From the NCBI GenBank assembly GCA_018710945.1, contig DVIW01000013.1, forward strand, positions 1 through 64,000: DNA of 64,000 nt, written 5' to 3'. Shown piece by piece: positions 1 to 64,000 of this stretch (positions within the stretch are counted from its first letter, which is position 1; each line of letters opens with the position of its first letter). The DNA comes from Candidatus Aphodovivens avistercoris. Its GTDB lineage: Bacteria > Actinomycetota > Coriobacteriia > Coriobacteriales > Eggerthellaceae. The notes beneath the pieces were generated by a model. That model made no database searches and was not told where the DNA came from. It saw only the letters and a program-made list of their open reading frames with translations. The position numbers and the translations under genes were made by a program.

Positions 1-1298
1 CAAGACCGCACGAGCGCCTGGGTGCCCGTCCCGCCTCCCTGCCGCATGCGGCGGCGCACGGCGAACTCCCGTGCCCGCATCACGCCCGCGCGCAGTTCGG
101 CCGACGACGAGCCGCCGCCGGTGCCCAGCACCTCGGCGGGAGGGATGCGCCGCACGTCGATGTGCAGGTCGATGCGGTCCATCAGCGGGCCGCCGATGCG
201 GTTGCGGTACGCCCTGATCTGCGGCACGCCGCACAAGCAGGCGCGCTCCGGGTCGCCCAGGTGCCCGCAGGGGCAGGGGTTGGAGGCCGCCACCAGCATG
301 AAGCGCGCGGGGAACGCCACGTTGCCGTCGGCTCGCGTGATGACCACCCGCCCCGATTCAAGCGGCTGGCGCAGCCCCTGCAGCACCGAAGGGCGGAACT
401 CCGCCAGCTCGTCCAGGAACAGCACCCCGTTGTGCGCAAGCGAGATCTCGCCCGGGCGCGGCGGCGATCCGCCGCCGATGAGCCCTGCGGAGCTGGCCGT
501 ATGGTGCGGGTTGCGGAAGGGCCGCACGCCGTCCAGCGCGAAGGAGGCATCCTCGCCCGCCACGGAGTGGATCAGCGCCGTCTCCAGCGCTTCGTCATCG
601 GAAAGCGGCGGCAGGATGGAGGGCAGCCGCGAGGCGAGCATCGTCTTGCCCGAGCCCGGCGGGCCCATCATCAGCAGCCCGTGAGAGCCTGCGGCGGCTA
701 TCTGCAGCGCGCGCTTGGCCATGTCGTGCCCTGCGATGTCGGCGAAGTCGGGCTGCGGCGGCCGCTCGGCGCGGGCGACGGCGTGCGGGCGCGAGAACGC
801 GCCCGCACGCAGAGCGGAAAGCGACGGCGCCACCTCCTGCTCCACGCCCTCCACCGCCACGAAGCCCGCGTCGGCCGCGCCGCGCAGCACCCCCAGCCCT
901 TCCGCGCGGGCGCACAGCGCGTAGGCCAGCATACCGGCCACGGGCCGCACCGCCCCTTCCAGCGACAGCTCGCCCACTAAAAGCCTGCCGCGGGCGCGCC
1001 GCGGGTCCACCTGCCCGGTGGCGATGAGGATGCCCGCCGCGATGGGCAGATCGAACCCCGATCCCGTCTTGCGCAGCGACCCGGGCGCCAGGTTCACCAC
1101 TACCCGCTCGTTGGGCATGGAGAACCCGCTCGCGCGCAGGGCGGCGCGCACCCGCTCGCGCGACTCCTGGATGGCGGCGTCGGGCATCCCCACGATGAAG
1201 AAGCCGGGCATGCCGTTGCCCACCACCACCTCCACGTCCACCGGCACCGCCTCCACGCCACGCAGCGTGGCGCTGCGGACGGTGCACTGCCCCGCCAT
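1..1298 (-). CDS. comM: Mg-chelatase-like AAA+ ATPase ComM/YifB (3' end outside window)
   Basis: Partial: the first 432 codons are present and the C-terminal end lies left of base 1 (the family is about 500 residues). The N-terminal half has the Lon-protease-like S5 fold typical of ComM. It is followed by the AAA+ module, with Walker A GPPGSGKT near residue 212, Walker B VLFLDELAEF near 289, and a NPCPCGHLGD...CLCG cysteine cluster near 343. ComM is a hexameric helicase that helps branch migration of incoming ssDNA during natural transformation; a role in competence here is family knowledge only. The ATG at 1298 lies two bases after the yraN stop, so translation is probably coupled. A dprA gene often follows this one but cannot be seen. 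Confidence 0.93.
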   Translation of the reverse strand, partial: MAGQCTVRSATLRGVEAVPVDVEVVVGNGMPGFFIVGMPDAAIQESRERVRAALRASGFSMPNERVVVNLAPGSLRKTGSGFDLPIAAGILIATGQVDPRRARGRLLVGELSLEGAVRPVAGMLAYALCARAEGLGVLRGAADAGFVAVEGVEQEVAPSLSALRAGAFSRPHAVARAERPPQPDFADIAGHDMAKRALQIAAAGSHGLLMMGPPGSGKTMLASRLPSILPPLSDDEALETALIHSVAGEDASFALDGVRPFRNPHHTASSAGLIGGGSPPRPGEISLAHNGVLFLDELAEFRPSVLQGLRQPLESGRVVITRADGNVAFPARFMLVAASNPCPCGHLGDPERACLCGVPQIRAYRNRIGGPLMDRIDLHIDVRRIPPAEVLGTGGGSSSAELRAGVMRAREFAVRRRMRQGGGTGTQALVRS

Positions 1299-1300
1299 GG

Positions 1301-1837
1301 CTACTCCGTTCCGAAGGCGTTGATGTGGTGGCGCACCAGCGCGCGGTCGGGCGCCGACACCAGAAGCGACACCACGTCGAAGCGCACCGGCACGTCCACC
1401 GCGTCGTAGTCGCGCAAAAACAGCGCGGCTATCCGCTCGTAGCGGCGGCGCTTCTCCGCATCCACCGCGTCGGAGGGCAGCCCTTTGTCAGTGCTCGTGC
1501 GCGTCTTCACCTCCACGAACACCACCGCCTCGCCGTCGCGCGCGATGATGTCCGCCTCGCCGGCGGCGCAGGTCCAGTTCCGCTCGACGATCTCGTAGCC
1601 GCGCCGGTACAGGTAGCGCGCCGCGGCGTCCTCGCCGCGCCGGCCCAGATCGTCGTTGGCCTTGCCCCGCGGCACGGAAGGCCCGTCCTCATCGGACCGC
1701 TCCCGCGCGCAGGCGCCCTCGTCCAACGGGAACGGCTCATCCGCGCGGCGGCGGCGCGGCGGCGTGCGATCCGGCTCTCGGACGCCCTCGGCAACCTGGT
1801 CGGGGACGCGTTCCAACACTGCGGCGTTCTCGTTCAT
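1301..1837 (-). CDS. yraN: YraN family (UPF0102) endonuclease-like protein
   Basis: 178 residues. The C-terminal 115 carry the restriction-endonuclease-like fold of YraN: GRRGEDAAARYL, then GEADIIARDG and VVFVEVKTR, giving the D...ExK catalytic pattern. The in vivo role of the family is not established. The first ~60 residues are an extra charged Pro/Arg/Glu-rich stretch of low complexity that is absent from typical 115-130 residue homologues. I chose the ATG at 1837 because AAAGGTGG sits just upstream. The frame stays open further upstream, but that part is Arg-rich and has no ribosome site. It belongs to the rplS-rnhB-yraN-comM block. Confidence 0.88.
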   Translation of the reverse strand: MNENAAVLERVPDQVAEGVREPDRTPPRRRRADEPFPLDEGACARERSDEDGPSVPRGKANDDLGRRGEDAAARYLYRRGYEIVERNWTCAAGEADIIARDGEAVVFVEVKTRTSTDKGLPSDAVDAEKRRRYERIAALFLRDYDAVDVPVRFDVVSLLVSAPDRALVRHHINAFGTE

Positions 1838-2014
1838 GGCAACCACCTTTCTCTCGGTGGCCGCATGGTAGCGCCGCGACCTTGCACGGCGGTTGCGCGA
1901 TCGCCGCCGCGCCCTGGCGTGCATCTTTCCCAGATGCTGCGCGGACGCCGCCGAAACCTTGCGCGGATGATGCGCGGATCTGCCCTCGAACCGCGCGCCG
2001 CACAGCCCGCACCC

Positions 2015-2803
2015 CTAGAACAGCGTGGGCTGGGTGAAGGCGGTGCAGAAGCTTTCGCGGTGCGCAGGGCACAGCCCCAGCCGCTTGATGGCGTCGATGT
2101 GCTCGGCCGAGCCGTAGCCCTTGTTCGAGGCGAACCCGTAGCCGGGGTAGCGCGCGTCCAGGCGCACCATCAACGCGTCGCGCTCCACCTTGGCCACGAT
2201 GGAGGCCGCCGCGATGGAGGCGCAGCGCGCATCGCCGTGCACGAGGCTTTCCTCGCGCTCGTCAAAGTGCAGCGGGTTGCCGTCGAGCAGAAGCAGGTCA
2301 GGCCTCACCCCCGCCTGCTCCAGGTCCGCCACCGCGTCCGAAAACGCGGAGCGCAAACAGGCCGCCATGCCGCGCTCGTCTATCTCGCGCGGCTCCACGA
2401 ACCGCACCGTCCACGCCAGCGCCACGCGCTTCACCTCCGCGGCGATGCGCTCGCGCTCGGCGGGGCTCACCTGCTTCGAGTCGTTGAGCCCCGCGATGCG
2501 CGGCTCGCGCGGCAGCACGACCGCGCCCACGGTCAACGGCCCCGCCACCGGCCCGCGCCCCACCTCGTCCAGGCCGGCGGCCACCTGCGCACCGCGCTCG
2601 ACCATCAGGCGCTCTTCCAGCTCGTAGAGCCCCGCCAGCCGCTCGCGCTCGGCCCGTTCGGCGTCCAAGCGGCGGCGCGCCGTCTCCAGCGCGGCGCGCA
2701 CGCCCTTGCGCGCGTCGGCCACCAGCGAGCGCTCCAGCACCGCGAACTCGCGCTCGTCGGCCTCTTGGAGCCGCTTTCTTATCTCTGCGACCGTCGTCGC
2801 CAT
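2015..2803 (-). CDS. rnhB: Ribonuclease HII
   Basis: 262 residues. RNase HII removes ribonucleotides from RNA/DNA hybrids and single misincorporated rNMPs from DNA. The core begins with GLDEVGRGPVAGPL, carrying the DE pair, followed by LLLDGN and ASIVAKVERD; these hold the acidic metal ligands. The tail GLCPAHRESFC is typical of the family. Residues 1-70 form a charged, probably helical N-terminal extension like that of Gram-positive RNase HII. The ATG at 2803 has AGAAGGGG upstream. It lies immediately after the rplS terminator, so expression probably depends on readthrough. A 177-base gap with no gene separates it from yraN. Confidence 0.95.
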   Translation of the reverse strand: MATTVAEIRKRLQEADEREFAVLERSLVADARKGVRAALETARRRLDAERAERERLAGLYELEERLMVERGAQVAAGLDEVGRGPVAGPLTVGAVVLPREPRIAGLNDSKQVSPAERERIAAEVKRVALAWTVRFVEPREIDERGMAACLRSAFSDAVADLEQAGVRPDLLLLDGNPLHFDEREESLVHGDARCASIAAASIVAKVERDALMVRLDARYPGYGFASNKGYGSAEHIDAIKRLGLCPAHRESFCTAFTQPTLF

Positions 2804-2838
2804 GGCTTTCCCCTTCTCTGATGCCCAAAACCGCCCCG

Positions 2839-2876
2839 AAAACGCGAAACCCCCCGCCCGGATGACGGGCGAGGGG
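2839..2876 (-). terminator. Rho-independent terminator after rplS
   Basis: A 10-bp stem (2851-2860 with 2866-2875, one G-U pair on the minus strand) and a 5-base loop. Read on the minus strand it is followed by TTT and, a little further on, TTTT. It sits between rplS and rnhB, so it would reduce rnhB transcription relative to the ribosomal-protein gene. Confidence 0.65.
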
Positions 2877-2930
2877 CATGCTCATCGCTGACGCACCGCC
2901 GCAGGGGCGGGCGCTGGGAGAACGGCGCTC

Positions 2931-3278
2931 CTAGCGGAACGACTTCTCCTTGATCTTGGCGGCCTTGCCCACCTTGTCGCGCAGGTAGTACAGCTTGGCG
3001 CGACGCACGTCGCCGCGGCGCACGACCTCGATCTTCTCGATCTTGGGGGAATGCACGGGGAACGTGCGCTCCACGCCCACCGAGAAGCTCACCTTGCGCA
3101 CCGTGAAGGTCTCACGGGCGGAGTGGCCATGGCGGCGGATGACGTCGCCCTGGAACACCTGGATGCGCTCGCGGTTGCCCTCGGTGATGCGGTAGTGCAC
3201 CTTCACGTTGTCTCCCACGTGAAACTCGGGGAGGTCGCTCTTGATCTGCTGCTGCTCGATGGCGCGGATGATATCCAT
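2931..3278 (-). CDS. rplS: 50S ribosomal protein L19
   Basis: 115 residues, the normal size for L19, which sits at the 30S-50S interface. Recognisable blocks are [42 protein letters not shown] and [18 protein letters not shown]. The start ATG at 3278 has GAAGGAACGAA upstream. It is preceded by its own promoter (3344-3372) and followed by a terminator. No lepB is found between rplS and rnhB, unlike the common order. Confidence 0.98.
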
Positions 3279-3600
3279 GGTTCTTCGTTCCTTCTATCCC
3301 TCAGGTCAACGCATGCGTTGTTCGGTTAAAGACGCGATTGGACAGTATATCGCCTCGGACCTCGAAGCGCAAGGCGAAACTGCAAACCGGTCCGCCGAAA
3401 CCCGTTTCGCGGCGCTTCGCTCCACGCAATGAGCAAAACTCGCGCCGCGGCGAGCGCCTCCGCACTTCCCGGAAAGCACCTCCGACGGCGCCGCGCAAGC
3501 GAACGGCCGCACGGGCACTCCCCCTTCCGCCCTGCAGCGCAAGCTGGGCCGTCGAACACGGGGCCGCGCCCCGCCTGGCCCGCCCCGCAGCGCAGCCGCC
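3279..3600. other. 322-bp gap between azlD and rplS
   Basis: It holds the rplS promoter and leader. The rest (3373-3600) has no credible reading frame with a ribosome site and only short GC-rich inverted repeats. I see nothing else in it. Confidence 0.6.
3344..3372 (-). promoter_or_regulatory. Promoter of rplS
   Basis: On the minus strand, -35 TTGCGC (3367-3372), a 17-base spacer and -10 TATACT (3344-3349), giving a start near 3337 and a leader of about 60 bases. This is one of the clearest promoters in the window. Confidence 0.7.
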
Positions 3601-3924
3601 CTACACCAGCGTCAGCAGGAAGTACGCCGCCACGCCGGTGACCGCGCTCCACAGAAGCGATTTCGTCCAGCACGCCACGGCCACCACGGCGACGGAGGCC
3701 AGAAGCGGGGCCGCGGCTGGCCACAGCCCGGCGTCGAACATGCCCGGCGACAGCAGGTCGTTGGCCACCAGCGCCGCAAACGCCGCGGGCGGGATGAAGC
3801 CCAGCGCCCGCTCCACGCCCTCCGGCAGCTGCCGGCCCTTCAGCGCGAACAGCGGGATCACCCGGCACGCCAGCATGGTCAGCGCGCAGCACGCGAACAC
3901 GACAAGGAAATCACCCCAGCTCAT
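3601..3924 (-). CDS. azlD: Branched-chain amino acid exporter small subunit AzlD
   Basis: 107 residues, starting MSWGDFLVV. It has four hydrophobic segments and the AzlD hallmark GxxPPAAFAALVANDLL in the middle. AzlD and AzlC together form an exporter of branched-chain amino acids and azaleucine in the cytoplasmic membrane. The ATG at 3924 overlaps the azlC stop by four bases (ATGA), so the two are translationally coupled. Confidence 0.9.
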   Translation of the reverse strand: MSWGDFLVVFACCALTMLACRVIPLFALKGRQLPEGVERALGFIPPAAFAALVANDLLSPGMFDAGLWPAAAPLLASVAVVAVACWTKSLLWSAVTGVAAYFLLTLV

Positions 3925-4631
3925 GCCGTGCCACTCCCCGTCTTGCGCGCGCGGCGGCGCAGCGCCGAGGCGCCCAGGGCCGCCGCCACCCCCACCACGG
4001 CGCCCACGAGGATGGCCGGGCCCGAAAGCCCCGCCGCCTTGCAGGCGAACACGCCCGCCATGGCCGCCATGGCCGCCACCGCGTTCTCCACGGTGAGCTT
4101 CTGCGTGACCAAAAGGCAGATGAAGATGGAGGTCATGGCGAACGAGGCGATGGCCAGCGGGATATCCACCGCCGAGCCCACCAGCACGCCCACCACGTTG
4201 GAGGCCGTCCACGAGGCCTGCGAGAACAGGTTCACGAACAGCGCGCGGTCCACGCTCCAGCCGCCCTGCTCGAAACGGGCGGTGTTCACGCCGTAGCTTT
4301 CGTCGGTGACGGTGGCGGCGAACAGGAACGCCAGGCGCTTGGGCACCCCCGCGCAGCGCGGCGCGAACGAGGCGGCGTAGAGCATCTGGCGCGTGTTCAC
4401 CAGCGACACGCTGGCGACGATGGAGGCGACCGGCGAGGCGGCCAGCCACATGTTGGGGATCATGAACTGCCCGGCGCCGGAGTAGAACAGGACGGACATC
4501 ATGACCACCTGGACCACGTCCAGCCCGATGGAGGCGCACAGGATGCCGCAGGGCACGCCGATGGCGACGTAGCCCAGCATGATGGGCACCGCCGCGCCGA
4601 ACGCATCGCGTATGTAGCCTCTCGAAGACAT
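3921..4631 (-). CDS. azlC: Branched-chain amino acid exporter large subunit AzlC
   Basis: 236 residues with about seven membrane segments. It opens MSSRGYIRDAFGAAVP followed by GYVAIGVPCGILC, the usual AzlC start. Conserved FYSGAGQFM and NTRQMLYAAS blocks follow. It pairs with AzlD for amino-acid export. The ATG at 4631 lies only nine bases after a TATAAT, with no ribosome-binding site, so the mRNA is probably leaderless. Longer open sequence upstream is ignored because it would place the start inside or above the promoter. Confidence 0.9.
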   Translation of the reverse strand: MSSRGYIRDAFGAAVPIMLGYVAIGVPCGILCASIGLDVVQVVMMSVLFYSGAGQFMIPNMWLAASPVASIVASVSLVNTRQMLYAASFAPRCAGVPKRLAFLFAATVTDESYGVNTARFEQGGWSVDRALFVNLFSQASWTASNVVGVLVGSAVDIPLAIASFAMTSIFICLLVTQKLTVENAVAAMAAMAGVFACKAAGLSGPAILVGAVVGVAAALGASALRRRARKTGSGTA

Positions 4632-4640
4632 AGCCCGACG

Positions 4641-4668
4641 ATTATACCGGTACCCCCGCCGGATGCAA
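4641..4668 (-). promoter_or_regulatory. Promoter of azlCD, probably leaderless
   Basis: Minus strand: -35 TTGCAT (4663-4668), a 16-base spacer, and a consensus -10 TATAAT (4641-4646). A start 6-8 bases downstream falls at about 4633-4635, two to four bases before the azlC ATG. There is no Shine-Dalgarno sequence. Confidence 0.75.
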
Positions 4669-4776
4669 GGCCCGCGCGGCCGCGTCATCGAAGCGGGCGC
4701 GCCATCCGCCCCACCGCCGCGACGGCACCTGCCGCCCTGTCCCCGCCGGGCGCACCTCCCGCGAAGGCCAAAACGG

Positions 4777-5835
4777 CTAGTAGTGGATGGCCGAGGGAAC
4801 GAACAGCGCCTTGAAGCGGCTCTTCGCGAAGCGGTCGGTCATGCCGGCGATGTAGTCGCAGGCGGCCAGCAGCGCGTCGCCCTCGGAGATGCCGCGGTAC
4901 TCGGCGGGCACCTCGTCGGTGTGCTCCACGTAGTAGTCGAACAACGCCTCCAGAAGCCGCCCCGCCTTCTCCGTCTCGTGCAGCACGACGGGCGCGGTGT
5001 AGACGGCGCGGAACAAAAACGACCGCAGCTCCATCATGGCGTCCCACACCGGCGCGCTCATGCGGATGTCGTCGCAGGCCGCGGAGGTCTCCACCATGTC
5101 CAGCACGAGCGTCTCGATGCGGGCGGAATGGTCGGGGCCCAGCACCTCGTGCGTGGAGGCGGGCAGGTCGTCCTCGCCCAGGATGCCTGCGCGGATGGCG
5201 TCGTCGATGTCGTGGTTCACGTAGGCGATGCGGTCGGCGACGGCCACCACGCGGCCCTCCAGCGTCTCGGCGCGCACCGGCCCGGTGTGGTGCAGAATGC
5301 CGTCGCGCACCTCCGGCGTGAGGTTGAGGCCCCGCCCGCCGTTCTCGATGCGCTCCACTACGCGCAGGCTCTGCTCGTTGTGGCGGTACAAAAGCCCGCC
5401 GCGCCCCTCGCCGTCGCCCGCGCCCATCGGCGCCGTGCGGCCGTGGCGCGCCAGGCAGCGCGACAGCGCCTGCTCGCCGGCGTGCCCGAAGGGGGTGTGC
5501 CCCAGGTCGTGGCCCAGCGAGATGGCCTCGGCCAAATCCTCGTTGAGCCCCAGCGCGCGGGCGATGGTGCGCGCGATCTGGGCCACTTCCAACGTGTGGG
5601 TGAGCCGCGTGCGGTAGTGGTCGCCCTCGGCGGCCAGGAACACCTGCGTCTTGTGGGACAGGCGGCGGAACGACTTGGAATGGAGGATCTTGTCGCGGTC
5701 GCGCTGGAAGTCGTTGCGCAGGATGTCGGGGGCGGCCGAGCGGTCGCGCCCCTCGCTTTCCGACGCGCGCGCGGCGTCCTCGGACAGAAGCTCCCGTTCG
5801 CGCTGCTCCTGGTCCTCGCGATGGATGATGCGCAT
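4777..5835 (-). CDS. dgt: Deoxyguanosinetriphosphate triphosphohydrolase-like protein
   Basis: 352 residues. It is an HD-domain dNTPase that splits dNTP to deoxynucleoside and triphosphate. The N-terminal part has FRRLSHKTQVF and RLTHTLEV (metal His80). The HD pair lies in SLGHDLGHTPFGHAGE (His109-Asp110, with His113 and His118), and the final metal Asp is in VAVADRIAYVNHDID. The length fits the shorter Gram-positive type. It is monocistronic, and a 145-base gene-free gap follows before azlC. Confidence 0.92.
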   Translation of the reverse strand: MRIIHREDQEQRERELLSEDAARASESEGRDRSAAPDILRNDFQRDRDKILHSKSFRRLSHKTQVFLAAEGDHYRTRLTHTLEVAQIARTIARALGLNEDLAEAISLGHDLGHTPFGHAGEQALSRCLARHGRTAPMGAGDGEGRGGLLYRHNEQSLRVVERIENGGRGLNLTPEVRDGILHHTGPVRAETLEGRVVAVADRIAYVNHDIDDAIRAGILGEDDLPASTHEVLGPDHSARIETLVLDMVETSAACDDIRMSAPVWDAMMELRSFLFRAVYTAPVVLHETEKAGRLLEALFDYYVEHTDEVPAEYRGISEGDALLAACDYIAGMTDRFAKSRFKALFVPSAIHY

Positions 5836-6140
5836 GGCCGCCTCCCGTCATCCGGTGCCGTTTGGGGCTAGTGTAGCAGATGCGAAGACGCGGGCGGCGC
5901 AGCAGCAGCGCCCGCGCCCGCCGCAATCGCGCGGCTCTGTCCGAACGGCCCCTTGCGCAGCGCAAGCCCTTACCCGCATCTTACGGAAAGCAACCCCTTG
6001 GCAACGCTTGGCCCGCCGCGGGCCGCACGGGCCGCCCCATGCGCTAGCATGGTTCCATTCCCCCACAGCAGGGTCGCCGCCAACCGGACACCTCAGCAGG
6101 CGCCCGCGGCGCCGCCGTTTCGCGCGAAAGGAGCTTCCCC
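5836..6140. other. 305-bp divergent gap between dgt and the glutaredoxin gene
   Basis: It must hold both upstream regions. On the minus strand a TACACT at 5873-5878 could be the -10 of dgt, and on the plus strand a TAGCAT near 6045-6050 could be the -10 of the glutaredoxin gene, but neither has a convincing -35. No coding sequence is visible. Confidence 0.4.
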
Positions 6141-6389
6141 ATGGCCTATCTCCCGCACCACCTCCTGTACTACAAGAAGGCATGCCCGTACTGCCAGAAG
6201 GTGCTCCGCTTCATGGAAGAGAACAAGATCACCCTGGACACGCGCGACACGCTGCAGCCGGGCAACCAGGACGACCTCGTGCGCATCGGCGGCAAGAAGC
6301 AGGTGCCGTGCCTGGTGGTGGAGGGCAAGCCCCTCTACGAATCCGACGACATCATCGCCTACCTCACGCAGAAGGCGGCCACGGCCTAG
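6141..6389 (+). CDS. Small glutaredoxin / GST N-terminal-domain protein
   Basis: 82 residues with one thioredoxin-like fold. The active site is CPYC (residues 15-18), as in classical glutaredoxins, followed by the cis-proline loop QVPCLVV and the glutathione-contact region YESDDIIAYL. It would reduce disulfides or mixed disulfides in the cytoplasm. Whether it uses glutathione is unclear, because many Actinobacteria lack that thiol. A GAAAGGAGC ribosome site precedes the ATG. It stands alone on the plus strand, with a strong terminator behind it. Confidence 0.88.
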   Translation: MAYLPHHLLYYKKACPYCQKVLRFMEENKITLDTRDTLQPGNQDDLVRIGGKKQVPCLVVEGKPLYESDDIIAYLTQKAATA

Positions 6390-6473
6390 CCGCGCAAGCG
6401 GAAGCGGAAGACGCCTCGCCCCGGCGGGAGCGCACCGCGAAAGGCCATCCGCCCCCGACCCCGCCCGAAACGA

Positions 6474-6508
6474 CGAAGGCCCGCAGATCACGGGCCTTCG
6501 CTGTTTTC
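6474..6508. terminator. Bidirectional terminator between glutaredoxin gene and accDA
   Basis: A perfect 10-bp stem (6474-6483 with 6491-6500) and a 7-base loop, followed on the plus strand by CTGTTTTC. On the minus strand the other flank gives TCGTTTCGGG. It separates two convergent genes and closes the fatty-acid operon. Confidence 0.75.
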
Positions 6509-6549
6509 ACGGCTCCTGCGCGGCGGGAACGCCGCCGGCGAACCGGGCG

Positions 6550-9051
6550 CTAGAAGCGCCCGAAGCGCTCGTGGCGGCGGGCGATCAGCTCGTCGGCATC
6601 GGCGCCGGCCAGCTCGTCCAGCGCCCCGCGCACGTAGCACGCCACGGCCTCGGCCGCCTGCTCGGGGTTCTCATGCGCGGCGCCGTCGCCTTCGGACAGC
6701 ACCGTGTCCACGATGCCCATGCGCGCCACGTCGGCCGCACCCATCTTCATGACCGCGGCGGCCTCCGGCGCGCGCGTGCGGTCCTTCCACAAAATCGACG
6801 CGAAGCCCTCCGGCGAGAGCACCGAGTACACCGCGTGCTCCTGCATGGCCACCTTGTCGGCCAAGGCCAGCGCCAGCGCGCCGCCCGAGCCGCCCTCGCC
6901 CAGAAGCACGCTGACCACGGGCACGCGCAGCCCCGCCAGCGCGAACAGGTTGTCGGCGATGGCGTTGCCCTGCCCGCGCTCCTCGGCCTCGGTGCCGCAG
7001 AACGCACCCTGGGTGTCCACCAGGCACACCACGGGGCGGCCGAACTTCTCGGCCTGGCGCATCAGGCGCAGGCTCTTGCGGTAGCCCTCGGGCTGGGGAC
7101 AGCCGAAGTTGCGCTTGATGCGCTCCTTCAGATCGGCGCCCTTCTCCTGCGCGATGACCGTCACCGCGCGCCCGCCGATCCAGCCGATGCCGCCCACGAT
7201 GGCGCCGTCGTCGCCGAAGGCGCGGTCGCCGTGCAGCTCGATGAAGCCGTCCACCATGCGCTCGATGTAAGACAGCGCCGTGGGGCGGTGGGTGTTGCGC
7301 GCCAACTGCACGTGGCTCCACGCCTCTTCCGCCTGCTCCGCGCCGGGGCGCGCGTCGGACGTGGCGCCGTAGGAGGCGTCCTCGCCCAGAAGCGAGCCGT
7401 CCTCCGCGTCGAAGCCGCCCGCGGCCACCGCGCGCTCGATGCGCTTGCCCGCCCCCTTGCCGCCGGAGAACAACGGGAAGGAGAAGCGGGGCTTCTGCTG
7501 CCCCTCGTCCGCCGCCTCCACCGGCAGCAGGCCGTAGGTGATGAAGTTGTAGGTGCCCGTGCCCTCTTCCAGGTTCGCGCACACCGAGGCGTAGTCGACC
7601 ACGATGGCGCGGTCGCCCGGCTGCGGCTCGGCCGGAAGCGCCGTCGAGGCGTGCAGCGCCAGAAGGTGCGCGAGGGTCGAGCGCAGCTCGGAGCGCTCCA
7701 CAATGCCGTCGATCAGGCCGTGCTCCAGCGCGAACTCAGCCGTCTGGAAGCCCTCGGGCAGCTCCTGCTTGATGGTGTCGCGGATGACGCGCTGGCCGGC
7801 GAAGCCGATGAGCGCCTTCGGCTCGGCCAGGATGATGTCGCCCTGCATGGCGAACGAGGCGGTGACGCCGCCGGTGGTAGGGTCGGTGTGCACGACGATG
7901 TAGGGAAGCCCTGCGGCGCTGTGGCGCTCGACCGCGCACGACACCTTCGCCATCTGCATGAGCGACATCAGGCCCTCCTGCATGCGCGCGCCGCCGGAGG
8001 CGGTGAACACCACCACGGGCAGGCGCAGATCGGTGGCGCGGTCGAACAGGCGCGAGACGCGCTCGCCCACCACGGTGCCCATCGAGCCCATCAGGAAGGT
8101 GGAGTCCATCACGCCCACGGCCAGATGCAGGCCCGCGATGGCGCCGCAGCCGGTGCGCACGGCTTCCTGCAGCCCCGTCTTCTGGCGCAGGCCCTCGATC
8201 TTCTCCACGTAGCCGGGGAAGTCCAGCGGGTCGCGCTCGGGCAGGTCGGCATCCCATTCCTCGAAGCTGCCGGCGTCCAGCAGATCGGCGATGCGCTCGT
8301 CGGAGGTCATGCGGAAGTAGCCGCCGCACGAGGGGCACACGTAGTGGGCCGCGGCCAGGCTGGAGCGCTCGAAGCTCAGCCCGCAGTGGCGACAGGTGCG
8401 CCAGCCGGCCTCTTCGGGGGCCACGCGCTCCGTGGAGCACAGCACCCAGCCCATGCCGGGAACGTCCTGTGACACGGGGCGGAACACGCGCAGACCGCAG
8501 GCCGCCGCGCGCGCCAGGAACACGTCCACCTCGGCCAGAGGCAGCGCCTCGCCGGACAGAAGGATGGTGGAAGCGCCGCATTCCTTGGCCGCGTTCAGGA
8601 CCGCATGGCCGTTGCTGAACAGGGCGTCGGAGTAGCGCTCGCCCAGGATGACCGTGCCGTCGGCGCCGCGCAGGTTCACGTCGAAGCGGCGCTCGCGCGT
8701 CAGCGGCGCCCAGGCCGAGAACCCGGCGTCCTGCGCCTCCTGGATGAGCTGGCGCGCCTGGCGGCCGCGCGCCATGACCAGCACGCGGGGGCGCTGGCCC
8801 TCCGGCACTTCAGCGGCGGTCTCGCCGGACGCCTCGCCCTCGACGTAGGCCGAGCCGTCCGCGGCGTCCACCGCGTTGGGCGCTACCTCGGCACCGGCGG
8901 CCTCCTGCGCCACGCGCGCCGGACGGTAGGCCACGTCCGACGCCTCGGCGCGCTCCGGAGCCGGCGCCGCTTCCTCGGGGCGCGGGGCGCCCTCGGCCAC
9001 CAGGCGGCCTTCCGCCGAAAACGTGATGTAGTTCTGCTTCCTGCTCTTCAT
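6550..9051 (-). CDS. accDA: Acetyl-CoA carboxylase carboxyltransferase, AccD-AccA fusion with extra N-terminal domain
   Basis: 833 residues. It transfers the carboxyl group from carboxybiotin to acetyl-CoA to give malonyl-CoA. The AccD part has the zinc ribbon CRHCG...CPSCG (Cys220, 223, 239, 242), then [12 protein letters not shown] and [17 protein letters not shown]. The AccA part follows from about residue 560 with [39 protein letters not shown] and [15 protein letters not shown]. Residues 88-200 are not part of normal AccD and resemble the first subdomain of biotin carboxylase (see findings). I chose the ATG at 9051, with AGGGGG upstream, over an upstream GTG. Genes for AccB and AccC are not in the window. 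It is the last gene of the fab operon. Confidence 0.93.
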
Positions 9052-9091
9052 GAACGCGATCCCCCTGCTTCCTTGCCGCACGCCGGCCGCC

Positions 9092-9553
9092 CTACGCGCC
9101 CGGCGCCTCCTGGGCGCGCGCCAGCACGTACTTCTGCGTGGCCTGGGCGCACACCTGGCCCTCGACGCTCGCCTCCACCTCGGCCACGCACAGGCGCGCC
9201 GAAGCCTTCACGATGCGCGCCTTCAGGTCCAGCGTCTCGCCGGGGCGCACCTGTCGGCGGAACTTCGCCTTGTCGATGCCCGTCAGAAAGCCCAGCGCCC
9301 CCTCCGCGCCGCGCTCGACCAGCAGGCAGAACGACGCGGCCTGCGCCAGCGCCTCCATGATGATGACGCCGGGCAGCACTGGGTAGTCGGGGAAATGGCC
9401 GGCGAACAGCGGCAGCGCGGGATCGACGTCCAGCTGCGCGTGCACCTCCACGCCCGGCTCGCACGACACGACCCGGCTCACCCACACGAACGGATCGCGA
9501 TGCGGCAGCACCGCCTCCACCGCGTCCTTCCCGCAAGGATATTCGAATTCCAT
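9092..9553 (-). CDS. fabZ: 3-hydroxyacyl-ACP dehydratase FabZ
   Basis: 153 residues, hot-dog fold. The catalytic His is in [13 protein letters not shown], and the catalytic Glu is in the helix of [20 protein letters not shown]. It dehydrates 3-hydroxyacyl-ACP to trans-2-enoyl-ACP in each elongation round. Two ATG codons lie in tandem (9556 and 9553). I use 9553 because it gives a six-base spacing to AGGAG; 9556 would be too close. It ends 40 bases before accDA. A 250-base structured gap separates it from fabF. Confidence 0.93.
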
Positions 9554-9669
9554 CATGCTCTCCTCATCTAAGCTTGCGGCCAAAAGCCGCTGGCCGAAGC
9601 ATCCGACTTCAAGCCAGATCCGCCAACCCCTCAACCAAAGCGCAACCCCTGGTCGAGCCAACGTCAGAG

Positions 9670-9745
9670 GGCGCCGGAGACGCCTCGAATCATGGGGATC
9701 GCAAGGGCGAAGCGTACTTCGGTACGAGAGTCCTTGGGATCGCCG
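9670..9745. repeat. Structured element in the fabF-fabZ gap
   Basis: An imperfect long hairpin: GATCGCAAGG (9697-9706) pairs with CCTTGGGATC (9732-9741) with one mismatch. Inside it CGTAC (9713-9717) and GTACG (9722-9726) close a TTCG tetraloop. Just left of it (about 9667-9686) GAGGGCG and CGCCTC pair around CCGGAGA. The function is unknown; it could be a dispersed repeat or an mRNA structure upstream of fabZ. Confidence 0.5.
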
Positions 9746-9782
9746 CGAGGCGAGGTGCCTCCGGCGGCCGCAGCGTCGGCCC

Positions 9783-9810
9783 GTTCCGCGGTTCGGCAGA
9801 ACCGCGGAAC
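9783..9810 (-). other. Perfect 12-bp hairpin at the fabF stop codon
   Basis: GTTCCGCGGTTC (9783-9794) and GAACCGCGGAAC (9799-9810) form a perfect stem with a 4-base loop, reaching into the fabF stop codon. No U-run follows on either strand, so it is more likely an RNA-stabilising or processing element than a terminator. Confidence 0.55.
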
Positions 9811-11129
9811 TATTTGAACGGCGAAATCGCCAAACTCGCGTTGTGGCCGCCGAAGCCGAGGCTGTTGGACAGCGCGACCTTCTGCGGATAGCCGGTGATG
9901 GCCTCGGTGGCCACGTTCACCGGGCACGCCGGGTCGGCTTCTGCGAAGCCGCAGGTGGGCGGCACGCAGTCGTTGGCAACCGACAGCGCGGTGACGATGG
10001 CCTCCAGCGCGCCGGCCGCGCCGAGGGTGTGCCCCGTGCTGCCCTTCACCGAGGTGACGGGAACCTTGGCCCCCGCCTCTTCGCCGCACAGGTCCAGAAG
10101 CGCGCGCGACTCGGTGGAGTCGTTGGCCGGGGTGCCCGTGCCGTGCGCATTGAGGTGCCCCAGGTCGGCGGGCGTGAACCCGCCCTCGGCCAGCGCCTGC
10201 GCCATCGCGCGGCGGATGCCCTCGCCGTCAGGAGAGGGGGCCGTCATGTGGTAGGCGTCGCCCGTGCTGCCGAAGCCGGTCACCTCGGCGATGATGGACG
10301 CCCCGCGCGCCAGCGCGTGCTCCAGCGACTCCAGAACCACCGCGCCGGCGCCCTCGCCCGCCACGAAGCCCGCGCGGCGGGCGTCGAAGGGCAGCGAGGC
10401 GCACTGCGGGTCCTCGGCCTTGGTCAGCGCGCTGAGGTTCGAAAATCCCGCCAGGCACACCGGCGAGATGCTCTCCTCCGTGCCGCCGGCCAGCGCCGCG
10501 TCCGCGTAGCCGTGGCGGATGTCGCGCACCGCCTGGCCGATGCAGTGGGCGCCGGTGGCGCAGGCCGTCACGATGTCGATGCACTCGCCCTTGATGCCGT
10601 AGCGGATGGCCAGCTGGCCGGCGGCCATGTTGCTGATCATCGTGGGCACGAACAGCGGGTTCACGCGCTTGGGGCCCTTCTCCACCAGCGTGGTGATGCC
10701 GCTTTGCAGCTCGTCGATGCCGCCGATGCCCGACCCGAACACGCACGCGATGCGCGCGGGGTCCTCCGCGGCCACGTCCAGGCCCGAGGATGCCAGCGCC
10801 TCGTCAGCCGCCACGATGGCGTACTGCACGAAGCGCTCGAAGCGGCGGGCCTCCTTCTTCGTCATGCCGTGCTCCACCGGGTCGAACCCGCGCACTTCGC
10901 CGGCGATGTGCACGTCGAAGCCCTCGGTGTCGAAGCGCTCGACCGGCGCGATGCAGCAGCGCTTGCCGAACACGGCCTCCCACAGCGCCTCGACGCCCAC
11001 GCCGGCCGGCGAGATGGCGCCCACGCCGGTGATGACCACGCGGTGCGTGCCGTCGGGGCGGCGGGTCTCGATCCCCTCGGGAGAGGCGGGGCGGTGGCCC
11101 CTCAGCGTGAATCCGTCCTGCTGGCTCAT
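9810..11129 (-). CDS. fabF: 3-oxoacyl-ACP synthase II FabF
   Basis: 439 residues. This is the condensing enzyme for elongation with malonyl-ACP. The catalytic Cys190 is in VTACATGAHCIG, and the two His residues are in NAHGTGTPANDSTES and KGSTGHTLGAAG. About 28 N-terminal residues precede the usual RVVITGVGAISP start, so the protein is slightly longer than the norm of about 411. The ATG overlaps the fabG stop by four bases. No fabH (the initiating KAS III) is present in the cluster. Confidence 0.96.
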   Translation of the reverse strand: MSQQDGFTLRGHRPASPEGIETRRPDGTHRVVITGVGAISPAGVGVEALWEAVFGKRCCIAPVERFDTEGFDVHIAGEVRGFDPVEHGMTKKEARRFERFVQYAIVAADEALASSGLDVAAEDPARIACVFGSGIGGIDELQSGITTLVEKGPKRVNPLFVPTMISNMAAGQLAIRYGIKGECIDIVTACATGAHCIGQAVRDIRHGYADAALAGGTEESISPVCLAGFSNLSALTKAEDPQCASLPFDARRAGFVAGEGAGAVVLESLEHALARGASIIAEVTGFGSTGDAYHMTAPSPDGEGIRRAMAQALAEGGFTPADLGHLNAHGTGTPANDSTESRALLDLCGEEAGAKVPVTSVKGSTGHTLGAAGALEAIVTALSVANDCVPPTCGFAEADPACPVNVATEAITGYPQKVALSNSLGFGGHNASLAISPFK

Positions 11130-11890
11130 AGCGACATCCCTCCGTCGATGCAGATTACCTGGCCGGTGATGTAGCCGGCCCCTTCGCTGGCGAGGAAGCG
11201 GACGAGCGCCGCCACCTCCTCGGCGGTGCCGAAGCGCTTCGCGGCGATGCGCTCGCCGATGGCCTCGCGCTGCTTGTCGGACAGCGCGTCGGTCATGTCG
11301 GTGTCGATGAAGCCCGGCGCCACGGCGTTGCAGGTGATGTTGCGGGCCGCCAGCTCGCGCGCGATGGACTTCGTCAGCCCGATGACGCCGGCCTTCGACG
11401 CCGCGTAGTTCGCCTGCCCGGCGTTGCCGGACACGCCCACCACGCTGCTCATGTTCACGATGCGCCCGTAGCGCTGCTTCATCATGCGCTTGGCGGCGGC
11501 GCGGCAGCAGTTGAACGTGCCCTTCAGGTTCACGTCGATCACCGCGTCGAAGTCGTCATCCTTCATGCGCGCCAGCAGCCCGTCGCGGGTGATGCCGGCG
11601 TTGTTCACCAACACGTCGATGCGCCCGAACTCCGCGAATGCCGCCTCGATGAGCTCCGTCGCCGCCTCGGGCGACGCTACGTTCGCCACACGAGCGATGA
11701 CGCGCACGCCGAAGCGCTGCGAAAGCTCCTCCGCCGCCTGTTCGAGGGCGGCGAGCCCGCCTTCGCTCGAGCAGTTCATGCACACGTCGAAGCCGGCGCC
11801 CGCCAGCTTCTCCGCCACCGCGCGCCCGATGCCGCGGCTCGATCCGGTGACCACCGCCGCGCGGCGCGTGGACTGGGTTCCCTCTGCCAT
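11126..11890 (-). CDS. fabG: 3-oxoacyl-ACP reductase FabG
   Basis: 254 residues, short-chain dehydrogenase. The NADPH-binding motif is TGSSRGIGRAVAEKL, followed by LVNNAGITRDGL. The catalytic Ser is in NMSSVVG, and the Tyr-Lys pair in YAASKAG. It reduces 3-oxoacyl-ACP to 3-hydroxyacyl-ACP. I chose the ATG at 11890, with AAAGGCG upstream; the open frame further upstream is Arg-rich and lacks a ribosome site. The gene ends with an ATGA overlap to fabF. Confidence 0.96.
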   Translation of the reverse strand: MAEGTQSTRRAAVVTGSSRGIGRAVAEKLAGAGFDVCMNCSSEGGLAALEQAAEELSQRFGVRVIARVANVASPEAATELIEAAFAEFGRIDVLVNNAGITRDGLLARMKDDDFDAVIDVNLKGTFNCCRAAAKRMMKQRYGRIVNMSSVVGVSGNAGQANYAASKAGVIGLTKSIARELAARNITCNAVAPGFIDTDMTDALSDKQREAIGERIAAKRFGTAEEVAALVRFLASEGAGYITGQVICIDGGMSL

Positions 11891-11918
11891 GAAACGCCTT
11901 TCTCGCACAGCGGCGCGC

Positions 11919-12911
11919 CTACTCGGCGGCCGCCTCGTCCTGGGGTCGGCCATGCGCCGAAGCGTAGGCTTCGAGGCTGGCCCGATCCTGCACGCACTCA
12001 CGCGCAGCGTCCTTCTCGATGCGCTTGACAAGGTTCTTCAGCACCCCGCCGAAGCCCACCTCCACGAACGTGTCGGCGCCAGCCTCAGCCAGCGCGCGCA
12101 CGCAGGAGACGAAGCGCACCGGATGCGTCACCTGCAGCGCCAGATGCTCGCGCGCCACGGCCGCCGAAAGCGGGGCGGCGTCCACGTTGCAGACAAGCGG
12201 GATGCGCGGCTCGGAGAACTCCACGCCCTCCAGGTAGGCCGCCAGCCCCTCCGCCGCCTCGGCCATCAGCGGGCTGTGGAAGGCGCCGGAGGTCTTCAGG
12301 CGCGAAGCCTTCTTCCCCTGGGCCGCCCACGCCTCCTCGGCGCGCGCGACGGCTTCCACGTCGCCCGAGACGACCACCTGGCCGGGGCTGTTGTAGTTCG
12401 CCGGCACCAGCACGCCGCCCTGGGCGCACTGCTCGCACAGCTGCTCCACCTCTTCGTCGGTGCCCTTCAGAAGCGCGCTCATCGCGCCGGGATGGCGCTC
12501 GGCCGCCTGGGCCATGAGGTCGGTGCGCACGCGGACGAGCTGGAACACCTCGTCGTCGGAGAGCATGCCGGCCACCGCCAGAGCGCCGATCTGCCCCAGC
12601 GAGAAGCCCAGCACGGCCGACGGCGCCACGCCGCGGGCCTCAAGCGCGCGGGCGATGCCCACCGACAGCGCGCAGAGGGCCGGTTGGGCGAAGCGGGTGT
12701 CGTTGATGCGCTCGGCGTCGCCGGAGGCCACCAGCTGCGCCACGTCGAAGCCGAACGCGCGGGAGGCGCGCTCGAAGGCCTGGGCCACCTCGGGCACGTC
12801 CAGAAGGTCGGCGCCCATGCCGGGCTTCTGCGAGCCCTGGCCGGACAGCATGAACACGCTCGCGCCCGGCTCGATGGGCCCAAGCGCGCGGGGGGCGGCG
12901 GCAACCTGCAT
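11919..12911 (-). CDS. fabD: Malonyl-CoA:ACP transacylase FabD
   Basis: 330 residues. It moves malonyl from CoA to ACP. The oxyanion Gln is in SGQGSQKPGM, the catalytic His in SGAFHSPLM, and PANYNSPGQVVVSG is conserved. The nucleophile motif reads GFSLGQ rather than the usual GHSLGE, so the residues on both sides of the catalytic Ser motif differ while the Ser itself is kept. The ATG at 12911 lies 11 bases after the fabK stop. The gene ends 28 bases before the fabG start. Confidence 0.95.
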   Translation of the reverse strand: MQVAAAPRALGPIEPGASVFMLSGQGSQKPGMGADLLDVPEVAQAFERASRAFGFDVAQLVASGDAERINDTRFAQPALCALSVGIARALEARGVAPSAVLGFSLGQIGALAVAGMLSDDEVFQLVRVRTDLMAQAAERHPGAMSALLKGTDEEVEQLCEQCAQGGVLVPANYNSPGQVVVSGDVEAVARAEEAWAAQGKKASRLKTSGAFHSPLMAEAAEGLAAYLEGVEFSEPRIPLVCNVDAAPLSAAVAREHLALQVTHPVRFVSCVRALAEAGADTFVEVGFGGVLKNLVKRIEKDAARECVQDRASLEAYASAHGRPQDEAAAE

Positions 12912-12922
12912 GGCCGGCCCCC

Positions 12923-13909
12923 TTACGCGTCGGCGCGGCCGAGCATCCGCCCGCCGCGCGCGTTCAGCGCCGCCACGTCCTCGACGCCCATCCCGCACAG
13001 CGCCTCGGCCTCCGCCACGATCTCGGAGATCACGTCGGCAGCCGTCTTGCGCTCGCGCACGAGGGCGGCCACCTGGCCGGCCATCATCGAGCCGTTCTCC
13101 ACGTCGCCTTCCACGGCGCGGCGCAGGCTGCCCAGGTACATCTGCTCGAGCGCCTCGCCGTTCTTCGCCATGTCGCCTTCCAGCTGGCGCACCTTGCGGG
13201 AGAACTTGTTCTTCAGGCAGCGCGCCGGATGCCCGCTGCCGCGGCCGGTGACGATGGTGTCGGAGTCCTTCGCGGCCAGCACGCGCTCCTTGTAGGCGTC
13301 GGCCACGGTGCACTCGTCCACGGTGAGGAAGCGCGTGCCCATCTGCACGCCCTCGGCGCCCAGCATGAACGCCGCCGCGAACCCGCGGCCGTCGGCCACG
13401 CCGCCCGCGCCGATGACGGGGATGGACACCGCCTCGCGCACCGCGGGGATCAGCGCCATCGTGGTCAGCTCGCCCACGTGCCCGCCCGACTCGGTGCCCT
13501 CGGCCACCACGGCGTCGGCGCCGAGGCGCTCCATGCGCACGGCCAGCGCGGTGGAGGCCACGACGGGGATCACCTTGATGCCGGCTTCCTTCCACATGTC
13601 CAGGTAGTTCGCCGGGCTGCCCGCGCCGGTGGTGATGACGTCCACCCGAAGCTCGGCAAGGAGGCGCGCCAGCTCGCCGGCGTTGGGGTCCATCAGCATC
13701 ACGTTGGCGCCGATGGGCTTGCTGGTGATCGCGCGCGCCTGCTTGACCTGGTCCTCAACCCAGTCCAGCGGCGCGCCGCCGCACGCGATGATGCCCAGGC
13801 CGCCCGCCTCGCTGACCGCGCCCGCCAAGCTGGCGTTCGCGATGCGCGCCATGGCTCCCTGGATGATGGGCGCTTCGATGCCCAGCAGCTCCGTGACCCT
13901 CGTCTTCAT
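12923..13909 (-). CDS. fabK: Enoyl-ACP reductase II (FMN) FabK
   Basis: 328 residues, TIM-barrel flavoprotein of the nitronate-monooxygenase/FabK family. It saturates trans-2-enoyl-ACP with NAD(P)H and replaces FabI. Visible features are PIIQGAMARIANASLAGAVS at the start, GGLGIIACGG, the TESGGHVGELTTM flavin loop, IPVIGAGGVADGRG, and LGAEGVQMGTRFL. It lies in the FASII operon in the same position as in streptococci, after acpP and before fabD. FabK-only cells would be expected to be insensitive to triclosan-type FabI inhibitors, unless fabI occurs elsewhere. Confidence 0.94.
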   Translation of the reverse strand: MKTRVTELLGIEAPIIQGAMARIANASLAGAVSEAGGLGIIACGGAPLDWVEDQVKQARAITSKPIGANVMLMDPNAGELARLLAELRVDVITTGAGSPANYLDMWKEAGIKVIPVVASTALAVRMERLGADAVVAEGTESGGHVGELTTMALIPAVREAVSIPVIGAGGVADGRGFAAAFMLGAEGVQMGTRFLTVDECTVADAYKERVLAAKDSDTIVTGRGSGHPARCLKNKFSRKVRQLEGDMAKNGEALEQMYLGSLRRAVEGDVENGSMMAGQVAALVRERKTAADVISEIVAEAEALCGMGVEDVAALNARGGRMLGRADA

Positions 13910-13957
13910 GCCGATGATGCCCTTTCCCTCTCGTCGTCGCCGCGTTCAGGCGGCCTG

Positions 13958-13991
13958 AAAAACCGGAGGGGGCTGCACGCGCAGCCCCCTC
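13958..13991 (-). terminator. Intrinsic terminator between acpP and fabK
   Basis: A perfect 11-bp stem (GAGGGGGCTGC 13966-13976 with 13981-13991) and a 4-base loop, followed on the minus strand by CCGGTTTTT. It lies inside the operon, so part of the transcription should stop after acpP and the rest read on into fabK. Confidence 0.75.
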
Positions 13992-14010
13992 GCGTCCCTT
14001 GCGGGTCTCC

Positions 14011-14232
14011 CTACTTCAGGGAGTCGATGTGAGCGACCAGCTGGCCGATGGTCTCGATGCCCTCGGGCTCGCCGAACTCGATGCCGCACTTCTCCTCCAG
14101 GTCGCAGATGAGCTCCATCATGTCCAGGGAGTCGATGCCGAGCGCCTCCATCGTGGCGTCCTCGGTGATCTGGTCCTTGTCCAGGTCGAGGTTCTCGGCG
14201 AGCACGTCCTTAACGGTGTCGATCGTGGCCAT
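14011..14232 (-). CDS. acpP: Acyl carrier protein
   Basis: 73 residues, acidic, helical. Its phosphopantetheine attachment site is the Ser of IDSLDMMELI (Ser39 by count in the sequence). It carries acyl intermediates through fatty-acid synthesis. The ATG at 14232 is preceded by GGAAAGGAAC. It has its own promoter and a terminator behind it, which would allow much higher expression than the enzymes downstream. Confidence 0.98.
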   Translation of the reverse strand: MATIDTVKDVLAENLDLDKDQITEDATMEALGIDSLDMMELICDLEEKCGIEFGEPEGIETIGQLVAHIDSLK

Positions 14233-14252
14233 GTGCGTTCCTTTCCGTCGAA

Positions 14253-14275
14253 ATTAGTTTGATAGTCTAAGTAAT
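14253..14275 (-). promoter_or_regulatory. FabT-like palindromic operator upstream of acpP
   Basis: A 23-base imperfect palindrome: ATTAGTTTGA (14253-14262), TAG, TCTAAGTAAT (14266-14275); 8 of 10 positions are symmetric. It resembles the TTTGA-type palindromes I recall for FabT of streptococci and enterococci. It lies between the predicted transcription start (about 14282) and the acpP ribosome site, so a bound regulator could block transcription. Confidence 0.55.
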
Positions 14276-14288
14276 GACTGTCTCTAGT

Positions 14289-14317
14289 ATGGTATGGGGA
14301 CGCCTTCCCGAATGCAA
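14289..14317 (-). promoter_or_regulatory. Promoter of acpP and the fab operon
   Basis: Minus strand: -35 TTGCAT (14312-14317), a 17-base spacer, -10 TACCAT (14289-14294). The start is near 14282, giving a leader of about 50 bases that contains the palindrome at 14253-14275. Confidence 0.65.
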
Positions 14318-14389
14318 TACCTTCGTTGCCCCCTCCATTATTTCTGCGGCGTTGGCGAAAACGGGGGCGCGGAGCGCGGGATCCTTCCC

Positions 14390-14863
14390 TCACGCGCGCT
14401 CGTCGAAGAACGCCTTCACCTTTATCAGCGCCTCGGTGAACACGCGCTCCTCCTCGTCCGTCAGCCCCTCCAACGCCTCGTCCACCATCTGGCGGTGGAA
14501 CAGGCTGTGCGCGCGGTAGACCAGCCGCCCCTTCTTCGTGAGCGACAGCAGCACCTTGCGGCGGTCGTCGGCGGCGCGCGTGCGCTCGATGAAGCCTTTG
14601 CGCTCCAGCTTGCCCACCGCCGTGGTGAGGGTGGCGGTGGTCACCGACAGGCGCGCAGCCACCACGTTCATGGGGTTGCGCTCATAGAGCCCCACCGCCA
14701 CGATGGTGTGCACCTCCGTTATGGTAAGTCCGCTGGTCAGGCGGTTGTCCAGCGAGCGCTCCTCGATGCGCAGGATGGAGTTGAACGTCCCCGACAGAAG
14801 GTCGTCTATCGCCTGGCGGTCGCACCCGCCCGCCCGCTTCCGGTCCTCTCGCCCTTCCTCCAT
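14390..14863 (-). CDS. MarR-family regulator, FabT-like
   Basis: 157 residues. It has the MarR winged helix: recognition region NVVAARLSVTTATLTTAVGKLERKG (residues 66-90, conserved in the family; quoted in part: SVTTATLTTAVGKLERKG) and the wing RAADDRRKVLLSLT, flanked by dimerisation helices. It sits directly upstream of acpP in the same orientation, exactly where streptococci and lactococci carry FabT, which represses fatty-acid genes in response to acyl-ACP. I infer the same role; ligand and target are not shown. AGGAG precedes the ATG at 14863. Confidence 0.85.
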   Translation of the reverse strand: MEEGREDRKRAGGCDRQAIDDLLSGTFNSILRIEERSLDNRLTSGLTITEVHTIVAVGLYERNPMNVVAARLSVTTATLTTAVGKLERKGFIERTRAADDRRKVLLSLTKKGRLVYRAHSLFHRQMVDEALEGLTDEEERVFTEALIKVKAFFDERA

Positions 14864-14889
14864 GCCTCTCCTTTCTCGGCCTTCGGCCC

Positions 14890-15858
14890 TCACGGGCGCG
14901 CGTCCGCCCCGTCGGCCGCCGGCAGGGCGTGCCGGGCGACGTAGGGCGCGCACGTCTGGGCGACGCAGCGGGCGAACCGCTCCGCGTAGCGCCGCTGCTC
15001 GTCGCCAAGCCCCCGCTGCCGCGAATGCAAAAACCCCACGGTGAACGACGGCGCCCCCTCCACGGGGACGAACATCCTGCCGCCGGCTTCTTCGTCCAGG
15101 AAGCCGCTCAGCGAATCCCACATCATCACCGCCCGGCCCGCGTCCACCAGCTCGTAGATCAACCCCAGGTTGGTGGTGCGCACCATCACGTGCTCGGGCG
15201 CGCCGCCGGGAAACAGGCCGGCGGCCATCTCCTCCAAGAACGGCTCGCCGTAGATGGCGTAAGGCAGCTTCGCCGCCTCGGCGCGGGCGAGCACGCGCTT
15301 GCGCGGCGAGAGCAGCTCCGCCGTGCCCAGCACGCCTATCTCCGACTCCACCAACGGCTCGAACGCGGCGTCGGGCTGCCCGGCCAGCCATTCCCGCTGG
15401 CGGCTTCCCGCCGTCACCAGCGCCAGCACCGGCTCTCCCGGCGTGCCGACGAAGGCCGACACCGCCTCGAACGACCCCTCTTCCAGCAAGGGGTCTCGCA
15501 AATCCCACTGCTCCAACCTGGATTTCATCAGGGTGAACAGCGCGGTGGACACGAACGGCGTGGCCAGCAGCCTGACGGGAGGAACCGGCTCGTCCCGGCG
15601 GGCGAACCGGCGCATCGCCTCGCGCAGGCGCTCGTCGGCCTCCACGCACTCACGGGCGAGCGGCGCAAGCTCGCGGCCCGCCTCGGTGAGGTGCACGCGC
15701 CGGCCCGACCGCTCGAACAGCACCACGCCCAGCTCGCGCTCCAAGGCATGGACGGACTTGCCTAGGCCCTGCTGCGAGACGTAGAGCTTGCGGCTCGCAC
15801 GCGAGTACGAGCCCAGCTGGGCTATCTCCAGAAAATACCGCAGCGATTCGACCCTCAT
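14890..15858 (-). CDS. LysR-family transcriptional regulator
   Basis: 322 residues. An N-terminal helix-turn-helix (residues 1-60: MRVESLRYFLEIAQLGSYS, ASRKLYVSQQGLGKSVHALE) is followed by ELGVVLFERSGRRVHLTEAG. The C-terminal effector-binding domain matches no specific subfamily I recognise. The ATG at 15858 has GAAGGA seven bases upstream. It is divergent from the molybdoenzyme gene across 326 bases, the usual arrangement for a LysR activator and its target, so it most likely controls 16185-18733. It is also 26 bases ahead of the MarR gene, so some readthrough into that gene is possible. Confidence 0.88.
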   Translation of the reverse strand: MRVESLRYFLEIAQLGSYSRASRKLYVSQQGLGKSVHALERELGVVLFERSGRRVHLTEAGRELAPLARECVEADERLREAMRRFARRDEPVPPVRLLATPFVSTALFTLMKSRLEQWDLRDPLLEEGSFEAVSAFVGTPGEPVLALVTAGSRQREWLAGQPDAAFEPLVESEIGVLGTAELLSPRKRVLARAEAAKLPYAIYGEPFLEEMAAGLFPGGAPEHVMVRTTNLGLIYELVDAGRAVMMWDSLSGFLDEEAGGRMFVPVEGAPSFTVGFLHSRQRGLGDEQRRYAERFARCVAQTCAPYVARHALPAADGADARP

Positions 15859-16184
15859 ACGCCGTCCTTCGCGCATCCTCTCCGGCACCCTGGCGCCGCC
15901 GCGCCCGGCTTCGCCGCCTCCATGATAGCAAAGCCCCGCCCGCCCGGCACGCTCCGAACGCCCCGCCCTCCGCATCGAACGTACCGCTTTCCTGAAACCC
16001 CGCGTAGCGCGAAACGGAAACCAACGGTTGTGGAAACCGAACCATTGCCTGTTGGACGTGCGCGGCCCCTCCGCCGTACCATCAACGCGAAGGGCCGCCC
16101 GGACAGGCGGCGCAACGGGCGGGCGGGAGCGCCTCGCGCGGAAACGGCAGGCATCCCCTCCGCCCAGGCGAGAGGAAGGAGAGC
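15859..16184. other. Divergent LysR/molybdoenzyme control region (326 bp)
   Basis: No gene. It contains three GAAACC boxes on the plus strand (15994, 16017, 16033), the last two 16 bases apart. A small inverted repeat CGGTT-GTGGA-AACCG spans about 16025-16039. These are candidate LysR binding sites, lying just upstream of the likely promoter at 16052-16082. Confidence 0.45.
16052..16082 (+). promoter_or_regulatory. Possible promoter of the molybdoenzyme operon
   Basis: -35 TTGGAC (16052-16057), a 19-base spacer and -10 TACCAT (16077-16082). The spacer is longer than optimal, which fits a promoter that needs an activator. The start near 16089 leaves a leader of about 95 bases. Confidence 0.4.
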
Positions 16185-18398
16185 ATGGCAATGGCGGTTA
16201 AGAAAACAAGGACCCAGTGCACGACCTGCCATGCGCGCTGTGGTGTGTTCGTGTACTCCGAAGGCGACAAGATCCTGCGGATCGAAGGCGACCCCGACAA
16301 CCCCAAGTCGCACGGCGTGTGCTGCGGCATGGGCATGTCCGAGCGCGAGATCCACAACAACACCGAGGGGCGCATCCTCTACCCCATGAAGCGCGTGGAC
16401 TGGGACCCGCACGGCCAGCGCAACGTCGAAAACCGCGGCAAGAGCGAGTTCGAGCGCATCAGCTGGGACGAGGCGCTCGACATCCTGGCCGAGGAGTGCC
16501 TGCGCATCAAGGACGAGTACGGCCCTGAGGCCATCATCACCGGCCAGGGAACCGGGCGCACGTCCAACCATTGGCACATCCGCCTGAACTCGTCGCTGGG
16601 CCTGGAGGGCTGGTCGCTCGTCCCCACGCATGTGTGCCTGATGCCCCACATGCTGCCCAACGCGTTCACCCTGGGCGTCTACAGCCCCGCCGACGGCGAG
16701 CTGGCCAATTCCGACACCATCGTGCTGTGGGGCGAGAACCCCGCCATGGAGCGCGCCATCACGCGCACGATCTTCGAACGGCAGCGCCAGGGCGCCAAGC
16801 TCATCGTCATCGACACGCGCTTCCAGGACATGTCCAAGCACGCCGACATCGCCATCCAGCCGCGCCCCGGCACCGACGCGGCCATCGCGCTGGCGCTCAT
16901 CCACGAGGTCATCGAGCACGGCTGGTACGACCGCGAATGGATCGACGCGTGGACCTACGGCTTCGACCAGCTTGCCGAGCGTGTGAAGGACTGGACGCCC
17001 GAGCGCGCGGCCGAAATCGCCCAGGTGGATGCCGACGACATCCGCGCCATCGCCGAGATTCTGGGCACCCACGGCCCGGTGGGCATGAAGATCGGCCTGG
17101 GCCCGGGCTGCATGCACACCAACGCCATCCAGAACGGCCGCGCCGTCGCCTGCCTGCAAGGACTTCTGGGCTGGGTGGACCGCAAGGGCGGCATCAGCGT
17201 GCCGGTTTCGTTCTCGGTCATGCTCGACGACAAGATCACCCTGTGGGACGACAAGGATCCCGGCCGCCCCGAGCTGTTCACCTTCGGCGGCGAGGAGCAC
17301 CCGCTCTACAAGAGCTTCGGCCGCTCCAACGACCCCCACGCCACCTTCGAGGCCATCATCACGCAGAAGCCGCGGCCGGTGCGCGCGTTCATCGCCATCG
17401 CCGACGACCCGCTTCTGTGCTACGAGAACACCAACCTCACCTACCAGGCCATGACCAGCCCCAACCTGGACATGATCGCCGTGAAGGACTTCTACTTCTC
17501 GCCCACCGCGAAGCTGGCCGACCTGGTGTTCCCCTCGTCGGACTGGGCGGAGCGCTGCACCTACGACGAGGAGATCGACGGCAACATGATCCTCACGTTC
17601 GACCAGGCCGTGCCCGCGCCCGGCGAGTGCTGGGACGACTGGAAGTTCTTCCTTGAGTGGGGCCGGCGCATCGACCCGGAGCACTGGCAGTGGAAGGACG
17701 AGAAGGACATGGTGCTGTGGCGCCTGCGCGAGTTCTACGGGTTCGACCTCACCTGGGACGAGTTCCAGTCGAAGAACGTCCGCTCCACCGAGCCGGGCGG
17801 CGAGATGGGCGAGGTGGTGTACGAGAAGTACAAGAAGGGCCTCATGCGCCCCGACGGCCAACCCGGCTTCCCCACGCCCACCGGCCGCATTGAGTTCTGG
17901 TGCGACGCCCTGGCCGCATTCGGCTACGACCCGTTGCCCGATTACACCGAGCCGATGGAGAGCCCCATCAGCCAACCAGAGCTTGCCAAGGAGTACCCGC
18001 TGACGGTCATCACGGGGCACCGCCTGTACTCGTTCTTCCACTCCGCATGGACCAACGTCCCCGCGCAGCGCAAGCTCTATCCCGACCCGTTCGCGCTGGT
18101 GCATCCCGATGACGCGCGCGAGCACGGCATCACCGACGGCGAGTGGATCACCATCTCCTCGCCGCGCGGCAAAATCATCTCGAAGGCGCGCGTGACGCGC
18201 GAGATCAAGAAGGGCGTGGTGGCGGTTCCCCGCCCCGGTTGGCGGGACGAATGCCCCGAGCTCGGCCTGCCCGGATACGGATGGGACAAGGCCAACGGCA
18301 ACATCCTCGTGCCGTCCACGCCGGCCGAGCCCGGCTACGGCGCCACGGCCATGCGCTCGTCGCTGTGCAAGATCGAAGCGGGAAGGGGTGACCTGTAA
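16185..18398 (+). CDS. Cytosolic bis-MGD molybdopterin oxidoreductase, dehydroxylase/hydratase-like
   Basis: 737 residues, DMSO-reductase superfamily. The N-terminal [4Fe-4S] site is Cys12, 15, 19 and Cys46 or 47 (CTTCHARCG then GVCCGMG). The likely metal ligand is Cys151 in THVCLMPHML, the position held by the tungsten-ligand Cys of acetylene hydratase. The C-terminal part (FGYDPLPDYTEP, LAKEYPL, DPFALVHP) also follows that enzyme's pattern from memory. No twin-arginine signal, so it is cytoplasmic. The nearest known functional group includes gut catechol dehydroxylases, pyrogallol transhydroxylase and acetylene hydratase. The substrate is unknown. It is coupled to the ferredoxin gene by TAATG and controlled by the divergent LysR gene. 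Confidence 0.87.
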   Translation: MAMAVKKTRTQCTTCHARCGVFVYSEGDKILRIEGDPDNPKSHGVCCGMGMSEREIHNNTEGRILYPMKRVDWDPHGQRNVENRGKSEFERISWDEALDILAEECLRIKDEYGPEAIITGQGTGRTSNHWHIRLNSSLGLEGWSLVPTHVCLMPHMLPNAFTLGVYSPADGELANSDTIVLWGENPAMERAITRTIFERQRQGAKLIVIDTRFQDMSKHADIAIQPRPGTDAAIALALIHEVIEHGWYDREWIDAWTYGFDQLAERVKDWTPERAAEIAQVDADDIRAIAEILGTHGPVGMKIGLGPGCMHTNAIQNGRAVACLQGLLGWVDRKGGISVPVSFSVMLDDKITLWDDKDPGRPELFTFGGEEHPLYKSFGRSNDPHATFEAIITQKPRPVRAFIAIADDPLLCYENTNLTYQAMTSPNLDMIAVKDFYFSPTAKLADLVFPSSDWAERCTYDEEIDGNMILTFDQAVPAPGECWDDWKFFLEWGRRIDPEHWQWKDEKDMVLWRLREFYGFDLTWDEFQSKNVRSTEPGGEMGEVVYEKYKKGLMRPDGQPGFPTPTGRIEFWCDALAAFGYDPLPDYTEPMESPISQPELAKEYPLTVITGHRLYSFFHSAWTNVPAQRKLYPDPFALVHPDDAREHGITDGEWITISSPRGKIISKARVTREIKKGVVAVPRPGWRDECPELGLPGYGWDKANGNILVPSTPAEPGYGATAMRSSLCKIEAGRGDL

Positions 18399-18733
18399 TG
18401 GGAAGGGTCAAGGGAAACGGCATCGCGCTGCTGCTCGATTTGGACGACTGCACCGGATGCTTCAGCTGCGAGGCGGCCTGCCGCGAAACGCACCGCTACG
18501 CCTACGATGAGGACTGGATGCGCACCGTGCGGCGCGACCCGTTCGTGGTGGACGGCAAGCTGCGCCAGTACCACCTGGTAGCGCCCGTGCTGGACAAGTG
18601 CGCCGCCTGCTACGACGGTGAGCATGAGCCGCTGTGCGTGAGCGGCTGCCCTGCCGGCGCGCTGAAGATCGGCACCTTTGCCGAAATGGCGAAGGAAGCC
18701 GAGGGGCGACACTGCGCAATCTACACCGCGTAG
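18398..18733 (+). CDS. Small ferredoxin-like electron-transfer subunit (two [4Fe-4S])
   Basis: 111 residues. It has eight cysteines in two sets: Cys18, 21, 24, 28 (DDCTGCFSCEAAC) and Cys68, 71, 80, 84 (DKCAACYDG...LCVSGCPAGAL), enough for two [4Fe-4S] clusters. It looks like a cut-down DmsB/NrfC-type subunit, which usually has 16 cysteines and about 200 residues. The ATG overlaps the stop of the molybdoenzyme (TAATG), so it is its partner and probably feeds electrons to it. No membrane anchor subunit is present, so the electron donor must be soluble or encoded elsewhere. Confidence 0.88.
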   Translation: MGRVKGNGIALLLDLDDCTGCFSCEAACRETHRYAYDEDWMRTVRRDPFVVDGKLRQYHLVAPVLDKCAACYDGEHEPLCVSGCPAGALKIGTFAEMAKEAEGRHCAIYTA

Positions 18734-18814
18734 CGCCCACCTGTAATCGAGCGGGGCTTCGGCAGGCCGCCGAGCTCCGTTCGAATGCTTTCGCGGCCCT
18801 GTTGGTCGAGCGAC

Positions 18815-18849
18815 CCCTGCCAACGTGGCAGGGGCCGCTTCGCGTTTTG
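18815..18849 (+). terminator. Terminator of the molybdoenzyme operon
   Basis: A perfect 9-bp stem (CCCCTGCCA 18815-18823 with 18827-18835) with a 3-base loop, followed by CCGCTTCGCGTTTTG. It lies between this operon and the convergent rnr gene. Confidence 0.65.
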
Positions 18850-18893
18850 CCCCCGTGCGGGATGCCGCCTGATCCCCGCGCGCCCGCCCCGCC

Positions 18894-21074
18894 CTACGCC
18901 AGGCGGAAGTCGAGGGTGGCGGTGCGGGCGTCGGCGCGGGCCAACACCACGGCCACGCGCTGGCCCAGCCGCCAGATGCGGCCAGTGTCCTGGCCTACGA
19001 GCCGACGCAGCTCGGCGTCGAAGGAGAAGTACTCGCGCCCAAGCTGGCGGATGGGCACAAGCCCCTCGGCAGTGTTGCCCAGCCGCACGTAGAGCCCGTA
19101 GGGCGCCACACCCGACACGACGGCGGAGAACGCCTGTCCCACCTGGCCCTCCATCAGCTCGACAAGCTTGATCTCCTGCGACTCGCGCGCGGCGGCCTCG
19201 GCCTCGCGCTCGCACCGCGAGCAGTGCCGCCCCAGCCACGGCAGCGCCGCTGCCTGCTGGTCGTGCAGCTCGGTTCGCCCAAACAGCAGCGACTTCAGCA
19301 TGCGGTGGACCACGAGGTCGGGATAGCGCCTGATGGGCGATGTGAAATGCGCGTAGGCCGCGCTCGCCAAGCCGTAGTGGCCCTCGCAGGCGGGCCGGTA
19401 GTCGGCCCGCTTCATCGCGCGCAGAAGCAGGTTGCCCACCAGCTCCTCCTCGACGCGGCCGCGGCTGGCCGCAAGCGCGGCCTGCAGCGCGGAGGGCTCG
19501 GCCAGCACGAACCGCGCGGGATCGATGCGCGCGAACCAGTCGAACTCGGCAAGCAGCGGCGTGAGCGCGGACAGGCTGTCCGCGGCGGGGCGCTCGTGCA
19601 CGCGGAACAGCGCCGGGCATCCGGCATCGCGCAGACAGCGCGCCACCGCCTCGTTGGCCAGCAGCATGGCCTCCTCCACGAGAGCCGTCGCCCGCGTCTT
19701 GCGGCGCACGTCCACGCCGACCGCCCGCCCCTGCGCGTCCAGGCGCACCTTCGCCTCGGCAGAGGGGAAGTCGATGCCGCCCGCCGCCCTCCGCAGCTCC
19801 GCCCGGCGCTGAGCCAAAACGTCGAGCGCCCCCAGCCGCTCCAGCACCGCGGACGCGATGCCCGCGACGCCATCAGCGGCGCCCTCCGCAGCGCCCGCCG
19901 CTTCGGCTGCAGCGCTCGCAAAGCCTTCCTCCGCTGCGGCGCCCTCTGCGCCGTTCGCCTCCAGCGCCTGCTGCACGCGCCCGTAGTCGAGCCGCGCGTC
20001 CGAGCGGATGACGGCAGGGTACAGCTCGAAGCGCGCGATGCGGCCCGCTTCGTCCAAGAACAAATCGGCGGTCATCGCCAGGCGGTCGCGTCCGGGCACC
20101 AGCGAGCACAGATCGTCGGACAGCCGCGCCGGCAGCATGGGGATGACCCGATCGACCAGGTACGCGCTCGTCCCGCGTTCGCGCGCGTCCAGATCCAGCG
20201 CGCTGCCCCACGGCACGTAGGCCGACACGTCGGCGATGTGCACGCCCAACCGCCACGCCGGCCGGCCCGCCCCTTCCCAGCCAGAGCCGCAGAGCACGGG
20301 GCCGGCAGGCGCGTCCGAGCCGGAAGCCCCCGCTTCCGCCTCCGCCCCCTCGCCCGGCGCAGCGTCGGTGACGCGGCCGCCTTCCACCCGCTCCAGCGAC
20401 AGCGCGTCGTCGAAGTCCCGCGCATCAACGGGGTCCACCGTGAACGTCAGGCGGCCCCGCAGGTCGCGGTAGCCCCGGACCACGGCTCCCAGCACGTCGA
20501 GGCGCGCCTGGTCGGCCTGCGCCAGCGCCGCATCCGAGAAGCGCGCGGCCAGCTTGTGCCGCGCGATGACGGACTCCACGGCCAAGCGCGGCTCGTCGGC
20601 CTCGCCCAGCACCTCCTCCACCACGCCCGTCGCCGCGGTGCGGCGCGAGGGGTAGCCGGTGATGCGCACGCGCACGAGCGCCCCGTCGGGCACCTGGGGC
20701 GCCTCGGCGCGCTGCGTGAAGATGTCGTAGGGGATGCGCGGGTCCTCGGGGATCACCACGCCGAAGGGGTCGGCCACCTCGTAGCGGCCCACCACCGTCT
20801 CGTGCGCGCGCTCCACCACGCGCGCCACGCGCGCGGCCGGCCGTCCCGCGCCGGCCCCCTCGCGCCGCTCGGCGCGGCGGGCCTTCGAGGAGGCGGCGGG
20901 GAGCGGCGCCACCTCCACGGTGTCGCCGTCGAAGGCGCCGCCCAGCTTGGCGGCGGGGATGAACCACTCCCCTTCCGCCGTGCGCACGAAGCCGTAGCCG
21001 CCGGCGTGCATCAGAAGGACGCCGCGCGGAAGGCTGCGCGCCGGGCGGCGGGTATGCGAGCGGGAACGCGCCAT
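18894..21074 (-). CDS. rnr: Ribonuclease R (RNB family 3'-5' exoribonuclease)
   Basis: 726 residues. Order: N-terminal cold-shock-like domains (GGYGFVRTAEGEWFIPAAKLG; RYEVADPFGVVIPEDPRIPYD), the RNB catalytic domain with DPVDARDFDDALSL holding the metal Asp residues, the YAHFTSPIRRYPDLVVHRML motif, and a C-terminal S1 domain (GQVGQAFSAVVSGVAPYGLYV). It degrades structured RNA. Two Ala/Glu/Gly-rich insertions of about 30 residues (near 240-270 and 370-400) interrupt the RNB domain. It starts three bases after the S41 gene stop, at the end of the ftsEX operon. Confidence 0.94.
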   Translation of the reverse strand: MARSRSHTRRPARSLPRGVLLMHAGGYGFVRTAEGEWFIPAAKLGGAFDGDTVEVAPLPAASSKARRAERREGAGAGRPAARVARVVERAHETVVGRYEVADPFGVVIPEDPRIPYDIFTQRAEAPQVPDGALVRVRITGYPSRRTAATGVVEEVLGEADEPRLAVESVIARHKLAARFSDAALAQADQARLDVLGAVVRGYRDLRGRLTFTVDPVDARDFDDALSLERVEGGRVTDAAPGEGAEAEAGASGSDAPAGPVLCGSGWEGAGRPAWRLGVHIADVSAYVPWGSALDLDARERGTSAYLVDRVIPMLPARLSDDLCSLVPGRDRLAMTADLFLDEAGRIARFELYPAVIRSDARLDYGRVQQALEANGAEGAAAEEGFASAAAEAAGAAEGAADGVAGIASAVLERLGALDVLAQRRAELRRAAGGIDFPSAEAKVRLDAQGRAVGVDVRRKTRATALVEEAMLLANEAVARCLRDAGCPALFRVHERPAADSLSALTPLLAEFDWFARIDPARFVLAEPSALQAALAASRGRVEEELVGNLLLRAMKRADYRPACEGHYGLASAAYAHFTSPIRRYPDLVVHRMLKSLLFGRTELHDQQAAALPWLGRHCSRCEREAEAAARESQEIKLVELMEGQVGQAFSAVVSGVAPYGLYVRLGNTAEGLVPIRQLGREYFSFDAELRRLVGQDTGRIWRLGQRVAVVLARADARTATLDFRLA

Positions 21075-21077
21075 GCG

Positions 21078-22358
21078 CTAGGAGGGGATGGAGGACTGCG
21101 CCGTCTCCACCGCCAGGGTCATCTGCGTGTCGGAGCCGTCGTCCTGCTGGCCGACCACGATGTCAGGCGCCACGCCCAGCCCGTTGATGCCGCGGCCCTG
21201 GGGGCTCAGGTAGTAGGCGGCCGTGTAGCGCAGCGCGCCGCCGAAGCTCAGCTCGCGCACCACCTGCACCGAGCCCTTCCCCAGCGTAGTCTGGCCCACC
21301 AGCGTGGCACGCTGGTTGTCCTGCAGCGCCGCGGCCAGCACCTCGGCCGCCGCCGCCGTGTTGCCGTTGACCAGCACCACCAGCGGCTTGTCGGTCAGCA
21401 CCTCGCCGCTTGCCTGCTTGGTGCTCACGCCGCTGTTGGTCTGGATCTGAACGATGGTGCCGTTGCGCACGAAGAGGTTGGCCACCTCCACCGCCTGCGA
21501 CAGGTAGCCGCCCGGGGTGTCGCGGATGTCCAGCACGAAGGCCTGCGCCCCCTGCCCCTCCAGGCTCTCCACCGCCTCGCGCACCAGATCGGCCGAGTTG
21601 GCGGAGATCTGGCGCAGGGTCACCACGCCCACGGCGCCCTCTTCCAGAGTGGCCTCCACGTTCACCTCGTCGGATTCCGAGCACGTCAGCACGGTGGTGA
21701 ACTCCTCGCCACCCTCGGCACCCATCGTCTCGGGGCGCCGCCACGTGACGACGGCGGTGGACCCCTCTTCGCGGTCGAGCGCCGCCACCACCTCGGACTG
21801 CGACCACTCGCGGCTGCGGTCACCGTCGATGGCCACGACGAAATCGCCCTGCTTCACGCCGGCGGCCTGCGCCGACGAGCCGTCGAACACGTCCACCGCG
21901 TAGGCGTGCCCGCCGTATTCGCCGAACAGCACGCCGATGCCCTCGTAGCCTTGCCCGCCGTCCTGCTCCAGCAGCGCGTAGTGCGCCGGGTCGTAGTAGT
22001 GCAGGTAGGGGTCCTCGGTGGCCTCGGCCAGCGCGGTCAGCATGCTGGAGGTCGCCTGGTCCAGGTCGAACGAATCCAGGCTCTCCTCGGACAAGATGCC
22101 TTCCACCTCGTCCACGCGCTCGGAAAGCGAGTTGTAGACGTTCTTCTGCTCGCCCGCGGCCGTGGCGTCCGAGCTGCCGGCCAGCGACTCGAAGCCCAGC
22201 GCGCCGAGCAGCTTGGCATCCCCGCGAACGAAAAAGCCGACGCACAGGGCGACGGCGAGGGAGATGACGAAAAGGAACGCCTTGATGAGGCGCAGGTTGC
22301 GCTCCCGCGCCTTGCGCGCGGAAGCCGCAACCTGCTTGTTGTCGCCATGCTTGGCCAT
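21078..22358 (-). CDS. S41 (CtpA/CtpB-type) protease homologue lacking the nucleophile
   Basis: 426 residues: a basic N-terminus, one membrane anchor (about 25-44, LIKAFLFVISLAVALCVGFF), a PDZ domain (about 140-215, GIGVLFGEYGG...AGVKQGDFVVAIDGD) and the S41 core (245-405). The core keeps LDIRDTPGGYL and the general-base region GQTTLGKGSVQ (Lys361). However the nucleophile loop reads NGNTAAAAEVL instead of the usual (S/T)ASASE or TASAAE, so Ala336 replaces the catalytic Ser. It is therefore probably an inactive extracytoplasmic scaffold. It lies behind ftsX, as ctpB does in Bacillus subtilis. Confidence 0.88.
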   Translation of the reverse strand: MAKHGDNKQVAASARKARERNLRLIKAFLFVISLAVALCVGFFVRGDAKLLGALGFESLAGSSDATAAGEQKNVYNSLSERVDEVEGILSEESLDSFDLDQATSSMLTALAEATEDPYLHYYDPAHYALLEQDGGQGYEGIGVLFGEYGGHAYAVDVFDGSSAQAAGVKQGDFVVAIDGDRSREWSQSEVVAALDREEGSTAVVTWRRPETMGAEGGEEFTTVLTCSESDEVNVEATLEEGAVGVVTLRQISANSADLVREAVESLEGQGAQAFVLDIRDTPGGYLSQAVEVANLFVRNGTIVQIQTNSGVSTKQASGEVLTDKPLVVLVNGNTAAAAEVLAAALQDNQRATLVGQTTLGKGSVQVVRELSFGGALRYTAAYYLSPQGRGINGLGVAPDIVVGQQDDGSDTQMTLAVETAQSSIPS

Positions 22359-22376
22359 AGGAAGCCTGCCGGACCG

Positions 22377-23285
22377 CTACACCTTGAGGTAGCGGCGCAT
22401 CGCGAACGCCGAGCCGATGAGGCCGATGATCAGGCCGGCCACCAGCAGCACCGCGTAGATGACCAAGAACGTGTTCAGGCTCAGGTCGAAGGGCAGAAAC
22501 GCCAGGGCTCCCTGCACCTGCGGCAGCGCGACGTTGCGCAAAAGCTCCAAGCAGCCGATGGCCAGCACCGCACCGATGATGGCGTGCAGCGCGCCTTCCA
22601 TGAGGAAGGGCCCGCGGATGAAGCCGTTGCTCGCGCCCACCAGGCGCATGATGGCGATCTCCTTGCGGCGCGCCAGGATGGCCAGGCGGATGGTGTTGTT
22701 GATGAACACCATCGCGATGAAGATGAGCAGCGCGATGAGCGCCACGCCGATGTAGCGCACGTAGTTCGTCAGCGAGAACAGGCGGTCGACCGACTTCTCG
22801 CCATAGCGGATGGACTCCGACGGATCGGCCGGGTCGTCGCAGATCTGCTGGAAGTCCGCATTGGTGGCCAGGTCGGCGGCCACCGCTTCGACCTCCTGCG
22901 GGTCGGACAGCTCCACCTCGATGGAGGCCGGCAGCGGGTTGTCACCGTCGAGCGCGTCCACGATGCCGGAGCTGGTGGACTGCTGGAAGTTCTCGAGCGC
23001 CTGCTCCTTGGTGGTGAACCCGACCGAGGCCACGGTGTCCAGCGAGCGCAGGTAGTCCTGCACCGCGTCGATGTCGGACTGCGAAGCGTCGTCGGAGACG
23101 TAGGCGGTGATGGACACCTCGCTCTCCACCGAGGAGATGACGTTTTCCACCATGCGGCCGCCCACCAGGAAGATGCCGATGATCAGAAGCGACAGGAAGA
23201 TGGTGATGATGGAGCCCAGGGCCGTGGACAGATGCCGCGAGAACCCCGTGAGCGATTCCCTGAGGAAGTAGAAGATGCTAGACAT
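22377..23285 (-). CDS. ftsX: Cell division protein FtsX
   Basis: 302 residues with the FtsX layout: one N-terminal membrane segment ([18 protein letters not shown]), a large outside loop of about 130 residues ([20 protein letters not shown] onwards), and three C-terminal membrane segments. It works with FtsE to transmit ATP hydrolysis to peptidoglycan hydrolases outside. The loop segment [19 protein letters not shown] is typical. It overlaps ftsE by eight bases. Confidence 0.95.
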
Positions 23286-24135
23286 CGAAACCGTACACCC
23301 CCCGGTCCTGGTCGCGGGTGAGGCAGCCGTGGTCGAGCGCGATCACGCGCCGGCGCATGTTGTCCACCATCTCGCGGTCGTGCGTTGCCACCAGCACCGT
23401 GGTGCCCGTGCGGTTGATGCGCTCGAGCAAGTCCATGATGCCGCGGGAGGTCTGCGGGTCCAGGTTGCCCGTGGGCTCGTCGCACACCAGAAGCGGCGGG
23501 CGGTTCACGATGGCGCGGGCGATGGAGACGCGCTGCTGCTCGCCGCCGGAAAGCTGGTCGGGCAGCTTGTTCAGCTTGTCCTGCAGGCCCACCAAACGCA
23601 GCACCTCGGGCACCTGCGTCTTGATGACGTGGCGGCTTTTCCCGATGACCTCCAGCGCGAAGGCCACGTTCTCGAACACCGTCTTGTTCGGCAGGAGCTT
23701 GAAGTCCTGGAACACGCAGCCGATGTTGCGGCGCAGGTAGGGCACGCGCCAGTTGCGCATGGCGCCCAGATCCTCGCCCGCCACGTAGATGTGACCCTCG
23801 GAGGGCTTCACCTCGCGGATGAGCATGCGGATGAAGGTGGACTTGCCCGAACCGGAATGGCCCACCAGGAAGATGAACTCGCCGGCGTAGATCTGCAGCG
23901 AGATGTCGGAGAGCGCCGGGCGGTTCGGCTGCGCGGGGTACACCTTGGTCACGTGGTCGAAGGTGATGACCGGAGTGCCGGACTGCTGAGGCGCGTCAGC
24001 CACCTCCACGACCGGCAGCGATTGCGACAGCTGCGCGGTCATCTGCGCCTGGCGCGAGTGCGCGCCATGGGCGGCGCGGGTGCGCTGACGCTGCGCCGGC
24101 CGCGGGGCCGGCGCGCGGTTAGTGTCGTTCGTCAC
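23278..24135 (-). CDS. ftsE: Cell division ATP-binding protein FtsE
   Basis: 285 residues, ABC ATPase. Walker A is [15 protein letters not shown], the Q-loop [19 protein letters not shown], the signature [15 protein letters not shown], Walker [13 protein letters not shown] and the H-loop VATHD. FtsE normally has about 225 residues; here about 55 polar Gln/Arg/Ala-rich residues precede the domain. The start is a GTG at 24135 with GGAG seven bases upstream; no in-frame ATG with a better site was seen before the domain. Confidence 0.95.
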
Positions 24136-24176
24136 AGAGTGCTCCGTTCAAATAGCGATGTACTGAGACTGCAGGC

Positions 24177-24205
24177 ATTCTAGCAGACGGCTTTGCGCTC
24201 CCGAA
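24177..24205 (-). promoter_or_regulatory. Possible ftsE promoter
   Basis: Minus strand: TTCGGG (24200-24205), 17 bases, TAGAAT (24177-24182). The -10 overlaps the stop of the upstream transketolase gene. The -35 is weak. Confidence 0.35.
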
Positions 24206-25127
24206 CCTTTTTCACAGCTTCGACAATCGCCGCGGCATCCAGCTTGAAGTGGGCCATCAGCTCTTCAAACTCGCCCGACGTGCCGAACACGTCGCGCATG
24301 CCCACGCGCTCGAGCGGAGCGGGAAGCTGCTCGGCCAGAAGCTCGGCCACCGCGCCGCCCAGGCCGCCGATGACGGAGTGCTCTTCGGCGGTGACGACGC
24401 AGCCGGTCTTGCGCACCGAGGCCAGGATGGTGTCGGAGTCGAGCGGTTTGATGGAGAACGCGTCGATCACCTCGACGGAGACGCCCTCGGCCGCAAGCGC
24501 CTCGGCGGCGCGCAGGGCCTCGTCGATCTCCACGCCGCAGGCCACCACCGTGGCGTCGGAGCCCTCGCGCAGCACGTGCGCGCGGCCCAGCTCGAAGGAG
24601 GCGTCCTCGCCGTACACGCACGGCACCGACGCGCGGCCCATGCGCACGTACACCGGGCCGGGGGTTTCGGCGGCCAGGCGGATGGCTGCCTTGGCGGCCG
24701 CGTAGTCGGCCGGCACGAGCACGCGCATGTTGGGCAGCACGCGCATCAGCGCGATGTCCTCGACCATCTGATGGCTGCCGCCGTCGGGACCCACCGACAC
24801 GCCGGCGTGGGTAGGGGCGATCTTCACGTCCAGGTTCGCGTAGCACACCGTGTTGCGGATCTGGTCGTACACGCGCCCGGTGCCGAACACGGCGAACGAG
24901 CCGGTGAAGGCCACATGCCCGGTCAGCGCCAGGCCCGCGGCCACGCCCACCATGTCCTGCTCGGCGATGCCGGTGTTGAACAGGCGGTCGGGACAGGCGT
25001 CGCCCAGCTTCTTCGTGGTGGTGGAACCGGACAGGTCGGCCTCGACGGCCACCACGGGCACGCCTTCGTTCGCCAGCTCGACGAGCGTCTCGCCGTAGGC
25101 CGCGCGGGTCGCTTTCTTGTCTGCCAT
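24180..25127 (-). CDS. Transketolase, C-terminal subunit
   Basis: 315 residues: the pyrimidine-binding and C-terminal domains of a split transketolase. It contains the catalytic Glu region FNTGIAEQDMVGVAAGLAL, then FTGSFAVFGTGRVYDQIRN, THAGVSVGPDGGSHQ, and the C-terminal domain VVACGVEIDEAL...VIDAFSIKPLD. With the N-terminal subunit upstream it makes one active thiamine-diphosphate enzyme of the pentose phosphate pathway. The gene starts 99 bases after its partner, with hairpins in the gap. Confidence 0.94.
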   Translation of the reverse strand: MADKKATRAAYGETLVELANEGVPVVAVEADLSGSTTTKKLGDACPDRLFNTGIAEQDMVGVAAGLALTGHVAFTGSFAVFGTGRVYDQIRNTVCYANLDVKIAPTHAGVSVGPDGGSHQMVEDIALMRVLPNMRVLVPADYAAAKAAIRLAAETPGPVYVRMGRASVPCVYGEDASFELGRAHVLREGSDATVVACGVEIDEALRAAEALAAEGVSVEVIDAFSIKPLDSDTILASVRKTGCVVTAEEHSVIGGLGGAVAELLAEQLPAPLERVGMRDVFGTSGEFEELMAHFKLDAAAIVEAVKKVRERKAVC

Positions 25128-25152
25128 GGGGTTGCTCCTTGTCGTAAGCGGT

Positions 25153-25197
25153 GCGGGGCGCTCATCGCCCCGCCGGGCCGCGCTTGCAGGCGGCCCG
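25153..25197 (-). repeat. Two tandem hairpins between the transketolase genes
   Basis: First stem GCGGGGCG (25153-25160) with CGCCCCGC (25166-25173); second stem CGGGCCGC (25174-25181) with GCGGCCCG (25190-25197). They abut and lie inside the operon. No U-run follows, so an RNA-stability or processing role is more likely than termination. Confidence 0.45.
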
Positions 25198-25226
25198 CAG
25201 AAACGTCGGATGGGAAGCGGGCGCCC

Positions 25227-26045
25227 TTACGCGCCCAGCTCTTCGAGCGCCTGAGACGCCTGCTCGGCGCTGGGGGCCTTGCCATGCCAGCCGGCCTGGC
25301 CCTCCATGAACGACACGCCCTTGCCCTTGGTGGTGTCGGCCACCACGACCTTCGGCGCGCCGCTGCGCAGCGCTTTCGCTTCGGAAAGCGCGGAAAGCAC
25401 CGCTTCCATTTCGTTGCCCTCGCAGGCAAGCACCGTCCAGCCGAACGCCTCGAACTTCGCGGTCAGGCTCTCAGGCGAGCACACGTCCTCGATGCTGCCG
25501 TCGATCTGCAGGTGGTTGTGGTCGACGATGGCCACCAGGTTGTCCAGCCCGCGGTGCGCGGCGAACATGGCCGCCTCCCACACCTGGCCTTCCTGGCACT
25601 CGCCGTCGCCCAGAAGCGCGAACACAGTGCTGGCCGACTCCTGGCGCTTCAAGCCGCACGCCATGCCGGCGGCGATGGACAGGCCCTGCCCCAGCGAGCC
25701 GGTGGACACCTCCACGCCCGGCAGCTTGCGACAGTCGGGATGGCCCTGCAGGCGGCTGCCCAGCTTGCGCAGCGTCAGCAGCTCGTCAGCGGGGAAATAG
25801 CCCGCCTCGGCCAGCGCGGCGTAGAGCACCGGCGCGGCGTGGCCCTTCGACAGCACGAAGCGGTCGCGCGCGGGGTCCTGGGGGTTCTCCGGGTCGTGCT
25901 CCAAGACACCGCCGAAGTACAGCGCGGCCAGGATGTCGGCGCTCGACAGCGACCCGCCCGGATGGCCGCTTCCGGCCTCGGCCACCATCTTCACGATGTC
26001 GATGCGGATGTCGTTGGCCTTCTGCTTCAATGCCTCAAGGTCCAC
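25227..26045 (-). CDS. Transketolase, N-terminal subunit
   Basis: 272 residues: the thiamine-diphosphate-binding domain. SGHPGGSLSSADILAALYF and LSKGHAAPVLYAALAEAG are typical of transketolase. The cofactor motif is GDGECQEGQVWEAAM ending at IVDHNHLQIDG. I chose the GTG at 26045 because AGGAAGGAAGC lies just upstream and homologues begin at this residue. The frame is open further upstream but shows no start signal. Confidence 0.93.
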   Translation of the reverse strand: MDLEALKQKANDIRIDIVKMVAEAGSGHPGGSLSSADILAALYFGGVLEHDPENPQDPARDRFVLSKGHAAPVLYAALAEAGYFPADELLTLRKLGSRLQGHPDCRKLPGVEVSTGSLGQGLSIAAGMACGLKRQESASTVFALLGDGECQEGQVWEAAMFAAHRGLDNLVAIVDHNHLQIDGSIEDVCSPESLTAKFEAFGWTVLACEGNEMEAVLSALSEAKALRSGAPKVVVADTTKGKGVSFMEGQAGWHGKAPSAEQASQALEELGA

Positions 26046-26121
26046 GGTGCTTCCTTCCTCTTTCCCGCCGCCACCTCGCGCGGCGCCTCGATCGTGCGTG
26101 TGCGGGCGCGCCCGCTTCCGT

Positions 26122-27222
26122 CTACTGCGACACGCGCCAGCGGTGGTAGCCGACGACGAACTCGTCGATCTCGCCGTCAAGCACCGCCTCCACGTTGCCC
26201 GTCTCAATATTACTACGAAGATCCTTCACCATCTGGTAGGGATACAGCACGTAGTTGCGTATCTGGCTGCCGAAGGTGTTCTCCATGCGCTCGCCGCGCA
26301 GCGCCTCGAGCTCTTCCTTGCGCTTGCGCTCCTCCAGCTCGTAGAGCTTGGCGCGCAGCACGCGGAAGGCGGCCTCCTTGTTCTGCAGCTGGCTCTTCTC
26401 GTTCTGGCAGGTCACCACGATGCCGGTGGGCAGGTGCGTCAGGCGCACGGCGGAGTCGGTGGTGTTGACGCACTGGCCGCCCGGGCCGCTTGCGCGGAAC
26501 ACGTCCACGCGCACGTCGGCGGGGTTCAGGTCCACCTCGATGTCGTCGGGCAGGACCGGCAGCACCTCCACGCTGGCGAAGGTGGTCTGGCGGCGGGCCT
26601 TGGCGTCGGTGGGGCTGATGCGCACGAGGCGGTGCACGCCCATCTCGCTGGTCAGCATGCCGTAGACGTTGCGGCCCTCCACCTGGATGGTGGCCTTGTC
26701 AAGCCCCACCGCGTCGTTGCCGGGCACCACGTCCAGCTCGTGGACCTTCCAGCCCTTCGACTCGGCGTAGCGCGTGTACATGCGGTAGAGCATCTCGGTC
26801 CAGTCCTGGGCCTCCAGCCCGCCCTGGCCGGGGTTGACCGTCAGGATGGCGTCGCCGGAATCGAAGGGCCCCGAGAACCACGAGGCCAGCTCCAGCCCGT
26901 CGAGCATCTTCTGCAGCCGCGAGAGGCCCTCCGCCGCCTCGGCGGCGAACGCCTCGTCCTCGTCGGCCAGCTCGAAGGCCGCGCGCACGTCCTCCAGAAG
27001 CGCGCAGGCGTCCCGGTAGTCGCCGATCGCGGCGCGCACGTTGCTGGCCTGCTTCGACACCGCCTGCGCCGAAGCCGCGTCGTCCCAGAAGCCGGGGCTG
27101 GCGATCTGCTCGTCCAGCGCCGCCAGCTGGGCCTCTTTCTCCTCTATGTGCAGGTAGGCGTGCGCGTCGCCCACGCGCCGCGCCGCCTCCTCCAGCTCCC
27201 TGAGCGTTTCCTTGTCAGCCAT
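26122..27222 (-). CDS. prfB: Peptide chain release factor 2 (variant SPT tripeptide)
   Basis: 366 residues. RF2 reads UAA and UGA. The GGQ motif is intact (ASGPGGQCVN, residues 248-250). The stop-codon-recognition tripeptide, normally SPF, is SPT (203-205, in VRISPTDAKARRQTTF); the codon is ACC, so this is not a misreading of Phe. The frame is uninterrupted from the ATG at 27222, so the usual +1 programmed frameshift near codon 26 is absent. Downstream of secA in the same direction, 75 bases away. Confidence 0.95.
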   Translation of the reverse strand: MADKETLRELEEAARRVGDAHAYLHIEEKEAQLAALDEQIASPGFWDDAASAQAVSKQASNVRAAIGDYRDACALLEDVRAAFELADEDEAFAAEAAEGLSRLQKMLDGLELASWFSGPFDSGDAILTVNPGQGGLEAQDWTEMLYRMYTRYAESKGWKVHELDVVPGNDAVGLDKATIQVEGRNVYGMLTSEMGVHRLVRISPTDAKARRQTTFASVEVLPVLPDDIEVDLNPADVRVDVFRASGPGGQCVNTTDSAVRLTHLPTGIVVTCQNEKSQLQNKEAAFRVLRAKLYELEERKRKEELEALRGERMENTFGSQIRNYVLYPYQMVKDLRSNIETGNVEAVLDGEIDEFVVGYHRWRVSQ

Positions 27223-27297
27223 GCCTCGCCGTCCCCTTCGTCCAACCTTCCGCACCGCGGCGCCGCGCAAGCGCCGCCGTCCTGCCGCCGGAAAGGA

Positions 27298-30165
<2,868 letters not shown>

Positions 30166-30327
30166 GGATCGGGTCCGTCCCTTCCTATGAGGATGAGCCG
30201 CGCGGACCGGGCGTTTCGCCAGGCGGCGCGGGGGTTGCAGAAGCACGCCCTACTCTATCACAACGAGCGACCTCCCAAGGGAACTCCATACAACGCCGCG
30301 ACCTGCCCCGCAGCCGCCGCGCGCCCC

Positions 30328-32910
30328 TCATTCCAGCCCCTCTTCGGCCTCGATGACGCTGCGGTAGAGCGACACCACCTCCACCGACGGGTCGATGCCC
30401 AGCTCGTCGGCCAGGAAGCGTCGGCAGCGGAAGTACGTCTCCAGCGCCGCGGCCCGCTGACCCGCCGCTATCTGGGCGCGCATGAGCGCGGCGTAGGCGT
30501 CCTCGCGGGAGCCGTCGCGCGCCAGCGCCGCGCGGGCGAACCACAGCCCTTCCTGGGGGCTTCCGGCCTCCACCAGCCGCCGCGCCGCCGCGACGAGGGC
30601 GTCCACCAGCCGGGCGCGGCACTCCGCGCGCATGCGCGCGATGGCGTCGGTGCCGCGCTCGCCGGGCAGCAGGTCGTCGGCGAAGCGCTCCTGCACCTCC
30701 GAAGACAGCCGCGCCCAGCCGTCGGTGTCCAGCGCACCGAACAGCAGCGTGCGGCACACCTGGTCGAACTCCGCCACGTCCGTACGCAGCAGGCTGCCCT
30801 CCAGGCGGCAGACGTTTTGCTGGCGCACCAGGTAGGGGCAGGCGCCGGAGGGCAGCGACAGCGCGGCGCGCAGGCGCGACCAGATGGAGTAGAAGTTCTT
30901 GCGCGCCGTCACCGCATCGGAACCGGGCCAGATGAGCGCGATGAGCCGGTCGCGCGAGAAATCGCGCCCGCGGTTGAGCACGAGCAGAGCCAGAAGCGCC
31001 TTCACCTTCTGGCGGCGCAGCTTGGAGGCGTCCACCGGCACGCTGCCGATGCGCACGTCCATCCCGCCGAACAGGTTCACGGTGAGAAGCGGCGCGCCCG
31101 CGTCGGCTGAAACGGGCGCGGGACGGTAGCGCCCGTCGAGGAACGCCGCGGGGTTGCCTGCCGCCGCCTCGGCGCGCCGGGCGTCGCGGGCGCGGATGCG
31201 CCGGGCCAGCTCGGCGCGTTGCGCGGCCAGCAGCGCGCCGAAGCGCCGGGCGCGCACCGCAAGGGGCGAGCCGGCGTCCCGCAACGGACGGCCCTCCACG
31301 CGGCGCAGCTCCTCCCACGCCAGGAAGGCCAAGGCGGGAAACGCCGAAGCGCCGGCGCTTTGAAGCGCGTCCTCCACCGCCTGCGCCGCACGCGCCAGCA
31401 GAAGCCCGTCGCGCGCCGCCGAAACGCGGCCGGCCGCCCCCTCCCCCGCCTGCCGCTGCGCAAGGGAGCAGGCATCTTCGAACAGCCATTTCGCCGCAAG
31501 GCACAGCGCGTCGGGGTGCGCCCGCCCGCTCCATGCGGCCCAGCGCTCCCGCGCCTGGTCGACGGGCTGCGCCGCCAGGCCCTGCAGGGCGGCCAAAGGG
31601 GCCAGGCGCGCGTTGAAGCGGCGCGCGGCCTCGTCGTCGCCGCCAGGGCGCGGCGCGGCGGCCCATCCCTCCAGCCGCTCGGCCGCCCGCGCCGCCTCGT
31701 TTGCCTGGCCGCAGCGCGCCAGGACCAGCAGCCCGAGCACCTGGGGCTCCGCCGCGTTCGACGCCGCCGCCCGCCGCGCGGCGCGCAGCGCCTCGGCAAC
31801 GTCGCCCAGAAGCGCGGCCCGCCAGGCCTCATCGCCTTCGGCCCGCGCGCTGCGCTGCGCGCCCCGGCCCGCCAGATGCGCCAGGTCGCGCGCCGGCAGC
31901 AGGCAGCAGCGCCGCGCCAGCTCCACCGCGCGCGCCTCCAGCCACGCCGCCCGTTGGGGCCGCGGGCACAAAAGCCCCACCAGCTCGCAGGCGCGGCCGC
32001 CCTCGTCCCGCTCCAGAAGCGCGTCGGCCAGCCCGCACGCCAGCGCCGCTTTGTCGAGAAACGCCGAGCGCGCCGCCGCGGCGTCGAGCTTCGGCCCGAA
32101 CGCCCGCGCGATGGCGGCCGCTTCGAAGGGCGGGCAGGAAAAGGAGCCACGGCGCTCATCGATGCCCAGGAAGGGGTAGCTCTGCGCGAGGATCTGCAGG
32201 GTCTCGTCCCCCAGCTCGCCGAAGACGGACAGCTCTTCCAGCGCCCCTTCGCGCAGCGCCAGCATCACCGCCATGGCCAGCACCAGATCCGCGGGAAGCT
32301 CCTCGCGCGCCACGCCCTCCAGAAACGCCGGCGCGGCGGACCCTTCGCTCCAGTGCAGGGCCGCCACGCGGGAAGACGGAGGAACGGGCCCCTCCGGAAC
32401 GGGATGCGCGCCCAGGGCCAGCTCGTCGTCGGCCAGAAGCAGGTCGGCCGAGTCGAGCTTGAGCCGGTCGCGCTGCAGGGCCGAGAACGCGTCGCAGGAA
32501 GGCGCGCAGCAGGCCAGCACCTCGCAGCCCGCCGCCAAAAGCTCGTCCATCTGGGCCGACAGCGCCGCCGCGCGCTCAGGCCCCAGCGGCGGCAGGTCGT
32601 CCATCACCGCCAAGGCCACCTTCTCGTCGGCCGCGCGCAGCCCTGCAGCGATGACGCCGGCGTCCAGGTCGCGCAGGAAGCAGGGGCTGCGCCCGTTGAG
32701 CCACGCGACGTGCTGGAACGAGAACACCGTGTCAGCATAGCCGAACGCCAGGCTCGTCTTGCCGAAGCCGTCGGGAGCCACCACGAACCGGGCCACCTGG
32801 CGGTCGCGCAGCAAGCGGGCGATGAGGTCGGGGCGAGAGTAGCAGCGCAGCGAAGCGAGGTGCTTGGGACGGCGGCCTTCGCAAGAGGCCGCTTCAAGAA
32901 AGGTCGGCAT
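30328..32910 (-). CDS. P-loop ATPase / SARP-type regulator with C-terminal BTAD domain
   Basis: 860 residues. It begins with a STAND-like ATPase region (Walker A-like APDGFGKTSLAFG, about residues 40-55; possible Walker B VALAVMDDLPP). A long Ala-rich, probably TPR-like helical middle follows. An OmpR-type winged helix (about 608-705: NLFGGMDVRIGSVPVD, LRRQKVKALLALLVLNRG) and a bacterial transcriptional activation domain (712-857, ending DELGIDPSVEVVSLYR) complete it. Classical SARPs carry these last two domains at the N-terminus, so the order is reversed. The ATG at 32910 has AAAGGA upstream. Divergent from the P1 peptidase gene, a candidate target. Confidence 0.83.
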   Translation of the reverse strand: MPTFLEAASCEGRRPKHLASLRCYSRPDLIARLLRDRQVARFVVAPDGFGKTSLAFGYADTVFSFQHVAWLNGRSPCFLRDLDAGVIAAGLRAADEKVALAVMDDLPPLGPERAAALSAQMDELLAAGCEVLACCAPSCDAFSALQRDRLKLDSADLLLADDELALGAHPVPEGPVPPSSRVAALHWSEGSAAPAFLEGVAREELPADLVLAMAVMLALREGALEELSVFGELGDETLQILAQSYPFLGIDERRGSFSCPPFEAAAIARAFGPKLDAAAARSAFLDKAALACGLADALLERDEGGRACELVGLLCPRPQRAAWLEARAVELARRCCLLPARDLAHLAGRGAQRSARAEGDEAWRAALLGDVAEALRAARRAAASNAAEPQVLGLLVLARCGQANEAARAAERLEGWAAAPRPGGDDEAARRFNARLAPLAALQGLAAQPVDQARERWAAWSGRAHPDALCLAAKWLFEDACSLAQRQAGEGAAGRVSAARDGLLLARAAQAVEDALQSAGASAFPALAFLAWEELRRVEGRPLRDAGSPLAVRARRFGALLAAQRAELARRIRARDARRAEAAAGNPAAFLDGRYRPAPVSADAGAPLLTVNLFGGMDVRIGSVPVDASKLRRQKVKALLALLVLNRGRDFSRDRLIALIWPGSDAVTARKNFYSIWSRLRAALSLPSGACPYLVRQQNVCRLEGSLLRTDVAEFDQVCRTLLFGALDTDGWARLSSEVQERFADDLLPGERGTDAIARMRAECRARLVDALVAAARRLVEAGSPQEGLWFARAALARDGSREDAYAALMRAQIAAGQRAAALETYFRCRRFLADELGIDPSVEVVSLYRSVIEAEEGLE

Positions 32911-32949
32911 GGCGCGGTCCTTTCGCGGGACGCGCAACCAGCAGACCCG

Positions 32950-32978
32950 ATTATACGCCGCTAGGGGCGCATCGGGAA
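32950..32978 (-). promoter_or_regulatory. Promoter of the SARP-type regulator gene
   Basis: A consensus -10 TATAAT on the minus strand (32950-32955) with TTCCCG 17 bases upstream as a weak -35. The start is near 32943, giving a leader of about 33 bases with AAAGGA before the ATG. Confidence 0.5.
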
Positions 32979-33193
32979 GAGAGGGGTTGCGGGGCCGCTG
33001 GGAAGGCTGACGGCGGGAGCGGGCGAGAGCTCAGACGGAAGGCGGGCGGAAGCAGCCGGAGGAAGCGCGACAGGAAGCAGCCGAAACAGCCAGCGGCAAC
33101 GCAGCAAAGAGCGCAAGCCCCTCGCAGCTCCGAGCGGCGAACCCGCTCCGCGCCAGCCGTCGGCCACGTCGGCGCCAAGCGCGCGCCGTGCAG

Positions 33194-33199
33194 TACAAT
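33194..33199 (+). promoter_or_regulatory. Possible -10 of the P1 peptidase gene
   Basis: TACAAT at 33194-33199 without a recognisable -35, which could mean that an activator such as the divergent regulator is needed. The start near 33206 would leave a leader of about 60 bases. Confidence 0.3.
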
Positions 33200-33266
33200 G
33201 GACGCCAACGGGATCCTCGCCCCCTTCGGCGCCGCGTCCGCCCCCTTCCAGGAAAGGAGAGCCGCC

Positions 33267-34253
33267 ATGCTCGAACCCGCCTCCCTCGCCGACCTGCCCG
33301 CCTTCCGCTGCGCCCATGCGCAGGACGACGCGGCGGGAACCGGCTGCACCGTCATCGCGGCGCCCGACGGCGCCATCTGCGGCGTGGACGTGCGCGGCGG
33401 CGGGCCGGCCACGCGCGAGACCGACCTGCTGCGCCCCGAGAACATGGTGCAGAAGGTGCACGCCGTGGTCCTCTCGGGCGGCAGCGCCTTCGGGCTGGAA
33501 GCCTCATCGGGCGTGATGGAGGCGCTCGCCGCGCGCGGGATAGGGTTCCAGCTGGCCGGCGCGCACGTGCCCATCGTCGTGGGCGCCTGCCTGTTCGACC
33601 TGCTGGTGGGCGAGAACACCCACCCCGACGCCGCCATGGGCTGTCTGGCCGCCGAACGCGCCCTTGACGGCGGCGGCACGCTGGCCGAAGGCAACATCGG
33701 CGCCGGCACGGGCGCGAGCGTGGGAAAGCTGCTGGGCGCCGAGCGCGCCATGAAATCGGGTTTCGGCCTGGCCGGCCTGCGCTGGGGAAGCCTGGTCTGC
33801 GTGGCGCTGGTGGCAGTGAACGCGCTGGGGCACGTGAACGGCGCCGACGGGCGCGCGCTTGCCGGCACGCGCGCCGACGACGGGACGATTATGAACCCGC
33901 TCGAGGCGTTCGCGCGCGCCGCAGCGCTGGCGCCCCCCAACGCAGAGGACGGCGGGGCGCCGACGACGAACACCACCATCGGCTGTGTGCTGACCAACGC
34001 GCGCCTCACCAAGGCGCAGGCCGCGAAGAGCGCCTCGTGCGTCCACGACGCCTACGCCCGCGCCATCAAGCCCGTCCACACCCAAAACGACGGCGACACG
34101 GTGTTCGTCATGGCCTCCGGCGAGGAAGCGGCCGACCCCGACGCCGTGTCGGTGCTGGCATGCGAGGCCATGCAGCGCGCCATCGAGCGCGCCGCCACCC
34201 AAGCCACCAGCGCCTACGGCCTCCCCGCCGCCCGCGACCTGGGAACCTGCTAG
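33267..34253 (+). CDS. P1-family (S58/DmpA-NylC type) self-processing peptidase
   Basis: 328 residues. N-terminal nucleophile hydrolase of the DmpA/NylC group. Visible are LSGGSAFGLEASSGVMEAL, VPIVVGACLFDL, GNIGAGTGASVGKLLG, and the processing site TNTTIGCVLTNARLTK. By comparison with NylC, cleavage is expected between Asn235 and Thr236, freeing the Thr nucleophile and giving chains of about 235 and 93 residues. Members act as aminopeptidases or amidases on small peptides; the substrate here is unknown. The ATG at 33267 has AAAGGAG upstream. No signal peptide. Confidence 0.88.
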   Translation: MLEPASLADLPAFRCAHAQDDAAGTGCTVIAAPDGAICGVDVRGGGPATRETDLLRPENMVQKVHAVVLSGGSAFGLEASSGVMEALAARGIGFQLAGAHVPIVVGACLFDLLVGENTHPDAAMGCLAAERALDGGGTLAEGNIGAGTGASVGKLLGAERAMKSGFGLAGLRWGSLVCVALVAVNALGHVNGADGRALAGTRADDGTIMNPLEAFARAAALAPPNAEDGGAPTTNTTIGCVLTNARLTKAQAAKSASCVHDAYARAIKPVHTQNDGDTVFVMASGEEAADPDAVSVLACEAMQRAIERAATQATSAYGLPAARDLGTC

Positions 34254-34300
34254 CAGCCCCGGACGGCCGGGCGGACAGACAAGCGAACGAAGCCGAGAGG

Positions 34301-34774
34301 TTACTTCCCCATCAGCTTCGAGATGCGGTCGGAGTACTGCACGTCGACAAGGCCGGCCTCGGCCGCCAGGTCGATTACGGGCGCGTCGTTCCACAGCTCT
34401 TCCAGGCGGTAGTACTCGCGCGCCTCGGGCATGAACACGTGCACCACCACGTCGCCGTAGTCCAGAAGCGACCACGAGCCGTCGCGGCTGTCCTCGGTGT
34501 GGCTGGGCTTGACGTGCGCCTCTTCACGCAGCTTCTCTTCAATCTCGTCGATGATGGCGTCCACCTGGCGGGCGTTGCCCGCCGTCACGATGACGAAGTA
34601 ATCGGTGATGCTCACCAGCTCGCGCACGTCCTGCACCATGATGTCGGCGGCCTTCTTGCCGTCGGCGGCGCGGGCCGCGATGAGGGCGCACTCGCGCGCG
34701 AACGCCTGCTTGTCCGACGCGGGCGCGCCGGCGGTCTGCTGCTCTTCCACGAACGTTCCTTCCGTTTCCTGCAT
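34301..34774 (-). CDS. rsfS: Ribosomal silencing factor RsfS
   Basis: 157 residues. The core (IAARAADGKKAADIMVQDVR, SITDYFVIVTAGNARQVDAI, GSWSLLDYGDVVVHVFMPEAREYY) is the RsfS/Iojap domain. RsfS binds L14 on the 50S subunit and blocks joining with 30S when nutrients are scarce. The first ~30 residues are an acidic extension. I took the ATG at 34774, with GGGGAAGGAAG upstream, over a GTG 21 bases earlier. Last gene of the obgE-proB-proA-nadD-yqeK-rsfS run. Confidence 0.93.
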   Translation of the reverse strand: MQETEGTFVEEQQTAGAPASDKQAFARECALIAARAADGKKAADIMVQDVRELVSITDYFVIVTAGNARQVDAIIDEIEEKLREEAHVKPSHTEDSRDGSWSLLDYGDVVVHVFMPEAREYYRLEELWNDAPVIDLAAEAGLVDVQYSDRISKLMGK

Positions 34775-34812
34775 GGTATCTTCCTTCCCCGCCACTGTTG
34801 CTGAAAGGGGGC

Positions 34813-35436
34813 CTAGCCGTCAAGCCCCTTGCGGCGGGCGATGTAGTAATTCCAAACCTCCAGCGTGCCGGGATGCACGAAGCGCCGGCGCTCCACCAGG
34901 TTCGCCAGCACGTGGCCGGACACCTCCACGAACAGCTCTTCGAGCGTGCCCTTCCCCACCAGCTTGCGCAGGCCCGCGACGCCGGGGAAGTCGCGTCCTG
35001 GCTCGATGACGTCGGCGATGTAGACCACCATGTCCAGATCGGTCATGCCCGCCGCGCCGGCCGTGTGCCGCTCGATGGCGCGCAGCACGTCGGCGGGCAG
35101 CTGCGGGAAGGCGCGCCCCAGCGCCGCGGCCGCCGTGGGCCCGTGCAGAAGCTGGGGCATGCGCTCCATTACGAAGGGATCCACCTCCAACCCCAGCTCG
35201 CGCGCGCGGGCGCGAATGCCCTCGTCGTCGTAGCCCTTGTCCCAGTCGTGCAGAAGCCCCGCCAGGCGCGCCTTGCGCTCGTCTGCGCCGTAGCGGCGCG
35301 CCAGGCGGCAGGCGGTGTCGGCCACGCCTAGGCAGTGGCGGAAGCGCCCCTTCTTGGGAAGCCGCGCCTCAAGCTCGGCGCGACGCGCCTCGTAGAACGC
35401 CTCGGTCAGCGCCTCGTCGCAGGCGGCATCGATCAT
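34813..35436 (-). CDS. yqeK: HD-domain diadenosine tetraphosphatase YqeK
   Basis: 207 residues. The HD superfamily core starts RFRHCLGVADTACRLARRYG. The HD pair is in LAGLLHDWDKG, and HGPTAAAALG, HTAGAAGMTDLDMVVYIADVIEPGR follow in part; these are typical of the YqeK symmetrical Ap4A hydrolase. It is coupled to nadD by a four-base ATGA overlap and precedes rsfS, the conserved nadD-yqeK-rsfS order. Confidence 0.92.
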   Translation of the reverse strand: MIDAACDEALTEAFYEARRAELEARLPKKGRFRHCLGVADTACRLARRYGADERKARLAGLLHDWDKGYDDEGIRARARELGLEVDPFVMERMPQLLHGPTAAAALGRAFPQLPADVLRAIERHTAGAAGMTDLDMVVYIADVIEPGRDFPGVAGLRKLVGKGTLEELFVEVSGHVLANLVERRRFVHPGTLEVWNYYIARRKGLDG

Positions 35437-36185
35437 CGGGCGCTCGCCCCCTTCCCTTCCCCGGCTTCCGGCACAGGCGCGTACAGCCCGCGCTCTTGGA
35501 TGTAGTCGCGCACCCGCGCCATGGTGAGGTAGCGGATGGAGCGGCCCGACGCCACGCGGGCGCGCAGGTCGCTCGATGACACGGACAGCGCCGTGGCCTG
35601 CATGTACGACACGTCGAAGCGTCCCGCCTCGGCTATCTGGTCGCGCGTGGCGCACGTAAGGGGAAACCCCGGCCGCGTGACGGCGATGAGGCGGGCAAGC
35701 CCCGCGATGGCGGCGCTCTCGCGCCACTTCACGATGGAGGCCACCGCGTCGGCGCCCGTGATGAAGCACAGCTCCACGTTGGACGGGTAGTGCGCTCGCA
35801 GCTGCCGCAGCGTGTCCACGGTGTAGGTGTCGCCCCCGCGGTCGATCTCGATGGAGCTCACGTCGAAGAACGGGTTGCTCTCCACCGCCAGCCGGCACAT
35901 CTCCAGCCGGTCGGCCGCCGGCGTCACCGCGCGGTCGCGCTTGAACACGGGGTTGCCAGCGGGGATGAACACCACCGCGTCCAGGCCCATCTCCTCGCGC
36001 GCCTGCTCGGCCACGGCCAGATGCCCGATGTGGATGGGGTCGAACGTGCCGCCCATGATGCCCAACCGCGCCGAGCGCCCGTCGGCGCCCAGGGAGTCGA
36101 AACGGGTGCACACAACGGGCTTCCCCTCGGGGGCCGCCGCGCCCGCCGCCTGCGGCGCGGCCGTTCCTTCTTCGAGCGCCGCCAT
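35433..36185 (-). CDS. nadD: Nicotinate-nucleotide adenylyltransferase NadD
   Basis: 250 residues. It makes deamido-NAD from NaMN and ATP. The nucleotidyltransferase motif is GIMGGTFDPIHIGHLAVAE, and the C-terminal motif is ALSVSSSDLRARVASGRS. About 40 extra residues precede the usual start, and a short Gly/Glu/Ala tail follows. The ATG at 36185 lies one base after the proA stop codon. Confidence 0.94.
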   Translation of the reverse strand: MAALEEGTAAPQAAGAAAPEGKPVVCTRFDSLGADGRSARLGIMGGTFDPIHIGHLAVAEQAREEMGLDAVVFIPAGNPVFKRDRAVTPAADRLEMCRLAVESNPFFDVSSIEIDRGGDTYTVDTLRQLRAHYPSNVELCFITGADAVASIVKWRESAAIAGLARLIAVTRPGFPLTCATRDQIAEAGRFDVSYMQATALSVSSSDLRARVASGRSIRYLTMARVRDYIQERGLYAPVPEAGEGKGASAR

Positions 36186-36186
36186 G

Positions 36187-37494
36187 CTAGGCGCGCACCT
36201 GCCCGTCGCCGCGCAGCACGTACTTGTAGGAGGTCAGCGCCTCGAGCGCGAACGGCCCGCGCGCGTGCAGCTTCTGGGTGGAGATGCCGATCTCGGCCCC
36301 CATGCCGAACTGCCCGCCGTCGGTGAAGGCGGTCGAGGCGTTGGCGTACACCGCCGCGGCGTCCACGCGCGCCAAAAACGCCTCGATGGCCGCCGCGCCC
36401 GCCGCCTGGCCCCCGTCGGCCACGATGGCCTCGGAGTGGTGCGTCCCGTAGCGGTTGACGTGCGCGATGGCCTCGTCTGCGTCTGCGACGCACTTCACGG
36501 CGATCTCAGGGGCGAGGTACTCCGTCTCCCAGTCGCTCTCGTCAGCGCGGTCGAAAACGACGTCCGCGCCGTCCTGCGCCAGGCGCTCCGCGACGGCGAA
36601 GGCGGCCTCGTCGCAGTGCAGCGCCACGCCGTGGGACGCCAGCGCGGACAGCATGCCGGGCAGGAACTCCTCGGCGATCGAGCGGTCCACCAGCAGCGTC
36701 TCGGCGGCGTTGCACACGCCGTAGCGGCGGCACTTCGCGTTCTCCACGATGGCGCGCGCCTTCGCAAAATCGGCCGTGGCGTGCACGTAGACGTGGCAGT
36801 TGCCCGTGCCCGTCTCGATGACCGGTACCTTCGAGCACTCCACGCAGTGGCGGATGAGCCCTGCGCCGCCGCGCGGGATCAGCACGTCCACCACCCCGTG
36901 CAGCTGCATGAGCTCGTCGGTGGCCGCGCGGTCGGTCGAGGCGATCGAGCCGATGCAGCCCTTCGGCATGCCCGCGCCCACGGCCGCGTCGTGCAGCACG
37001 CGCGCGATGGCCGCGTTGGAGGCGGCCGCCATGCTGCCGCCGCGCAGCACGCAGGCGTTGCCCGCCTTCAGGCAGATGCCCGCCGCGTCCGCCGTGACGT
37101 TCGGCCGCGCCTCGTAGACCACGGCCACCACGCCCAGCGGCACGCTGATGCGTTCCAGCCGGATGCCGTTGTACAGCGTGCGCTCCTCCTGCACCGTCCC
37201 CAGCGGGTCGGGCAGCGCGGTGAGGTCCTCCAGGGCGGCCGCCATCGCCTCGACGCGCGCGCTGTCCAGCATCAGGCGGTCCAGCAAGCTCTCCTTCGTG
37301 CCCGCCGCCCGCGCGGCCTCCATGTCGCGCCCGTTCGCCGCGACGATCTCATCGACGTGCGCGCGCAGGGCCGCCGCCATGGCGGAAAGGGCCGCGTCGC
37401 GCTGCTGCCGCGAAGCCAGCCCCACCCCCACGCTCGCCTGCTTGGCCGCCTGGGCGACTTCCAAAACCTCGGCTTTGATCCGTTCGTTTCCCAT
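36187..37494 (-). CDS. proA: Gamma-glutamyl phosphate reductase ProA
   Basis: 435 residues, aldehyde-dehydrogenase fold. It reduces glutamyl-5-phosphate to the semialdehyde in proline synthesis. The catalytic Cys is in RYGVCNAAETLLV. Also visible are VYEARPNVTADAAGICLKAG, LRGGSMAAASN, and the C-terminal GAEIGISTQKLHARGPFAL. GGGAGG-type ribosome site (GGGAGGTTCC) before the ATG at 37494. It lies 66 bases after proB. Confidence 0.96.
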   Translation of the reverse strand: MGNERIKAEVLEVAQAAKQASVGVGLASRQQRDAALSAMAAALRAHVDEIVAANGRDMEAARAAGTKESLLDRLMLDSARVEAMAAALEDLTALPDPLGTVQEERTLYNGIRLERISVPLGVVAVVYEARPNVTADAAGICLKAGNACVLRGGSMAAASNAAIARVLHDAAVGAGMPKGCIGSIASTDRAATDELMQLHGVVDVLIPRGGAGLIRHCVECSKVPVIETGTGNCHVYVHATADFAKARAIVENAKCRRYGVCNAAETLLVDRSIAEEFLPGMLSALASHGVALHCDEAAFAVAERLAQDGADVVFDRADESDWETEYLAPEIAVKCVADADEAIAHVNRYGTHHSEAIVADGGQAAGAAAIEAFLARVDAAAVYANASTAFTDGGQFGMGAEIGISTQKLHARGPFALEALTSYKYVLRGDGQVRA

Positions 37495-37560
37495 TGGGTG
37501 GAACCTCCCATCCGATGCAGGGCCTGCGAGGGCTCGCCCGCCGGCAGGCCGGCGGGGCGT

Positions 37561-40112
<2,552 letters not shown>

Positions 40113-40124
40113 TCACTTGCATAT

Positions 40125-40153
40125 GAAAATGCCCTCTGACCGGCAGAGGGCAT
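40125..40153 (-). terminator. Terminator between rpmA and obgE
   Basis: A perfect 10-bp stem ATGCCCTCTG (40129-40138) with CAGAGGGCAT (40144-40153) and a 5-base loop, followed on the minus strand by TTTTCATATG. It would limit readthrough from the ribosomal-protein genes into obgE. Confidence 0.7.
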
Positions 40154-40199
40154 AGTCTAACCTCGATGATGCGTCGTGCGGGATGCCCCGCCGGCTCGG

Positions 40200-40451
40200 T
40201 TACGCCTGGGGACGCACATGCACGCGGCGCTTCACGCCCTGCGTGAACTCCAGGGTGCCGTCGCACAGGGCGAACAGCGTGTCGTCCTTGCCGCGGCCAA
40301 CGTTGTCGCCGGGATGGAACTTCGTGCCGCGCTGGCGGACGATGATGTTGCCGGTGCGCACCTGCTGGCCGGCGAACATCTTCACGCCCAGGCGCTGAGC
40401 GCGGGAATCGCGGCCGTTGCGGCTGGAGCCGAGACCTTTCTTATGAGCCAT
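40200..40451 (-). CDS. rpmA: 50S ribosomal protein L27
   Basis: 83 residues. It starts [16 protein letters not shown], without the N-terminal cleavable extension that Firmicutes L27 carries, and continues [20 protein letters not shown] and [20 protein letters not shown]. The N-terminus reaches the peptidyl transferase centre. It is 16 bases downstream of rplU. Confidence 0.98.
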
Positions 40452-40467
40452 GAGACTACCTCCCTCG

Positions 40468-40788
40468 TTACTCGGCCTTGGCCGAACCCACGGACTCGAC
40501 CTGGATGCGGGTCAGGTACTGGCGATGGCCGCGCATCTTCTTGTAGTTCTTGCGCTTCTTGAACTTGAACACGAGCTGCTTCTCGCCGCGGAACTGCTCG
40601 ATGACGGTGGCGGTCACCTTCGTGGCCGCGGCCTTGGCGGGATCCGCCTCAACCTTGTCGCCGTCGACGATGCAGATGGCCTGCAGCTCAACCTGCGAGC
40701 CCACCTCCGCGTCGAGCTTCTCGACGTTCAGCTTGTCGCCGGGGGCAACCTTGTACTGCTTGCCACCGGTCTTCACGATTGCGTACAT
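40468..40788 (-). CDS. rplU: 50S ribosomal protein L21
   Basis: 106 residues, standard size. [40 protein letters not shown] and [16 protein letters not shown] are L21 blocks. AAGGAGACACTC precedes the ATG. A strong promoter lies about 140 bases upstream, leaving a long leader. Confidence 0.98.
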
Positions 40789-40918
40789 GAGTGTCTCCTT
40801 GCAATCCTGCCCAAGGCGATAACTTTCGACGCCGCCGTCGCAAGCCCAAACGGGTCGGATGCACAGCCGGCGTGTATCATCGCACTCTTCCTGCGCCGCG
40901 CCCCCTCTGGGCGCAACC
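40789..40918 (-). promoter_or_regulatory. Long leader of rplU
   Basis: About 130 bases lie between the predicted start (near 40918) and the rplU ATG. The leader is GC-rich with several short inverted repeats. L21 genes of other bacteria carry autoregulatory leaders, so this is a candidate for L21 control; I could not match it to a known structure by eye. Confidence 0.35.
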
Positions 40919-40924
40919 TAGAGA

Positions 40925-40953
40925 ATGATAGAGGAACCGCCCACCCGATGCAA
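40925..40953 (-). promoter_or_regulatory. Promoter of rplU-rpmA
   Basis: Minus strand: -35 TTGCAT (40948-40953), a 17-base spacer, -10 TATCAT (40925-40930). This is the same -35 hexamer as at azlC and acpP. Confidence 0.7.
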
Positions 40954-41059
40954 GGGAAACAATATGGAGATTGCGCGAGGACTGGGGCTGCGGGCGGCAA
41001 GCGCCGCCTGACACCTAGCGGCCACCGCCCCGCACGTATCACCCGGCAGCAAACGCCCC

Positions 41060-43690
41060 CTAGTGCGCTTCGGCCCAGTTGGCGCCGGATTGCACGTCCA
41101 CTACCAGCGGGACCTTCAGCTCCACCACGTTCTCCATCACCTCGCGCACCATGGCGGCAAGGCGGTCCGCCTCGGCCTCGGGGACGCTGAAGTCCAGCTC
41201 GTCGTGCACCTGCACCATGAGCTTCGCTTCGAAGCCCTCCTCGCGCAGGCGGCGCATCACCTCGTTCATCGCCTTCTTGATGATGTCAGCGGCGCTGCCC
41301 TGCATGGGGTGGTTCATCGCCGTGCGCTCGCCGAAGCCGCGCTGCTGGGCGTTTCTCGACTTCAGCTCGGGAATGTGGCGCTTGCGGCCGAACATCGTCG
41401 TCGCGAAGCCGCTCTCCTTCGCCTGGGCCACCGTGTCGTCCAGGTAGGCGCGCACGCCCGGGTACGCCTCGAAGTAGCGGTCGATCATCTCCTTGGCCTC
41501 GCCGAAGGGGATGTCGAGGCTCTGCGAGAGACCGTAGGCCTGCTGCCCGTACACGATGCCGAAGTTCACCGCCTTCGCGCGGCTGCGCAGCTCGGGCGTG
41601 ACCTCTTCGACGGGGATGCCGAACACGCGCGCCGCCGTCGAAGCGTGGAAGTCGGCGCCGGAGTTGAACGCCGCCACGAGGTGCTCGTCACCCGAAAGGT
41701 GCGCGAGCAGGCGCAGCTCGATCTGCGAGTAGTCGGCCGACAGGAACACCTCGCCTGCACGCAGCGGCACGAAGCATGCGCGGATGCGGCGGCCGAACTC
41801 GGTGCGCACGGGGATGTTCTGCAGGTTCGGGTCGGACGAGGACAGGCGCCCCGTCGTGGTAACCGTCTCGTGGAACTGGGTGTGCACGCGGCCGTCCCCC
41901 GCGCGCATGCGCGGCAGCGCGTCGATGTAGGTTGACTTGATCTTCGCGAGCTCGCGGTAGCGCAGCACGAGCGCCGGCAGCTCGTGGACCTTCGACAGTT
42001 CCTTGAGCACGCTCGCGTCGGTGGAGTAGCCGCGCTGGTTCTTCTTGAGCGGCGTGAGGCCGATCACCTCGAAGAGGATGTGCGCGAGCTGCTTGGGCGA
42101 GTCGAGGTTGAACGTCTCCCCCGCCAGCTCGTAGATCTGCGCGGAAATGGCGTCGAGGTCGGCCTGCGTGCTCGCGCCGAGCCGGGCCAGCAGATCGACG
42201 TCGAGGGCCGCGCCCGTGCGCTCCATCGCGCAGAGCGTCGCCACGAGCGGCAGGTCGATCTCGTAGTACACCGCGTCGCTGCCGTCCTTCTCAAGCGCCT
42301 CGGCCAGCACCGCCGGCAGCGCGCGGACCACGGCCGCGTGGACGGCGGCGCGCTCGGCGTCGGTCTTGGCCTCGGGCACGGCGCCGCCCAAATACATCTC
42401 GGCAAGCCCCTCGTAGGTGTAGGCCGAGGTGGACGAGTTGAGCACGTAAGCGGCCAGACCCGCGTCGAAGGCGTCCATCGCCGCCAGGTCGGCCTCGTCC
42501 ACGAGCGCCTCCTGCGCCGTGTCGGCCGGGTAGACCTGGTGCGCCGCGTCCTTCACGTCAAGCGCTGCGAAAGCGCCCGTGCGCACGATGCGCGCCATGG
42601 CCTCCAGCGCCGCGGCGCCCTCGAGCACCGCCGTGCCCTTCGCCGTGGCGAACGCGCCCGTGGCCCCTTCCGAGAAGAGCGAGGCCTGCTCGGGCTCCTC
42701 GAACGCCACGCCGATGCGCTCGCCCGCCGCGATGGCCGCTTCCACAAGCTCGCGCGCAGCGGCCTCGTCGGCGACCAGCGGCTCGAAGCTGATCGCGGCC
42801 TCGGCCGCCGTGGCCTCCGCGCCCACGAGCGCGAGCACGCGGGCGAGCGCATGCGACAGCGCGTACTTGCCGAACGCCGCCTCCACGTCGGCGGGCTCGA
42901 AGGCGGGAAACGCCACTTCCTCCACGTCGAGCGGGAAGTCGAGGTCGGTCACGATGGTGGCGATGCGGCGCGACAGGCGCGCCATGTCCTCGTTGTTCTG
43001 AAGGTTCTCCAGCTGCTTGCCCTTCAGCTCGCCCAGGTTGTCGTAGATGCCCTGCATCGAGCCGAAGCGCTGCAGCAGCTTCGCCGCCGTCTTGGCGCCG
43101 ATGCCCGGCACGCCCGGGATGTTGTCGGAGCTGTCGCCCATGAGGCCCAAAAAGTCGGGGAACTGCTCGGGCGTGACGCCGTACTTCTCGAACACCTCGG
43201 CGGGGCCGTAGATGACCACGTCGGTGATGCCGCGCTTCGTGGTGACGATGCGCGTGAGGTCGGTTGCCAGTTGGCAGGCGTCTTTGTCGCCGGTGACCAG
43301 CAGCGTTTCGAAGCCGTGCGCCTCGTCGCGCGCCGCGATGGTGCCCAAGATGTCGTCGCCCTCCCAGCCGGGCACCTTCACCACGGGCACGCCCATCGAG
43401 CCGAGCAGCTCTTCGATCACGGGGAACTGCACGCGCAGCTCCTCGTCCATCGGCGGGCGCTGGGCCTTGTACGTCCCCAGCTCCTCGATGCGGAACTTCG
43501 GCTTGCCCGCATCGAACGCGCAGATCACGGCATCGGGGTTCGACAGCTCGATGAACTTGAGGAACATCGACATGAAGCCGAACACCGCGTTGGTGGGCGT
43601 GCCGTCGGGCGCGCTCATCGGCGTCTGGATGGCGTGGTAGGCGCGGTGCATGAGCGAGTTGCCGTCGATGACGGCGATCTTCTTGGGCAT
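41060..43690 (-). CDS. polA: DNA polymerase I
   Basis: 876 residues: N-terminal 5'-nuclease domain (IDGNSLMHRAYHA, GDKDACQL, GLMGDSSDNIPGVPGIGAKT), a middle domain, and a family-A polymerase domain (LSADYSQIELRLLAHLSGD, RSRAKAVNFGIVYGQQAYGL, MVQVHDELDFSVP). The middle 3'-5' exonuclease domain lacks the metal-binding DxE start (it reads FAALDVKDAA), so proofreading is probably lost, as in Bacillus and Thermus Pol I. Transcribed from its own -10 at 43724. Confidence 0.96.
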   Translation of the reverse strand: MPKKIAVIDGNSLMHRAYHAIQTPMSAPDGTPTNAVFGFMSMFLKFIELSNPDAVICAFDAGKPKFRIEELGTYKAQRPPMDEELRVQFPVIEELLGSMGVPVVKVPGWEGDDILGTIAARDEAHGFETLLVTGDKDACQLATDLTRIVTTKRGITDVVIYGPAEVFEKYGVTPEQFPDFLGLMGDSSDNIPGVPGIGAKTAAKLLQRFGSMQGIYDNLGELKGKQLENLQNNEDMARLSRRIATIVTDLDFPLDVEEVAFPAFEPADVEAAFGKYALSHALARVLALVGAEATAAEAAISFEPLVADEAAARELVEAAIAAGERIGVAFEEPEQASLFSEGATGAFATAKGTAVLEGAAALEAMARIVRTGAFAALDVKDAAHQVYPADTAQEALVDEADLAAMDAFDAGLAAYVLNSSTSAYTYEGLAEMYLGGAVPEAKTDAERAAVHAAVVRALPAVLAEALEKDGSDAVYYEIDLPLVATLCAMERTGAALDVDLLARLGASTQADLDAISAQIYELAGETFNLDSPKQLAHILFEVIGLTPLKKNQRGYSTDASVLKELSKVHELPALVLRYRELAKIKSTYIDALPRMRAGDGRVHTQFHETVTTTGRLSSSDPNLQNIPVRTEFGRRIRACFVPLRAGEVFLSADYSQIELRLLAHLSGDEHLVAAFNSGADFHASTAARVFGIPVEEVTPELRSRAKAVNFGIVYGQQAYGLSQSLDIPFGEAKEMIDRYFEAYPGVRAYLDDTVAQAKESGFATTMFGRKRHIPELKSRNAQQRGFGERTAMNHPMQGSAADIIKKAMNEVMRRLREEGFEAKLMVQVHDELDFSVPEAEADRLAAMVREVMENVVELKVPLVVDVQSGANWAEAH

Positions 43691-43723
43691 GGTGCATCCT
43701 CACTGGTCGGTTTCCGATCGACT

Positions 43724-43729
43724 AGTATA
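43724..43729 (-). promoter_or_regulatory. -10 element of polA
   Basis: TATACT on the minus strand. No good -35 lies at the right distance. The start near 43717 gives a 27-base leader with GAGGA before the ATG at 43690. Confidence 0.45.
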
Positions 43730-43772
43730 GAGCATCGCGGACGCCAAGGGGGAGCCGCTCGCAGCGTTGTCC

Positions 43773-43802
43773 GGTTCCGGCAGCCGACGGGCCGCCGGAA
43801 CC
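43773..43802 (-). terminator. Hairpin after the GlnR-like gene
   Basis: A perfect 9-bp stem GGTTCCGGC (43773-43781) with GCCGGAACC (43794-43802) and a 12-base loop, directly behind the stop codon. There is no U-run, so termination is uncertain. Confidence 0.4.
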
Positions 43803-43804
43803 TT

Positions 43805-44473
43805 CTAGTTCCACAGATAGCCCACGCCGCGCACGGTCTCAAGGTGCTGGGAGAGCTCGGGGCCCAGCTTCGCGCGAATGCGCCTCACGTGCACGTCCAC
43901 CGTGCGCGAGCCGCCGTAGTAGTCGAAGCCCCACACGTGGCGCAGCAGGGCGTCGCGCGAGTAGGTGCGCCCCGGGTGCGTGGCCAGAAACGCCAGCAGC
44001 GCGTATTCCAGGTAGGTGAGGTCCAGCGGCTCGCCGTCCACTTCCACCTGGTAGGTGGCCAGGTTGATGGTCATCGCATCCACCGTCACGCAGGACGCCG
44101 CCGCCTGGTCGGTGCCCGGCCACAGAAGCTGCCGCACGCGCACCGCGCACTCCTCCGGCGTGGCGGAGCGCATGACGAAATCCGAGCGCACGCGCGCCGG
44201 CAGCGAGAACTCGGAGAGCTGCTCTTCGGCCAGGATGACCAAAAGCGAGCCGTTGCCGTCGGCCACCAGCAGATCCTCCGCGGCCGACACGCCCGCCGCC
44301 ACGTCCCCGCGCACCTCGTAGATGACCAGATCGTAGCCAGGATGCTTCACCAGCAGGTTCTTGAACTGCAGCGACGAGCCCGCCGCCACCTCCACATCCA
44401 GGCTTGCCAGCACCTTCTGGAACTTGTGGGCGTTGTCGAGGCTGTCCGCAATGAAGATGACCGATTTCCTCAT
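43805..44473 (-). CDS. GlnR-like orphan response regulator (OmpR family)
   Basis: 222 residues. The N-terminal half is a degenerate receiver: the phospho-acceptor position in DLVIYEVRGD is Glu53 rather than Asp, as expected for a regulator not controlled by phosphorylation. The C-terminal OmpR winged helix is intact (PLDLTYLEYALLAFLATHPG, SRDALLRHVWGFDYYGGSRT, VRRIRAKLGP). The receiver (EVRGDVAAGVSAAEDLL) resembles actinobacterial GlnR, the nitrogen regulator. It follows glnA by 34 bases in the same direction, which supports a nitrogen role. No sensor kinase gene is near. Confidence 0.82.
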   Translation of the reverse strand: MRKSVIFIADSLDNAHKFQKVLASLDVEVAAGSSLQFKNLLVKHPGYDLVIYEVRGDVAAGVSAAEDLLVADGNGSLLVILAEEQLSEFSLPARVRSDFVMRSATPEECAVRVRQLLWPGTDQAAASCVTVDAMTINLATYQVEVDGEPLDLTYLEYALLAFLATHPGRTYSRDALLRHVWGFDYYGGSRTVDVHVRRIRAKLGPELSQHLETVRGVGYLWN

Positions 44474-44507
44474 CGCGCTCGCCTCCCCGCCTCCATCGCC
44501 GCCGCCA

Positions 44508-45827
44508 TCACAGCACCGCCAGGTAGCGGTCGCGCTCCCACTGGGACACGGAGCTTTGGTACTCGTTCCATTCGGCGCGCTTGGCCTCCACCAGGTAGCC
44601 GTGGATGTGCTCGCCCAGCGTCTCGCGCATCAGCTTGGACTCGGCGAACAGCTCCACCGCCTCGCCGAGCGACTGCGGCAGAAGGCGCGCGTCCGCGGCG
44701 CCGGCGCCGTTCGCGTCGGCCGGGGGCTCCAGCGCAAGGCCCTCCTCGATGCCCGCCAGGCCGGCCGCCAGCATGACGGCGAAGGCCAGATACGGGTTCG
44801 CGGCGGGGTCGGGGCAGCGCAGCTCCACGCGGCAGGCGCCGGCGCGGTTGGGGCGGTAGCCGGGGATGCGCACGAGGCTCGTGCGGTCCGAGCGCGCCCA
44901 CGACAGCTGCACCGGGGCCTTCTCGTCGCCCACCAGGCGCTTGTAGGAGTTGACGGTCTGGTTCGTGACCAGGCAGAACTCGGGCGCGTACTTCAGCAGG
45001 CCCGCGATGTAGCTTTTCGCCAGCGCCGAGAGGCCGAAGCCCTCCGGGTCTTTCGGGTCGAAGAACGCGTTGCGCCCGTCCAAGTCGAACAGGCTCTGGT
45101 GCACGTGCATGGCGCTGCCGGGCGCGCCGGCGATGGGCTTGGGCATGAACGTGGCGTGCACCCCGTGCTTGATGGCGATCTCCTTCACCACCATCTTGTA
45201 GGTCATCACGGCGTCGGCCATGGCCAGCGCCTCGTCGTAGCGCAGGTCGATCTCGTGCTGCGAGGGCCCGATCTCGTGGTGGGAGTATTCGACGGGGATG
45301 CCCATGCTCTCCAGCGTCAACACCGTGTCGCGGCGCAGGTCGCTGGCGTAGTCGAGCGTGGTCAGGTCGAAGTAGCCGCCGGTGTCCAGCACCTCGGTGC
45401 CGTGCGGGTCTTTGAAGTAGTAGTACTCCAGCTCCGGGCCCACGTTGAACACGTAGCCCATGTCGGCCGCGCGTTCGGACATGCGCGCCAGCACGTGGCG
45501 CGGGTCGCCCTCGAAAGGCTTGCCGTCGGGCGTGCGGATGTCGCAGAACATGCGCGCCACCGCGTTGGACTCGGGGCGCCAGGGCAGCACCTGGAAGGTA
45601 GAGGCGTCCGGGAACGCCAGCATGTCCGACTCGCGCTCCAGCGCGAAGCCCTCAATGCAGCTGCCGTCGAAGCCCATGCCGTCGGAGAACGCGTTCTCCA
45701 GCTCGCTGGGGATGACCGCGAACGACTTCATGGCGCCCATCACGTCGGTGAACCAGAAGCGCACGAAGTGCACGTCGCGGCTCTTGATGGTCTTCAGCAC
45801 GAAATCATGTTGCGGGTTGGGCGTCAT
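44508..45827 (-). CDS. glnA: Glutamine synthetase, type I
   Basis: 439 residues. It makes glutamine from glutamate, ammonia and ATP. Visible are FTDVMGAMKSFAV, GFDGSCIEGFA, EYSHHEIGPSQHEIDLRYDEA, GSAMHVHQSL, and the NRAGACRVELRCPDPAANPY region quoted only in part. The length fits the short GSI-alpha class, which lacks the adenylylation loop and is controlled by feedback and gene regulation. The ATG at 45827 has GGAGGAGG upstream. It has its own promoter with a GlnR-like box. Confidence 0.95.
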   Translation of the reverse strand: MTPNPQHDFVLKTIKSRDVHFVRFWFTDVMGAMKSFAVIPSELENAFSDGMGFDGSCIEGFALERESDMLAFPDASTFQVLPWRPESNAVARMFCDIRTPDGKPFEGDPRHVLARMSERAADMGYVFNVGPELEYYYFKDPHGTEVLDTGGYFDLTTLDYASDLRRDTVLTLESMGIPVEYSHHEIGPSQHEIDLRYDEALAMADAVMTYKMVVKEIAIKHGVHATFMPKPIAGAPGSAMHVHQSLFDLDGRNAFFDPKDPEGFGLSALAKSYIAGLLKYAPEFCLVTNQTVNSYKRLVGDEKAPVQLSWARSDRTSLVRIPGYRPNRAGACRVELRCPDPAANPYLAFAVMLAAGLAGIEEGLALEPPADANGAGAADARLLPQSLGEAVELFAESKLMRETLGEHIHGYLVEAKRAEWNEYQSSVSQWERDRYLAVL

Positions 45828-45861
45828 GCCGTCCTCCTCCATCGTCCGATACAACCCGGTC

Positions 45862-45867
45862 AGTATA
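45862..45867 (-). promoter_or_regulatory. -10 of glnA
   Basis: TATACT on the minus strand, with no usable -35; a GlnR-like box occupies that position instead. The start is near 45855 and the leader about 28 bases. Confidence 0.5.
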
Positions 45868-45877
45868 CCGCGGATTC

Positions 45878-45893
45878 TTTGCGAGGACGTTAC
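45878..45893 (-). promoter_or_regulatory. GlnR-box-like site at the glnA promoter
   Basis: On the minus strand GTAAC, six bases, GCAAA. The actinobacterial GlnR box is GTnAC-n6-GnAAC, so nine of the ten positions match or are free. It is centred about 30 bases upstream of the predicted start, where it replaces the -35. Confidence 0.45.
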
Positions 45894-45996
45894 AGGACGG
45901 CGGCGCTGGACGGGACGGCGGACGCGTGCGGGTCCGCCCGCTACGGCGCTGCGCCGCGCCCGAGCCCGCCCTCTGCACCGCGCCCGCACCGCCCCG

Positions 45997-46034
45997 AAAA
46001 CGCCGACGGCCCCGGCGCGGTGCCGGGGCCGTCG
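45997..46034 (-). terminator. Terminator of the metNIQ operon
   Basis: A perfect 13-bp stem (46004-46016 with 46022-46034) and a 5-base loop, followed on the minus strand by GCGTTTTCGGGG. One of the strongest intrinsic terminators in the window. Confidence 0.8.
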
Positions 46035-46060
46035 GAAGCCTTCGCAAACGGGCGCGCAGG

Positions 46061-46927
46061 CTATTTCATGATCTCGTCGAGCGAGGCGGTCTTGCCCGGG
46101 TACAGGCCCAGCGGCTCGAAGTGGATGCCGCCGGCGTTGGCCAGGTCGGTGCCGTTCTGGGCGTTGTAGTCGTCCAGGTAGGTGATGTGCTGGAAGTAGT
46201 TCGCGTCCAGCTCGCCATCGGTGACGGCCACGTTGGGCTGGATGTAGTCGTTGAACTCGGTCACCTCGAGCGTCCAGCCTTTGGCGGCCAGGATGTCGGA
46301 GATCTGGGCCAGGATCTCGGCGTGGGGAGCCGGCGAGGCGCCCACGGTGATGACCGTGTCATCACCCTCCGCCTGCGGAATGTCGGCCTCGTCCACCACG
46401 TCGAACACCGTCACGACGCTGCCCGTGTAGGTGGCGTCCACGTAGTCCTTCACGGTCTGGGTGGACAGCGCAGCCACCAGCGCCTGGATCTTCGGCGAGC
46501 CCTCTTCGCCGGCGCGGCACGCCACGACGTTCTGGTACTGCGCGGCGGCCTCGGAGTCGGTGGCCTCCAGCGCCAGCGTGCTGGAGGTGTCAAGCCCCGC
46601 GCCGATGGCGTAGTTGCCGTTGATCACGGCCATGTCCAGATCGGGCAGCGAGGTGGGCAGCGACGCCGCCTCCATCTCCACGATCTCGATGTTGTACGGG
46701 TTCTCGGCGATGTCGTTCTTGGTGGCCTGCAGGCCGGCGCCCTCTTCCAGGGTGATGAGCCCCTCGTCCTGCAGCAGCAGCAGGGCGCGCGCCTCGTTGG
46801 TGGGGTCGGACGGCACGCCGATCTGGACGCTCTGCGCCCCGCCGCCGCCGCAGCCCGCCAGGGCCACCAGCGCGGCCGCGGCCAGAGCCGCACCTGCCAC
46901 CGCCTTCGCGATCTTCAGATTTCTCAT
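46061..46927 (-). CDS. Circularly permuted MetQ/NlpA-family substrate-binding lipoprotein
   Basis: 288 residues. Signal peptide with lipobox ALAGC; Cys26 would be lipidated. The mature part has the two MetQ halves in reverse order. Residues 33-175 match what is normally the second half (VGVPSDPTNEARALLLLQ-like, AENPYNIEIVEMEAASLP, DMAVINGNYAIGAGL). Residues 190-286 match the normal first half (ITVGASPAPHAEILAQI, LEVTEFNDYIQPN, GELDANYFQHITYLDDYN, ending GLYPGKTASLDEI). The frame is continuous, so this is not an assembly break. It would bind methionine or another amino acid outside the cell for MetNI. The actual ligand is unknown. Confidence 0.9.
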   Translation of the reverse strand: MRNLKIAKAVAGAALAAAALVALAGCGGGGAQSVQIGVPSDPTNEARALLLLQDEGLITLEEGAGLQATKNDIAENPYNIEIVEMEAASLPTSLPDLDMAVINGNYAIGAGLDTSSTLALEATDSEAAAQYQNVVACRAGEEGSPKIQALVAALSTQTVKDYVDATYTGSVVTVFDVVDEADIPQAEGDDTVITVGASPAPHAEILAQISDILAAKGWTLEVTEFNDYIQPNVAVTDGELDANYFQHITYLDDYNAQNGTDLANAGGIHFEPLGLYPGKTASLDEIMK

Positions 46928-47021
46928 TCGGATTCCCCTTCCCTTCCTTCAAGAAAAAACGGATGGCTCAGCTTACCATCGGATGCGCCGGCGCGTTTCG
47001 TCGGCCGGCAAAACGGCGGAA

Positions 47022-47699
47022 CTAGCGGTTCCGGCGGTCGATCTTGCGGGCCAGCACGTCGCCGGCGCTCTGGAACACCTGCACCAGAACGATGCACAGG
47101 ATCACCGCGGCGATCATCACGTCGTCCTGGTAGCGCTGGTAGCCGTAGCGGATGGCGATGTCGCCCAGACCGCCCGCACCCACGGTGCCCGCCATGGCCG
47201 AGTAGCCGAACAGCGTGATGAACGTGATGGACACGCCACGGATGAGCGAGGGCAGGCTCTCGCGCAGAAACACCTTCACGACGATCTGCCGCACGCTGGC
47301 GCCGAAGCTCTGCGCGGCCTCCACCAGCCCGCCGTCAACCTCGGCCAGGCTCTGCTCCACCATGCGCCCCACGAAGGGAGCCGCCGCCACGATGAGCGGC
47401 ACGATGGCGCCCGGCACGCCCAGCGAGGTGCCCACGACCCAGCGCGTGAACGGGATCAGGGCCACCAGCAGAATGATGAACGGGATGGAGCGGCCGATGT
47501 TGACGATCCAGCCCAGCACGGCGTTGAGTGCCTTGTGGGGCCGCAGCCCGCCCGGAGCCGTGACCACCAGCAGCACGCCCAGCGGGATGCCGATGACGTA
47601 GGCGCCCAGCGTGGCCGCCACCGTCATGACGACGGTGTCCCACGTGCCCTGGGCCAGAAGCAAACCGTATTCGTCGAAAAACGATGCCAGGAAATCCAT
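47022..47699 (-). CDS. metI: ABC transporter permease MetI
   Basis: 225 residues with five membrane segments. It forms the channel of a MetNIQ-type importer. The coupling-helix region around EQSLAEVDGGLVEAAQSFGA and FGYSAMAGTVGAGGLGDIAI are characteristic of MetI. It starts three bases after the metN stop and is 94 bases ahead of the lipoprotein gene. Confidence 0.94.
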   Translation of the reverse strand: MDFLASFFDEYGLLLAQGTWDTVVMTVAATLGAYVIGIPLGVLLVVTAPGGLRPHKALNAVLGWIVNIGRSIPFIILLVALIPFTRWVVGTSLGVPGAIVPLIVAAAPFVGRMVEQSLAEVDGGLVEAAQSFGASVRQIVVKVFLRESLPSLIRGVSITFITLFGYSAMAGTVGAGGLGDIAIRYGYQRYQDDVMIAAVILCIVLVQVFQSAGDVLARKIDRRNR

Positions 47700-47702
47700 G
47701 GG

Positions 47703-48527
47703 CTACCTCGCCTCCCCATCGTCGCCCGCCGGCTGCGCGTCCGAACCCGACCAAGCGGGGGCATCCTCGTCGTCCGGCACGGCCGAGAGGCTGTCGTTCT
47801 GGATGAGCTCGCGGGTGACGGGGCTTTGCGGGTTGCTGAACACCTGCTCGGTGGCGCCCTCTTCCACGATGCGCCCGGCATCGATCACCGCGATGCGGTT
47901 GCAGATCTTGCGCGCCACGGCCAGCGAGTGCGTGATGACGACCATCGTCACGCCCAGGCTGGCGTTGATCTCCTTCAAAAGCTTCAGGATGGACACCGTG
48001 GTGCGCGTGTCAAGCGCGCTGGTGGCCTCGTCGCACAGCATGATGGAGGGGTTGTTCGCCAGCGCGCGGGCGATGGCCACGCGCTGCTGCTGCCCACCGG
48101 AGAGCTGGCTGGGGTAGCGGTCGGCCTTGTCGGCCAGCTCCACCACGTCCAGAAGCTCTCGGGCGCGCTTCTCGTTGTCGGCCTTGGCCCCGTGGCGCAG
48201 CTCCAGCGGAAACGTCACGTTGCGCAGCACCGTGCGCTGCTGGAACAGGCTGAAGTTCTGGAAGATCATGCCGATGGAGGCGCGCAGCTCAAGCAGCTGC
48301 TTGCCAGAGAAGTCGGTCACGTCGCGCCCGTCGATGAGAATCTTGCCTGCCGTGGGGCGCTCCAGCAGATTGATGCAGCGCACGAGCGTGGACTTGCCCG
48401 CGCCCGATGCGCCGATGATGCCGAAGATATCGCCGTTGTTGATGGTCAGGCTCACGTCGTCGAGCGCATGATGCGGCGTGTCGGCCCCCGCATCGTAGGT
48501 CTTGGAAAGGTGCTGTATCTCTATCAT
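47703..48527 (-). CDS. metN: ABC transporter ATPase MetN, without NIL domain
   Basis: 274 residues. Walker A is IGASGAGKSTLVRCINLLE, the Q-loop IFQNFSLFQQRTVLRN, the signature LSGGQQQRVAIARAL, Walker B IMLCDEATSALD and the H-loop VITHS. Typical MetN (about 340 residues) has a C-terminal NIL domain through which methionine inhibits transport; here there is only a short acidic tail of about 40 residues. No Shine-Dalgarno precedes the ATG at 48527. Confidence 0.93.
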   Translation of the reverse strand: MIEIQHLSKTYDAGADTPHHALDDVSLTINNGDIFGIIGASGAGKSTLVRCINLLERPTAGKILIDGRDVTDFSGKQLLELRASIGMIFQNFSLFQQRTVLRNVTFPLELRHGAKADNEKRARELLDVVELADKADRYPSQLSGGQQQRVAIARALANNPSIMLCDEATSALDTRTTVSILKLLKEINASLGVTMVVITHSLAVARKICNRIAVIDAGRIVEEGATEQVFSNPQSPVTRELIQNDSLSAVPDDEDAPAWSGSDAQPAGDDGEAR

Positions 48528-48700
48528 GGCTGTTTGTATCCCACTAACGCTTCTCGTACCGTCACAGAACCTGCGGAAGGGCCCGCCGCGCCGGCGACCT
48601 CCGCGCCGAAACTACGCCCAGGCGCCCGCATCCGCGCGGAAGCACCCGGGCTTGGGCATGCAGTCCATGATATGTCCGAGCGAAATAACCATACCGGCAA

Positions 48701-48729
48701 ATAATACGGTAAGCGGCCCGAACTGTCGA
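48701..48729 (-). promoter_or_regulatory. Promoter of metNIQ
   Basis: Minus strand: -35 TCGACA (48724-48729), a 17-base spacer, -10 TATTAT (48701-48706). A second, weaker possibility is an extended -10 (TGG-GATACA) seven bases before the metN ATG, which would make the mRNA leaderless. Confidence 0.5.
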
Positions 48730-48821
48730 GGGGCCATCCGGCAGCACCCCCGCGCACGGGCCTGCAGCGCGGCGGAAGGACGGGATGCGCGACGCCGCCG
48801 CCCTTGGGACCCCTTCCCTGC

Positions 48822-48827
48822 TATACT
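48822..48827 (+). promoter_or_regulatory. -10 element of the glycosyltransferase gene, leaderless
   Basis: TATACT ends seven bases before the ATG at 48835. The predicted start therefore falls at or next to the initiation codon, and no ribosome site is present. The -35 is poor. Confidence 0.5.
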
Positions 48828-48834
48828 GCGCTGC

Positions 48835-50157
48835 ATGGAACACTCAAACGACATTCTAGAAACCGCCGCCGCAGACGATTCCCGCTTTCGGCATGGCGGA
48901 GCGCGGCGGAAGAAGCGCATCGCCGTGGTGACGATGGGCGTGAAGCTGGGCGACGAGACGAAGGGCTACACGCGCTTCCGCTTCCTCTCCGAGCTTTTGG
49001 TGCGGGAAGGGTTCGAGGTGGAGCTGTTCACCTCGTCGTTCCAGCACTGGGAGAAGGCGCACCGCGACACGTCGCTGCCGTGCTACCGAAGCCAACCCTA
49101 CCGCATCACGTTCATCGACGAGCCCGGCTACCGCAAGAACCTGGACCTGTCGCGCATCAAGAGCCACCGCGTTGCCGCGCGCAACCTCCGCTCGCTGCTG
49201 CGCGAGCGGTTCGCGGAGGACCCGCGGGCCTTCGACCTGGTGTACGCCGAGATCCCGCCCAACGACGTGGCGCGGGTGTGCGCCGAGGAGGCCCAGGCAC
49301 ACGACGTGCCCTTCGTCGCCGACATCAACGATTTGTGGCCCGAGGCCATGCGCATGGTGGTGGACGTGCCCGTGGTGAGCGACATCGCGTTTTATCCCTT
49401 CGCCCGCGACGCGCGCATCGTCTACCAGCTGCTGTCGGGCGCGGTGGGCACCTCCGACGAGTACGCTGCGCGCCCCGCGGCCGACCGAGAGGCCCCCTAC
49501 CCGCGCGTGACCGTCTACGTGGGCAACGACCTGGCCGCCTTCGACGAGGGCGTGCGGGAGCACGCCGGCGAGATAGACAAGCCCGCCGGCGAGGTGTGGG
49601 CTGCCTACGCGGGCACCCTGGGAGCCAGCTACGACCTGGCGACCCTCGTGCGCGCGGCCGCCGAGCTGAAGTCGCGGCGGTCGGCGGGAGGGTCGCGCAC
49701 GCCGGCGGTGCGCGTGAAGATCCTCGGCGACGGGCCCGACCGCACCAAGCTGGAAGAGCTGGCCGCTCAGCTGGACGCCCCGGTGGACTTTCTGGGCTAC
49801 CAGGACCATCCGCGCATGGCGGCGTGGCTGGCGGCGTCCGACATCGTGGTGAACTCGCTGGTGAAGTCCGCCGCGCAGAGCATCGTCACCAAGATCGGCG
49901 ACTATCTGGCCAGCCGCAGCGCCCTGGTGAACACCGGCTCGAGTCCGGAGTTCCGCGCGAAGGTGACCTCGGACGGCTTCGGGCTGAACGTGCCGGCCGA
50001 GGACGCAGGCGCGCTGGCCGATGCGCTGGAAGAGCTCGCCCGCAACGCGTCGCTGCGCAAGATCATGGCCGCGAAGGGCCGCGCGGTGGCTGAGCGCGAG
50101 TTCGACCAGCCACGCTCCTACCAGGCCATCGTGGACCTCATCCGCAAGCTCGCCTAG
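48835..50157 (+). CDS. GT4-type glycosyltransferase
   Basis: 440 residues with the GT-B fold. The N-terminal half has IAVVTMGVKLGDETKGYTRF and ADINDLWPEAM. The C-terminal nucleotide-sugar half has VKILGDGPDRTKLEELA, FLGYQDHPRMAAWLAASDIV and a TKIGDYLASRSALVNTGSSP acceptor/sugar region. It would transfer a sugar to a cell-envelope glycan precursor; donor and acceptor are unknown. The ATG at 48835 follows a -10 by seven bases. The first gene of a group with the aminotransferase and the sugar-phosphate transferase. Confidence 0.85.
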   Translation: MEHSNDILETAAADDSRFRHGGARRKKRIAVVTMGVKLGDETKGYTRFRFLSELLVREGFEVELFTSSFQHWEKAHRDTSLPCYRSQPYRITFIDEPGYRKNLDLSRIKSHRVAARNLRSLLRERFAEDPRAFDLVYAEIPPNDVARVCAEEAQAHDVPFVADINDLWPEAMRMVVDVPVVSDIAFYPFARDARIVYQLLSGAVGTSDEYAARPAADREAPYPRVTVYVGNDLAAFDEGVREHAGEIDKPAGEVWAAYAGTLGASYDLATLVRAAAELKSRRSAGGSRTPAVRVKILGDGPDRTKLEELAAQLDAPVDFLGYQDHPRMAAWLAASDIVVNSLVKSAAQSIVTKIGDYLASRSALVNTGSSPEFRAKVTSDGFGLNVPAEDAGALADALEELARNASLRKIMAAKGRAVAEREFDQPRSYQAIVDLIRKLA

Positions 50158-50400
50158 GACAGACGCGGCGGCGGAAACCGGCCAGCGCCGCTGTGGGCGG
50201 GCCTGCGACCTGAAGCCGACACGCCACGCCCCGCCCCGCCCGCAGCCGCCGCGCGCTGATCTTCTGTAATTTCCCCGCCCAGCGCGGCGCGCGGCGGGCC
50301 GCAGGCGCATAATGCAGTGTTTGCAGAGAGCGGCCGCCCCGGCGCGCCGCCTAACGCCGATCGCCCGCCGATGCGTCGGGGGCGCGCAAGGAGCGAAACC

Positions 50401-51714
50401 GTGACCGAAACCACAAGCACCGCGCGCGAGGACGGGACCCGCCGCGTCGTGGAGTTCTCGCCGCCCGACATCACCCGCGCCGAAATCGACGAAGTGGTCG
50501 ACGCGCTGGAAAGCGGCTGGATCACCACCGGCCCCAAGACCAAGCGCCTCGAGGCCGAGCTGGCCCGTTTCACCGGCGCAGCGCGCATGGTCTGCCTGTC
50601 CTCGGCCACGGCCGCGCTGGAGTGCGCGCTGCGGGCGCTGGGCATCGGGCCCGGCGACGAGGTGATCACGAGCGCCTACACCTACACCGCCTCCGCCTCG
50701 CCCATCTGCCATGTGGGCGCCACCCCCGTGCTGGCCGACGTGGCGCCGGGCAGCTACGAGATGGACTGCGACGCCCTGGCCGCGCGCATCACGCCGCGCA
50801 CCCGCGCCATCATCCCCGTGGACATCGCCGGAAGGCTGTGCGACTACGGGCGCCTGCGTGCCGTGGCGGAATCGACGCGCTCGGGCTTCCGCCCCGCCAA
50901 CGAGCGGCAGGAGGCCCTGGGCCGAATCGCCATCGTCGCCGACGGGGCGCACGCGCTCGGCGCGACCCAGCGCGGCGCGCATGCGGGCCAGCTGGCCGAC
51001 CTGACCACGTTCTCCTTCCACGCCGTGAAGAACCTCACCACCGCCGAGGGCGGGGCGCTGGCCTGGCGCGAAGGGGTTTTCGATGACGAGGCGCTCTACC
51101 GCGACGTGATGCTGATGAGCCTGCACGGCCAGACCAAGGACGCGCTCGCCAAGACCAAAGCCGGCGCATGGGAGTACGACATCGCCTTCCCCGGCTGGAA
51201 GTGCAACATGACCGACATCCAGGCTGCGCTCGGGCTGGCCCAGCTGCGCCGCTACCCCGGCCTGCTGGCGCGCCGCCGCGCGCTCGTCGCCCGCTACGAG
51301 GACGGCCTGGCCGACCTCCCCGTCGAGCTGCTGCGTCACTACGAGGACGCGGCGGGCGGAAGCGCCGCGCACGCCGACGACGCCGCTGTGCGCGCCGCGC
51401 AGGACGGATGCTCGTCAAGCGGGCACCTCATGCTCGTGCGCATGCCCGGCAAAAGCGAGGCGTTCCGCAACGCGCTCATCGAGCGCCTGGCGGAGGCGGG
51501 TGTGGCGGCCAACGTGCACTACAAGCCGCTGCCGCTGCTTTCCGCCTACCGCAACCTGGGCTTTTCCATCGAGGACTTCCCCTGCGCGCTGGCTCAGTTC
51601 CAAAACGAGGTGACGCTGCCGCTGCACACGAAGCTCTCGGACGCCGACGTGGACTACGTGGTCGCGCGCTTCCATGACGCCTACCGCGCGCTCGAGGCGG
51701 AAGGCGTTGCATAG
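50401..51714 (+). CDS. DegT/DnrJ/EryC1-family PLP aminotransferase
   Basis: 437 residues. It resembles sugar aminotransferases such as PglE/ArnB, which add an amino group to a UDP- or dTDP-ketosugar. The PLP Lys is in TFSFHAVKNLTTAEGGALAW. ESGWITTGPKTKRLEAEL and SAYTYTASASPICHVGATPV are typical starts, and FPGWKCNMTDIQAALGLAQL lies after the lysine. A segment of about 20 residues near GRLCDYG...RPANERQEALGR is an insertion relative to the usual family. It starts at a GTG with AAGGAG upstream. The matching dehydratase is not in the window. Confidence 0.88.
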   Translation: MTETTSTAREDGTRRVVEFSPPDITRAEIDEVVDALESGWITTGPKTKRLEAELARFTGAARMVCLSSATAALECALRALGIGPGDEVITSAYTYTASASPICHVGATPVLADVAPGSYEMDCDALAARITPRTRAIIPVDIAGRLCDYGRLRAVAESTRSGFRPANERQEALGRIAIVADGAHALGATQRGAHAGQLADLTTFSFHAVKNLTTAEGGALAWREGVFDDEALYRDVMLMSLHGQTKDALAKTKAGAWEYDIAFPGWKCNMTDIQAALGLAQLRRYPGLLARRRALVARYEDGLADLPVELLRHYEDAAGGSAAHADDAAVRAAQDGCSSSGHLMLVRMPGKSEAFRNALIERLAEAGVAANVHYKPLPLLSAYRNLGFSIEDFPCALAQFQNEVTLPLHTKLSDADVDYVVARFHDAYRALEAEGVA

Positions 51715-51717
51715 GCG

Positions 51718-52383
51718 ATGTACCAACGGTTCGGAAAACGCCTCTGCGACCTGGCGATCGGCATCGTCGCGCTGCCGTTCGTGCTGCTGGTGATGGCGGT
51801 GCTGGCGCCCCTCATCCACTTCGAGGACAAGGGCCCGGTGTTCTACAACGCGCCGCGCGTGGGCAAGGGCGGGCGCGACTTCACCATGTACAAGCTGCGC
51901 TCGATGAAAGTGAACGCTCCCGACCTGGTGATGGAGGACGGCTCCACCTACAACGGCGCCGACGACCCGCGCATGACCAAGATCGGCGCGTTCATGCGCC
52001 GCACCAGCCTGGACGAGATCCCGCAGTTCCTCAACGTGCTGAAGGGGGACATGAGCGTGGTGGGGCCACGCCCCGACCTGCGCCGCGAGACGGAGCTGTA
52101 CCAGGGCGACGAGGGTGAGAAGCTCTCCGTCAAGCCCGGCATCACCGGCTACGCCGCCGTGTACGGGCGCAACTCGCTGCCCTGGCACGACCGGCTGGCG
52201 CTGGACGTCTACTACGTGCGCAACGTCAGCTTCGCCCTGGACGCCAAGGTGTTCTTCCGCACCTTCGCCACCGTGTTCAAGCAGGAGGGCGTGTTCGTGG
52301 AAGGCGCGGAAGCCGCCGAGGACGGCGGGCAGGCAGCCGAAGGCGGCAAGCGGGCCGCCGGAACCGACGGGCGGGCGAAGTAG
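51718..52383 (+). CDS. PglC-like undecaprenyl-phosphate sugar phosphotransferase
   Basis: 221 residues. The N-terminal reentrant membrane helix (LCDLAIGIVALPFVLLVMAV) is followed by the catalytic domain with GPVFYNAPRVGKGGRDFTMY, KLRSM and LDEIPQFLNVLKGDMSVVG (Asp-Glu dyad), then KPGITGYAAVYGRN. It would load a sugar-1-phosphate onto undecaprenyl phosphate and so start a glycan. The last ~25 residues are a Gly/Ala/Glu tail. It starts three bases after the aminotransferase stop. Confidence 0.92.
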   Translation: MYQRFGKRLCDLAIGIVALPFVLLVMAVLAPLIHFEDKGPVFYNAPRVGKGGRDFTMYKLRSMKVNAPDLVMEDGSTYNGADDPRMTKIGAFMRRTSLDEIPQFLNVLKGDMSVVGPRPDLRRETELYQGDEGEKLSVKPGITGYAAVYGRNSLPWHDRLALDVYYVRNVSFALDAKVFFRTFATVFKQEGVFVEGAEAAEDGGQAAEGGKRAAGTDGRAK

Positions 52384-52436
52384 GCGGAGCCGCCCTTCCC
52401 TTCCTTCCCTTACGTTCCCCCATCCCCTGAAAGCAA

Positions 52437-52474
52437 CGAGGGCCGCCCGGCAGCGCGACGCCGGGCGGCCCTCG
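52437..52474. terminator. Bidirectional terminator between pglC-like and eutH-like genes
   Basis: A perfect 15-bp stem (52437-52451 with 52460-52474) and an 8-base loop between two convergent genes. U-runs on either side are short (CCGTTTC on plus, TTGCTTTC on minus). Confidence 0.65.
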
Positions 52475-52501
52475 ACCGTTTCAAGCGGATTCGCGGAAGC
52501 G

Positions 52502-53872
52502 CTAGGCGGTCGCCGGCGCTTCCTTCTTGCCCGCGTCGGATGCAGCATCGGACGCCGCGCCCTCAGCGCCGCGGCCCGCAGCCGGCTCTGCATCCGAAGC
52601 CACTTCCGCCGCAGGCTGCGCAGCCGCCGCGTCGGCAAGCGCCGGCGCCTTGGCGGCCTGCGCCAGCTCGGCGGCGTCTTCCGCCTCCAGCTGCTGGGCC
52701 TTCTTCACCGCCAGCAGGTTCGCGAACGCGATGGCGCAGATGCCGGCGCAGAACTTGCCCGCCAGCACCGGGACGATGAGCGTGGGCTGGAAGTTCGCCG
52801 TGAACGACAGGTGGTCGCCGAACAGGAACGCGCAGCACACGGCGAACGCCATCACGATGACCTTGTCGCGCGCCTTCAGGTCCTTCACCATGGACAGCGC
52901 CGCCAGCACGTTGGCGGAGGCGGCAAGCAGGCCGGCCGTGGCGTCCGAGCTCAGGCCGAACACGCCGCCGATCTTCGCGAGCGGCTTGGCCAGGTAGCGC
53001 TTGATGAGGTACACCATGGGAAACGCGCCGCACAGCATCATGGAGATGGCGCCCGCCGTCTCAAGCGCGCGGAACACCTCCGGGTCGCCCTCGCTGGCGA
53101 TGATGGGATCGAACCCGAACGAGCCGAACAGCGTGGTGAAGATACCGGTGAAGTACTCGATGACCACCAGCACGAACACGATCTTCAGCGCCGCCTCCAT
53201 CACGCGGCCGAACACGATGAAGCCCTTGATCATGGCGTCGGGCTTGAACTTCAGGCCCAGCGCCAGCGCCACGCAGATGATGATGAGCGGCACGAGGTTC
53301 AGCCCGATCTGCCCGAATCCCAGCATCAGCTGGTAGGTGGCCTCGCCGTTGGTGGACACCGCCTCGCGGATCATCGGGTGTGACAGCGCGATGATGACGC
53401 TTGCCACCAGAACGCCGATGGGAATGGCCAACAGACCGCTCATCACGCCAAGTGCCAGGTACTTGCGGTCGCGCTTCTCCAGCATCTTCAGGGCCACGGG
53501 GATGGTGAACACGATGGTGGCGCCGGCCATGTAACCGGTCATCATGGCCATGATCCACCCTTCCTTCGTCTGGGCCAGCGCCTCGGCCAGCGGGTAGCCG
53601 CCCATGTCGATGGCGATGAAAGTGGTGGCGGCCATGGCGGGATCAGCTCCCACAGCGCTGTAGAGCGGCCCGAACACCGTGCTCACGAACGCGGTGAGGA
53701 ACGGCGCCGAGGCCATGATGCCCGCGACGGGCAAGAAGATGGGGCCCACGGTGTCGATGCCGGCCACGAACTGCTGGCCCAGCTCGCTTTCCGGCTTGAT
53801 GGCCGAGGCGATGGCGCCGGCCAGCGCACACGCCATGATGATGTAGACGACGACGGTTCCGATGAGTTCCAT
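52502..53872 (-). CDS. EutH-family transporter (ethanolamine/choline-type permease)
   Basis: 456 residues with about ten membrane segments. Segments such as GPIFLPVAGIMASAPFL, DPAMAATTFIAIDMGGYPLA, GYMAGATIVFTIPVALKML and AFPMVYLIKRYLAKPL match EutH, the ethanolamine permease. No other eut genes are present. Instead it lies 33 bases downstream of the licC-licA fusion, which suggests that it supplies choline or ethanolamine for envelope decoration, the job of LicB elsewhere. The last ~55 residues are an Ala/Glu-rich, probably disordered tail in the cytoplasm. Confidence 0.85.
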   Translation of the reverse strand: MELIGTVVVYIIMACALAGAIASAIKPESELGQQFVAGIDTVGPIFLPVAGIMASAPFLTAFVSTVFGPLYSAVGADPAMAATTFIAIDMGGYPLAEALAQTKEGWIMAMMTGYMAGATIVFTIPVALKMLEKRDRKYLALGVMSGLLAIPIGVLVASVIIALSHPMIREAVSTNGEATYQLMLGFGQIGLNLVPLIIICVALALGLKFKPDAMIKGFIVFGRVMEAALKIVFVLVVIEYFTGIFTTLFGSFGFDPIIASEGDPEVFRALETAGAISMMLCGAFPMVYLIKRYLAKPLAKIGGVFGLSSDATAGLLAASANVLAALSMVKDLKARDKVIVMAFAVCCAFLFGDHLSFTANFQPTLIVPVLAGKFCAGICAIAFANLLAVKKAQQLEAEDAAELAQAAKAPALADAAAAQPAAEVASDAEPAAGRGAEGAASDAASDAGKKEAPATA

Positions 53873-53905
53873 GCGTTTCCTTTCAGCAGGTAGGACGGAC
53901 GGCCG

Positions 53906-55687
53906 CTAGTGCAGCGCAGCGTCGGATTCGTACAGTTCCAAAGCGTAGGCGCCGTAGACCTTCACGGCCTTGTACCACAGGTAGAGCCACTCGCCCACCG
54001 GGTCGCCCGTGGCCTCCTTGTACAGCGCCCACACGAACCAGTAGTAAGCGGCCAGCGCCGTGTAGGCCATGCAGTGCCGCAGTTCCGCCCGCGTGGGCGT
54101 GCGCTGGAAGTAGGCGGCCAGCACGCGCTCCGCCTCGGGCACGGTGTAGTCCGAGCAGCAGATGAAGGTGCCCAGGTCGCTGGCGTAATCCGACATGGCG
54201 GAGTACTCCCAGTCGATCAGCGTCACCTCCTCGCCGTGGACGAGGAAGTTCGGCGCGTAGAAGTCGTTGTGGCACAGACACGGCGCCACCCCGTCGGCGC
54301 GCACGGCCTCGGCCAGCCGCGCGGCGAGGCGCTTCAGGTCGTCGAAGTCCGAGAACGTCGGGTAGGTGCGGGCGCCCAGCAAACCCACGATGCCGCATGC
54401 CTGGTCGTACAGGTCGAAGGTCCACTGCGACGTCTCGCCGCAGGCATGCAGCTTGCGCCCGAGCGCCAGCCCCTTCTCCACATGCGCTGGGTCGTGGTAG
54501 TCGAACTCCACGCAGTCGGGAACGTAGCGCGAGATCTTCCAGCCGAGCTCGGGATCCTCGTAGATGAAGGTGTCGTCCACGTCGAGCTTCTTGGCTATCG
54601 CCTGCGAGAACGCCTCGCTTTTGCGGTTGATGATCTCGTCGGTTCCCGCGCCCGGGTGACGGTAAACGTAGGCGCGCCCATCCACGGTGAAGCGGAACGA
54701 GAGGTTGGTGAGCCCCTGCTTGATGGGCACGATGCCGCAGATGTCCGCGCGGTCGCAGTGCAGCACGGCGCAGATGTTGTCGAGGATCTTCGAATCGACG
54801 TTCAGGATGAAGTCGCGGTCGAACTCGCGCAGCTCGTCAAGCGAGTCGAACTCGTGGATGACGCCCTCGGGGTACGCGCGCATCACCATGTCGAGCTCGC
54901 GCACGTGGTCGGCGAAGATGTCCTCCCACAGCTTCGGCGCGGTCTCCGGGCGGTCGTATTCGGCTTCCAGGATCTCCACGAAGCGGCGCGAGAACGCGCG
55001 GTCGAAGTAGGCGTGCCCCAGCATGCCGTAGGCGTCATGGCCGCCCACCGCCACGCGCGTGATGCGGTTGCCGGCACCGCAGGTCAGGCAGTACTCGTCG
55101 GTCTCGCCCGGGAAGAACACGGCCGCGTAGTACGCCTGGTAGACGTAGGACTCGAACACGTTCTCGGTGAAGTAGTCGTCCGACGAGCAGATGTAGGTGT
55201 TGCCCAGCTGCTCGCGCACGAGCATGAGCGTGGAGTTGTTGTTGCGCGCGGCGTACTGCTCGTTCACGCGGATCTTCACGCCGAAGAGGTCCTCCAGGTA
55301 GAAGAAGGCCTCCTTCATGTAGCCCACCACCACGGTGATGTCGTCGATGCCCGCCTCTTTTAGCTGGCGGATCTGGCGCTCGATGAGCACCTCGCCGCGC
55401 ACTCGAAGCACGCCCTTGGGGCGCTCGTAGGAGATGGGGGCGAAGCGCGAGGACAGCCCCGCCGCCATGATGACGGCGTTGTCCACCTTGTAGGGCGCAA
55501 GCGCCGCCCATCCCGCGTCGGTCAGCGCGAAGCCGTCCACCTCGCCCCGTTCGGCGACGGCGCGGTACGCCTTGTTCGCCGCCCCCAGCGACACGTCGCA
55601 CGCTGCGGCGAGGTCGCGCTGGCTGGCGATGCCCGAGTCCTTCGCCAAGGCGGCCAAGACGGCGAACTCCTGCTTGGATAACGTCAT
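53906..55687 (-). CDS. Winged helix-LicC cytidylyltransferase-LicA choline kinase fusion
   Basis: 593 residues in three parts. 1-68: winged helix (SQRDLAAACDVSLGAANKAY). 69-300: LicC-type nucleotidyltransferase (AVIMAAGLSSRFAPISYERP, YMKEAFFYLEDLFGVKIRVN, NNNSTLMLVREQLGNTYICS). 310-593: LicA-type kinase with phosphate loop IKQGLTNLSFRF, catalytic CLCHNDFYAPNFLVHG and metal IDWEYSAMSDYASDLGTF. It would turn choline or ethanolamine into the CDP derivative that LicD uses. The first domain could make the protein its own regulator at the palindrome in its promoter. It is followed by the EutH-like gene. Confidence 0.9.
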   Translation of the reverse strand: MTLSKQEFAVLAALAKDSGIASQRDLAAACDVSLGAANKAYRAVAERGEVDGFALTDAGWAALAPYKVDNAVIMAAGLSSRFAPISYERPKGVLRVRGEVLIERQIRQLKEAGIDDITVVVGYMKEAFFYLEDLFGVKIRVNEQYAARNNNSTLMLVREQLGNTYICSSDDYFTENVFESYVYQAYYAAVFFPGETDEYCLTCGAGNRITRVAVGGHDAYGMLGHAYFDRAFSRRFVEILEAEYDRPETAPKLWEDIFADHVRELDMVMRAYPEGVIHEFDSLDELREFDRDFILNVDSKILDNICAVLHCDRADICGIVPIKQGLTNLSFRFTVDGRAYVYRHPGAGTDEIINRKSEAFSQAIAKKLDVDDTFIYEDPELGWKISRYVPDCVEFDYHDPAHVEKGLALGRKLHACGETSQWTFDLYDQACGIVGLLGARTYPTFSDFDDLKRLAARLAEAVRADGVAPCLCHNDFYAPNFLVHGEEVTLIDWEYSAMSDYASDLGTFICCSDYTVPEAERVLAAYFQRTPTRAELRHCMAYTALAAYYWFVWALYKEATGDPVGEWLYLWYKAVKVYGAYALELYESDAALH

Positions 55688-55772
55688 GATGCTCCTTCGG
55701 TTCCACCCGCGCAGAGCCTGCGGGGGTGCCGTTTCCCTGCTGAAGCGTTCAAGTTTCGCTTAAGCCTGGAGC

Positions 55773-55801
55773 ATTATGAACGTTGCGTTCATCTTTGTAA
55801 A
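55773..55801 (-). promoter_or_regulatory. Promoter of licCA-eutH
   Basis: Minus strand: -35 TTTACA (55796-55801), a 17-base spacer, -10 CATAAT (55773-55778). The spacer and half of the -10 are taken up by the palindrome at 55776-55792. The start is near 55766, giving a leader of about 78 bases. Confidence 0.65.
55776..55792. promoter_or_regulatory. Perfect palindromic operator in the licCA promoter
   Basis: ATGAACG (55776-55782), TTG, CGTTCAT (55786-55792): a perfect 7-3-7 inverted repeat placed between -35 and -10, the classic site for a repressor. A further half-site ATGAAC occurs at 55815-55820. Confidence 0.7.
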
Positions 55802-55904
55802 GCGCATGTAAACTATGAACATCGCAACGGCAGAATGCGGGGCAGCCGGAGGCAGGGCGCGCGGCCCTGCGTTCCGTTGCCCTGCCGCTGCCGCGAAGCG
55901 GCCG

Positions 55905-58900
55905 CTACTCGTCGGGGATCTCCCATTCCCGGCCGGTCAGATGCCAGTTGGAGAAGTCGAGCGCGTCGCCGACGATCTCGTACTCCTTGTACGCCACGTA
56001 CGTCCCGTCAGGCTGCACGGCGGTCATGAGGTAGCGGCGCACGCGGTCGGGGTCGTGCGGCTGGAACAGGTTCTCGCCGTAAGCCGAGCCGTCGCCGCCC
56101 AGCGCGTCGACCACCGTCGCCTGGATGTCGAAGTGGGTCACCGGCTCTTCGTTGACCTGCACCGCCGCGCGCTCGCCCGCCTCCCGTGCAGGCTTCGCCA
56201 GGATCAGGGGCGTCGAGGGGCCGTCGATGCTCTCGGAAAGGTACCATTCGCCGTGGTCGGCCGTCACGATGATGGTGGAGGAATCGTACACGCCCAGCTC
56301 CTTCATCTGGTTGAGGTATTCTTCCACTATCTCCAGGGAGCCGCGCGCCTGCTGGACGAGCGAGCTGTTGCCGTCACCCACGTAGCGCGCGCTCTCGTCC
56401 AGCACGTAGGGGTAGTGCGGCCCGGTGAGGTGGATGAAGCGGAACGCCCCGCCCTCCGCCGCATCGTCAAGGGCGATGCCGCGCTGCTGGAGCTCCGTGT
56501 AGTAGCCGGCGTCGTCCATGCGGTAGACGGCGGCGTCCGGATCAGATACCGCGGAGTCGCCCTCCCCGCCCGACTGCTCGCCGTCGGCGACCATCGCGCC
56601 GTTCAGCTCGTCGGTGTAGTACCAGAACCATGGCTTCAGCAGCCACGGAGCGTCGCGGTACAGGGCGCACTGCGCCAGGATGGACACCGTGCCCGCCGGA
56701 TCGACGGGAACGTCGACGCGGCGGACGTTGAGCGTCTCGTCCACGATGTGCTGGCGCACGTCGGCGGGCGCGTCGTTGAAGCCGGCGGAGTCGGAGTAGA
56801 CGCCTATCGAGCAGCCCGCTTCGGCGATGTCGTCCAGGTAGGCGCCATGGGCGTAGGCGTTGTAGAAGTACTCGTCGTAGGAACCCAGGCTCGCCACGGT
56901 CTGGCCGGTGAGCATGCTGGGGATGGCGTAGCGCGTGGGTATCATCGAACCGGTGGCGTTGCGGAAGTACGTGAAATCCTCGAACGCGTCCAGCGCATCG
57001 GGGTACGCCTCAAGCGTCTGGTCCATGTAGGCGGTGTCGAAGGTGTCCAAGACGAACACCACCACGTTGCGCTTTGGCGAGAGGTCGTAGAGCCCCTCTT
57101 CGGTCAGATCGACGCGCGCCTGCGCCGCCCCCAGCGCCTGCGGGCTGGCCACCAGGCTGGCGACGCCGACGGCCTGGACGACGACCAGGGCCGCCGCCAC
57201 GCCAAGGCCGCACACGCGCCACAAGCGCGGGCGGAACCGGCTGCCGACGACCGCCGCCACGATGGCGACGAGCCACACCGCGCCGGTGCCGTAGGCGATG
57301 GGCGCGAAATCGCGCCACGAGACGGCGTTGCCGTCTGCGGCGGGCAGCCCCTGGTTCATGAGCAGCGCCTGCAGGTAGCAGCACAGCCCCACCGCCAGCA
57401 CGACGACGAACCCGACGGTGAACGCCCTGCCGCGCAAGGCCGACAGCGCCAGCGCAAGCGCAGCGGCCACCGCCAGCGCAAACAGCGCCATCCACTGCCA
57501 GATGCTGCCCACGCCCAGAAGCAGGCTGTCGGCGTTGGCCGCCACCAGCTCGAACGGCGCCACGATGAACAGGGTGAACGCCAGGAAAGCCGCCGCCGCG
57601 AAGCCGTAGCCCAGCCGCGCGCGCCACCGCAGACGCTCGTCGGGCGACGCCGCACGCCCCCGCCCGCGCACCGGCGGCACGGCTCCCGCAGCAGCGGCCC
57701 CGTCAGTGCGCCGGGCCGCCGGCAAGGCCGCACGGGCGTCGGCGTCCTCGCCCTCGTTGGGAACGATGAGCCCGTCCACCACGCGGTGGAGGTCGCCTTC
57801 CACCTCTTTGCGCGCGTTCTCGTCGATCTTCAGCAGCGCGAACAGCTTCTTGCGCGTCTTTCGCAGCGCCACGCCCGCCACCGCCGACAGCGCCACGGCC
57901 ACGCCGGCCAGCGCCTGGATGGTGTAGGTCATCACCGACGGGTCCACGTAGGCGTAGGCGGGCTCGGCCAGGAAGGGGAAGGCCAGCGCCGTGGCCAACG
58001 CGGCCTCGGGCGCCCACGAGAGCGCTTTCGCCGCCGCGCCCTTCGCCTTCGCCGCCTTCTTCGCAGCGCGCCCCTTCGCCGGCCGCTCCTCCGTCCCGCC
58101 GGCGCCCGGCGCGCCGTCGGAGCGGGAAGCTGCCGCCCCCTCGCGCTCCTTCCGCTGTCGCTGCAGCTCCAGCAGGCGGTCGAGCACCCACGCGCCCGCC
58201 GCCTCGGCGCCCGACCCCAGGTTGAACACCGTCTCGCGCGTCACCTGTGCGATGCGGTCGCGCCAGGCGTCCTGCTCGTCCAGCATTCCCGCCACCGTGT
58301 CGCCGATCCGGCCCACCTGGTCCACGTCCAGCGAGACGCCCACCGCATCGCGCAGCGAGATGTCGGTGGGCTCGATGCCCAGCTCCTGCCAGTCGGGGTT
58401 GCCCACCTTCATCGGCGTGTTCACGAAGATGCAGGGCTTGTTCGTGGAGAACGCGAACTCGTAGGCCACGGTGGACCAGTCGGTGATCAGCACATCAGAG
58501 GTGAACACCGTCTCGTTCGACGAGAAGTCGCGCTCGAACGAGAGCTCGTCTTCCGGCACGTCCGCGTAGCGCGCCAGGATGGCCTCCCAGCGCGGGCGGT
58601 AGCGCTTCACGTACTCGGGATGCGGACGCACGATGACGCGCCAGCCGCGCCCCAGCAGGCTTTCCAGCATCTCGTCAAGGCAGGAGTCGGGGATGCAGCC
58701 CTCCTGCCACGACGGCCCGATGAGCACGGTGGGCTTGCGGCCCGCATCGGCGCCCTCCCGCGCGCGGCGCTCCTGCAGCTGCTCATAGCCTGCGATCACG
58801 CGGTCGAGCAGGTCGTAGCCGCAGGGCACGAGCGTCTTCTTCCGCGTGCCGTGCAGCTCTTCGGCGCGGCGCAGCTCTTCTATCTGGTGCGGCCCGACGC

Positions 58901-60059
58901 ACAGCACCGCATCGTAGTTGTCGAAAGCGGTTTTGGTCGGCGTGAGGTGCGTGCTGGTCATGTGATGGAAGGCGAACACGTACTCGGTGTCGCTGCGCAC
59001 GTAGGAGCGCTTGATGTAGTAGGTGTCCAAATCCTCCAGCGTGGCCACCACCATGTCGGCGTCCATCTTCATCATCAGCGTGATGATGCGCTTCGGGCCG
59101 ATGTAGTAGGGGCGGATGCGCGGCTGCTCTTCCGCGATGCGGAAGATCTGGTCGTCGGGGTCGTTGGTGACGTAGTGGATGTCGGCGTCGGAGTTCGCCA
59201 GCAGCCACTCGATGATGCCCTGGAAGTACTTGTAGAAGCCGCTGCCCTCGGAGTAGAACACCAGATGCTTGCCCACCACGTTGAAGAAGCGCTTGTAGTC
59301 GGCCTTCTCGCGCTTGGCGTTCGGGTCGCGCTGCCACCATTTGCGGTCGGACTTGTCCAGCGCCTCAAGCTCTTCCAGCTCGACGCGGCTGGCCGCAAGC
59401 TCCGCGTAGTCGATGTGCTTCGACGGCTTGATGATGACGTTGCACAGCGCCTGGATGGCAATGGAGGTGAGGTTCGAGCACACCCAGTAGAAACCCATGC
59501 CCGTGGCCACAAAGATGCCCAGCACGAACGACAGCGCGATGGACAGACCGTTGGTCATGTTCTTCTCGGCGCGCGACTGCTCCTTCTGCAGCGGGTTGAT
59601 GCGGTTCTGGGCGAAGCCCATGACGATGGCGGACAGCCCGGCGGCCAGCGGCATGAGCCACGAGACGCCGCCGTCCTCCACCGGCACCATGCCCAGAAGC
59701 TCGGTGCCCGGCGCACCGTGGTCGGTGACGCCGTGGATGACGTCCACCAACCCGAACAGGATTATCACTTGCACCGCCAGCGGCACCAGGCTCAGGAGCG
59801 GGTGGTACTTGCGCTGCTTGTACAGCTCGTGCTGCTTGTCGCCGATGGTCTCGCGGTCGCCGAAGTACTTCACCTTGATGCGGTTGAGTTCGGGCATCAG
59901 CTGCACCATGACGATGCTGTTCTTCTGGCACCACAGGCTCATGGGCAGAAGGATAACCTTCACGATGACGGTGAACAGCAGGATGGCGAGCCACCAGTTG
60001 CCCGTGAGCTGGTAGCACGGCTGCATGATGAGGTTGAGCACCTGGGCGAGCAGTTCCAT
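55905..60059 (-). CDS. Three-domain envelope protein: YidC-like + TagF-like glycerophosphotransferase + LtaS/sulfatase-like
   Basis: 1384 residues. 1-220: YidC/Oxa1-like insertase (NWWLAILLFTVIVKVILLPM, then QLMPELNRIKVKY; Lys34 at the hydrophilic-groove position usually held by Arg). About 260-630: CDP-glycerol:polyglycerophosphate transferase (GPSWQEGCIPDS, VIVRPHPEY, DVLITDWSTVAYEFAF). 635-682: Ala/Lys linker. 683-970: membrane segments. 998-1384: alkaline-phosphatase-fold domain with Asp1005 (VVFVLDTFDT), Thr1042 (SMIPTRYAIPSMLTG), VTADHGEWYL and VTHFDIQATVV metal ligands. The ATG at 60059 fits the YidC start. It lies between licD and licCA, so it probably builds or places a phosphate-containing polymer outside the membrane. 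Confidence 0.88.
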   Translation of the reverse strand: MELLAQVLNLIMQPCYQLTGNWWLAILLFTVIVKVILLPMSLWCQKNSIVMVQLMPELNRIKVKYFGDRETIGDKQHELYKQRKYHPLLSLVPLAVQVIILFGLVDVIHGVTDHGAPGTELLGMVPVEDGGVSWLMPLAAGLSAIVMGFAQNRINPLQKEQSRAEKNMTNGLSIALSFVLGIFVATGMGFYWVCSNLTSIAIQALCNVIIKPSKHIDYAELAASRVELEELEALDKSDRKWWQRDPNAKREKADYKRFFNVVGKHLVFYSEGSGFYKYFQGIIEWLLANSDADIHYVTNDPDDQIFRIAEEQPRIRPYYIGPKRIITLMMKMDADMVVATLEDLDTYYIKRSYVRSDTEYVFAFHHMTSTHLTPTKTAFDNYDAVLCVGPHQIEELRRAEELHGTRKKTLVPCGYDLLDRVIAGYEQLQERRAREGADAGRKPTVLIGPSWQEGCIPDSCLDEMLESLLGRGWRVIVRPHPEYVKRYRPRWEAILARYADVPEDELSFERDFSSNETVFTSDVLITDWSTVAYEFAFSTNKPCIFVNTPMKVGNPDWQELGIEPTDISLRDAVGVSLDVDQVGRIGDTVAGMLDEQDAWRDRIAQVTRETVFNLGSGAEAAGAWVLDRLLELQRQRKEREGAAASRSDGAPGAGGTEERPAKGRAAKKAAKAKGAAAKALSWAPEAALATALAFPFLAEPAYAYVDPSVMTYTIQALAGVAVALSAVAGVALRKTRKKLFALLKIDENARKEVEGDLHRVVDGLIVPNEGEDADARAALPAARRTDGAAAAGAVPPVRGRGRAASPDERLRWRARLGYGFAAAAFLAFTLFIVAPFELVAANADSLLLGVGSIWQWMALFALAVAAALALALSALRGRAFTVGFVVVLAVGLCCYLQALLMNQGLPAADGNAVSWRDFAPIAYGTGAVWLVAIVAAVVGSRFRPRLWRVCGLGVAAALVVVQAVGVASLVASPQALGAAQARVDLTEEGLYDLSPKRNVVVFVLDTFDTAYMDQTLEAYPDALDAFEDFTYFRNATGSMIPTRYAIPSMLTGQTVASLGSYDEYFYNAYAHGAYLDDIAEAGCSIGVYSDSAGFNDAPADVRQHIVDETLNVRRVDVPVDPAGTVSILAQCALYRDAPWLLKPWFWYYTDELNGAMVADGEQSGGEGDSAVSDPDAAVYRMDDAGYYTELQQRGIALDDAAEGGAFRFIHLTGPHYPYVLDESARYVGDGNSSLVQQARGSLEIVEEYLNQMKELGVYDSSTIIVTADHGEWYLSESIDGPSTPLILAKPAREAGERAAVQVNEEPVTHFDIQATVVDALGGDGSAYGENLFQPHDPDRVRRYLMTAVQPDGTYVAYKEYEIVGDALDFSNWHLTGREWEIPDE

Positions 60060-60134
60060 GGCGAAAAAGCCCCTTCTAGCGCGGGTTCCCGTTCCCTGGG
60101 CGCGGGGCATCCGGCCCGCGTGGCAAGACGCCTA

Positions 60135-60140
60135 AGTATA
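60135..60140 (-). promoter_or_regulatory. -10 element of the three-domain gene
   Basis: TATACT on the minus strand, just behind the licD1 terminator, with a poor -35. The start near 60128 would give a leader of about 70 bases. Confidence 0.45.
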
Positions 60141-60153
60141 GTTCAAGGCGGGG

Positions 60154-60204
60154 AAAAGGGCGAGGGGCCGCCGCGGCAATGGCGCGCCGGGGCGGCCCCT
60201 CGCC
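60154..60204 (-). terminator. Terminator after licD1
   Basis: A 13-bp perfect stem GGCGAGGGGCCGC (60159-60171) with 60192-60204 and a 20-base loop that can pair further, followed on the minus strand by CTTTTCCCC. It lies directly behind the licD1 stop codon and separates the upstream group from the three-domain gene. Confidence 0.7.
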
Positions 60205-61056
60205 TCAGTGCGGCCCGAAGTCCAGCTCGACCGGCCGGTGCTGCCGGCGCTGCTCGACCGGGGGCAGCTGCCGCCAATCGCCGAACATGATCTCCAGGTA
60301 GCGCTCCGCCCCGCCCGGCACGGGAAGCTTTCGACCCTCGAACGGCTCGAGCCGCGTCGGCAGGAAGATGGATGCCGGGTAGGACCCGAACTGCGCGTAG
60401 GAGCCGCAGAACACCTCGTCGCCGGGGTTTTCCGCCCCCTTGGCAGCCGCCGCGGAGAACCGGCGAAGCAGCGCTTCGTGGCTGGAAGCCAGCCGGAGGA
60501 CCCCGTGCGCCGCCCGCACCGCCGCGCGCTCAAGCGCTCCCAGCGCGCCGCCGTGGGGCACCGCGACGGAAGCCGAATGGTACACGTACATCACGCTCTG
60601 CCAGAAGCGGCAGGCCTTGAGCTGCTTGGCGGCGACCGCCGCGTCGGCGCTCAGCGCGTCGTAGGGGAACACGTCGATGCCAATGCCCTGCGCGATGCCC
60701 GCCCGCAGCGTCTCGTCGGTGTAGAACTTGGTGTCGACCAGCCAAACCTTGGCGAACAGCGCCGACTGGCGCGGGTTGCCCACCGGCTCCGACACGCAGT
60801 ACCCCTCCCCCAGCGCCGCGGGCGCGACTTCCAGGAACCGGTCGTAGTCGGCGCGCAGCATGCCCACGTCCACGTCGTCGTCCCAGGGGATGAAGCCCCC
60901 ATGCCGCAAGGCGCCCAGCGCGCTGCCGGAATCGAGGAAGTACGCGATGCCGTGCTCCGCGCATACGCGGTCGATGTCCTCCAGGATCTTCAGCTCCACC
61001 CGCTGCAGATGATGCAGCGTCTCGTCGTCGTAGCGGCCCGTCGCTTCGTCAGGCAT
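60205..61056 (-). CDS. LicD-family phosphotransferase (first copy)
   Basis: 283 residues, nucleotidyltransferase fold. The LicD signature is YFLDSGSALGALRHGGFIPW followed by DDDVDVGMLRADYDRFLEV, with the metal-binding Asp residues, and then GIGIDVFPYDAL. LicD moves phosphocholine (or a similar group) from the CDP form to a sugar of a surface glycan. The C-terminus (EIMFGDWRQLPPVEQR, FGPH) is also typical. The ATG at 61056 lies five bases after the flippase stop. Confidence 0.9.
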   Translation of the reverse strand: MPDEATGRYDDETLHHLQRVELKILEDIDRVCAEHGIAYFLDSGSALGALRHGGFIPWDDDVDVGMLRADYDRFLEVAPAALGEGYCVSEPVGNPRQSALFAKVWLVDTKFYTDETLRAGIAQGIGIDVFPYDALSADAAVAAKQLKACRFWQSVMYVYHSASVAVPHGGALGALERAAVRAAHGVLRLASSHEALLRRFSAAAAKGAENPGDEVFCGSYAQFGSYPASIFLPTRLEPFEGRKLPVPGGAERYLEIMFGDWRQLPPVEQRRQHRPVELDFGPH

Positions 61057-61061
61057 CTTCC

Positions 61062-62324
61062 CTACCGCGCCTTTCCCTCATGCTTCCAATACCGCATCTT
61101 CTCCCGGGCGAACAGGAAGAAGACGATCCCGAACGCCGCCAAAAGGACCGCGCAGGACGCCGCGTAGGCCACGCTTGCCCCCTGCACGCCCGACGCGGCG
61201 ACGAGCGGAGAGGCCACCAGGCTCGTGACGGCGATGGCGACGGCGTAGCCGATGAGCACGCCGCTCTGCGCGCGGATCACCACCAGCGCGTTGTAGAACA
61301 CGTTGGAGGCGGACAGCAGGCCGCCACCCGCAAGCAGCACCGCAAGGGCAGGCAGGCAGCCTTCCAGATCGACGCCGTAGAACAGCTCCAGCACCGGGAT
61401 GCCCACCGCCAGGCAGGCAAGCTCCACCGCCGCGGTCATGCCCGCCACGACGCCCAAAAGCCGCACGATGATGCGCGCGAAGCCGCGCGCGTCATGGCCT
61501 GCCCACAGCGCGGCCAAGGTGGTCAGCGACGGGCGGATGAAGAAGTTCACGAACAGGTTGATGACGAACGAGGGCATGAACAGGATGTTGAACACGGTCT
61601 GCATGTGCTCGGTGCCCACCGCGTCGATGGCGTACTTGCACACGTTGCCCAGGTAGATGGACATGAACGAGCCGATGAACAGCGGCAGGCAGGCAAGGAA
61701 GATGCCCCCGAGGGCGCGCGACGAGAAATCGGGACGTCCCACCGTGCGGATCCTGCGCAGCCGCGGGATGTCGTAGCAGGCGATCCACACCGCCTCGCTT
61801 GCCGTGGCCGCGATCATCGCCGCCACCACGTCGCCGCAGGCGAGAAGCACCGCCACGAACAGCGCGATGGATATGACCGAGCGCCACACCGTCGAGAAGC
61901 CCGCGATGTCAAGCCGCTCCTCCTTCTGGAAGGCGGCGAACCAGTACTGGGCCAGCGCCTCGAACAGGCGGTACGCGCACAGCGAGTACGCCACGAGCGC
62001 CTTGTGCGCGTCGTAGCCGAACGAGAGCACGTACACGATGCTGACGACGACCATGAGCGCGCAGGTGACGATCTTGAAGCCCAGGTACTGCGCGTAGGTG
62101 AAACGGTTCTGCGCGTCGGTGGCGAAGAAGGTGGTGGCCTCGAACACGCCGACGGTCAGCATGAGCTGCGCGATGGCGTAGCCGATGGAGAACACGCCGC
62201 CCTCCTCGCTGCCGCACACCCGCACGACGACGAGCAGCAGCAGGAACGACGACAGCGCGTACACCGCGCTGCCCGCGCCGTTCCACAGGTAGATCCGTTT
62301 GCGTGATGCGGTTTCGCGGAGCAT
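61062..62324 (-). CDS. Wzx-like polysaccharide flippase (MVF/MOP superfamily)
   Basis: 420 residues with about 12-14 membrane segments. The start RIYLWNGAGSAVYALSSFLL and the loops YAIAQLMLTVGVFEATTFFA and LACLPLFIGSFMSIYLGNVC are typical of lipid-linked-oligosaccharide flippases. It would turn the undecaprenyl-linked glycan to the outer face. I chose the ATG at 62324 with AAGG upstream; a longer start at 62378 would overlap licD2. Neighbours on both sides are LicD genes. Confidence 0.86.
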   Translation of the reverse strand: MLRETASRKRIYLWNGAGSAVYALSSFLLLLVVVRVCGSEEGGVFSIGYAIAQLMLTVGVFEATTFFATDAQNRFTYAQYLGFKIVTCALMVVVSIVYVLSFGYDAHKALVAYSLCAYRLFEALAQYWFAAFQKEERLDIAGFSTVWRSVISIALFVAVLLACGDVVAAMIAATASEAVWIACYDIPRLRRIRTVGRPDFSSRALGGIFLACLPLFIGSFMSIYLGNVCKYAIDAVGTEHMQTVFNILFMPSFVINLFVNFFIRPSLTTLAALWAGHDARGFARIIVRLLGVVAGMTAAVELACLAVGIPVLELFYGVDLEGCLPALAVLLAGGGLLSASNVFYNALVVIRAQSGVLIGYAVAIAVTSLVASPLVAASGVQGASVAYAASCAVLLAAFGIVFFLFAREKMRYWKHEGKAR

Positions 62325-62361
62325 GGGGCGACCTTCGTGCTTGGCAGGCGCGCAGCGCTGG

Positions 62362-63267
62362 CTAGCGGGCAACATCATCCAAGGTCAGATGGGCATACGG
62401 CCCAAAGTCAAGGATCTCGGGATAGTGGATGGTTCGCTGCTCCGCAGGCGGCGGGGTCATGTAGTCGCCGTAAAGGTTGGAAAGCAATTTCTCCGCCTTG
62501 TTGGCGATGGGGACGGTCATCGACTCGAAGGGAACCATGCGCACCGGAAAAAGATCGTCCAGCTCGTAGACGTTCCAGAAGCGATCAGTATCACAAAGAA
62601 ACCCGACGCGCTTGGTGGGAGTCCCGTCATAGCGCGTGTGCCATGCGTAGGCCCTCCCGTTAAGGTCGATGGAGCGAACGCCCGGCAGATTGAGAAGAGC
62701 CCTCATGGCAGTCGTCCCCATTTTGAGCACCTTGCCCCGAACGCCACGCGCAAGAATGCAAGGTCGCTTGACAAGCTTGCAAATTGCAAGCTTGTTGAAC
62801 AGCCACGATCTCCATGCCTGCCTGCGGAACGCCCGATCATCATCTGCCAGGTTGTCGAGAGGAAAAAGATCCAGAAAGATGCACGAAGGAAAATCCATGG
62901 TCGCCAGGGCGTCATCGCGGAACTCGGTACCCTTCAGCGCCAAACGCGCCGTGAGCATAGGATAGCGAGGATGCGTCTCCGCGCTGATCACGTCGTATTT
63001 TTCGGGAAAATCTCGCCTAACCGCCGCACTAAGGCGCTCCAAGTCGCAGCGCATGATGCAGATATCGGCATCGTCATCCCAAGGGATGAAGCCCCCGTTT
63101 CGCAAAGCTCCCAAAGCGGTTCCGAACGAAGCGATCCAAGGTATGCCCTCTTTTTCGCAAACAAGCGAGAAATCCCGAAGCATCATCAATATGATGGCGT
63201 GAAGCGTCTCGAGCCGCTCATCGCGATTGTCCTCGCTTGCCACAACACCGCTGGCCACTCTGCCCAT
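62362..63267 (-). CDS. LicD-family phosphotransferase (second copy)
   Basis: 301 residues. The signature is SFGTALGALRNGGFIPWDDD followed by ADICIMRCDLERL, then SCIFLDLFPLDNL, and the end NLYGDYMTPPPAEQR...DFGPY parallels the first copy. The two copies are clearly diverged, so they may act on different sugars or positions. The base composition is less GC-rich than in the genes left of 62.3 kb. The ATG at 63267 has a strong GAGGAGGTGAT site about ten bases upstream. It is 51 bases downstream of the partial membrane-protein gene. Confidence 0.9.
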   Translation of the reverse strand: MGRVASGVVASEDNRDERLETLHAIILMMLRDFSLVCEKEGIPWIASFGTALGALRNGGFIPWDDDADICIMRCDLERLSAAVRRDFPEKYDVISAETHPRYPMLTARLALKGTEFRDDALATMDFPSCIFLDLFPLDNLADDDRAFRRQAWRSWLFNKLAICKLVKRPCILARGVRGKVLKMGTTAMRALLNLPGVRSIDLNGRAYAWHTRYDGTPTKRVGFLCDTDRFWNVYELDDLFPVRMVPFESMTVPIANKAEKLLSNLYGDYMTPPPAEQRTIHYPEILDFGPYAHLTLDDVAR

Positions 63268-63318
63268 CGCAGGATCACCTCCTCGCAACCTCTCGAAACA
63301 AGATTCCTCAATATACCA

Positions 63319-64000
63319 CTAGCCCGTGACGTCGATGCGGTATAGGCGCATATCATCACGGGACAACACCAATTCAAAACCAGGGGTCTCATCGTTGACG
63401 GAAAGCATGTTCCGCCACTTCCACCCGTCGCCATAGGTGAAGAAAAAGCTCCTCCCAAGAGGCGAGAGCCCGTCCTCCCCCCAGTCCAAGAACATCACGT
63501 ACTCCGCCCCCGATCGCGCCACCGCCTCTCGGACCGACACATCGGATGCGATATTCGCCAAACCGTTGCGAATCAGCTGGCTGTCAGCGGTTTCGTATTC
63601 GCTGTCATAGTCGGTGAGATAGCGGTAGTAGACGTTAAGGCCATCCACCGCATAGGCGAAAGCGCTCCCATCATCGGCGACATTAATCACAAGGGCGCCT
63701 TCCGGGATAACGCTCTTCACCCCCTCTACGAATTCCTTTTCACAACGGTCGTATACGCTGCCCCCCTGCGGGTTGTACATTCCGTTGAGGGTAACCGCCA
63801 AATGAGGGAACAGCTCCTTGTCGGAATATTGAAGCGATACGGTTTCAAACGGGCGAAAGACGCACAAACCCGCAACAAGCAGCAAAGCCGTCGACACGCA
63901 GCGAAACGCAAAACCCTCCGACGAATGGCGCGTGATCCTTTTCACAAGCGAGGCGGTCCCTCTGGAAACGGTCCAGAGCCCAAACGACGCCAACGGAACG
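63319..64000 (-). CDS. Membrane protein of the DUF6541/YfhO-like type, C-terminal part (5' end outside window)
   Basis: About 227 codons up to the right edge; the N-terminal part lies beyond base 64000. A membrane segment (FRCVSTALLLVAGLCVF) is followed by an outside domain of about 170 residues (ELFPHLAVTLNGMYNPQGGS, ALVINVADDGSAFAYAVDGL, AVARSGAEYVMFLDWG). This resembles the C-terminal part of large multi-pass envelope proteins of Actinobacteria linked to glycan synthesis; the assignment is from memory and moderate. Composition is clearly less GC-rich. It leads the licD2-flippase-licD1 run. Confidence 0.6.
   Translation of the reverse strand, partial: VPLASFGLWTVSRGTASLVKRITRHSSEGFAFRCVSTALLLVAGLCVFRPFETVSLQYSDKELFPHLAVTLNGMYNPQGGSVYDRCEKEFVEGVKSVIPEGALVINVADDGSAFAYAVDGLNVYYRYLTDYDSEYETADSQLIRNGLANIASDVSVREAVARSGAEYVMFLDWGEDGLSPLGRSFFFTYGDGWKWRNMLSVNDETPGFELVLSRDDMRLYRIDVTG

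Follow-up and report, generated by a model that had tools for sequence, protein, structure and literature searches.

One gene in an Eggerthellaceae genome joins YidC-like, TagF-like and LtaS/sulfatase-like domains and is probably a fused cell-surface decorating pathway

Results

One uninterrupted frame with three domains lies among Lic-type genes

We examined the first 64,000 nucleotides of a contig of Candidatus Aphodovivens avistercoris (the window), in which an uninterrupted frame of 1384 residues starts at an ATG at position 60059 and stops at 55905 (Table 1). Relatives begin at the equivalent codon, and the alternative in-frame ATG upstream, at 60110, is a less likely start. The protein matches three Pfam families, each above its curated cut-off (60KD_IMP, 106 bits; Glyphos_transf, 38 bits; Sulfatase, 33.5 bits), and the folds of its parts match solved ones. 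Hence, as the original prediction had proposed, one gene joins a YidC-like membrane domain, a teichoic-acid-type transferase and an outward-facing LtaS/sulfatase-like enzyme. The G+C content by codon position is coding-like over the full length, linker included (third position, 0.90-1.00). Together with this composition and the missing internal start codon, the presence of fusions in several genomes rules out an assembly artefact or a lost stop codon, and fusions in other genomes also rule out a peculiarity of the window genome. The opposite strand also has a long open frame (55815-60290), which the G+C-rich fused gene most likely creates as its shadow.

Table 1. Features of the fused gene and its neighbours, in window coordinates
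Feature	Position	Strand	Details
EutH-type ethanolamine transporter	52502..53872	-	408.8 bits
LicC-LicA-like fusion	53906..55687	-	Winged helix, NTP transferase and choline/ethanolamine kinase; family profiles
Fused gene (YidC-like, TagF-like, YVDPS segment, LtaS/sulfatase-like)	55905..60059	-	1384 aa
LtaS/sulfatase-like extracytoplasmic domain, residues 996-1384	55908..57074	-	Asp1005, Thr1042, His1215, Asp1268, His1269
Five predicted TM segments ahead of the outer domain, residues 814-975	57135..57620	-	Model, hydropathy
YVDPS segment: YVDPSVMTYTIQA membrane segment, residues 704-735	57855..57950	-	Own protein of ~90 aa in many Clostridia
Internal signal-peptide-like segment, residues 683-703	57951..58013	-	AYA ahead of Tyr704
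Ala/Lys-rich linker, residues 641-682	58014..58139	-	No start codon in frame within the linker
TagF/TarL-like GT-B transferase domain, ~residues 255-635	58155..59297	-	Pfam 38 bits, fold; predicted cytoplasmic
YidC/Oxa1-like domain, residues 1-215	59415..60059	-	Five predicted TM segments, groove Lys34; Pfam 106 bits
LicD-family protein	60205..61056	-	118 bits
Multi-spanning membrane protein, polysaccharide flippase-like	61062..62378	-	Sequence only
LicD-family protein	62362..63288	-	117 bits

The topology was derived from hydropathy and a positive-inside charge count. By these measures, the first five segments leave the TagF-like domain in the cytoplasm, the chain exits with the Lys-rich stretch and segment 683-703, re-enters with the YVDPS segment and, after five further segments, places the sulfatase-like domain outside, which fits the previously proposed layout of a transferase inside and a hydrolase or transferase outside.

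The gene stands in a row of genes that share its direction, in the order LicD, flippase-like protein, LicD, fused gene, LicC-LicA and EutH. The LicA and LicC homologues and the two LicD proteins (Pfam) make up a Lic-type gene set, and the flippase-like neighbour gave no match in family, PDB and NCBIfam searches. The locus thus brings together homologues of LicA and LicC, two LicD and a possible flippase, as in the pneumococcal lic/tac pathway for phosphocholine teichoic acid (LicABCD, TacF), but it has EutH instead of LicB, and the YidC-TagF-LtaS-like fusion is absent from the lic/tac pathway. As the transporter is EutH, ethanolamine is as likely as choline to be the substrate.

The N-terminal half combines an accessory YidC-like domain with a divergent TagF-like transferase

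An AlphaFold model of residues 1-655, built from a 24-sequence alignment, reached a pLDDT of 88. Its YidC part matches B. halodurans YidC (3wo7_B; Z 18.1, rmsd 2.9, 199 residues), and profile, structure match and hydropathy all show the five-TM YidC/Oxa1 core (PF02096). In an alignment of 90 YidC-TagF sequences, spanning Coriobacteriia, Clostridia and a few other bacteria, Lys34 was found in all 88 homologues in which the position is filled. The domain therefore shares its fold and a basic groove residue with the YidC/Oxa1/Alb3 insertases (PF02096), but it is a second, accessory copy fused to a transferase, and its invariant groove lysine contrasts with the Arg at the equivalent place in the housekeeping YidC of the genome. 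That it could itself be the housekeeping protein is ruled out, as the gene for the latter has its own place in the genome, in the cluster rpmH-rnpA-yidD-yidC-jag.

The second half of the same model matches TagF (3l7k, Z 19.7) and TarL (8va1, Z 19.4), with other GT-B enzymes scoring alike. The match to Glyphos_transf (PF04464) is partial, covering positions 111-292 of the 367 in the profile (38 bits against a cut-off of 22.1), and a sequence search of the PDB with this part returned no TagF match. The RPHP (Arg478-Pro-His-Pro, 478-481) and DWS (Asp527-Trp-Ser, 527-529) motifs are invariant wherever filled (88 of the 90 aligned sequences), and His365 and His480, the motif histidines of the domain, are kept in every homologue with the position filled. 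Judged by its position and by what is established for the family, the motif histidine is the putative equivalent of TagF His444. In summary, the domain has the GT-B fold and the conserved motif positions of the TagF/TarL polymerases (PF04464), but it is divergent, fused to a YidC-like domain and encoded in a genome with no recognised CDP-polyol maker.

The C-terminal half carries an LtaS/sulfatase-like domain

The AlphaFold model of residues 656-1384 (pLDDT 80) has the fold of sulfatases, phosphonate monoester hydrolases and YejM (Z ~20). The best 50 matches of a fold search with this part included sulfatases and YejM and no LtaS, which does not thereby exclude LtaS; the best PDB profile match is LtaS (4.5e-10), in an alignment that pairs Asp1005 and Asp1268-His1269 with positions of LtaS. 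The NCBIfam lipoteichoic acid synthase equivalog scored 19.6 bits against the 970 needed. Asp1005 is present in 58 of 60 homologues, Thr1042 and Asp1268-His1269 in all those with the position filled, and His1215 is also conserved. Hence, the residues singled out in the original prediction were mostly borne out (Lys34, RPHP, DWS, Asp1005, Thr1042 and Asp1268-His1269), with the exception of the THFDI histidine, which varies across the family. Like LtaS, YejM-type and other sulfatase-fold enzymes (PF00884), the fusion has a TM bundle followed by an outer domain of the alkaline-phosphatase type and retains the Asp, Thr and Asp-His positions; in contrast to LtaS, it carries an Asp in place of a Glu and has the additional YVDPS segment in front, besides the variable histidine.

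The module occurs as one, two or three genes, and the fusion keeps a putative signal-peptidase site

A strong match was found in 48 of 138 Eggerthellaceae genomes. In most Coriobacteriia relatives with enough sequence, YidC-TagF (~650 aa) and the sulfatase are encoded by two adjacent genes, and the separate sulfatase gene starts with its own signal-peptide-like segment, with AxA and then YVDPS. Many Clostridia encode the YVDPS segment as a third protein of ~90 aa, which in several follows directly after YidC-TagF, and some of the Clostridia loci with a separate YVDPS protein have a sulfatase-like gene without YVDPS upstream. Full fusions were found in the window genome and G115, in Gordonibacter sp. 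An230 (G118), in G193/G203, in G307/G405/G421 and at the incomplete locus L159. On a tree obtained by a quick search with a single support measure, and with a long branch for An230, the fusion label changes four times, three of them forced by well-supported branches. The full fusion thus appears from the sequences to have arisen independently, at least three to four times. The An230 fusion is less certain, as an ATG follows a 10-G tract at its junction; in G150, one in-frame stop separates the two parts, and G116, with assembly gaps at the locus, was left out of the count.

At the junction, all 52 full-length homologues that have the segment carry Ala at -3, followed at -1 by Ala in 51 (AxA) and by Gly in one (AxG), and the small YVDPS proteins have small residues at both cut-site positions in 15 of 15 cases. 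Between residues 625 and 688, the window gene offers no usable in-frame start codon from which the second part could be produced separately with its own signal segment. All the full fusions retain the signal-peptide-like segment and the AxA site at the junction, which suggests that the protein, once made, may be cleaved into two. Signal peptidase may cut between Ala703 and Tyr704, recreating the two proteins of the relatives. The idea of a single obligate machine, against which the original prediction itself had said that a gene split in relatives would speak, is not supported, in view of the intact, separate YidC-TagF and sulfatase genes of most relatives and of the cut site kept in the fusion. 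The close functional coupling that it implied agrees well with the adjacent genes in most Coriobacteriia relatives and with the repeated fusions.

Genome content and gene neighbourhoods point to CMP-activated head groups

In the draft window genome, searches with two family models gave no TagD match and no TarI-like match, and a search for Ppm gave no match. Its two IspD-family matches fit IspD and GlmU, and the single PF04464 match over the cut-off is the fused gene itself. The polyol-phosphate chain of the original prediction is thus weakened, as the genome has no recognisable maker of CDP-glycerol or CDP-ribitol and the neighbouring genes point to CMP-activated choline or ethanolamine phosphate, or to phosphonates.

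LicC-LicA accompanies YidC-TagF in 29 of 30 good Eggerthellaceae genomes and occurs in 31 of 62 that lack YidC-TagF, by a hand count uncorrected for kinship. In many Eggerthellaceae, the pair does not adjoin LicC-LicA, so this link is one of co-occurrence and may partly reflect relatedness. In a search of a genome collection, 23 of the best 80 loci came from outside the Coriobacteriia, several of them metagenome bins whose labels may be wrong. Within ~4 kb of these 23 loci, a LicC/PntC-type nucleotidyltransferase was found in 19, Ppm or Ppd in 10 and LicD in one, and the same queries gave no match in a small control of 30 loci (111 kb, mostly Coriobacteriia). In Gordonibacter sp. An230, the fused homologue directly adjoins genes for Ppm, Ppd and an Fe-ADH.

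PntC makes CMP-aminoethylphosphonate, and the later steps have been called enigmatic (Rice et al., PMC6697681). One organism of that work, A. rimae ATCC 49626, has the YidC-TagF/sulfatase gene pair (locus L154), around which no Ppm gene was found within 4 kb. YidC-TagF accompanies genes for Ppm, Ppd and a cytidylyltransferase, as in Pnt phosphonyl tailoring (PMC6697681), in Clostridia and other phyla, but the window genome gave no Ppm match, and the main text of PMC6697681 mentions neither TagF nor an insertase. Hence, judging by the neighbours (LicC/PntC, Ppm/Ppd, LicC-LicA and EutH), the donors of the TagF-like domain seem to be small head groups activated with CMP, and not CDP-polyols.

Discussion

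In relatives, the same parts are encoded by two or three neighbouring genes, often beside activators of the phosphocholine-like or phosphonate type, so that the locus probably encodes a pathway for decorating the cell surface, the genes of which have merged into one more than once. The reading that we favour, tentatively and at somewhat less than an even chance, is that the protein is a conserved envelope-tailoring module in fused form, with transfer of a CMP-activated head group inside and finishing by the LtaS-like enzyme outside. The cytoplasmic TagF-like domain would receive its head group in CMP-activated form (in this genome most likely CDP-ethanolamine or CDP-choline, supplied by EutH uptake and the LicC-LicA enzyme; phosphonates in other phyla) and would transfer it, in this putative direction, to a membrane-bound acceptor, either a lipid or a lipid-linked glycan. 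The YidC-like domain would anchor the transferase at the membrane and may assist the product in crossing it, while the outer domain would move or remove a phospho group, thereby finishing a surface polymer. The polypeptide itself probably runs through the membrane, with a possible signal peptidase cut at Ala703/Tyr704. Against this reading, head-group transfer could be the task of the two LicD proteins of the locus, in which case the TagF-like domain would do something else, and the nearest studied relatives of that domain use CDP-glycerol or CDP-ribitol. Moreover, the absence of TagD and TarI refers to two family models and one draft genome, LicC-LicA is often distant in Eggerthellaceae, the controls are few and mostly from Coriobacteriia, and the junction cleavage is a prediction from sequence.

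The conserved TagF/TarL fold and motif residues, the resemblance of the sulfatase part to LtaS, and the nearby LicD genes and sugar transferases, which suit a glycopolymer locus, would also accord with a teichoic-acid-like polymerase, as in the original prediction. Its TagF-like domain would assemble polyol phosphate into a chain on a cytoplasmic lipid anchor, with anchorage provided by the YidC-like domain and modification of the chain outside by the LtaS-like domain. As choline phosphate allows no extension into a chain, a simple polymerase role is unlikely if it is the donor. The tagF/tarIJ loci of E. lenta vary by strain (PMC10234575), which also favours the polymerase, but the window genome has no TagD or TarI-like match, the phosphonate and LicC/PntC neighbours speak for another donor, and the divergent domain coexists in relatives with full-scoring TagF genes elsewhere, as in G115, where these adjoin a probable TarI apart from the fused gene. 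On balance, we consider such a polymerase unlikely. The passage of its product by way of the YidC-like domain, also part of the original prediction, is conjectural.

A narrower form of the favoured reading, which we hold to be rather doubtful, is a relay in which the TagF-like domain loads a lipid, the YidC-like domain scrambles it outward and the LtaS-like domain uses it as the donor for an outer polymer. LtaS uses phosphatidylglycerol as its donor, and both LtaS and YejM/PbgA are among the profile or fold relatives of the sulfatase part. The inner transferase, the YidC-like domain and the LtaS-like enzyme are constantly paired, in several genomes among unrelated genes and not in a glycan locus, but a lipid acceptor is our conjecture, the known acceptors of TagF being lipid-linked glycans. 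Lipid scrambling in vitro has been found for E. coli YidC and other insertases of the Oxa1 family (PMC10491306), which makes such a relay possible and is not evidence for the fused protein. It is very unlikely, in our opinion, that the YidC-like domain serves specifically to insert partner membrane proteins of the pathway, the short YVDPS protein for example, and that the fusion does no more than couple synthesis. Its full YidC fold and conserved groove lysine would allow this, and YVDPS is a small single-span protein encoded just 3′ of the YidC-TagF gene in several Clostridia, but the signal-peptide-like starts of the YVDPS proteins suggest an ordinary export route, and the genome already has a housekeeping YidC.

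We therefore return to the envelope-tailoring module. Each of its parts belongs to a known family, and we found no description of the YidC-TagF fusion, the module, its repeated fusion or the link to head-group activation in the open-access literature searched. In its most far-reaching form, an improbable one at present, YidC-TagF would be the missing transferase of phosphonate and phosphocholine/ethanolamine surface tailoring, with the insertase fold handling or scrambling the lipid-bound product and the LtaS-like partner finishing it outside. In summary, the module connects a fold of the Oxa1 family with the making of surface polymers in common gut anaerobes, supplies a testable candidate for the missing step that follows cytidylyl activation in phosphonate tailoring, and offers a clear example of a pathway whose three genes were merged into two and then into one.

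Surroundings of the fused gene and its homologues

An open frame lies antisense to the fused YidC-TagF-sulfatase gene and exceeds it in length (Table); it is probably a shadow frame cast by the G+C-rich coding sequence. In Gordonibacter sp. An230 (locus L056), the fusion point carries a 10-G tract, which may be a slippage switch or an assembly error, followed by an ATG that lies 39 codons upstream of YIDPS.

In some genomes, a single YidC-TagF gene is adjoined by two or three sulfatase-part genes (L059, L061). The genes preceding YidC-TagF include an argininosuccinate-lyase-like gene in three loci and, in two phosphonate loci, mutually related proteins of unknown family.

Table. Coordinates of neighbouring features.
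Feature	Position	Strand	Length (aa)	Context
Antisense open frame	window 55815-60290	+	1491	
Flippase-like membrane protein	window 61062-62378	-	438	flanked by two LicD genes
Argininosuccinate-lyase-like	L182:2416-3918			
Argininosuccinate-lyase-like	L185:2489-3901			
Argininosuccinate-lyase-like	L186:1189-2556			
Family unknown	L180:3027-3944			
Family unknown	L168:2657-3919			

The flippase-like protein had no match in Pfam, NCBIfam and PDB sequence searches. Between about position 62300 of the window and position 98500 of the contig, G+C at third codon positions drops from >0.9 to about 0.6-0.75, which suggests that this block consists of acquired glycan genes.
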